From the NCBI GenBank assembly GCA_949299335.1, contig CASGAD010000006.1, forward strand, positions 1 to 32,101: DNA of 32,101 nt, given 5' to 3'. Positions 1 to 32,101 of this stretch are shown here, piece by piece; position 1 is the first letter of the stretch, and each line of letters begins with the position of its first letter. Below the pieces are notes generated by a model. That model worked only from the letters and a program-made list of their open reading frames with translations, ran no database searches and was not told where the DNA came from. Origin of the DNA: an uncultured bacterium (GTDB taxonomy: Bacteria > Bacillota_I > Bacilli_A > RFN20 > CAG-826). Position numbers and translations under genes: made by a program.

Positions 1-90
1 CCCTCTAATGTCAAGAGGTTGATAGGATAGAGCTGTAAGCATTGTAAGGTGTTTAGGTGACTATTACTAATAGCACGAGGACTTAATTTC
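1..90 (+). rRNA. 23S rRNA, 3' end (partial)
   Basis: The first ~90 bases read like the 3' terminus of a bacterial 23S gene: a long helix segment followed by the near-terminal block with ACTAAT and GAGGACTTAA, close to the standard GAGG(A/C)CTTAACC end. The 5' part lies outside the window. The exact mature end is uncertain by a few bases. With the 5S gene downstream this is the tail of an rRNA operon in the usual 23S-5S order. Confidence 0.85.
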
Positions 91-187
91 ATAAGATTTT
101 TAAGAGATTAAATAAAATTCGGGTAAGAAAGAACAAAAGAAAAATATCTAGTTTTCAGAGAACATCATTAGTGATATAATTCTCTAT
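91..187 (+). other. 23S-5S processing spacer
   Basis: AT-rich spacer between the 23S and 5S genes. Near its 3' end, AGAGAA (about 158-163) can pair with TTCTCT (about 180-185), enclosing an inner ATCA/TGAT hairpin just before the 5S gene. Such stems are usual processing sites for rRNA precursors. The assignment rests on position and pairing only. Confidence 0.45.
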
Positions 188-299
188 GAGTCTGGTGACG
201 ATAACACAGTGGACACACCTCTTCCCATCCCGAACAGAGAAGTTAAGCACTGTAGTGGTGAAGGTAGCCGCAAGGCAAGAATAGCACGTTGCTGGGCTC
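188..299 (+). rRNA. 5S rRNA
   Basis: Contains the hallmark 5S blocks: TCTGGTGACGATA near the 5' end, CCCATCCCGAACAGAGAAGTTAAG in the middle (read as two adjoining blocks) and GCTGGGCTC at the 3' end. The terminal GAGTCTGG and CTGGGCTC can pair with GU wobbles, which fixes the ends to within a few bases. A run of seven T follows at 300-306 and probably ends transcription of the rRNA operon. The length of about 112 bases is normal. Confidence 0.93.
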
Positions 300-374
300 T
301 TTTTTTATAAAAATGCAAATTTTGTTGTCGTTTTTAAATAGTGTGGTGGCACTTTTAGAAGTTAGATAAATATT

Positions 375-401
375 TTGTTAATGAAACTTATATGGTATAA
401 T
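375..401 (+). promoter_or_regulatory. Promoter for the Asp23-family gene (yloU) and fakA
   Basis: TATAAT at 396-401 is preceded by TGG, giving an extended -10. TTGTTA at 375-380 is a possible -35 box with a short 15-base spacer. The predicted start lies about 20 bases before the ATG, and GGTGG at 415-419 can serve as ribosome binding site. Confidence 0.6.
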
Positions 402-426
402 ATTAAGGCTAATTGGTGGCATTATT

Positions 427-789
427 ATGGAAAAAGAAGTAAATAAAAAAGAAAAAACAAACATTAGAGTTACACTTGAAATTAAAGAGATCGCAACAGT
501 AGTTGGTGAAACATGCAATGAATGTTATGGTGTTATCGGACTAACTAATGGTGATTCCTTAAAAGCTAAATTAAGCGTTTTAAAAAAAGAAAACTATGTA
601 CAAGGGGTAAATGTTTTTAGAGAAAAAGGAAAATTCTCTATCGATATTCATTTAATTTGCGCTTATGGTGTAAAACTCACCGAAGTAGTAAACGAAGTTA
701 GCAAAAGAGTTGCTTATGTATTAAAAGAAAAATATGGTGAATTGTTTAAAACTATAAATGTTTACGTTGAAGAAGTTCGTGATATTTAA
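427..789 (+). CDS. yloU: Asp23/Gls24 family envelope-stress protein (YloU-like)
   Basis: 120-residue protein of the Asp23/Gls24 family, with the family pattern of an N-terminal strand (about residues 15-30), the segment ECYGVIGL (about 37-44) and a C-terminal helix-strand part ending INVYVEEVRDI. The molecular role of these proteins is only partly known. Some members anchor at the membrane and respond to envelope or alkaline stress. No membrane segment is visible here. It lies directly upstream of fakA, the arrangement seen in B. subtilis yloU-yloV, which supports the call. It is probably cotranscribed with fakA (27-base gap) from the promoter at 375-401, just downstream of an rRNA operon. 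Confidence 0.88.
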   Translation: MEKEVNKKEKTNIRVTLEIKEIATVVGETCNECYGVIGLTNGDSLKAKLSVLKKENYVQGVNVFREKGKFSIDIHLICAYGVKLTEVVNEVSKRVAYVLKEKYGELFKTINVYVEEVRDI

Positions 790-816
790 ATGAACACCAA
801 TTTAATGAGGTAGAAT

Positions 817-2520
817 ATGAAATTTATTGATGGCAAGATGCTAAAAATGATGGTCATTAGTGCATCTAATAATCTTTATAATCATTATCCTGAAGTTGAC
901 GCTTTAAACGTCTTCCCTGTTCCAGATGGTGATACTGGTATGAATATGAACTTAACCATGACAAGTGGTATGAAGGAAGTTTGTAATCGTACAGATGATG
1001 ATTTATATCAAATTGCTAGAACTTTCTCTAGAGGCTTATTAATGGGCGCTAGAGGTAATAGTGGTGTTATTACTAGCCAAATTTTTAGAGGTTTCGCTGA
1101 GAGTTTAGAAAATAAATCTAAGATGGATGCTGTAGACTTAGCGGAAGCATTTAATAATGGACGTAAAGTTGCTTATAAAGCTGTTATCAAGCCTGTTGAA
1201 GGAACTATTTTAACAGTTATTAGAGAAAGTAGTGAAAAATTAGTTAATGAAGCTACTAGCAAAATGGATATCGAAGAAGCTTTTGAAATTTTATTAGATG
1301 AAGCTAGAGAATCCTTAGAACGTACTCCTAATTTATTACCTGTCTTAAAGGAAGTTGGCGTTGTTGATAGTGGTGGTGCTGGTTTAATTAAGATTTTAGA
1401 AGGTATGCAATCAGCAGTTTTAGGCGAAGTTATTCAACGTAATGAAGCAACTGCTGTTGATACAAAAGGTAGCGCTCAAGTTGCTGCTGAAGGCGAAGAA
1501 GAAGAGTTTGGTTATTGTACTGAATTTATCTTACGTTTAGGACCTGATTCAGTTAAAAAAGTCTTTAATAAAAATAGATTTACAAGCGTTTTAGGAGCAC
1601 ATGGAAATTCATTAGTTGTTGTTCAAGATGATGATATTGTTAAAGTTCATGTTCACACTCTTAAACCTGGAAACATTTTTAACTATGCTCAACAATTTGG
1701 TGAATTCGTTAAATTAAAGTGCGAAAACATGACAGAGCAACATAACGAAATTTTATTTAATGAAGCTCAAAAGAATGGCCCACATATGGCTGCTAGTGAT
1801 GTCAAAACTGCTGCTTTAGCCGCTCCTAAGGAAGTAAAAAAAGAACCTGCTAAAGAATATGCTTTAATTGCAACTAGTAGTGGTAGCGGAATTGATGATT
1901 TCTTTAAGCAAGTTGGTGTCGAATATATTGTCAGTGGTGGACAAACTATGAATCCATCAACTAATGATTTCTTATCAATGATTGAGAAAGCTAATGCTAA
2001 AAATATTTTCATTTTACCAAATAATAGCAACATTATTATGGCTGCTAATCAAGCTAAAGAAGTTTTAGATGGTAAAGTAAATGTTATAGTAATTCCTACT
2101 AAAACTATTATGCAAGGAATCGTTTCTGCAATGAACTTTAATCCAGATTTAGGCCCAGATATGAATGAAAACGCCATGATTGAAGCAATTGATACAGTAA
2201 AATCTGGCCAAGTTACTTATGCAATTAAAGATACAGAGGTTAATGGTGTTAAAGTTAAAAAAGATGAATATATGGCTATTATAAATTCTAAAGATATTAT
2301 TTCTTGCCATAAAAATAAATTTGATGCTTTAAAGAACTTATTAAAACATATGGTTGATGAAGATAGTTCTGTAATCACTATTCTACTTGGTGAAGATGTT
2401 GCAACTGAAAAAGATTGTGAAAAAGTAAGAAAATTTGCTGAAAAAGAATTTGAAGATTGCGATTTGGATATAAGAATTGGCAATCAACCTGTTTATTCAT
2501 TCATAGTTGGAATTGAATAA
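817..2520 (+). CDS. fakA: Fatty acid kinase subunit A (FakA/YloV, DAK2 domain)
   Basis: 567 residues, the normal FakA size. The N-terminal DAK2 (DhaL-like) nucleotide-binding domain carries VFPVPDGDTGMNMNLTM (about residues 33-49), whose Asp residues bind the Mg-ATP pair in this family, and SRGLLMGARGNSGVITSQIF (about 70-89). A middle domain follows, then a charged Ala/Lys linker at about 320-345 and a C-terminal YloV domain. With an exchangeable FakB protein, which holds the fatty acid, FakA makes acyl-phosphate from exogenous fatty acids. No fakB is in the window. GAGG at 806-809 is the ribosome binding site for the ATG. The next gene cluster starts with plsX, whose product uses the same acyl-phosphate pool. 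A terminator follows the stop. Confidence 0.9.
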   Translation: MKFIDGKMLKMMVISASNNLYNHYPEVDALNVFPVPDGDTGMNMNLTMTSGMKEVCNRTDDDLYQIARTFSRGLLMGARGNSGVITSQIFRGFAESLENKSKMDAVDLAEAFNNGRKVAYKAVIKPVEGTILTVIRESSEKLVNEATSKMDIEEAFEILLDEARESLERTPNLLPVLKEVGVVDSGGAGLIKILEGMQSAVLGEVIQRNEATAVDTKGSAQVAAEGEEEEFGYCTEFILRLGPDSVKKVFNKNRFTSVLGAHGNSLVVVQDDDIVKVHVHTLKPGNIFNYAQQFGEFVKLKCENMTEQHNEILFNEAQKNGPHMAASDVKTAALAAPKEVKKEPAKEYALIATSSGSGIDDFFKQVGVEYIVSGGQTMNPSTNDFLSMIEKANAKNIFILPNNSNIIMAANQAKEVLDGKVNVIVIPTKTIMQGIVSAMNFNPDLGPDMNENAMIEAIDTVKSGQVTYAIKDTEVNGVKVKKDEYMAIINSKDIISCHKNKFDALKNLLKHMVDEDSSVITILLGEDVATEKDCEKVRKFAEKEFEDCDLDIRIGNQPVYSFIVGIE

Positions 2521-2531
2521 TCTTCATTAAA

Positions 2532-2566
2532 TTTAAAAGGTATTCAGCGTTGAATACCTTTTTAAA
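2532..2566 (+). terminator. Terminator after fakA
   Basis: Near-perfect hairpin: TTTAAAAGGTATTCA (2532-2546) pairs with TGAATACCTTTTTAAA (2551-2566) around a 4-base loop, with one bulged T and a T-run inside the right arm. The A-run on the left lets it work on either strand. It separates the yloU-fakA unit from plsX. Confidence 0.85.
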
Positions 2567-2613
2567 TGGAAAGACAATTCTATCGAAAAACCCTATCTTT
2601 ATGTAAGTTTCTT

Positions 2614-2634
2614 TATATGTTAGAATAACATATA
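2614..2634 (+). promoter_or_regulatory. plsX promoter overlapped by a perfect palindrome (putative operator)
   Basis: TATATGTTA (2614-2622) and TAACATATA (2626-2634) form a perfect 9-base inverted repeat around GAA. Its centre contains TGTTAGAAT, an extended -10 element (TGn + TAGAAT at 2621-2626). No good -35 box is seen. A symmetric site over a -10 box is the classic layout for repressor binding. In B. subtilis, plsX is under FapR, but this sequence does not resemble the FapR consensus I know, so the regulator is unidentified. Confidence 0.55.
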
Positions 2635-2649
2635 AGCGGAGAGAATATT

Positions 2650-3627
2650 ATGAAATTTGTTATTGATATGATGGGTGGAGATAATGGTTTAGAAGCTACT
2701 ATCCCTGCATTAGATGGATTTATTAAAAAAAATAGTGATGTTGAATATTTTTTAGTTGGTGATGAAACAAAATTAGAAAATTTTAAAAATATTGCTAATG
2801 TCCATGTTGTTGCTAGTAAAAGTGTTTTAGCAATGGATGTTGATCCTTTAACCGCATTAAAAGAGAGCGACTCAAGTTTAATGGTCGCCATCAAAACATT
2901 TTTAGAAAATAAATGTGATGCTTTAATTAGTGCTGGTAGTACTGGTGCTTTATTAAGTGCTTCAATTTTTAAAATTAAAAGATTACCAAACATTACTAGA
3001 CCATGTTTAATCACTTCCTTCCCAACTATTAAAACTAATAAAAAATTTGTTGTTTGTGATTTAGGCGCAAACGCTTCAAATACTAAAGAAGAATTGAATC
3101 AATTTGCTATCATGGGTTCATTATATTATTCAATTATTTATGGAGAGAATAATCCTAGAGTATGCTTATTAAATAATGGAACTGAAGAAGAAAAAGGTAA
3201 CGAATTAACTAAAGAAGCTTATACCATATTAAAGAATAATAAATCAATTAATTTTATTGGAAATATTGAGGCTAGAGATCCATTATATGGAAATATTGAT
3301 GTCTTAGTTACAGATGGATTTACTGGAAACATATTCTTGAAATCAGTTGAAGGCACTGCTAAAGCAATGTCTAGTATGATAAAAGAAGCCTTTAAGAGAA
3401 ATTTTTTATCTATGATTGGCTATTTATTCTCTAAAAAAGGAATTGATGGAATTAAGAATAAAATGGATTATAAAAATGTTGGTGGGGCTCTTTTACTTGG
3501 TGTTAACGGAGTTGTTATTAAGGCTCATGGAAGTAGCGATCCACGTTCATTTACTAGCGCTTTAGATAATGCATATAAATTGACCAAGGTTGATATTGTT
3601 AATCGTATTAAAAAGGAACTTGAATAG
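2650..3627 (+). CDS. plsX: Phosphate acyltransferase PlsX
   Basis: 325 residues, a normal PlsX length. The N-terminus FVIDMMGGDNGLEATIPAL is the family signature, followed by the ACP:phosphate acyltransferase fold with SAGSTGALL (about 96-104), DLGANAS (about 138-144) and VTDGFTGNIFLK (about 215-226). PlsX interconverts acyl-ACP and acyl-phosphate at the membrane, and PlsY uses the acyl-phosphate to acylate glycerol-3-phosphate. GGAGAG at 2638-2643 is the ribosome binding site. The B. subtilis neighbours fapR, fabD, fabG and acpP are absent: plsX is followed directly by rnc, sharing the base at 3627. Close to the FakA gene, it suggests a lipid pathway fed by exogenous fatty acids. Confidence 0.95.
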   Translation: MKFVIDMMGGDNGLEATIPALDGFIKKNSDVEYFLVGDETKLENFKNIANVHVVASKSVLAMDVDPLTALKESDSSLMVAIKTFLENKCDALISAGSTGALLSASIFKIKRLPNITRPCLITSFPTIKTNKKFVVCDLGANASNTKEELNQFAIMGSLYYSIIYGENNPRVCLLNNGTEEEKGNELTKEAYTILKNNKSINFIGNIEARDPLYGNIDVLVTDGFTGNIFLKSVEGTAKAMSSMIKEAFKRNFLSMIGYLFSKKGIDGIKNKMDYKNVGGALLLGVNGVVIKAHGSSDPRSFTSALDNAYKLTKVDIVNRIKKELE

Positions 3628-4313
3628 TGAAAGATATTAGTGAATTTTTTAAAAAATATGGAATAGTAACTAATAATCCAGAGATTTATATTAGAGCTTT
3701 TACGCACTCTTCTTTTAATAGTGATGCTAAAACTCAGCATCATGATTATGAGCGTCTAGAATTTATGGGTGATAGCGTTTTAGGTTTTGTTATAGCAAGT
3801 TTGCTTTTTAAAGCCCATCCTGAAATGCGTGAAGGAGATTTAACTAAGTCTAAAAGTTTCTTAGTTCAAACAAATTATTTAGCCTCATTAGCTAAAAGAG
3901 AGCATTATGATGATTTTATTAGAGCAGGTCATTCTTTGACAATCGAAGAAGCTATTAATAATAAATCAATATTAGAAGATATTTTTGAAGCTGTAATTGG
4001 GGCGATGTATTTGGACCAAGGTATTGAATTTGTCTCAAATTTCATTAAGAAAATATATGGTGATGATATTAAGAATTTTGTTCTTACCGAAATTAAAGAT
4101 TTTAAAAGCATGCTTCAAGAAGCAATGCAAGCTGAGTATAGAGAGAGCGTAGAGTATCGTGTTATCGACGAAAAAGGCCCACCTCATGATAGAACATTTG
4201 TTGTTGAAGTTCGTTTTAATGACATAGTTTTAGGCAGAGGCTATGGAAAAAGTAAGAAAGCAGCTGAGCAAATGGCTGCAGAAGATGCTTTAAAAAAGAA
4301 AGCGACCTTATAG
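3627..4313 (+). CDS. rnc: Ribonuclease III
   Basis: 228 residues, normal for RNase III. The catalytic domain has the signature ERLEFMGDSVLGFV (residues 42-55, with E45 and D49) and the second acidic pair D118/E121 in LEDIFEAVIGAMYLDQG. The C-terminal double-stranded RNA-binding domain spans about 158-226 and ends with GKSKKAAEQMAAEDALKK. It cuts rRNA precursors and other duplex RNA. The start is GTG, overlapping the TAG stop of plsX by one base, with AAGGAA at 3614-3619 as ribosome binding site, which suggests translational coupling. In B. subtilis smc sits between rnc and ftsY; here ftsY follows after 14 bases. Confidence 0.96.
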   Translation: MKDISEFFKKYGIVTNNPEIYIRAFTHSSFNSDAKTQHHDYERLEFMGDSVLGFVIASLLFKAHPEMREGDLTKSKSFLVQTNYLASLAKREHYDDFIRAGHSLTIEEAINNKSILEDIFEAVIGAMYLDQGIEFVSNFIKKIYGDDIKNFVLTEIKDFKSMLQEAMQAEYRESVEYRVIDEKGPPHDRTFVVEVRFNDIVLGRGYGKSKKAAEQMAAEDALKKKATL

Positions 4314-4327
4314 AATAGAGGAATTTT

Positions 4328-5365
4328 ATGGGATTATTTAAATTTTTAAAGGAAAAATTTAAGAAAAAAGAAAAAGAGGAAGTTACTTCACTTAAAGCGA
4401 ACGAATTGAATTCTAATGCTAAAAAAGAGCAAGATAGTTTAGAAAAGTATAATAAAGGACTTGAGAAAAGTCGTAAAAATTTTTCAAATAAACTTGAGGA
4501 ACTTACTAAAAGGTATCAAGAAGTTAATGAAGAATACTTTTCTGAACTAGAAGAGATATTAATCGAAGCTGATTGTGGCGTTTCTTTTACATTAAATATA
4601 TTAGAGGATTTATTAAAATATTCTAAAGAAAAGAAAATAACTTCGCCTAAAGAAATTAACGAGTTACTCGTTGATAGAATGTTTTTAAATTACATTAAAG
4701 AAGGCGAAGATATTAAAAATGAATTATCGTTTGATGTGACACCTCAAGTGTTAATCATGGTTGGAGTTAATGGAGTAGGAAAAACAACTACGATTGCTAA
4801 ATTAGCTAAGCATTATATTGATGAAAATAAAAAAGTATTGCTTGTCGCTGCTGATACTTTTAGGGCGGGTGCTAAGGAACAATTAGTCGTTTGGACTAAT
4901 CGTTTAGGGATAGATATTGTTACGGGCGAAGAAAACGAAGATCCAGCAAGCGTTACTTATAAAGGAGTATCTAAAGGTCAAAAAGATGACGCCGATTTAA
5001 TTATTGTTGATACTGCAGGTAGACTTCAAAATAAGAAAAATTTAATGGAAGAATTAAAAAAGATTGTTAAAGTAATTGAAAAGTTAATTCAAAGAAGTCC
5101 TGAATGTTTCCTAGTAATTGATGCTACAACTGGTCAAAATGGTGTTTTACAAGCTGCCGCTTTTAAAGATTTAATTAATATAACTGGTATTGTTATAACT
5201 AAAATGGATGGCACAAGTAAAGGCGGTATTATTTTAGCAATTAGAGAAGAATTAGGAATTCCTGTAAGATTTATTGGCTTAGGAGAAAAATTTGAAGATT
5301 TGGAAGAATTTGATCTAGATAAATATTTATATGGATTATGTAGTGGATTAATTAAAGATGAGTAA
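4328..5365 (+). CDS. ftsY: Signal recognition particle receptor FtsY
   Basis: 345 residues. A short charged, Lys/Glu-rich N-terminal region (about 1-45) is probably the membrane-associating A-domain, followed by the helical N-domain and the SRP-type GTPase G-domain. Visible motifs are P-loop GVNGVGKTTT (from residue 146), DTFRAGAKEQL, DTAGRLQ and TKMDGTSKGG. FtsY docks ribosome-SRP complexes at the membrane and pairs with Ffh encoded two genes downstream. GAGGAA before the ATG is the ribosome binding site. Its end overlaps ylxM by 8 bases, so the two are probably translated together. Confidence 0.96.
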   Translation: MGLFKFLKEKFKKKEKEEVTSLKANELNSNAKKEQDSLEKYNKGLEKSRKNFSNKLEELTKRYQEVNEEYFSELEEILIEADCGVSFTLNILEDLLKYSKEKKITSPKEINELLVDRMFLNYIKEGEDIKNELSFDVTPQVLIMVGVNGVGKTTTIAKLAKHYIDENKKVLLVAADTFRAGAKEQLVVWTNRLGIDIVTGEENEDPASVTYKGVSKGQKDDADLIIVDTAGRLQNKKNLMEELKKIVKVIEKLIQRSPECFLVIDATTGQNGVLQAAAFKDLINITGIVITKMDGTSKGGIILAIREELGIPVRFIGLGEKFEDLEEFDLDKYLYGLCSGLIKDE

Positions 5366-5678
5366 TGATTTAAAAGAATTTACATATATTAATGAATTAA
5401 TGGATTTATATGGGCCACTATTAACTGATAAGCAAAGAAGTATTCTTATTAAATATTATGAATTTAATCTTTCTTTAAGCGAAATTAGTGAGGAATTAAA
5501 TATTACTAGAAGTGCAGTTAGCGATACTCTAGAACATGCTAAAGAGAAATTGATTTCATATGAAAACAAGCTGAAATTGAACGAAAAACAGTGCAAAATT
5601 AAAGAAATTATTAAAAATTCATCGTTAAATGAAAAAGAGAAAAATGAGATTTTAAAGGAGTTAACTTATGGCATTTGA
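5358..5678 (+). CDS. ylxM: UPF0122 helix-turn-helix protein YlxM, SRP-associated
   Basis: 106 residues. The sequence LTDKQRSILIKYYEFNLSLSE (shortened here to its core LTDKQRSILI) followed by EISEELNITRSAVSDTLEHA is a sigma-70 region 4-like helix-turn-helix, as in the YlxM/UPF0122 family. The gene sits between ftsY and ffh as in other Firmicutes, where YlxM has been linked to SRP function. It starts inside the end of ftsY, and its TGA stop (5676-5678) lies within ffh, giving an 11-base overlap. Reading TGA as Trp would add only five residues before a TAA, so this stop supports code 11. Confidence 0.88.
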   Translation: MSNDLKEFTYINELMDLYGPLLTDKQRSILIKYYEFNLSLSEISEELNITRSAVSDTLEHAKEKLISYENKLKLNEKQCKIKEIIKNSSLNEKEKNEILKELTYGI

Positions 5679-7005
5679 AGCATTACAAGATAAGTTTTCA
5701 AAGGTTTTAAAAAAGTTAAAAGGTCAATCTAAACTTACAGAAAGCAACATGGACGAGATGTTAAAAGAAGTCCGTATCGCTTTACTTGAGGCTGATGTTA
5801 ACTATAAAGTTGTTAAAGAATTTATTTCTAAGGTAAAAGAAAAATCATTAGGTGAAAAAGTTTTTGACAAATTAAATCCTAGCGAGATGGTTATTAAAAT
5901 TGTTAGAGATGAATTAGTTGAGTTACTTGGAAGTGACCAATGTGAAATTAACTATAATAAAAATAAACCAACTATTATTATGCTTGTTGGTTTACAAGGA
6001 AGTGGTAAAACAACAACAGCTGCTAAATTAGCTAACTTAATGAAAAATAAATTAAAAAAGAAGGTTGTTTTGGCGGCTGGAGATATTTATCGTCCTGCAG
6101 CTATTGACCAACTTGATCAACTTGCAAAAACTGTTCAAGTTGATTTAGTTAATTTAGGAAATAAAGTAAGTCCTGTTGAAATTGCTAAAAAAGCAAAAGA
6201 AAAAGCTTATAACGACCATTATGATGTGTTAATTATAGATACTGCAGGTAGATTACAAATTGATGAACCTTTGATGCAAGAATTAAGTGACATTAAAAAA
6301 GAGATTTCTCCTGATGAAATCTTACTTCTTACCGATGCGATGGCTGGTCAAGATAGTGTTAATGTTGCTAAGAAGTTTAATGAAACACTCGGTTTAACTG
6401 GTGTTATCATGTCTAAAATGGATGGTGATTCAAGAGGTGGTGCCGCATTAAGTATTGCCCATGTTACTGGCGTACCAATCAAATTTATTGGTGTAGGTGA
6501 AAAGATTAATGATTTAGATATTTTCTATCCAGATAGAATGGCTGAAAGAATCCTAGGGATGGGTGATATTTTATCACTTGTTGATAAAGTTAGCGAAAAT
6601 ATTGATGAAAAAGAAGCTAAAAAAGGAATTAATAAATTTGTTAGCGGAAAGTTTACGCTCGATGATATGCTTCAACAAATGAAGCAAATTCAAAAGTTAG
6701 GTTCTTTAGGCAGTTTATTAAAATTTATTCCAGGAGCACCAAAGGTTAGTAGCGACCAATTATCTAAAGCTGAAAAGGAAATGAAAGATTTTGAAGTTAT
6801 TATTAACTCTATGACAAAAGAAGAAAGAGAGCATCCTGAAATTTTAAAAAATTCTAGAAAATGCAGAATTGCTAAAGGCTCAGGAAAAACTAACGCCGAT
6901 ATAAATAGAGTTTTAAAGCGCTATGATTCTATGAAAGAAATGATGAAAAAAATGAAAGGTATGGGAAAAAACGGCGCAATTCCAAAGAATTTTAAAGGAT
7001 TTTAA
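5668..7005 (+). CDS. ffh: Signal recognition particle GTPase Ffh
   Basis: 445 residues, matching the family. The N-domain is followed by the G-domain with P-loop GLQGSGKTTTAAKLA (about 108-122), DTAGRLQIDEPLM, DAMAGQDSVN and SKMDGDSRGGAAL. The C-terminal M-domain (about 300-445) is Met-rich (FTLDDMLQQMKQIQKLGSL, MKEMMKKMKGMGKN) and binds signal sequences and SRP RNA. It acts with FtsY. AAAGGAG at 5654-5660 is the ribosome binding site. The stop TAA overlaps the stop of the convergent trmD by four bases, so no separate terminator fits between them. No SRP RNA gene was recognised in the window. Confidence 0.96.
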   Translation: MAFEALQDKFSKVLKKLKGQSKLTESNMDEMLKEVRIALLEADVNYKVVKEFISKVKEKSLGEKVFDKLNPSEMVIKIVRDELVELLGSDQCEINYNKNKPTIIMLVGLQGSGKTTTAAKLANLMKNKLKKKVVLAAGDIYRPAAIDQLDQLAKTVQVDLVNLGNKVSPVEIAKKAKEKAYNDHYDVLIIDTAGRLQIDEPLMQELSDIKKEISPDEILLLTDAMAGQDSVNVAKKFNETLGLTGVIMSKMDGDSRGGAALSIAHVTGVPIKFIGVGEKINDLDIFYPDRMAERILGMGDILSLVDKVSENIDEKEAKKGINKFVSGKFTLDDMLQQMKQIQKLGSLGSLLKFIPGAPKVSSDQLSKAEKEMKDFEVIINSMTKEEREHPEILKNSRKCRIAKGSGKTNADINRVLKRYDSMKEMMKKMKGMGKNGAIPKNFKGF

Positions 7006-7784
7006 TCTTTTTTCTTTATAAATTTGTGACCTTTTTCAATAGCTGAAGCTTCCCGTTTAGGGGTTTCATTGCTATCAAGTTCTTTTAAAAGTTTAAGATC
7101 AGATTTAGAAAAATTATAAGCTTCATATAAATCTGGTCTTTTATTTTTTGTCATTTTTAAGGATTCTTTTTTTCTCCACTTATTAATAGCTTCATGATTT
7201 CCTGAATATAAAATATCAGGAACTGTAGATCCATTAAAATCATAAGGTTCGGTAAATTGAGGATATTCAAGTAAAGAATTTGAAAAACTTTCTTCTTGAA
7301 TGCTTTCTTTACTAATAACGCCATCAATTAATCTAGCAACGCTATCTATTAAACAAATGGCAGCAGCCTCTCCACCAGTTAAAATAAAATCTCCAATTGA
7401 AATTTCTTCATCAAAATAAGGATATACACGCTCATCTATTCCTTCATAATGACCACACATAATGAGGATTTCATCATAATTTTTTGCTAATTCAATTGCT
7501 TTAGCTTGGGTATATTTTTCTCCTCGAGGAGTCAAAATGATTTTATGAGTTACAGGGGAAGAAACAGTATTTAAAGCATCAATTATTGGCTGACATTTTA
7601 AAATTAATCCAGCACCTCCTCCGATTGGTGGAGTATCAGCACGATGATATTTATCTTTAGTGTAATCTCTAAAATTTATAAATTGAATTTCGATTTTTTT
7701 AGTACCAATTGCACGCTTCAAAATAGATGAGTTAAAGTATGACTCAAACATTTCTGGGAATAAAGTAAGAACAATAAACTTCAT
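7002..7784 (-). CDS. trmD: tRNA (guanine-N1-)-methyltransferase TrmD
   Basis: 260 residues. The SPOUT-fold enzyme methylates G37 next to the anticodon with S-adenosylmethionine and prevents +1 frameshifting. Diagnostic motifs are PPIGGGAGL (52-60), CGHYEGIDERV (110-120) and the trefoil-knot segment SIGDFILTGGEAA (129-141), plus VPDILYSGNH around residue 190. The C-terminus is charged and about 15 residues longer than in B. subtilis. It starts within the stop of rimM (ATG and TGA overlap), so it is translationally coupled to rimM. On the minus strand it converges on ffh, the reverse of its usual direction. Confidence 0.95.
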   Translation of the reverse strand: MKFIVLTLFPEMFESYFNSSILKRAIGTKKIEIQFINFRDYTKDKYHRADTPPIGGGAGLILKCQPIIDALNTVSSPVTHKIILTPRGEKYTQAKAIELAKNYDEILIMCGHYEGIDERVYPYFDEEISIGDFILTGGEAAAICLIDSVARLIDGVISKESIQEESFSNSLLEYPQFTEPYDFNGSTVPDILYSGNHEAINKWRKKESLKMTKNKRPDLYEAYNFSKSDLKLLKELDSNETPKREASAIEKGHKFIKKKD

Positions 7785-8296
7785 TCTATTAAACCTTCAA
7801 TAACATGAATTTGAATCGTTTTTCCTTCTAAATCAACATTTTTTATGAAAAAATCATTGAATGGAACATAAAAATATTTCTTTTGTGATACTTTGATTTT
7901 TAAAGTTATTTGTGAAGGAAATTCTTCGATTGAATCAACTATTCCAAGTTTTTTGTTTTCCTCATCGATAACTTCCAAATTTAATAAGTCATCATAATAA
8001 TATTCATTGTCAAAAAGAATTGATTCATCTTTTAAAGCGTAGATTTCTAAACCAATAAGTTGTTCAACTGTTTCAATTGAATCATAATTCTTAAAAGAAA
8101 TAATGTCTAAGTTTTCGCCTTTAGAATAAAAACTATTAACTTTCACTTTAAGATACTCATTATTTTTAGTCAAAACAAAAAGAGTACTTCCTTTTTTATA
8201 TCTAATATCTTTAAAAGAAGTAGTAGAGTAAACTTTTACTTCGCCTTTTAATCCTTGCGTTTTTAATATTTTTCCAACTTTTAAATATTTTCCCAT
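7781..8296 (-). CDS. rimM: Ribosome maturation factor RimM
   Basis: 171 residues. The N-terminal RimM barrel has YLKVGKILKTQGLKGEVKVY, and the C-terminal PRC-barrel segment includes LNLEVIDEENKKLGIVDSIE and YFYVPFNDFFIKNVDLEGKTI. RimM binds S19 and assists maturation of the 30S head. It ends in TGA overlapping the trmD ATG. There is no Shine-Dalgarno sequence: the ATG is preceded by TATAATTAATAT, so a -10 box lies six bases before the start codon. This suggests a leaderless mRNA. A terminator hairpin lies immediately upstream, separating rimM-trmD from rpsP-khpA. Confidence 0.92.
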   Translation of the reverse strand: MGKYLKVGKILKTQGLKGEVKVYSTTSFKDIRYKKGSTLFVLTKNNEYLKVKVNSFYSKGENLDIISFKNYDSIETVEQLIGLEIYALKDESILFDNEYYYDDLLNLEVIDEENKKLGIVDSIEEFPSQITLKIKVSQKKYFYVPFNDFFIKNVDLEGKTIQIHVIEGLIE

Positions 8297-8308
8297 ATAT
8301 TAATTATA
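8294..8308 (-). promoter_or_regulatory. Candidate leaderless promoter/start for rimM
   Basis: On the minus strand the sequence reads TATAATTAATATATG: a consensus -10 box, six bases, then the rimM ATG. A transcript starting at the usual distance from TATAAT would begin at or next to the ATG. No -35 box and no ribosome binding site are visible. The same 15 bases occur at the start of the phospholipase-like gene at 31895-31909. Confidence 0.5.
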
Positions 8309-8340
8309 AAAAAGGAAGGTGAATTACTCACCTTTCTTTT
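8309..8340 (-). terminator. Terminator between khpA and rimM
   Basis: On the minus strand AAAAGAAAGGTGA pairs with TCACCTTCCTTTT around the 5-base loop GTAAT, with one mismatch, and is followed by a run of T. The khpA stop codon lies in the loop. It should end or reduce transcription from rpsP-khpA before rimM. Confidence 0.75.
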
Positions 8341-8593
8341 CGTCCTCAAAAGATTCAAATTTTAAATGAACTCTTTTATTTTCTAATTTTCCAGCAATAG
8401 CAACGATATCTCTAATTGCGTTTGCTACACAACCTTTTTTGCCGATTAATCTAGCAATATCTCCGTTTTCAGCTACAACAAGCAATGTTACATCACTTTT
8501 TGCATCTTCTTCTTTGACTTCTCTAACTAAAATTGCATCTGGGTTAGCTAAAAAAGGATCGACTATTGTGTGAACTAAAGTCGTATAATCCAT
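8324..8593 (-). CDS. khpA: KH-domain RNA-binding protein KhpA (YlqC)
   Basis: 89 residues, a single KH domain with the GxxG loop GKKG at residues 51-54 in IARLIGKKGCVANAIRDIV. KhpA proteins bind RNA, often together with KhpB/Jag, and affect cell division and envelope growth in streptococci and relatives. It follows rpsP after three bases, the usual rpsP-ylqC order, and is cotranscribed with it. GGAG within TTTTTTAGG-type sequence at the end of rpsP (AAAGGAGAATAG on the minus strand) gives the ribosome binding site. The C-terminus is acidic and Lys-rich and lies over the terminator. Confidence 0.92.
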   Translation of the reverse strand: MDYTTLVHTIVDPFLANPDAILVREVKEEDAKSDVTLLVVAENGDIARLIGKKGCVANAIRDIVAIAGKLENKRVHLKFESFEDEKKGE

Positions 8594-8596
8594 AAA

Positions 8597-8920
8597 CTAT
8601 TCTCCTTTTTTAGGTGATTTAGTTGAAACGACTTTTGCTTTCTTAACTGTTGTTTGACTCTTTAATTCTTTTGCTTTTGCAATTAAGCCTTTTGATGAGA
8701 AGATACCTTTGATTGTATCGCTATATTGAGCACCTTGTGTTAACCATTTTAAAGCGATTTCTTCATCGACATGAGCGTTTTCTACACCTTTAGCTGGATC
8801 GTAATATCCAATTTGTTCGATGTATCTACCATCACGTGCATATCTACTATCAGCAACAACAATTCTATAGAATGGTAATTCGTGTCTACCTTGTCTTGAT
8901 AATCTAATTTTAACTGCCAT
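8597..8920 (-). CDS. rpsP: 30S ribosomal protein S16
   Basis: 107 residues, with the S16 core MAVKIRLSRQGRHELPFYRI at the N-terminus and VADSRYARDGRYIEQIGYYDP after it. The core ends near residue 85. The last 20 or so residues form a Lys/Ser/Thr-rich tail that is longer than in B. subtilis S16 (about 90 residues). S16 binds 16S rRNA early in 30S assembly. The minus strand AAAGGAG before the ATG is the ribosome binding site. A consensus promoter lies at 8947-8975. It is the first gene of the flipped block. Confidence 0.97.
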   Translation of the reverse strand: MAVKIRLSRQGRHELPFYRIVVADSRYARDGRYIEQIGYYDPAKGVENAHVDEEIALKWLTQGAQYSDTIKGIFSSKGLIAKAKELKSQTTVKKAKVVSTKSPKKGE

Positions 8921-8946
8921 AATCTTAATTCTCCTTTACCTTCAAT

Positions 8947-8975
8947 AATATAGTGTAATTAAGTTTCTCTGTCAA
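8947..8975 (-). promoter_or_regulatory. Promoter of rpsP-khpA
   Basis: On the minus strand TTGACA (8970-8975) and TATATT (8947-8952) are separated by exactly 17 bases, a near-consensus sigma-A promoter. It gives a leader of about 20 bases. The -35 box overlaps the inverted repeat at 8971-8990. Confidence 0.85.
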
Positions 8976-8990
8976 GTATTTTTACTTGAC
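8971..8990. repeat. Inverted repeat over the rpsP -35 box
   Basis: GTCAAGTATTTTTACTTGAC is a perfect 8-base inverted repeat with a TTTT centre. It overlaps the minus-strand TTGACA and lies upstream of the expected start, so it would act as DNA rather than RNA. It also creates a plus-strand TTGACA at 8986-8991, for which I see no matching -10 box. Confidence 0.6.
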
Positions 8991-8995
8991 ATATT

Positions 8996-9048
8996 GAAAA
9001 AAATAAAAGCCTTAGAAAATTGCTCCCGAATGACTTTTCTTAAGGCTT
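8996..9048 (-). terminator. Orphan terminator-like hairpin on the minus strand
   Basis: On the minus strand AAGCCTTAAGAAAA pairs with TTTTCTAAGGCTT (one bulge) around a loop of about 15 bases and is followed by TTTATTTTTTTTC. This has the form of an intrinsic terminator, yet no minus-strand gene lies upstream of it. It may protect the rpsP promoter from readthrough or end a short untranslated RNA starting near 9065. Confidence 0.6.
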
Positions 9049-9050
9049 GT

Positions 9051-9077
9051 GTTTGGTAACCAAACAATATAATTATA
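9051..9077. promoter_or_regulatory. Palindrome next to overlapping -10 boxes
   Basis: GTTTGGTAACCAAAC (9051-9065) is a perfect palindrome with 7-base arms around one A. Immediately beside it, TATAATTATA (9068-9077) is itself palindromic and gives a TATAAT on each strand. No convincing -35 box was found for either. This could be an operator-promoter unit or the 5' hairpin of a small RNA. Confidence 0.35.
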
Positions 9078-9397
9078 AGCTTTATATTCATCAATTAAAA
9101 TAAGAATAAGTAAAAAGTTTGTTTATTTGAAGAATGGAATCTAAAAACATCCAATGTCTATTTAATTCTATTAGGTTTTTTATTTGTATTAATAAAAGAA
9201 GATATTTAATAAACATTTTAATATTAGTTATTTTTTGATTTTCCTATATAATTTAACTTCAAATTTTGATTTAGGTACTTGTATGATATACTTGAGAACT
9301 TAAGAAATGGAATTAGCGTTTATTTAGGAACCTTCATTTAATTTTTCAATTGGCTAAGGTCATAGAAGTTTTATAAATCTCTTCATTAAAAAACTGA

Positions 9398-9426
9398 TTG
9401 ACTATAAAGGGTTATTTAGATAAAAT
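9398..9426 (+). promoter_or_regulatory. Promoter of rplS
   Basis: TTGACT (9398-9403) and TAAAAT (9421-9426) with exactly 17 bases between them. The predicted start is near 9433, leaving a leader of about 77 bases before the rplS ATG. A second weaker candidate with TGATATACT lies at 9284-9292. Confidence 0.75.
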
Positions 9427-9432
9427 ATTTAA

Positions 9433-9495
9433 GCATTAATGCTACGGACGGTCCACTTTATTTATATATACGAACGTCAAGAGAAAGATTTTTGA
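9433..9495 (+). promoter_or_regulatory. Structured rplS leader (candidate L19 leader)
   Basis: The short leader contains the palindrome GCATTAATGC (9433-9442), then GGACGGTCC, and a GACG that can pair with CGTC at 9475-9478. L19 leaders that control rplS autogenously are known in Firmicutes. The position and folding potential fit, but I cannot align it to that family here. Confidence 0.35.
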
Positions 9496-9509
9496 AGGGA
9501 GGAGCAAAC

Positions 9510-9863
9510 ATGAACACAAATTTAGTTAAAGAAGTTGCTAACACCCAATTAAGAACTGATGTCCCATTCTTCAAAGCTGGTGATACTGTTAAAGTAATGG
9601 TCAGAATTGTTGAAAATGGAAAGACAAGATTACAAGCTTTTGAAGGCGTCGTAATCGCAAGAAGAGGTGCAGGAGTTGCTGAAACATTCATCGTTAGAAA
9701 GATGAGTGGAAGCATTGGAGTTGAAAGAGTATTCCCAATCCATTCACCAAACGTTGCTAGCATCCAAGTCCTTAAAGTTGGTAGAGTTAGAAGAAGTAAG
9801 ATTTTCTATCTTCGTGAAAGAAGTGGAAAAGCTGCTAGAATTAAAGAAGTACTTAAGAAGTAA
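9510..9863 (+). CDS. rplS: 50S ribosomal protein L19
   Basis: 117 residues from the ATG at 9510. The AAGGGAGGAG ribosome binding site at 9496-9505 selects this ATG over an in-frame TTG at 9492 that lies before the site. L19 motifs are [53 protein letters not shown] and the C-terminal [20 protein letters not shown]19 lies at the 30S-50S interface. In B. subtilis it ends the rpsP operon; here that operon is inverted and rplS has its own promoter, leader and terminator. Confidence 0.97.
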
Positions 9864-9867
9864 GATT

Positions 9868-9894
9868 AAAGATCTCGGAAACGGGATCTTTTTT
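9868..9894 (+). terminator. Terminator after rplS
   Basis: AAAGATCTCG (9868-9877) pairs with CGGGATCTTT (9882-9891) around GAAA, followed by a T-run. It starts five bases after the rplS stop. Confidence 0.88.
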
Positions 9895-9911
9895 GTTAAT
9901 ATTAAGGGCTT

Positions 9912-9931
9912 TTTAGTTAATATAAATTGGT
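9912..9931. repeat. Direct repeat, left copy (fragment of the rbgA start)
   Basis: TTTAGTTAATATAAATTGGT matches 10631-10650 at 19 of 20 positions. The right copy lies at codons 7-12 of rbgA and both copies can encode LVNINW. The left copy is followed by TAG. The two copies flank the broken regulator gene. Confidence 0.7.
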
Positions 9932-9975
9932 AGAGTATAAATTTAATAATGATAAACTATTATTAGGAGTTAATT

Positions 9976-10436
9976 ACGAGTTTAGGAAAAAATTTATCAT
10001 TAATTAGAAAGAAAAAAGGTTTTTCTCAAGAAGAACTTGCTTATAAATTAAATGTAAGCCGACAAACAATTTAAAACGGGAAAATGATGAAACGATCCTG
10101 AATATTTATGAAGTTAGTGCCGCCGCAAAATTTTTAAATGTAACAATTGAAGAATTATTAGATTACGAAGAAGAAATTAAAAATATTGAAGAAAGTATTA
10201 ATAAAACTAGCGAAGAAACAATTGCGAAAGTCGATTGGACTAAAGTACGGGGCAAACGCTATCCAATATTACTTGAATATAAAGAAGTAGTAGATCCATT
10301 AAAATATAAAGAAACCTTAGATTATTTAATTAAAGACTTAAAAAATAAGTATCATTACAATAATCGAGATGCTTTTTTGGTTTTAAAAGATATTTTAGCT
10401 AATTTATATAAAGAATATTCTCTTTCGAAAAAATAA
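9976..10436 (+). pseudogene. XRE-family helix-turn-helix regulator, disrupted
   Basis: Conceptual translation from ACG at 9976 gives (T)SLGKNLSLIRKKKGFSQEELAYKLNVSRQTI, a typical N-terminal XRE helix-turn-helix, and then a TAA. Restoring one missing base between 10072 and 10073 returns the family sequence SK(R)ENDETI and a frame that stays open to 10436, with FLNVTIEELLDYEEEI and a C-terminal domain ending YKEYSLSKK. Two further lesions are visible: AGGAG at 9965-9969 precedes ACG where ATG is expected, and the conserved Trp codon TGG reads CGG. Start loss, a one-base deletion and a substitution at a core position together support a dead gene of about 153 codons. It lies between rplS and rbgA, where B. 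subtilis has no such gene. Confidence 0.85.
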
Positions 10437-10473
10437 AACTAGTTTTTATATCTATTAAATAAATAGTAAAATA

Positions 10474-10505
10474 AAATGGTTAATAAATTTATTAATCATT
10501 TTTTT
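10474..10505 (+). terminator. Terminator-like hairpin after the XRE pseudogene
   Basis: AAATGGTTAATAAA (10474-10487) pairs with TTTATTAATCATTT (10488-10501) with one GU pair, and T residues follow. It is AT-rich, so its strength is uncertain. It is probably the original terminator of the regulator gene. The rest of the stretch to 10613 is AT-rich with no gene seen. Confidence 0.6.
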
Positions 10506-10602
10506 ATTTAAGTTAATAAACCTATTGATTTAATTAAAAATCGAAAAACTTATCAAAGTTAAAATGATAAATTTATTAAGGCAAGTTAGACAAAATATAA
10601 GG

Positions 10603-10616
10603 TATATTAAGATATG
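10603..10616 (+). promoter_or_regulatory. Possible -10 box abutting the rbgA start
   Basis: TATATT (10603-10608) is followed by five bases and ATG. This resembles the leaderless layout at rimM and the phospholipase-like gene. AAGG at about 10599-10602 is too far upstream to be a good ribosome binding site, and no -35 box is seen. Confidence 0.3.
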
Positions 10617-11477
10617 GAAAAGCGTGAAAATTTAGTGAATATAAATTGGTTTCCTGGCCATATGAAAAAGGCCTCTATTAAAGTTGAAGAAATTCAAAAA
10701 TTTCTCGACTTTGTAATTTTAATTTTGGATGCTAGAGTACCTTATTCTTCTTATAATACTTTTTTATTCGAATCTATAAAAAATAAGCCTAAGTTATTAT
10801 TATTTACTAAATGCGATTTAGCTGACACTAAAAAAACTGAAGAGCGGATTAAATATTATGAATCTGCAGGGTTTTTATGCTTAAAAGTCGACTATTATGA
10901 TAAAAATAAAAGAAATAAAATCATTGATAAATTAAATACTTTAGTTTCTACTAAACGTGAAAAAAATATCAAAAGAGGTATTAAGCACTCAATATTTAAA
11001 GGAGTAGTTTTAGGGATACCTAATGTTGGTAAATCTACTTTGATTAATGTTTTAGCAGGTAAAAATTTAGCTAAAGCAGCTAATACCCCTGGAGTTACTA
11101 AAAGCGTTAATTGGATGAAAATTAATGATGAACTTTATATTTATGACACTCCTGGAATATTACAACCTCATTTTGAAAATAAAGAAGTTGGAGCTAAGTT
11201 AGCCTTAATTGGCTCAATTAGACAAGATATTTTGCCTTTTGATTATCTTTATAATTTCTTATTAGATTTTTTAAAAAGTAAATATAAAGAAGAGTTTGAT
11301 AAATATTTAAATTTTGATTCTAGCATTTCTAATGATAAGATTATTGAAAATATTGCAAAAACAAGAGTTGCTTTATTAAAGGACGGCAAGTTAAATTTGG
11401 ATGGTGCAATTAGATTAATATTAAATGATTTTAAAGATGCTAAAATTTTAAAAGTAACGATGGATGAAGTATGTTAG
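10614..11477 (+). CDS. rbgA: Ribosome biogenesis GTPase RbgA (YlqF)
   Basis: 287 residues, with the circularly permuted GTPase order G4-G1-G3: TKCD (65-68), P-loop GIPNVGKST (134-142) and DTPG (178-181). The N-terminal INWFPGHMKKA is the RbgA signature. RbgA completes late 50S assembly. The start is uncertain: ATG at 10614 has no clear ribosome binding site, while GTG at 10635 would give an N-terminus (NINWFPGHM) as short as the B. subtilis protein. A fragment of this start is duplicated at 9912-9931. Its end overlaps rnhB by seven bases. Confidence 0.93.
   Translation: MEKRENLVNINWFPGHMKKASIKVEEIQKFLDFVILILDARVPYSSYNTFLFESIKNKPKLLLFTKCDLADTKKTEERIKYYESAGFLCLKVDYYDKNKRNKIIDKLNTLVSTKREKNIKRGIKHSIFKGVVLGIPNVGKSTLINVLAGKNLAKAANTPGVTKSVNWMKINDELYIYDTPGILQPHFENKEVGAKLALIGSIRQDILPFDYLYNFLLDFLKSKYKEEFDKYLNFDSSISNDKIIENIAKTRVALLKDGKLNLDGAIRLILNDFKDAKILKVTMDEVC
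10631..10650. repeat. Direct repeat, right copy (within rbgA)
   Basis: TTTAGTGAATATAAATTGGT, the intact copy at the start of rbgA. It differs from the left copy at 9912-9931 by one base. Confidence 0.7.
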
Positions 11478-12073
11478 ATTTTGAAGACCAATATTATAAC
11501 GATGAAATAAAAGTAATTGTTGGAATCGATGAAGCTGGTAGAGGTCCATTATGTGGGCCAGTTGTAGCAGCTTGTTGCATTTTAAAAAAAGGATATAAAA
11601 ATCCTAATATTAATGACTCTAAAAAATTAAGCGAAAAAAAGCGAGAAGTAGTCTATAAAGAAATTTTAGAAAATTGTCTTGATTATGGAGTAGGAATAGT
11701 ATCACCTGGTCGAATTGATGAAATAAATATTTTAGAAGCGACTAAAGAGGCTATGAAAATCGCTTTGAGCCAACTTAAAATAGATTACGATTTAGTTTTG
11801 ATTGATGCTGTAAAGCTCGATATAAATAAAAAAATGATTCCAATTATTAAGGGCGATGCTAAATGTGAATGTATTGCTGCAGCAAGTATTATTGCTAAAG
11901 TAACTAGAGACCATATATTAAAAGATTATGCTCTTAAATATCCTCAATATGGCTTTGATAAGCATAAAGGTTATGGGACTAAAGTCCATATTGAAGCCAT
12001 TAAAAGATATGGTCTTATTAAAGGATTTTATAGAGAAACATTTGAACCAATTAAAAGTTTTTTAAAAAAATAG
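11471..12073 (+). CDS. rnhB: Ribonuclease HII
   Basis: 200 residues. RNase HII removes RNA from RNA:DNA hybrids, including single ribonucleotides in DNA. Motifs are VGIDEAGRGPLCGPVVAA (the catalytic D20-E21), DSKKLSEKKRE, IDAVKLD and GDAKCECIAAASIIAKVTRD. It begins inside the end of rbgA, the rbgA-rnhB pair seen in many Firmicutes. The stop is followed at once by the hairpin that precedes dprA. Confidence 0.96.
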   Translation: MLDFEDQYYNDEIKVIVGIDEAGRGPLCGPVVAACCILKKGYKNPNINDSKKLSEKKREVVYKEILENCLDYGVGIVSPGRIDEINILEATKEAMKIALSQLKIDYDLVLIDAVKLDINKKMIPIIKGDAKCECIAAASIIAKVTRDHILKDYALKYPQYGFDKHKGYGTKVHIEAIKRYGLIKGFYRETFEPIKSFLKK

Positions 12074-12119
12074 AAAAAATTCCTTTTATTAATTGTTGTA
12101 TTAGTGAAAGGAGTTTTTT
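12074..12119 (+). promoter_or_regulatory. Hairpin burying the dprA ribosome binding site
   Basis: AAAAAATTCCTTT (12074-12086) pairs along its whole length with AAAGGAGTTTTTT (12107-12119), with one GU wobble and a 20-base loop. The right arm contains AAAGGAG, the ribosome binding site of the dprA ATG at 12121, and ends in six T. It could lower dprA translation, weakly terminate transcription, or both. Confidence 0.6.
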
Positions 12120-12120
12120 A

Positions 12121-12918
12121 ATGATTAAAGGAAATGAATTAATTGCTTATGTCTCTTTTATGCATGAAGGGGACTGGGATGATATTTATGATTTTATAAA
12201 AAATAAAAAACCAGTAGATAAAGATGAAGTTAGTGATATTTCTAATAAAATAAATAGTGATTTTGTCACGCTTATTGAGGAAAAGTACCCTCTTAATTTT
12301 AAAAAGAAGTTATCTAAGCCTCCTTTTTGCATTTTTTATAAAGGAGATTTTTCGTTATTAAAAGATAATAATTATAAAAGATTATCAATTGTTGGTAGTA
12401 GAAAAGCTACAAAATATGGGATTGAAGCAGTTAGAAAGATTATTCGTGAATTGCCAAGCAACTATATTATTATTAGTGGTTTAGCTAGTGGAATTGATAG
12501 TATTGCTCATAAAACAGCTTTAGAGTGTGGGTTAAAAACTATTGCTGTACTTGGCTCAGGCATAAACAATGTTTATCCTGAAACCAATCTTTCTTTATAT
12601 AATGATATAATTTCTAATGGTGGCCTTATTTTAAGTGAATATCCAAATATTTCAAAGCCTAAAAAAGAGAATTTTATATTTAGAAATCGCTTGATCGCTT
12701 GTTTAGGTGATTTTTTACTTGTTGGCGAAGCTTATGAAAGAAGCGGAACATCAACAACAATAAGTTATGCTTTACAATGTGGTAATAATGTAGGATGTAT
12801 CCCTTATCCTATCGACACTAATAGTATGTGTAATACATATATAAAAGAAGGAGCTTACCTAATAGACTCAGGCAAAGAGATTATTAATATTATGAATAAC
12901 GAAAGTAATAGCTATTAA
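12121..12918 (+). CDS. dprA: DNA processing protein DprA (Smf)
   Basis: 265 residues. The Rossmann-fold core has LSIVGSRKATKYG (88-100), ISGLASGIDSIAHKTAL (118-134), AVLGSGINNVYPETN (142-156), LSEYP (171-175) and FIFRNRLIACLGDFLLVGEA (185-204). DprA loads RecA on incoming single-stranded DNA during transformation. It is widely conserved, also in species not shown to be competent. It is slightly shorter than B. subtilis DprA (about 297), mainly at the N-terminus. The ribosome binding site is contained in a hairpin (12074-12119). No other competence gene is in the window. Confidence 0.94.
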   Translation: MIKGNELIAYVSFMHEGDWDDIYDFIKNKKPVDKDEVSDISNKINSDFVTLIEEKYPLNFKKKLSKPPFCIFYKGDFSLLKDNNYKRLSIVGSRKATKYGIEAVRKIIRELPSNYIIISGLASGIDSIAHKTALECGLKTIAVLGSGINNVYPETNLSLYNDIISNGGLILSEYPNISKPKKENFIFRNRLIACLGDFLLVGEAYERSGTSTTISYALQCGNNVGCIPYPIDTNSMCNTYIKEGAYLIDSGKEIINIMNNESNSY

Positions 12919-12919
12919 T

Positions 12920-13114
12920 ATGAGAGAGATTATTTTTAAAAATGCACTTATTAAAAAAGATTTTATTGGAGCCAATGCCGTTTATTATACAGAGGATTAT
13001 TTAATTATTTTTAGAAAAGAAATTGATTTTGAAAATCGAATAATTAGTAGATTTTATCTATTTGAAGTCAATGAAAAGAACTGGGAAATTTTCAGAAATT
13101 GTTTTTTCGCCTAA
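12920..13114 (+). CDS. Small hypothetical protein (64 residues)
   Basis: Unrecognised 64-residue ORF that begins one base after the dprA stop. The product is rich in aromatic and hydrophobic residues alternating with charges (AVYYTEDYLIIFRKEIDFE), as in a small beta-rich domain, with no membrane segment or signal peptide. No ribosome binding site precedes the ATG, so it would rely on coupling to dprA. The topA promoter follows after 60 bases. It may be real but nothing in it shows a function. Confidence 0.45.
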   Translation: MREIIFKNALIKKDFIGANAVYYTEDYLIIFRKEIDFENRIISRFYLFEVNEKNWEIFRNCFFA

Positions 13115-13173
13115 GGCCAAAAAAAGTAAATAATATTTAATATTATTTATAAAGAAGTAGTGATTTTTTTCTT

Positions 13174-13202
13174 TTGACAAAATGTTTTTACGCATTTATA
13201 TT
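13174..13202 (+). promoter_or_regulatory. Promoter of topA
   Basis: TTGACA (13174-13179) and TATATT (13197-13202) with exactly 17 bases between them. The predicted transcript starts about 15 bases before the ATG, and GAGGT at 13211-13215 is the ribosome binding site. Confidence 0.87.
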
Positions 13203-13223
13203 TATGTGGCGAGGTAAGAATTA

Positions 13224-15320
13224 ATGAAATTAGTTATAGTCGAGTCACCTACAAAAAGTAAAACTATTGGGCAATATTTAGGAGAAGGATATCACGTCGA
13301 AGCTAGTGTCGGTCATATTAGAGATTTAGCTATTAGCGGAGTTGGTGGATTTGGAGTTGATGTTAATAACGACTTTAAACCAACTTATATTGTCGATGCT
13401 GATAAAAAAGATGTTGTTAAAAAACTTTTAGAATTAAAAAGAAATAGCGAAGAAGTTATCCTTGCAACCGACCCTGATAGAGAAGGAGAAGCTATCGCTT
13501 GGCATTTAGCCAATGTTTTAGAATTGCCTATTGAATCGACTAAAAGACTTGAATTTCATGAAATTACACACACAAGCTTAGAAGAAGCTTTAAAGAATCC
13601 TCGTGTCATTGATATGAATTTAGTTCATTCTCAAGAAACTAGAAGAATTATTGATCGTATCATTGGATTTAAGTTATCAACATTATTAAAAAGTAAGATT
13701 CGTAGTAAATCAGCCGGAAGAGTCCAAAGTGTTACTCTTAAAATGATTGTTGAACACGAAAAAGAAATCGCAGATTTTAAGCCAGAGGAATATTGGAATT
13801 TAGAAGCTTCAATTAATAAAAATGATAAATTATATCCTTTAACTTTAATTAAAATTAATGATGAAAATCAAAAGATGTCAAATGAAACTGAAGCAAATAT
13901 TGCTTTAGATTTTACTAAGGAAAATGTAAAAATTAGCGCAATTGACACGTCTTTAAAAAGCATTTCATCAAAAGAACCTTTTAGAACTTCGACTCTTCAA
14001 CAAGAAGTTTCTAGTCGCTTTAGTTTTAAAACTCGTGAAACAACTATTATTGCTCAGCAACTTTATGAAGGTGTTGAAATTAATGGTGAACTCACTGGTT
14101 TAATCACTTATATAAGAACTGATAGTACTAGATTAAGTGAAACTTTTGTCAATAGTGCTAAAAACTATATTATTAATAAGTTTGGTCAAGACTATTGGAA
14201 AGGTCAAAAGAAGACAAAAGATGTTAAATTAGCTCAAGATGCTCACGAAGCAATTAGACCAACGAATTTAGATATTACCCCAAGTATCGCTAAAGAATAT
14301 TTAAACGATCATCAATATAAAGTTTATAAATTAATTTATGAAAGAACTTTAGCTAGTTTAATGCAAGATAAAAAAGAAGAAGTTACGACAATTGAATTTA
14401 AAAATTCCCACCTTACTTTTAATTTAAAAGGTGTGAAAGTTCTTTTTGCGGGATATGATGTTTTTAAATTAGATGAAAATGACACAAACATCTTACCTGA
14501 GTTTAATACGGGCGAAGAATTTGAATTGTTAGAAACAGGCGTTAAGCAAAACTTTACAAAGGCTCCTCCAAGATATACAGAAGGTAAAGTTATCAAATTA
14601 ATGGAAGATAAAGGTATTGGACGTCCATCTACATATTCAGCAACTATTCAAACGTTATTAGCTAGAAAATATGTCACTTTAGTTAAAGGAACTTTAAGAC
14701 CTAGTGAACAAGGAATTTTAACAAGCAATGTATTAAATAAATATTTTCCAGATTTAATTAACACTGAATATACTGCTGATATGGAAACTAATTTGGATAA
14801 AATAAGTGAAGGAACAATCGATGAATTAAAAGTCATTAAAGATTTCTATTATCCATTTGTTGAGCATTATGATGTAGTTAAAGAACAAATGTATAAAGAA
14901 CCATTAAAATTAACTGGTGAAAAATGTCCAATTTGTGGATCTGATTTAGTTTATAGAAACAGCAAACATGGTGAATTTATCGGATGCTCTAATTATCCAA
15001 AATGCACTTACATTAAAAAGGAAGAAAAAGCTGAGCCTGAATCAGTTGGAAGAAATTGCCCAACATGCGGTTCACCTCTTGTTTATAGAAAAAATAAAAA
15101 AGGTCAAAAATTTATCGGATGCTCTAATTATCCAAAATGTCATTATATTGAAAGTTTAGAAGAAGTAACGACTCCTGAAGAAACAAGAATTTGCCCTAAA
15201 TGTGGAGCAAACTTAGTCTTAAGAAGTTCTCGTAGAGGTAAATTCTATGGTTGCTCTAATTATCCAAAATGTGATTATGTAGAGCCATTAAATAAAGTTA
15301 AGAAAGAAAATGAAAATTAA
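13224..15320 (+). CDS. topA: DNA topoisomerase I
   Basis: 698 residues, type IA topoisomerase that relaxes negative supercoils. The Toprim domain starts LVIVESPTKSKTIGQYLG and has ATDPDREGEAIAWH. The active-site Tyr is Y296 in LITYIRTDSTRLS. SKSAGRVQSVTLK and DKGIGRPSTYSATIQTLL are further family motifs. The C-terminus holds three Cys4 zinc-binding repeats of the form CPxCG...GCSNYPKC, starting near 14927, 15057 and 15192. The DNA of the first two repeats shares an identical 30-base stretch. The end overlaps trmFO by 11 bases. The topA-trmFO-xerC order follows B. subtilis. Confidence 0.97.
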   Translation: MKLVIVESPTKSKTIGQYLGEGYHVEASVGHIRDLAISGVGGFGVDVNNDFKPTYIVDADKKDVVKKLLELKRNSEEVILATDPDREGEAIAWHLANVLELPIESTKRLEFHEITHTSLEEALKNPRVIDMNLVHSQETRRIIDRIIGFKLSTLLKSKIRSKSAGRVQSVTLKMIVEHEKEIADFKPEEYWNLEASINKNDKLYPLTLIKINDENQKMSNETEANIALDFTKENVKISAIDTSLKSISSKEPFRTSTLQQEVSSRFSFKTRETTIIAQQLYEGVEINGELTGLITYIRTDSTRLSETFVNSAKNYIINKFGQDYWKGQKKTKDVKLAQDAHEAIRPTNLDITPSIAKEYLNDHQYKVYKLIYERTLASLMQDKKEEVTTIEFKNSHLTFNLKGVKVLFAGYDVFKLDENDTNILPEFNTGEEFELLETGVKQNFTKAPPRYTEGKVIKLMEDKGIGRPSTYSATIQTLLARKYVTLVKGTLRPSEQGILTSNVLNKYFPDLINTEYTADMETNLDKISEGTIDELKVIKDFYYPFVEHYDVVKEQMYKEPLKLTGEKCPICGSDLVYRNSKHGEFIGCSNYPKCTYIKKEEKAEPESVGRNCPTCGSPLVYRKNKKGQKFIGCSNYPKCHYIESLEEVTTPEETRICPKCGANLVLRSSRRGKFYGCSNYPKCDYVEPLNKVKKENEN
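14975..15271 (+). repeat. Repeated zinc-finger coding units in topA
   Basis: The 30 bases at 14975-15004 recur exactly at 15110-15139, and their last 20 bases (TGCTCTAATTATCCAAAATG) recur at 15252-15271. All encode GCSNYPKC of the three Cys4 repeats. Identity at synonymous positions suggests recent duplication or gene conversion. Confidence 0.75.
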
Positions 15321-16578
15321 TATTATTGGAGCAGGATTAGCTGGATCAGAATGTGCTAATTATTTAGCAAATAAAGGTTATGAAGTTAATTTATATGAAA
15401 AAAGACCTTTAAAAAGCAGTCCAGCTCATCATACAGATTTATTTGGCGAATTAGTATGTTCTAATTCTTTAAAAAATAAGAAACTTGATAACGCTTGTGG
15501 ATTGTTAAAAGAAGAAATTAGACTTCTTGGTTCTTTAGTAATGGAAGCTAGTGAAGTTAGTAAAGTTCCTAGTGGTGATAGTTTAGCCGTAGATAGAACA
15601 GTTTTTGCGTCTTATATCACTAACAAAATTAAAAGTAACAAGAATATTCATATTTATTATGAGGATGTTACTGATTTTAAAGATGGAATTACTGTAATTT
15701 GTACAGGCCCATTAACTGAAAATACTTTGCTAGATAAAATAAACGAAGTTACAAATCAAAAATCATACGGCTTTTTCGATGCTAGTGCACCAATTGTTGA
15801 AAAAGAGTCCATTAATTTTTCTAAGGTTTTTCTTAAATCTAGGTACGAGCAAGGTGATGATACTTATATAAATTGCCCAATGAATAAAGAGGAATATTTA
15901 ACTTTTTATAACGAATTGATAAATGCTAAAAAAGCCCCTTTACACGATTTTGATACTAATTATTTTGAGGGATGTTTGCCGATTGAAGTGATTGCTTCTA
16001 GAGGTGTAGACACCTTACGTTTTGGTCCTCTAAAACCAGTAGGATTAGAGCATAATGGAGAAAGTTATTATGCTGTTGTACAATTACGCCAAGATGATTT
16101 AATTGGTAATTTTTATAATCTTGTAGGATTTCAAACTAATTTGACCTATCCTGAACAAAAACGCGTTTTTTCACTAATTCCAGGATTAGAAAATGGTAAA
16201 TTTGTCCGTTATGGATTAATGCATAGAAATTCTTATGTTTATGCTCCAAAAGTTTTAGATGACTTTTTAAGATTAAAAAATAATAAAAATGTTTTTATTG
16301 CGGGACAATTATCAGGAGTAGAAGGATACATAGAAAGTGCGGCGACAGGATTACTAGTCGCTTACTACATTGACTTTTTATTACAAGACAAAGAAATAAA
16401 ACAGCTATCTTTTTATTCCGTTTTGGGTTCTTTAGTGAGATATATTACACATACTGGAATGAACAATTTTTCTCCTATGAATGCGAATTTTGGGATAGTT
16501 TACAAGGCTAACAAGGATCCAAAAGAAGAAGTTATTAAAAGAGCCTTAAAAGCAATTGAAGATTTTAAAAATCAATAA
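15310..16578 (+). CDS. trmFO: Methylenetetrahydrofolate-tRNA-(uracil-5-)-methyltransferase TrmFO
   Basis: 422 residues. TrmFO uses FAD and methylenetetrahydrofolate to make m5U54 in tRNA. The FAD-binding Rossmann motif IIGAGLAGSECANYLA starts at residue 5. C50 in FGELVCSNSLK and C222 in FEGCLPIEVIASRG match the two cysteines studied in the B. subtilis enzyme. The C-terminal FIAGQLSGVEGYIESAATG and HTGMNNFSPMNANFG are also typical. It starts inside topA and xerC follows after two bases, so it belongs to the topA transcript. The absence of SAM-dependent TrmA from the pathway is a family inference. Confidence 0.96.
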   Translation: MKINIIGAGLAGSECANYLANKGYEVNLYEKRPLKSSPAHHTDLFGELVCSNSLKNKKLDNACGLLKEEIRLLGSLVMEASEVSKVPSGDSLAVDRTVFASYITNKIKSNKNIHIYYEDVTDFKDGITVICTGPLTENTLLDKINEVTNQKSYGFFDASAPIVEKESINFSKVFLKSRYEQGDDTYINCPMNKEEYLTFYNELINAKKAPLHDFDTNYFEGCLPIEVIASRGVDTLRFGPLKPVGLEHNGESYYAVVQLRQDDLIGNFYNLVGFQTNLTYPEQKRVFSLIPGLENGKFVRYGLMHRNSYVYAPKVLDDFLRLKNNKNVFIAGQLSGVEGYIESAATGLLVAYYIDFLLQDKEIKQLSFYSVLGSLVRYITHTGMNNFSPMNANFGIVYKANKDPKEEVIKRALKAIEDFKNQ

Positions 16579-16580
16579 GA

Positions 16581-17525
16581 ATGGATAAAAATGTAAAAGA
16601 TTTTTTGGATTATTTAAAACATGATTTAAATTATAGTGATAACACTATTAAGTCATATGCTTTTGATATCGAATTATTTTTAAAATTTCTCTTTAAAAAA
16701 AGCATAAAAATCGAAGAAGTTGATAAAAATACAATAAGGGAGTTTGTTTCAAACCGTTCTAAACACAAAACATATAGAGGAAGTTACGAAACTAATCGTA
16801 CGATTTCTAGAAGAATCTCATCTAATAAAAAATACTTTTCTTATTTAGTTAAAATTGGTGAACTTCAAAATAATCCATTTTTATTTATTGATAGTATCAA
16901 AGTAAAAAAGAAAAATGTTGAAGTTCTTTATGAAAATCAAGTTAAAAAATTACTAGAGGCTAATGAGGCTAGGACAGATTTTTTTAAAGAAAGAGATGAG
17001 GCAATTCTTTTATTAATGTTTTCTAGTGGCTTAAGATGTTCTGAATTAGTTAACTTAAAAATTAATAATATTGACTTATCTAGTTGTGTCTTAAGAGTAT
17101 ATGGAAAGGGTAAAAAAGAGAGGCTTGTCCCTTTTTCTAATAAAAGTACACTAGCAATAATTAAGTATGCAAAAAATACCAGGTTGATAATATTAGAGAA
17201 AAACAATGCAAATTCAACATATTTATTTTTAAATAAATATGGGCAGCCTATTACCCCTCGTGGATTAGAATATATTTTTAAAAATATAATAAAGAAAACT
17301 AAGTTGAATTTAGGTATAAATTTGCATCCTCATATCTTACGTCATACTTATGCAACTAAACTATTAGATAACGGAGCTGATATAAGAACCATTCAAGAAT
17401 TATTAGGGCATGAGTCGATAAATACAACTCAAATTTATACCCATGTTTCGAAAGAAAAAATAAAAAAGCAGTATGATATGTTTTTCCCTAAAGATCTTGA
17501 AAATAAAAACGAGGATATTAAGTAA
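16581..17525 (+). CDS. xerC: Tyrosine recombinase XerC-like
   Basis: 314 residues. The N-terminal SAM-like core-binding domain (about 1-105) begins FLDYLKHDLNYSDNTIKSYAFDI. The catalytic domain has R152 in SSGLRCSELVNL, a lysine in YGKGKKER (176-179), H251 and R254 in LHPHILRHTYATKLL, H277 in ELLGHESINTTQIYTH and nucleophile Y286, so the active site is complete. Xer enzymes resolve chromosome dimers at dif. The location after trmFO matches codV/xerC of B. subtilis and argues for a housekeeping recombinase rather than an integrase. clpQ-clpY-codY, which follow in B. subtilis, are absent. Confidence 0.9.
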   Translation: MDKNVKDFLDYLKHDLNYSDNTIKSYAFDIELFLKFLFKKSIKIEEVDKNTIREFVSNRSKHKTYRGSYETNRTISRRISSNKKYFSYLVKIGELQNNPFLFIDSIKVKKKNVEVLYENQVKKLLEANEARTDFFKERDEAILLLMFSSGLRCSELVNLKINNIDLSSCVLRVYGKGKKERLVPFSNKSTLAIIKYAKNTRLIILEKNNANSTYLFLNKYGQPITPRGLEYIFKNIIKKTKLNLGINLHPHILRHTYATKLLDNGADIRTIQELLGHESINTTQIYTHVSKEKIKKQYDMFFPKDLENKNEDIK

Positions 17526-17533
17526 TTTTGATG

Positions 17534-17563
17534 TTGATTAGTAATATATAGAAATGTTATAAT
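17534..17563 (+). promoter_or_regulatory. Promoter of rpsB-tsf
   Basis: TTGATT (17534-17539), 18 bases, TATAAT (17558-17563), with TGT before the -10 box giving an extended form. The expected start is near 17570. Confidence 0.82.
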
Positions 17564-17569
17564 TTGCAA

Positions 17570-17683
17570 GACTTTCGAGGTTTCTTGAAAGATTACACAC
17601 ACTATGAATTCACTTTCCGAGTCTAATTTTATTAGGGAGGGTGTTCGAAATAGTGGAGGATTAACAAATAAAGGAGTCATAAA
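17570..17683 (+). promoter_or_regulatory. Structured 5' leader of rpsB
   Basis: About 114 bases, long for this genome. AGACT (about 17569-17573) can pair with AGTCT (about 17621-17625), enclosing a CTTTC/GAAAG hairpin. A purine-rich segment GGGAGGG and a second GGAGG precede the true ribosome binding site AAAGGAG at 17670-17676. It may hold an S2 autoregulatory site, but I do not recognise a known family. Confidence 0.4.
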
Positions 17684-18724
17684 ATGGCAGAAGAAAAGAA
17701 TGTCGCTGAAGTAGTTAGCGAAACTAAAGAAGAAACTACAGAACAAAATATCATGGAAACAGTCGTTCACGATGAGAACGCTCCAGTCGTAACATTAAAG
17801 AAATTACTTGAGGCAGGTGTTCATTACGGACATCAAACAAAAAAATGGAATCCAAAAATGAAACCATTCATCTATTGCCCAAGAAATGGAATTTACATTA
17901 TTGATTTAAATAAAACAAGAGATGCTTTAGTTGATGCTTATAAAGTACTTTCAAACATCGTCTTAGAAGGTGGAAAGGTTTTACTTGTTGGTACAAAAGA
18001 TAACTGCAAAGAAATTATTAAAACTGAAGCTGAAAGAAGTGGTTCATTCTATATTACAAATAGATGGTTAGGTGGAATCTTAACAAACTTCAAAACAATT
18101 CAAACAAGAATTAGAAAATTAAAAGATCTTGAAAGCGCTGAAGAAGATGGTTCATGGGATAAATTACCTAAGAAAGAAGTCATCGCTTTAAGAAAACAAA
18201 AAGATAAACTCGCTAAGAACCTTGAAGGTATTAAAGAAATGAGAAAGGTTCCTAACGCATTAATCGTTGTAGATCCAACAATCGAACACAATGCTGTTAA
18301 AGAAGCAAATAAATTAGGAATCCCAGTATTCGCAATTTGTGATACAAACTGTGATCCAGATGGAATTAACTATGTAATCCCAGGTAACGATGATGCTACT
18401 AAGTCAGTAAAATTAATCGTTGGAGTTTTAAATGATGCTATTGTCGAAGCTAAGGGTGGATTAACTGAAATCGCTTATACAAAAGATGAAGGCGAAGAAG
18501 TTACTATGAAAGATGCTATCAGACAAGCAGATAGAGAAAATGCTTTACGTATTGCTGCTAGAAGAGAAATGCAACGTGAAAGATTAGAAAAAGAAAAAGC
18601 TAGAAGAGAAGCTTTCTTAGCAAAGCAAAATGCTGCTCAAGCTGCAAATGCTGAAGAAAAACCAGCTGCTCCAAAGGCAAAAAAAGCTGAAAAGAAAGAA
18701 GAAAAAGCTGAAAAAGCTGAATAA
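17684..18724 (+). CDS. rpsB: 30S ribosomal protein S2, extended form
   Basis: 346 residues against about 245 usually. The S2 core starts near residue 36 (VTLKKLLEAGVHYGHQTKKWNPKM, cited in part) and contains ITNRWLGGILTNFKT and FAICDTNCDPDGINYVIPGNDDA. The first ~35 residues are an acidic, low-complexity extension. The last ~70 form a charged tail rich in Arg, Glu, Ala and Lys that ends in KAEKKEEKAEKAE. S2 joins the 30S late. AAAGGAG precedes the ATG. tsf follows after 22 bases, the universal rpsB-tsf pair. Confidence 0.96.
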   Translation: MAEEKNVAEVVSETKEETTEQNIMETVVHDENAPVVTLKKLLEAGVHYGHQTKKWNPKMKPFIYCPRNGIYIIDLNKTRDALVDAYKVLSNIVLEGGKVLLVGTKDNCKEIIKTEAERSGSFYITNRWLGGILTNFKTIQTRIRKLKDLESAEEDGSWDKLPKKEVIALRKQKDKLAKNLEGIKEMRKVPNALIVVDPTIEHNAVKEANKLGIPVFAICDTNCDPDGINYVIPGNDDATKSVKLIVGVLNDAIVEAKGGLTEIAYTKDEGEEVTMKDAIRQADRENALRIAARREMQRERLEKEKARREAFLAKQNAAQAANAEEKPAAPKAKKAEKKEEKAEKAE

Positions 18725-18746
18725 TTAATTAAAGGAGAACAAACTG

Positions 18747-19622
18747 ATGGCTGCAAATATCGAATTAATTAAAGTTTTAAGAGAAAGAACAGGCGCTGGC
18801 ATTATGGATTGTAAAAATGCTTTAAGTGCATGTGGAGATGACGTTGATAAAGCTTGTGATTGGTTAAGAGAAAAAGGTATTGCAAAACAAGCTAAAAAGG
18901 CTGATAGAATTGCTGCTGAAGGTTTAATTGCTATTCATTCATGCGAAAAATGTGGAAAAGCTTCAATTGTTGAAGTTAACTGTGAAACAGATTTCGTTGC
19001 TAAAGCTGATCCTTTCAAAGAATTAGTAAATGAATGCGCTGAAACAATTTTAAAAGAAAATTTAACAACAAATGAAGCTGTTGTTAGTGCAACTGAAAAA
19101 CTTTTCGCTGAAGCAACAGTTAAATTAGGCGAAAAATTAACATTTAGAAGATTTGAAGTTATTTCAAAAGCTGAAAATCAAGGTGTTGGTACATATATTC
19201 ACGCAGGTGGAAAAATTGGTGTTGTCGTTGTTTTAGAAAAAGATAATCCAGAATTAGCAAAAGGTATTGCTATGACAATTGCTGCTAATAATCCAAAATA
19301 TAACCACATGAGTGATATTCCAACCGAAATAATTGAAAACGAAAAAAAGATTCAATTAGAAGCTGCTAAAAATGATGAAAAGTTGAAGAATAAGCCAGCT
19401 GCTGCTCTTCCAAAAATTATTGAAGGCAAAGTTAATAAATTCTTTAGCGAATCAGTTTTAGATGATCAAGAATATATTTTAAATCCAGAATTAACAGTCG
19501 CTAATGCTTTAAAACAAGCAAATAATTCAGTTGTTAAATTTGTACGTTTCCAAGCAGGCGAAGGAATCGAAAAAAGAGTCGACAATTTTGCTGAAGAAGT
19601 CGCAAAACAAGCTGGTAACTAA
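18747..19622 (+). CDS. tsf: Elongation factor Ts
   Basis: 291 residues. The N-terminal UBA-like domain carries LRERTGAGIMDCKNALSACG, and the core has VEVNCETDFVAKADPFKEL, the EF-Tu contact region. EF-Ts is the nucleotide exchange factor of EF-Tu. A CEKCG motif (about 69-73) sits just before the core and is a minor local feature. AAAGGAG at 18731-18737 is the ribosome binding site. A strong terminator follows, so rpsB-tsf is a two-gene unit. Confidence 0.97.
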   Translation: MAANIELIKVLRERTGAGIMDCKNALSACGDDVDKACDWLREKGIAKQAKKADRIAAEGLIAIHSCEKCGKASIVEVNCETDFVAKADPFKELVNECAETILKENLTTNEAVVSATEKLFAEATVKLGEKLTFRRFEVISKAENQGVGTYIHAGGKIGVVVVLEKDNPELAKGIAMTIAANNPKYNHMSDIPTEIIENEKKIQLEAAKNDEKLKNKPAAALPKIIEGKVNKFFSESVLDDQEYILNPELTVANALKQANNSVVKFVRFQAGEGIEKRVDNFAEEVAKQAGN

Positions 19623-19644
19623 TATTTACATCTAATTTAAATAA

Positions 19645-19671
19645 AAAAGGGACAATTTTCTTGTCCCTTTT
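19645..19671 (+). terminator. Terminator after tsf
   Basis: AAAAGGGACAA (19645-19655) pairs with TTGTCCCTTTT (19661-19671) around TTTTC. It ends directly before the pyrH -10 box. Confidence 0.92.
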
Positions 19672-19679
19672 GCTATAAT
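19671..19679 (+). promoter_or_regulatory. Extended -10 promoter of pyrH
   Basis: TGCTATAAT with TATAAT at 19674-19679. No -35 box is evident because the upstream bases form the tsf terminator. Only about 11 bases separate the expected start from the pyrH ATG, with AAAGGA between them. Confidence 0.65.
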
Positions 19680-19696
19680 TAATAAAGGATTTATTT

Positions 19697-20407
19697 ATGT
19701 ATAAGAAAGTTATTTTAAAATTAAGCGGGGAAGCTCTTCAAGATGAACATAACCATCTTATTTTAGATGGAAAAAAGCTTAATGAAATCGGTTTATTAGT
19801 TAAAAGACTAGTTGATAATGGTGTTAAAGTTGGAATTGTTACTGGAGCTGGAAATATCTTTAGGGGTAGAATCGCTTCTGATGCTGGAATTAAAGTTGAG
19901 GATGGCGATTATATGGGAATGACCGGGACAATCATTAATTGCAAAGCTATATCAAGTGTCTTAGATAAACTTGGAGTTAAAAACATTTTATTTAGCGCTT
20001 TAGCTTTAGAGGATGTAGCTATTAAATATGATAAAGATTTAGCTAATTCTTATATTGATAAAGGATATGTTTGTTTATTTAGTGGAGGTATTGGTAAACC
20101 AGGGTACACCACAGATACAACAGCCGCAACTAGAGCTATTGAAGTAAGTGCTGATGCAATATTTGCTGGGAAAAATGGCACTGATGGTGTTTATACTAGC
20201 GATCCAAACAAAGATAAAAACGCTAAATTTATTAAAGGAATGACTTATACAGATGTAATTAACATGAACTTAAAAGTTATGGACCTTAGTGCTATTAAAC
20301 TTTTAAAAAATACAAATATCGTTACTAGAGTATTTTCAATGGATGATATAAATAATTTCATTGAAGTAGCTAACGGAAGCGATATTGGAACTATTATTAA
20401 GGAGTAA
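19697..20407 (+). CDS. pyrH: Uridylate kinase
   Basis: 236 residues, amino-acid-kinase fold, UMP to UDP. Motifs are VILKLSGEALQ near the N-terminus, GAGNIFRGR, GMTGTIINC, GGIGKPGYTTDTTAATRA and KNGTDGVYTSDPNKD. It begins a transcript from the promoter at 19671-19679 that probably runs through polC, since all genes to 29138 are separated by three bases or less. Confidence 0.97.
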   Translation: MYKKVILKLSGEALQDEHNHLILDGKKLNEIGLLVKRLVDNGVKVGIVTGAGNIFRGRIASDAGIKVEDGDYMGMTGTIINCKAISSVLDKLGVKNILFSALALEDVAIKYDKDLANSYIDKGYVCLFSGGIGKPGYTTDTTAATRAIEVSADAIFAGKNGTDGVYTSDPNKDKNAKFIKGMTYTDVINMNLKVMDLSAIKLLKNTNIVTRVFSMDDINNFIEVANGSDIGTIIKE

Positions 20408-20410
20408 ATT

Positions 20411-20953
20411 ATGGATATTTTGGACGAAGCCAAATTAAAGATGACAAAATCAACTGAATCTTTAGAACTAAACTTGGCAACATTAAGAACAGGAAGAGCA
20501 AATGCAGCTTTATTAGAAAATTTGTATTGCGATTATTATGGCGAGAAAATGCTTGTTACTCAAATCGCAGCTATTAAAGTTCCTGAGCCAAAACAATTAT
20601 TAGTTATGCCTTATGATCAAGGAGATATTAAAACTATAGTTGCTGCAATCAATTCTAGTGATATTGGAATTAATCCAATTGTTGATGGAAAACAAATTAG
20701 ATTAAATTTGCCTCCTTTAACAGAAGATAGAAGAAAACAATTGGCAAAAAAGGCTAAAACTTATGGTGAAGAAGCTAAAGTTGCTATTAGAAATATCCGT
20801 AGAGATATGATGGATGCAATCAAAAAAGATGAATCCTATACAGAAGATACAAAGAAAAAAGAAGAAGCAGATCTTCAAAAAATTACTGACGAAAGTATCA
20901 AAAGAGTCGATGCTATCGTAAAAGAAAAAGAAAACGAGATTCTTTCTATCTAA
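20411..20953 (+). CDS. frr: Ribosome recycling factor
   Basis: 180 residues, normal for RRF. It contains LATLRTGRANAALLENLYCDYYG, KVPEPKQLLVMPYD, LNLPPLTEDRRKQLAKKAK (parts of the two conserved blocks) and IRNIRRDMMDAIKKDE. With EF-G it splits post-termination ribosomes. AAGGAG at the end of pyrH is the ribosome binding site. In B. subtilis uppS follows; here cdsA starts one base after the frr stop. Confidence 0.97.
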   Translation: MDILDEAKLKMTKSTESLELNLATLRTGRANAALLENLYCDYYGEKMLVTQIAAIKVPEPKQLLVMPYDQGDIKTIVAAINSSDIGINPIVDGKQIRLNLPPLTEDRRKQLAKKAKTYGEEAKVAIRNIRRDMMDAIKKDESYTEDTKKKEEADLQKITDESIKRVDAIVKEKENEILSI

Positions 20954-20954
20954 A

Positions 20955-22031
20955 ATGAAAAACAATGTAAATAAAGAGGAAAAGGAACTCCAAAACGAAG
21001 AAGTATTAAATAATCTTAAACGAGAGCATTACATGAATAGTCTTAACGTTGATGCAAAAGCTTCAATGAAAAATAGAATTTTAATTGGGATAATGCTTGT
21101 TGTTATTACGATTCCTTGTATCGTTTTGGGCGATTATATTTTCGCTCTTTTAATATTAGTAGCTTCACTTATTTCGTGTCATGAAATAATTAATACACCA
21201 CAATCTTTAGAGAGAAGATTCAGCCCTGTTTTATATGTCTTTGCTTATGTGATGATGGTGTCATTAATTTATTGGATTATTATCAAAAATAATATTTTTG
21301 ACTATGTTACTAATCCTGATGAATATGTTTTTGATTTAACCCGTAATTTTGAAGGACCACGAATCTCATTAACAGCATTCTTTATTTGTGTTGCTTTTTT
21401 CTTTTTTGATGCTTTAAGAGGAAGAAAGTTTACGATGACTGATGCATTTTATTTTATAGGAATGTTATTAATTGTATCGGTAGGCTTTCAATCAATTTTA
21501 TATTTAAGATATGTACCGTTTTCTTATAGTCATCAACTTGTAAGTGAAACAAGTAACGGATTTAAATATGGACAATCTATGCTTATTTTATTTTTCATGT
21601 TATTAGGGACATGTTTAAATGATGTAGGAGCGTATTTTATAGGTGTTTTATTCGGAAAACATAAGATGTGTCCACGTATTTCTCCAAAGAAAACTTGGGA
21701 AGGATTTGTTGGAGGAGTTGTTATTTCTGTCGCTTCAACACTTATATTTGGATATGTAACTGATGCTTGTGGAGTGGCAATGCTCCCTGGAGTATTAGAT
21801 ATAGAGCATTGGTATAATGTTTTAATTTTATCAATTTTAATACCGATTTTTGGTGTATTCGGAGATTTAATTTTCTCTCAAATTAAACGTAGTTATAATA
21901 TTAAAGATTTTGGTAAAGCTTTGAAAAGTCATGGTGGAGTTTTAGATAGATTAGATTCTATTTTGATTGTTTCTATTGCTATGTCTTTAATTATTGAAAC
22001 AATGGCTAATAGTTGGAGTATTTTTAAATAG
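20955..22031 (+). CDS. cdsA: Phosphatidate cytidylyltransferase
   Basis: 358 residues against about 270 in B. subtilis. A charged N-terminal segment of about 40 residues precedes the first of several membrane helices (from about RILIGIMLVVITIPCIVLG). The C-terminus has SPKKTWEGFVGG and the full signature SQIKRSYNIKDFGKALKSHG followed by GVLDRLDSI (from residue ~308). CdsA makes CDP-diacylglycerol from phosphatidic acid and CTP. The extra length comes from the N-terminal tail and a loop with a hydrophilic insert near residues 110-140. It starts one base after frr and abuts dxr. Confidence 0.93.
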   Translation: MKNNVNKEEKELQNEEVLNNLKREHYMNSLNVDAKASMKNRILIGIMLVVITIPCIVLGDYIFALLILVASLISCHEIINTPQSLERRFSPVLYVFAYVMMVSLIYWIIIKNNIFDYVTNPDEYVFDLTRNFEGPRISLTAFFICVAFFFFDALRGRKFTMTDAFYFIGMLLIVSVGFQSILYLRYVPFSYSHQLVSETSNGFKYGQSMLILFFMLLGTCLNDVGAYFIGVLFGKHKMCPRISPKKTWEGFVGGVVISVASTLIFGYVTDACGVAMLPGVLDIEHWYNVLILSILIPIFGVFGDLIFSQIKRSYNIKDFGKALKSHGGVLDRLDSILIVSIAMSLIIETMANSWSIFK

Positions 22032-23189
22032 ATGTATAACTTATTAATTTTTGGGGCCAGTGGGAGTATAGGTACACAAACACTTGATGTAATTAAAAAA
22101 CTTAATAATCAGTATAGATTAGTTGCTTTTACTGTTGGTGAAAGAGTTGAAATTATAGATAAAATTATTGAAGAATTTGATAGTGTAAAAGTAATAGCTG
22201 TAAAAAAATATGAAGACTATTTATGCTTTAAAGAAAAATACCCAAAAATTAAATTTTATTGCGGTTCTGCAGGGTTATTAGATGTAATTGATGATAAATC
22301 CATAGAAATTGATGTAGTTGTAAATGCTTTAACTGGCTTTGCAGGACTATTACCTAGTGTCAAAACTTTAGAAAAAGGAAAGGTTTTATGCTTAGCAAAT
22401 AAAGAAAGTTTAGTTGCTGGTGGAGACATAATTTTAAAGTTATTAAAAACTAAAAACGGCAAACTTTATCCGATAGATAGCGAACACGTTGCTATTGCAA
22501 AGTGTTTATATAATAAAAATATCGATGATATAGATAAAATTTTAATTACAGCTAGTGGAGGACCATTTTATTTCACTCCTATAGATGAATTTAAAAATAT
22601 TACTCCTGAAAAAGCTTTAAACCATCCAACTTGGAAAATGGGTAAAAAGATTACTATTGATTCTTCTACAATGATGAATAAAGCCTTTGAAATTGTTGAA
22701 GCCTATTATTTATTCGGAGTAGATATAGATAAAATCGAACCTATTGTTGATAGAGAAAGCAAGGTTCATAGTATGGTCAAATTTAAAAGCGGAGATATCT
22801 ATTTAAATGTTGGACCTAGTGATATGCGTATACCTATATATTACGCTTTAACATTTGGCAAATGCGATAAAGATAAATTTAATGATGTGGAGATAAATAC
22901 CTATACTAATCATCGTTTTTATCCTATGGATTTTGAGAAATTCCCATTAATTAATTACAGTCGTTTGATTTTAGAAAAAAGAGGGAATATGGGAGCAATA
23001 ATTAATGCTGCTAATGAAGAGTGTGTTTATGCATTCTTAGATCATAAGATTAATTATGTTGATATAAAATCAATAATTGATAAAATAATTTCTATGTATC
23101 AATTTATTGATAAACCATCATTAGATGATATTGTTAGAACTGATTATGAAGTCAGGGAACTAGTTAAAAAATATATAGAAAGTAAGTAG
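22032..23189 (+). CDS. dxr: 1-deoxy-D-xylulose 5-phosphate reductoisomerase
   Basis: 385 residues, the family length. NADPH-binding GASGSIGTQTLDVI (8-21), LANKESLVAGG (121-131), metal-binding D149 and E151 in PIDSEHVAIAKCL, ASGGPF, and HPTWKMGKKITIDSSTMMNK with the conserved Lys/His residues. Dxr commits carbon to the MEP pathway for isopentenyl diphosphate, needed for undecaprenyl phosphate and tRNA modification. Its presence separates this organism from mycoplasmas that lack isoprenoid synthesis. No ribosome binding site is clear; the ATG lies next to the cdsA stop, so coupling is likely. Confidence 0.96.
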   Translation: MYNLLIFGASGSIGTQTLDVIKKLNNQYRLVAFTVGERVEIIDKIIEEFDSVKVIAVKKYEDYLCFKEKYPKIKFYCGSAGLLDVIDDKSIEIDVVVNALTGFAGLLPSVKTLEKGKVLCLANKESLVAGGDIILKLLKTKNGKLYPIDSEHVAIAKCLYNKNIDDIDKILITASGGPFYFTPIDEFKNITPEKALNHPTWKMGKKITIDSSTMMNKAFEIVEAYYLFGVDIDKIEPIVDRESKVHSMVKFKSGDIYLNVGPSDMRIPIYYALTFGKCDKDKFNDVEINTYTNHRFYPMDFEKFPLINYSRLILEKRGNMGAIINAANEECVYAFLDHKINYVDIKSIIDKIISMYQFIDKPSLDDIVRTDYEVRELVKKYIESK

Positions 23190-23191
23190 GT

Positions 23192-24766
23192 ATGAACTTA
23201 GTAAACATTTTGATTGATATAGGTGGAACTTTATTATCATTAGTTCTTTTTTTTGTAGCCTTAGGTGTCCTTGTAACTATTCATGAGTTAGGGCATTTTA
23301 TCGCTGCTAAAAGTTTTAAAGTTTATTGTACCGATTTTTCTATAGGTTTTGGACCAAAGATTTTAAAAATTAAAAGAAAAAAAGGTGAAACAACTTACTC
23401 TATTGGTATTTTACCATTAGGTGGATACGTTTCTATGCTTGGAGAGGAAGGAGAGGATAATACTCTTCCTGAAGGAGTGGTAGTACCTGAATCAAGAACT
23501 TTAAATGGCATAAAAAGATGGAAACGAGTAGTCATTATGGCTGCTGGAATTACTATGAATTTTATATTGGCTTATATAATTTTTGTAATTTGTGCCGGTT
23601 GTTTCCCTCAAGTTCAAGTTAATGCTTTTTATGATGTAAATGAATCAGTAGCACAAAAATATTTTATTGATGAAGGACATGAATTTTCTAGTAATGACCA
23701 ATTATATACAAAGCCATTTGTTTTAACTTATAACGAAAACGGCGAAAAAATTTGGGAAGAAGAAGATGGAACTAATTCAAGCGATAATTCTAATACTTTA
23801 AGATTACTTCATAAAGGCTATATTGAATCATCTACAAATCCTGGAAAAAAATATATTGCCTCGCTTTCATATACTTTCACTCAAGGAGTAAATGACACTG
23901 ATATTACAAAAAATATTTATCTTTATGAAACAACTTCTGATGCTTCAATGGATGAATACAATTTCCCAGTATTTGTAGAAAATACAGTAACAAGCTATAC
24001 ATTTACTGATGGTGATATTTTCGAATTACCAGTCATGTATTACAATGCTTTAACTAATGAAGAAGTTACTGATATAAACCAAAGAGTCGAATACGAAACT
24101 GAAGATGGAAAATATAAACTTTATAATGGCACATTAAAGTTAGTAGTTAGTGATGGTGCCTTTGAAAATGTAGGTATTTCATTCCATAAATATAATTACT
24201 GGAATGGGGCTAAATCGTTCCAAGTAGCAGGTGATTTATGGCTTAATTCAACAACTTTAATTTCTAGCGCCTTAGGAAAATTATTTATCGGACAAGGTTG
24301 GGATCAAGTCGGTGGGCCATTAGCTATTTTTACTCAAACAACAACTATTTTAAAAAACAACCCATTCTATTTTTATCTTCAAACTTGGGGAGTAATTAGT
24401 GTCAATTTAGCCTTATTTAATTTATTACCTTTCCCTGGATTAGATGGATGGCAAATTTTAGTAGAAATTGTTGAAGGTAGTGTTAACTTTGCTAAAAAAA
24501 CAACCTTTAAGGCTAAAAATAAAGGTAAGGTTAAAAATAAACCATTAGATGAAAATAGTAGCGAAGAAGCCATTAGTATTTCTGCAAACGAAGTTACAAC
24601 TAATAAAGATGCTAACTTAACTATTGGAGAAAAAAACTCGAATAACGAATATAAAGAATGGAAAATCCCTGCAAAAGTAAAAGGGATTATGAGTTATATT
24701 GGACTTGGGCTCTTATTTGTCCTTATGATTTTTGTCATAATTAAAGATATAATAGGTATTTTATAA
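23192..24766 (+). CDS. rseP: RseP/RasP-type site-2 intramembrane zinc protease
   Basis: 524 residues, about 100 longer than B. subtilis RasP. The first helix contains the zinc motif HELGH (31-35), followed by FSIGFGPKI and GGYVSMLGEEGED. A second helix spans about 116-138. The third catalytic ligand is probably D418 in NLLPFPGLDG. The last helix is at about 504-522. Between helices 2 and 3 the outer domain (about 140-345) does not show clear PDZ motifs. A Lys/Asn/Ser-rich insert at about 430-500 precedes the final helix. The protease cleaves membrane proteins such as anti-sigma factors. The order dxr-rseP-polC lacks the proS found in B. subtilis. Confidence 0.9.
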   Translation: MNLVNILIDIGGTLLSLVLFFVALGVLVTIHELGHFIAAKSFKVYCTDFSIGFGPKILKIKRKKGETTYSIGILPLGGYVSMLGEEGEDNTLPEGVVVPESRTLNGIKRWKRVVIMAAGITMNFILAYIIFVICAGCFPQVQVNAFYDVNESVAQKYFIDEGHEFSSNDQLYTKPFVLTYNENGEKIWEEEDGTNSSDNSNTLRLLHKGYIESSTNPGKKYIASLSYTFTQGVNDTDITKNIYLYETTSDASMDEYNFPVFVENTVTSYTFTDGDIFELPVMYYNALTNEEVTDINQRVEYETEDGKYKLYNGTLKLVVSDGAFENVGISFHKYNYWNGAKSFQVAGDLWLNSTTLISSALGKLFIGQGWDQVGGPLAIFTQTTTILKNNPFYFYLQTWGVISVNLALFNLLPFPGLDGWQILVEIVEGSVNFAKKTTFKAKNKGKVKNKPLDENSSEEAISISANEVTTNKDANLTIGEKNSNNEYKEWKIPAKVKGIMSYIGLGLLFVLMIFVIIKDIIGIL

Positions 24767-24767
24767 T

Positions 24768-27700
24768 ATGACTGATAAGATGATAAGATTCCTTAAATCA
24801 ATAGGAATTGAAAATACAGATGATTTTGATCTTGATTTTATTAGTTGCCAAAAGTCAAAAGTTGACAAAAATTTTTTCATATTTAATGTTAAGAAAGAGT
24901 CTCCTTGGGATTATAGATATTTAGATGAATTTAAAAATAGTTTATGTAATATCAAAACATATAACTATTCTTTTTCTTTTATTTATGAAGATTCTATTAC
25001 TTTATCTAATTTAGAAAAGTTAGTTACAGATGCTTATTTTAATTTAGCCTATGATAAACTAGATTGTATTTTTGATTTAAATAATACAATGCTTTCATTA
25101 ACTTTTTCTAAAAAAGATAAGTATGAGGCGTTTGAAAAAAGCAAAAAGGATATTGATTCCTTATTTCGCTTTATAAATTACCCTTTTACAATTAACACCA
25201 TTTTAAAAGAGGAAACTCAAGAAGAAGAGATTGTAGTAAATGTTGAAGAAGATGTTAAGCAAGAAGAAGATTTAGCTGCTGCTGAAGCATTAAAAGAATT
25301 AGAAAATAACTATAAAAACATGCTTGAAGAAAGAAGGCACCAAGATGTCTTTAAGCGTGGAGGTTATGAATATGTAGATATAGCTAATATTGATAGTAAT
25401 TCTGGAGCTGTAGATTTTAATGGTTATATTTTTGAAAGTGATGTTAAAGATACGAGGAATGGTAAAAAAATCGCAAAAATCGGTGTAGCAAACGAGAGTA
25501 CGACTGCTGCGATCTATGTCACAATTATTGAAAATAAATCATCATTAACAGCCGATTCTTTTAATTCTTTAAAAGTAGGCGCTAATATTAGAATAAAAGG
25601 TAGAGTAGATTTAGATAGATTTAAAAAAGACATTTTTGTAATGTGCCATAACTTTTATATTTTGCCTGAAAGCGAAATGCGTGATGATAAAGCACCAGAA
25701 AAAAGAGTTGAATTACATTTACATACTAAAATGAGTGAAATGGATGCAGTCACTACGATTACTGATTATTGTAAATTAGCTAAACATATGGGACATAAAG
25801 CCATTGCAATTACAGATCATGGTGTTGTTCAAGCGTTCCCTGAAGCACAAGCTGCAGCAAAAAAATATGGCTTAAAAATGCTTTATGGATGTGAATTATA
25901 TTTAATTGACGATTATTTATATGGAGCAAAAGTACCTAGTGATATTCTTTTAAAAGATGCAACTTATGTTTGTTTCGACTTAGAAAGTACTGGATTAAGT
26001 ATTAAATACGATCGAATCACTGAATTTGGTGCGGTCAAAATTAGAAATGGTTTAGTTGTAGATCGATTAGATATTTTAATTAATCCAGAAATGCATATTC
26101 CTGATAAAATTGCTGAGAAAACTAAAATTAATGATGCTCTCGTTAAAGACAAAAAGACTATTAAAGAAGAACTCCCTAGAATTTTAGAGTTTATGAAAGA
26201 TACGATTATTGTCTCTCATAATATTGAGTTCGACTACAATATGTTAAATGAAGCAATGGTCAGAACTGGGTTTGGTAAATTAACACTACCTGCTCTTGAT
26301 ACATTGGCTTTAAGTAGATATTTATTTCCTGAAGCAGCGTATCACTCTTTAGGTAGTTTATGTAAAAGATACGAAATCGATTATGATGCAGAAAGCGCAC
26401 ATAGAGCTGATTACGACGCCGAAGTTTTAGCCAATTGTTGGTTATCAATGCGTACTGTTTTAACTAAAAACAATGCAAATCTCAAGCATAAAGATTTATA
26501 TCAACTTGAAATGGATAAAAGATGTTATAAACATTTAAGAAATTTATACCATGCAACAGTTTTATGTAAAAATAGAGAAGGCCTTAAAGCGCTATATAAA
26601 ATAGTATCTTTTTCTCACGTAGATTATATGGGCTCAAGACCATTAGTTCCTAAAGGATTGTTAAACAAATATAGAGAAAATTTAATTGTTGGAAGTGCAT
26701 GTTTTAATAGCGAAGTTTTTTATTCTTCAACAAATAGAAACTTAGAAGCTTTAAGCGAAGCGATATCTAATTATGATTTTATTGAGATTCAACCTCTTGA
26801 AAACTATTCTTATCTAATAAATATGGATAGTATTCCTAGTGAAGAAATGTTAAAAAGATATCTTTTAGATATTATTGAAGAAGCTAAAAAGCAAAATAAG
26901 ATTATAGTTGCTACTGGAGATTGCCATTATAGAGATCCAAAAGATAAATGTTTTAGAGATGTTTATATTTGTAACCAAGCAGTTGGTGGAGTTTATCATC
27001 CATTAATGTCTTATGCTAGAATTAGAGCTCAAGAAGAAGAAAATCTTTATTTTGAAAATCCAGATCAACATTTTAGATCAACTGATGAAATGTTAGAGTG
27101 CTTTAAGTGGCTTGGAGAAAAAGCTGCTTATGAATATGTAGTTACTAATACAAATAAAATTGCAGATATGTGTGAAGTAATTATTCCTATTCCTGATAAG
27201 CTATTTACTCCAACTATTGATAATTGTGAAAACTTACTAAAAGATTTATGTTTTAAAACTGCAAAAGAACTTTATGGTGATATTTTTAATACAAATGATG
27301 AAGCTAAAATATTTATTAGAGAAAGATTAGAAACTGAACTTGATGGTATTATTTCAAATGGATTCTCTGTTATTTATTATATTGCTCATGAATTAGTTAA
27401 AAAGAGTAATGAAGATGGTTATTTGGTTGGCTCAAGAGGTAGTGTTGGATCGTCTTTTGCTGCAACAATGGCTGGGATCACTGAAGTTAATGCTTTGCCA
27501 CCTCATTATCGCTGCCCACATTGTAAAAAAGTTATTTTTTATAAGGGTGATGATATTAAAAGTGGATATGATCTTCCTGAAAAATATTGTCCAGATTGTG
27601 GAACTAAGATGACTAGTGATGGACAAAATATTCCTTTCCAAACATTCTTAGGATTCCAAGCAGAGAAAGTCCCTGATATTGATTTAAATTTCCCTACAGA

Positions 27701-29138
27701 CTATCAAGCAACAGCTCATCAATATACAAAAGTTTTACTTGGCGCTGATAAGGTTTATAGAGCAGGTACTATTTCTGCTGTTCAATTTAAAACTGCTTAT
27801 GGTTATGTCAGAAAATATTTTGAGATGCATAAGGTTAATTTAAATAATGTTAGAAGCGCCTTAATTGCTGGACTTGCTTATGGATGTCAAGATGTTAAAC
27901 GTACAACAGGTCAACATCCAGGAGGCATAGTTGTTATTCCTAGAGATTATGATGTTTATGATTTTACTCCTGTCCAATATCCAGCAGGAGATGTTGAAGC
28001 AGCTTGGAAAACAACTCATTTTGATTTCCATTCGATTCACGACACTATTTTAAAACTTGATATGTTAGGTCACGTTGATCCTCAAGCTTTAAAAATGATG
28101 AGCGATTTGACTCAAATTGACTGCAGAACCTTACCTTTTAACGATAAAAAAGTGCTTTCATTATTCTCAAGTGATGAAGCGCTAGGAATTAAACATAAAT
28201 ATATGGAACCAGATAACGGAGCAATCGGACTTCCTGAATTTGGTACAAACTTTGTTAGACAAATGTTAAGAGAAACTAAACCTAAAACATTTAGTGATCT
28301 TTTAATTATTAGTGGATTATCTCATGGTACTGATGTTTGGACAAATAATGCCCAAGATATTATTAAAGAAGGAAAAACTGATTTAAGGGGTGTTATCGGA
28401 TGTAGAGATGATATTATGTCCTATTTAATATCTAAAGGAATCCCTGGACATGACTCTTTTGTTATTATGGAAGCGGTACGTAAAGGTAAAAAATTAAAGC
28501 CTGAATGGGAAGATTTAATGAGACAACATAATATCCCTGATTATTATATTGATTCTTGTAATAAAATTAAGTACCTATTCCCAAAAGGTCATGCTTGCGC
28601 ATATGTTATGATGGCTTTAAGAGTTGGATATTATAAGGTTTATTATCCTTTGGCTTATTACGCTACATTCTTTACTCTAAGATGTGAACAATATGATATA
28701 GGTTCAATGATTAAAGGTATTGATGGAATTTATAATAAATTAAAGGAATATGAAGATAGAAGAAAATCAAATAATCCTGAACTTGCCTTATCGAATAAAG
28801 AAGAAGAAATCGAAAAAACATTGATAGTTGCATTAGAAATGGCCGAACGTGGTTTCGTTTTTGAAAACATTGATGTTGAAAGAAGTGATGGTACTAAATT
28901 TATTGTTGATGAGAAAAATCATGGTTTAATTCCACCATTTAAAGTTATCGAAGGATTTGGCGAAAAAGCAGCTGAAGTATTAATTGATGCTAGAAATGAA
29001 AAACCATTTACCTCTAAAGAAGATTTACAAAAAAGAGGCAAATTAAGTGCTGCTACTATGAAGCAACTTGAAAATATTCATGCTTTGGATAATTTAAAAG
29101 AAGATGACAATATCTCTTTATTTGACTTTAACTTTTAA
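24768..29138 (+). CDS. polC: DNA polymerase III alpha subunit, PolC type
   Basis: 1456 residues, the gram-positive replicative polymerase with a built-in proofreading exonuclease. In order: an N-terminal domain (about 1-200), an OB-fold (about 205-305), PHP domain with ELHLHTKMSEMD (from 315), the inserted DnaQ-type exonuclease with D404/E406 in FDLESTGLS, the rest of PHP, then the polymerase with GSRGSVGSSFAATMAG, a Cys4 zinc site (CPHCK...CPDCG, about 908-945), palm residues D970 and D972 in PDIDLNFP, and a C-terminal helix-hairpin-helix region. It starts one base after the rseP stop. No terminator separates it from the tRNA promoter. Confidence 0.98.
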   Translation: MTDKMIRFLKSIGIENTDDFDLDFISCQKSKVDKNFFIFNVKKESPWDYRYLDEFKNSLCNIKTYNYSFSFIYEDSITLSNLEKLVTDAYFNLAYDKLDCIFDLNNTMLSLTFSKKDKYEAFEKSKKDIDSLFRFINYPFTINTILKEETQEEEIVVNVEEDVKQEEDLAAAEALKELENNYKNMLEERRHQDVFKRGGYEYVDIANIDSNSGAVDFNGYIFESDVKDTRNGKKIAKIGVANESTTAAIYVTIIENKSSLTADSFNSLKVGANIRIKGRVDLDRFKKDIFVMCHNFYILPESEMRDDKAPEKRVELHLHTKMSEMDAVTTITDYCKLAKHMGHKAIAITDHGVVQAFPEAQAAAKKYGLKMLYGCELYLIDDYLYGAKVPSDILLKDATYVCFDLESTGLSIKYDRITEFGAVKIRNGLVVDRLDILINPEMHIPDKIAEKTKINDALVKDKKTIKEELPRILEFMKDTIIVSHNIEFDYNMLNEAMVRTGFGKLTLPALDTLALSRYLFPEAAYHSLGSLCKRYEIDYDAESAHRADYDAEVLANCWLSMRTVLTKNNANLKHKDLYQLEMDKRCYKHLRNLYHATVLCKNREGLKALYKIVSFSHVDYMGSRPLVPKGLLNKYRENLIVGSACFNSEVFYSSTNRNLEALSEAISNYDFIEIQPLENYSYLINMDSIPSEEMLKRYLLDIIEEAKKQNKIIVATGDCHYRDPKDKCFRDVYICNQAVGGVYHPLMSYARIRAQEEENLYFENPDQHFRSTDEMLECFKWLGEKAAYEYVVTNTNKIADMCEVIIPIPDKLFTPTIDNCENLLKDLCFKTAKELYGDIFNTNDEAKIFIRERLETELDGIISNGFSVIYYIAHELVKKSNEDGYLVGSRGSVGSSFAATMAGITEVNALPPHYRCPHCKKVIFYKGDDIKSGYDLPEKYCPDCGTKMTSDGQNIPFQTFLGFQAEKVPDIDLNFPTDYQATAHQYTKVLLGADKVYRAGTISAVQFKTAYGYVRKYFEMHKVNLNNVRSALIAGLAYGCQDVKRTTGQHPGGIVVIPRDYDVYDFTPVQYPAGDVEAAWKTTHFDFHSIHDTILKLDMLGHVDPQALKMMSDLTQIDCRTLPFNDKKVLSLFSSDEALGIKHKYMEPDNGAIGLPEFGTNFVRQMLRETKPKTFSDLLIISGLSHGTDVWTNNAQDIIKEGKTDLRGVIGCRDDIMSYLISKGIPGHDSFVIMEAVRKGKKLKPEWEDLMRQHNIPDYYIDSCNKIKYLFPKGHACAYVMMALRVGYYKVYYPLAYYATFFTLRCEQYDIGSMIKGIDGIYNKLKEYEDRRKSNNPELALSNKEEEIEKTLIVALEMAERGFVFENIDVERSDGTKFIVDEKNHGLIPPFKVIEGFGEKAAEVLIDARNEKPFTSKEDLQKRGKLSAATMKQLENIHALDNLKEDDNISLFDFNF

Positions 29139-29155
29139 TCTGTTAAATTTATAAT
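29127..29155 (+). promoter_or_regulatory. Promoter of tRNA-Arg
   Basis: TTTAAC (29127-29132), 17 bases, TATAAT (29150-29155). The -35 box lies in the last codons of polC. Between the promoter and the tRNA, TTAAGTTG (29158-29165) pairs with CAACTTAA (29171-29178) as a small hairpin just before the mature 5' end. Confidence 0.65.
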
Positions 29156-29179
29156 TATTAAGTTGATTTTCAACTTAAC

Positions 29180-29255
29180 GCCCCAATAGCTCAGCGGATA
29201 GAGCAGCAGTTTCCTAAACTGTTGGTCGCAAGTTCGATTCTTGTTTGGGGCTCCA
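29180..29255 (+). tRNA. tRNA-Arg (anticodon CCU)
   Basis: Full cloverleaf: acceptor GCCCCAA (29180-29186) with TTGGGGC (29245-29251), D-stem GCTC/GAGC with A20 in the loop as expected for tRNA-Arg, anticodon arm AGT-TTCCTAA-ACT with anticodon CCT, T-arm CAAG-TTCGATT-CTTG. Discriminator T and an encoded CCA complete it. It reads the codon AGG. Confidence 0.94.
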
Positions 29256-29267
29256 GTTTAAAAAATG

Positions 29268-29306
29268 CCTCTTATTAGATTTAGATCTTTTAAGAGGTTT
29301 TATTTT
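29268..29306 (+). terminator. Terminator after tRNA-Arg
   Basis: CCTCTTA (29268-29274) pairs with TAAGAGG (29291-29297) around a 16-base loop, followed by TTTTATTTT. The gap from here to 29454 is AT-rich with no gene seen. Confidence 0.78.
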
Positions 29307-29454
29307 AGTATTCGAACACGTGTACTAGATTTAGTGCCTTTTTAAAATATAAAATAATTAAGATTTGCAAGGTTTTATTTTGAATTTAAATGAAATCTAC
29401 AAAGAAAATAATTAGATAACAGTATAAAATTTAACTTAAGTAAATAAATTAATG

Positions 29455-29483
29455 TTGAAAGTAATAGTTGAGAATTTTAAAAT
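29455..29483 (+). promoter_or_regulatory. Promoter of the MFS transporter gene
   Basis: TTGAAA (29455-29460), 17 bases, TAAAAT (29478-29483). AAAAGGAAA at 29495-29503 serves as ribosome binding site. Confidence 0.65.
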
Positions 29484-29509
29484 TTTATTATGTTAAAAGG
29501 AAATAGATT

Positions 29510-30901
29510 ATGAAGAACAAACTTACTAAAAAAGAGTTATATTGGATTCTTTATGATGTAGGAAATAGTGCTTTTACAATGATTTCTGTTTCGTTATTTG
29601 CATTATTTTTTACTAATTTAACAGATCTTGCTGGTATTGCCGCTTCAAATTCTGATGCTTATTGGAGTTATGCTGCAAGTATTATTACAGTCATTGCTGT
29701 TTTAATTGGGCCATTTATTGGAACAATCAGCGATAATAAAGGATTTAAAAAACCTCTTTTCTTAATTTTAACCTTAGTCGGCGTAATCGGATGTATTTTA
29801 TTAGGCATTCCTATGAATTTTGTTGGATGGTTAATTTTATTTGTCGTTACAAAAGTTGGCTATAATGGCGCTTTAATGATTTACGATTCAATGTTAGTTG
29901 ATGTTACAACTGAGGATAGGTCAGATAAAGTTTCAGCTTATGGGTATGCTTTTGGCTATATTGGAAGTTTAATACCATTTTTAATTGGAATCGCAATTGT
30001 CGCATTTGGCTTCCAAAGCTATCAAGATCCGTTAAATCCTGAAGCTACTGGAATAGATGCTTCATTAGCGTGTCCATGGGGTTACTTAATTTGTTTTGCC
30101 ATAAATGCTTTATGGTGGCTAGCATTTACTTTACCTTTATTAAAAATTTATAAACAAAATTATTTTGTGCGAATTGATGTTGAGAATAAAAGCAAAACAA
30201 AAGCTACTTTCCACGCAATAGGACAATCTTATAAGCGTGTATGGGAGATGTTTAAATACGCCAAAAAGAATTTAGGAATTTTCTTATTCTTAATTGCCTT
30301 CTTCTTATATATTGATGGAGTCTATTCTATTATCGAACTAGCAATTAAGGTTGCTGAAGGTTTTGGGGTTGATCAAATTTCTTCATTGATTGCCTTAATT
30401 GTCGTTCAAATTATTGCTTGCCCATGTGCGATTTTAATGAGTTATTTGGCTAAGAGATTCGGCAATGAGTTAATGATTTTTATCTCAATTATTGGCTACT
30501 TATTTATTACAGTTTATGCAATATTTATTAATAACAACACTATGTTCTGGGTATTGGCTATTGCTGTAGGTATGTTCCAAGGAGGCATACAATCGTTATC
30601 GAGAAGTTACTTTACTCAAATCATTCCTAAAAATAAATCTGGTGAATTATTCTCTTTATTTGATGCTTTTGGAAAAGGTGCAAGTTTTATAGGAACTTTA
30701 TTATTTGGTATTATTTCTCAAGCAACTGGCAGCAGTAATCTAGGTATCATCCCATTATCTTGTTTAGTCTTCTTAGGCGGTATTGTCTTTATTTACTCAG
30801 TTAAAATAAATCGTAAAAATAAAGATAAGATTGATGAAGAAAATAAGAAAATTAATGAAGATCTAAATATTACAGATTCTACGTTTAAAGACGAAAATTA
30901 G
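29510..30901 (+). CDS. MFS transporter, UMF1/Atg22-like family
   Basis: 463 residues with about 12 hydrophobic helices spread over the protein. The N-terminal WILYDVGNSAFTMISVSLFA matches the UMF1 (Atg22-like) signature (YD.gNSAf), and GTISDNKGFKKPLF in the first cytoplasmic loop is the MFS motif A region. FDAFGKGASFIGTLLFGI in the second half is also typical. The substrate is unknown; Atg22 relatives export amino acids in yeast, but that does not transfer with confidence. The C-terminus is a charged cytoplasmic tail of about 35 residues. It forms a single-gene unit with its own promoter and terminator. Confidence 0.82.
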   Translation: MKNKLTKKELYWILYDVGNSAFTMISVSLFALFFTNLTDLAGIAASNSDAYWSYAASIITVIAVLIGPFIGTISDNKGFKKPLFLILTLVGVIGCILLGIPMNFVGWLILFVVTKVGYNGALMIYDSMLVDVTTEDRSDKVSAYGYAFGYIGSLIPFLIGIAIVAFGFQSYQDPLNPEATGIDASLACPWGYLICFAINALWWLAFTLPLLKIYKQNYFVRIDVENKSKTKATFHAIGQSYKRVWEMFKYAKKNLGIFLFLIAFFLYIDGVYSIIELAIKVAEGFGVDQISSLIALIVVQIIACPCAILMSYLAKRFGNELMIFISIIGYLFITVYAIFINNNTMFWVLAIAVGMFQGGIQSLSRSYFTQIIPKNKSGELFSLFDAFGKGASFIGTLLFGIISQATGSSNLGIIPLSCLVFLGGIVFIYSVKINRKNKDKIDEENKKINEDLNITDSTFKDEN

Positions 30902-30915
30902 TTATGCTAATTAAT

Positions 30916-30950
30916 AAAAATGTATCCGTTAAATGGCGGATACATTTTTT
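30916..30950. terminator. Bidirectional terminator
   Basis: AAAAATGTATCCG (30916-30928) pairs with CGGATACATTTTT (30937-30949) around TTAAATGG. It has A-run and T-run flanks and serves the MFS gene and the convergent minus-strand gene. Confidence 0.9.
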
Positions 30951-30970
30951 AATGATTTAAAGAGTTTAAA

Positions 30971-31897
30971 TTATTTATAAATTAAGTCAAAGTAATGCAT
31001 AGATTCATTAAACTTAATACCATCATGGTTTATTTGATTAAAGTAAGCGTTTAATTTCTCTTCATTAAGATTGCCATTAAAAGCTTCATCAAATAGTTTT
31101 AAGCCATTTGATAAGTCTTTTTTAGCATAGTTCATTAAATCATAAAAAGAATTTGTTCCTTTAGTGGCATTAGTGACAACATCTTTCCGTTCTTTATTTG
31201 AAGTATTTAAGTAATCTAATGATTTATCTATGTTTTTATATTTTGGATGAGACATTGCATTAATTGTGCTATGAGGTATAAACTTATTGAATATAGCTTT
31301 TCTAAGGCCAAAAACTTTTGAATTTATAATTCGATTAACAATTAGCATAGTTTTAACAGAGTGATAATAACTATTCTTTTTAACATTTAGCCTAGACAAA
31401 TGCAAACTCAACTCATACATCATGTTTGATACGAGTTTTAATTCTTTATTTTTATGTTTTAAGATTTTTTTGTAACTTGGATAATCTTTAAAGTGTTCTT
31501 CTAAAATAACATCAACTGTAGTTTCAAAATTTGAGTGATAGAAAGAATAAATTGTTTTTCCTAAAGGAAAGCCGGTTTTATAAAAAATGTAAGGATGACA
31601 AGTTCTATCTAAAATATAATGAGACAATAATCCTTTAGTAAAGTTCATTAAGATTTCTTTTTGAGATGTATTATTAATTTTATTAATGTAATTAATTAAA
31701 AAAGTAAATGATATAAAAGGATCTATTTCATGTAAAAACGTACCATAGCTTCTCACATCCTTAATGTCCTTTTTAAAAGGTGTAGTGTACCCATAATAAA
31801 AGAATGGATCAGGCCCCTGAGTTGCTAAATAAAAAATATTTTTTTGATTAGGAAAGAATTGTTTTACAAATTCATAATGTGTTATTAAACTTGGCAT
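30971..31897 (-). CDS. Zinc-dependent phospholipase C-like protein
   Basis: 308 residues. The N-terminus MPSLITHYEF with H7, then ATQGPDPFFYYG (25-36), H55, SHYILDRTCHPYIFY (91-105 with H92, D96, H100) and FYHSNFETTVDVILEEH (118-134 with H120, E124, D128) fit the metal-binding pattern of the zinc-dependent phospholipase C family (PF00882). Many gut Firmicutes carry such intracellular-looking members of unknown substrate. No signal peptide is visible, so it is probably not a secreted toxin. Like rimM, it has no ribosome binding site and its ATG follows TATAATTAATAT. Confidence 0.75.
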   Translation of the reverse strand: MPSLITHYEFVKQFFPNQKNIFYLATQGPDPFFYYGYTTPFKKDIKDVRSYGTFLHEIDPFISFTFLINYINKINNTSQKEILMNFTKGLLSHYILDRTCHPYIFYKTGFPLGKTIYSFYHSNFETTVDVILEEHFKDYPSYKKILKHKNKELKLVSNMMYELSLHLSRLNVKKNSYYHSVKTMLIVNRIINSKVFGLRKAIFNKFIPHSTINAMSHPKYKNIDKSLDYLNTSNKERKDVVTNATKGTNSFYDLMNYAKKDLSNGLKLFDEAFNGNLNEEKLNAYFNQINHDGIKFNESMHYFDLIYK

Positions 31898-31909
31898 ATA
31901 TTAATTATA
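31895..31909 (-). promoter_or_regulatory. Candidate leaderless promoter/start for the phospholipase-like gene
   Basis: Minus strand TATAATTAATATATG, identical over 15 bases to the rimM start at 8294-8308. The -10 box lies six bases before ATG. The upstream -35 region is only an A/T run. Confidence 0.5.
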
Positions 31910-31933
31910 CACTATTTTAAAAAAATTAAAAAA

Positions 31934-31964
31934 ACGAGTTTTTCATTAAAAATGAAACTTTTTT
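31934..31964. other. Hairpin in the divergent region
   Basis: AGTTTTTCAT and ATGAAACT (about 31937-31958) pair with a two-base bulge around TAAAA. T-runs flank it on both strands (TTTTTT on plus, TTTTTTT on minus), so it resembles a weak bidirectional terminator, although no gene ends here. Confidence 0.4.
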
Positions 31965-32042
31965 GTAAGCGTAAAAGATATACCATTATTTTCGTTCGAA
32001 CACTTGAGCCTCATAATGTATTCATAAATAAAGGAGACAATT

Positions 32043-32101
32043 ATGGGAGTAATTACAAACACTTATCCTGAGGCTTTTAAAATTAGCTTAGTTAGACGTT
32101 A
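32043..32101 (+). CDS. Start of an unidentified gene (truncated by the window)
   Basis: ATG at 32043 with AAAGGAG at 32029-32035 as a good ribosome binding site. The visible 19 codons read MGVITNTYPEAFKISLVRR and then run off the end. This is too short to recognise. The gene is divergent from the phospholipase-like gene. No clear promoter was found in the 145 bases between them. Confidence 0.6.
   Translation, partial: MGVITNTYPEAFKISLVRR

Follow-up and report, generated by a model that had tools for sequence, protein, structure and literature searches.

The window, by which we mean the whole 32,101-nucleotide stretch of DNA analysed here, carries the remnant of an XRE-family regulator between two intact housekeeping genes, rplS and rbgA. 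A conserved leader precedes the remnant, and two near-identical 20-base sequences flank it. The features of the locus are:

9510..9863, + strand: rplS (ribosomal protein L19), the left neighbour, with its ATG at 9510 inside an ORF at 9492-9863; the G014 protein is 99% identical
9868..9891, + strand: intrinsic terminator of rplS
9891..10437, + strand: stretch common to the window and locus L067 of genome G137 (blastn, 84.7% over 548 columns), comprising leader and XRE gene and taken as the acquired unit; its left edge is uncertain by about 7 bases, the match in another search beginning at 9898
9902..9963, + strand: conserved leader of the XRE unit, 56/62 identical to L067; synonymous sites differ at 48%
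9912..9931, + strand: left 20-mer, inside the XRE leader, 19/20 identical to L067 2811-2830
9976..10436, + strand: XRE-family regulator pseudogene, start codon lost and frameshift near 10070; the L067 homologue is intact (153 aa)
10473..10506, + strand: terminator-like AT-rich hairpin with a T-run, downstream of the XRE remnant (fold -9.2 kcal/mol, z -5.0)
10614..11477, + strand: rbgA (ribosome biogenesis GTPase), intact
10631..10650, + strand: right 20-mer, the rbgA codons Leu-Val-Asn-Ile-Asn-Trp

The XRE remnant is real. A 30-residue piece of it matched HTH_3 (PF01381) with 27.7 bits against a cut-off of 23, its reading frame is broken by the frameshift, and the codon aligned to the start codon of the intact gene is ACG in the window. 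A sequence-only reading of this DNA had placed an XRE pseudogene here, and these lesions bear it out. The same reading had put a terminator behind the gene; the hairpin at 10473-10506 is indeed terminator-like, but it is absent from the listing of a G+C-based terminator scan. The space between the two 20-mers contains no entire ORF of at least 50 aa that has a start codon. The remnant shares its N-terminal HTH_3, above cut-off, with the single-gene XRE/HTH_3 regulators of Bacillota, which consist of an HTH and an unnamed C-terminal domain. It differs from them in that the window copy is broken, and no partner gene was seen between rplS and rbgA. Its C-terminal part, searched with a query sequence that had one residue wrong, matched no Pfam family.

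The 20-base direct repeat

The left copy reads TTTAGTTAATATAAATTGGT and the right copy TTTAGTGAATATAAATTGGT, with 19 of the 20 positions identical. The bases adjoining the two 20-mers differ on either side, and the match ends at once in both directions. The left copy translates as LVNINW followed by TAG, and the right copy encodes the same six residues in frame within RbgA (ORF 10614-11477). Both the repeat with its single differing base and the likeness of the left copy to the rbgA codons had been claimed from the letters alone, and the repeat is confirmed. We then scanned the whole 1.42 Mb genome with the 20-mer pattern, allowing up to three mismatches. The scan returned five matches, namely the two copies and three others at three mismatches each, and a reversed control pattern also returned five. 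Within two mismatches the genome held no match besides the two copies, and a 13-base core, AATATAAATTGGT, occurred three times, at both copies and at one other place. The 20-mer is thus not frequent in the genome.

How unusual the pair is depends on the scale at which it is viewed. Only 1 of 100 shuffles of the window gave two or more pattern matches (up to three mismatches), and 5 of 3009 sampled window 20-mers had a match of at least 19/20 within 1 kb. Of 60 dinucleotide shuffles, 5 contained a direct pair of 20 bases or more, no further apart than 2 kb and with one mismatch at the most (mean 0.1). Five such pairs are present in the real window, above every one of the 60 shuffles. Three of them lie in ORF 13224-15320, which we take to be topoisomerase I with repeated zinc-finger-like motifs; another joins 2312-2331 and 2906-2925, again with one mismatch, and the last is the 9912/10631 pair. 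This pair is unlikely at one given spot and mildly unusual over a scan of the whole window.

The right copy lies in a part of RbgA where certain residues are favoured. Among the 28 RbgA starts listed (27 relatives and the window, three of 31 loci having been dropped from the motif search), 22 fit N-[IV]-[HNQ]-W (Asn-Ile/Val-His/Asn/Gln-Trp). The six that do not fit include G014, the closest relative, which matches the right copy at 10 of 20 bases. Since no more than 7 to 13 of the 20 bases agree in the 27 relatives listed, coding constraint accounts for part of the likeness and not for all of it. The RbgA of the window begins with Met-Glu, as it does in at least ten congeners, so the right-hand rbgA start looks native. 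By blast, the window begins to match the G014 rbgA only at 10641.

The rplS-rbgA junction in congeners

We compared the junction with that of 25 congeners, 24 of which had a readable locus; G020 has only an rbgA fragment. The gaps of L021, L024 and L028, the loci missing from the motif search of rbgA starts, were read from a separate locus comparison. The gap was gene-free in 23 of the 24 (G014 and 22 further congeners), and neither an XRE gene nor an integrase gene was found in any of the 24. In G014, the nearest relative (RplS 99% and RbgA 80% identical), a short gap separates the rplS terminator from the rbgA start. The sole congener with a gene in the gap is G001, where a 453-aa ATPase-like ORF (L100 3076-4437, - strand) is presumably, from its look, an AAA_14/DUF4143 protein; its presence indicates that the rplS-rbgA gap gained genes more than once in the genus. 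An intact regulator at this junction did not turn up in any relative.

When the C-terminal part of the XRE protein was searched against the 25 congeners, nothing matched at E<=0.01. With the whole remnant as a DNA query, 21 of the 25 gave matches, all of them short and partial, the best covering about 100 bases of the HTH part, and we read these as probable matches to other XRE genes and to chance sequence. The comparisons support the view that the XRE block is an insertion. At four of the junctions (L003, L004, L017 and L018) we also observed a TATAAT box that overlaps or follows the T-run of the rplS terminator, with the rbgA start about 8-20 bases further on, a placement that would mean a leaderless or very-short-leader rbgA mRNA.

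A homologue of the XRE unit at another locus

A scan of genome contigs identified an intact relative of the XRE gene upstream of an Hsp20-like gene at L067 (CASEYK010000023.1), a locus of G137, which belongs to the same family as the genome of the window and to another genus. Window positions 9891-10437 align to L067 2790-3337, and the alignment passes through the left 20-mer, with matching bases flanking both of its ends. The 20 bases thus stand beside another XRE gene, at 19 of 20 identical, and the right copy matches the L067 sequence at 18 of 20; in G137 the start of rbgA (L084) agrees with the right copy at only 12 of 20. Since the 20-mer of L067 lies in a stretch shared on both its sides, at a locus other than rbgA, the meaning of the match changes: a sequence that precedes the XRE gene at such a locus is poorly explained as a duplicate of the rbgA start made by an insertion. 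By this alignment, the left copy belongs to the XRE unit. The sequence-only reading had proposed an insertion that duplicated the rbgA start, or else a recombination scar; the insertion stands, with 23 of 24 junctions empty, and the duplication and the scar find no support, given the 20-mer in the L067 leader. Each of the two checks suggested with that reading, for empty junctions in relatives and for the 20 bases beside other XRE genes, gave a positive answer, and neither of the observations it had named as refuting was made.

The leader is 90% identical between the window and L067, against 52% at synonymous sites, a comparison of one pair, as the leader occurs in a single other genome. The leader and the gene seem to have been constrained jointly, and the leader (9902..9963) is most likely a promoter or self-regulatory operator of the XRE unit. 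A promoter consensus scan showed no excess (9 sites against 10.9 in shuffles) and supports no particular site, and the leader folds no better than its shuffles (z 0.02). Four more distant homologues (G048, G036, G264 and G092), with start codons placed from the tblastn alignment only, have leaders in which we saw no 20-mer by eye. Between the window and L067 the gene has a dS of 0.76 and a dN/dS of 0.10 (143 codons, the frameshift stretch left out), indicating that it was under selection for most of the divergence and died late. L067 also contains, from the XRE leader outwards, a stop-free antisense frame of 56 codons (2671-2841, - strand) that looks protein-like. As a candidate remnant gene it was set aside, having no Pfam or NCBIfam match and no relative in 223 other genomes of the family or in plasmids.

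Origin of the repeat and spread of the XRE unit

We consider it very likely that the XRE unit was acquired horizontally and then decayed, and that the left 20-mer is its own leader and the right 20-mer native rbgA, the two being alike by chance. A single-gene unit, with about 80 bases of leader and a gene of about 150 codons, would have entered the rplS-rbgA gap by horizontal transfer, and the gene would later have lost its start codon and its frame. The left 20-mer would be a piece of the conserved leader of this unit and the right 20-mer native coding sequence, and their likeness would have arisen by chance, A+T-rich sequence and the residues that RbgA favours before Trp making it easier. 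The resemblance of the leader to the rbgA start is thus most probably a coincidence. Against this reading, a 19/20 match between a leader and the neighbouring gene is improbable for that pair alone, the next best of the relatives listed reaching 13/20. If the reading is right, one homologue in a different neighbourhood can resolve a suggestive flanking repeat, the repeat being the acquired gene's own leader. Otherwise the case would be unremarkable: a single-gene regulator gained and then lost to decay between two housekeeping genes.

A scar at an attachment site, which we regard as unlikely, would have arisen if an ICE or IME of the Tn5253 kind had entered the 5' end of rbgA and duplicated a core near the Trp codon, the bulk of the element then being deleted and the XRE gene left as its end gene. 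The start of rbgA is a known target of such elements. Tn5253 inserts into rbgA on the downstream side of an 11-bp core, and 17-84 nt of its target are duplicated in the process; in E. faecalis this target comprises the first 17 nt of the CDS (PMC8571831). Some other streptococcal ICEs also target the 5' end of rbgA and are flanked by direct repeats (PMC4701971). The window resembles these in its position at rbgA and in its short direct repeat. The repeat (20 nt) starts inside the CDS, leaves out the rbgA start codon and ends at TGGT (...AATTGGT), in the same part of the gene as the Tn5253 core, if that core lies at the Trp codon as we infer. Both copies are in the same frame, and the L067 leader has AAGGG and then TTG in frame with VNINW. 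The late onset of homology to the G014 rbgA also fits a scar, as does the match of the 20-mer to the rbgA of the window, which is better than chance usually yields.

Several observations argue against such a scar. Integration should leave the upstream part of native rbgA, with its start codon, on the left copy; however, the left copy has no in-frame ATG, GTG or TTG after the terminator, and it is the right copy that has the Met-Glu start, the wrong polarity for an element of the Tn5253 type. The sequence just before the left copy also occurs in G137, at a locus other than rbgA. The empty hsp20 junction of G136 lacks TGGT on both strands, and the unit in G137 has no repeat of length 14 or more with copies on both its sides. 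Unlike the known ICEs, the window has no integrase or conjugation genes between the repeats, and the shared stretch contains only the XRE remnant. A tyrosine-recombinase-like ORF does lie 6 kb downstream (16581-17525), but G014 has a counterpart at the same place and lacks the block, so we take this ORF as a resident gene. The search for elements linked to rbgA covered the loci compared here: in the 24 congeners read, the gap is gene-free but for the ATPase-like ORF of G001, and none has an integrase gene in it. In a variant that we rate as a shade less probable again, the XRE unit would be the end of a small Bacillota integrative element whose rbgA-mimicking core travels along with it and still lies in the left flank at hsp20 in G137.

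That the 20-mer is an operator of the XRE regulator, with the rbgA copy a second, selected operator placing rbgA under XRE control, seems very improbable. The conserved leader, and a near-identical copy within the 5' end of the following coding sequence, are what such an arrangement would offer; however, the sequence partly encodes residues common in RbgA, the relatives listed fall to 7 to 13 of 20, and the regulator is dead. Least credible is a transposon that carried the XRE gene into the rbgA start and made a target-site duplication: two near-identical 20-mers do flank the block, but the left one lies within the unit that G137 also has, 14-21 bases from its left edge, the right edge of the unit is the XRE stop codon, about 190 bases short of the right copy, and the block has no transposase-sized ORF. 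L067 largely contradicts this account.

The spread of the unit also speaks for horizontal acquisition. Between genera (G000 versus G137) the XRE proteins are 84% identical over 111 C-terminal residues, compared with 59% for RplS and 34% for RbgA, which argues for horizontal transfer. Leader and gene together were found in 2 of 279 genomes of the order, where in five more the match sets in no earlier than query position 71, which lies in the region of the start codon. The same holds for 2 of 395 genomes in the class sample, with a third that matches only from position 75, and for 2 of 392 in the phylum sample, with two more that match only the coding part; the three samples overlap. The genus of G137 was represented by one further genome, G136, in which no XRE gene separates hsp20 from the neighbour upstream of it, and a local alignment of the left flank of L067 to this junction gave a weak gapped match only. 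Two separate gains from a common pool would fit these observations best.

The shared unit, its absence from the congeners, the likeness of the leaders and the lesions are observed, and the direction and the vehicle of the transfer are inferred. The intact XRE protein matched 54 phage records, each at less than 60% identity and in no case across 80% of its length, and the 15 rows listed cover the HTH part only. Of the 548 plasmid records that it matched, three span 80% or more of the query, with 31-32% identity. Viral contigs yielded three weak loci and no exact copy of a 20-base leader core. Within the order, the C-terminal part of the XRE protein matches eight further genomes at E<=1e-8. One distant homologue, at L043 ~2898-3334 (- strand) in G036, from another family of the order, also looks broken, with two TAA codons inside.
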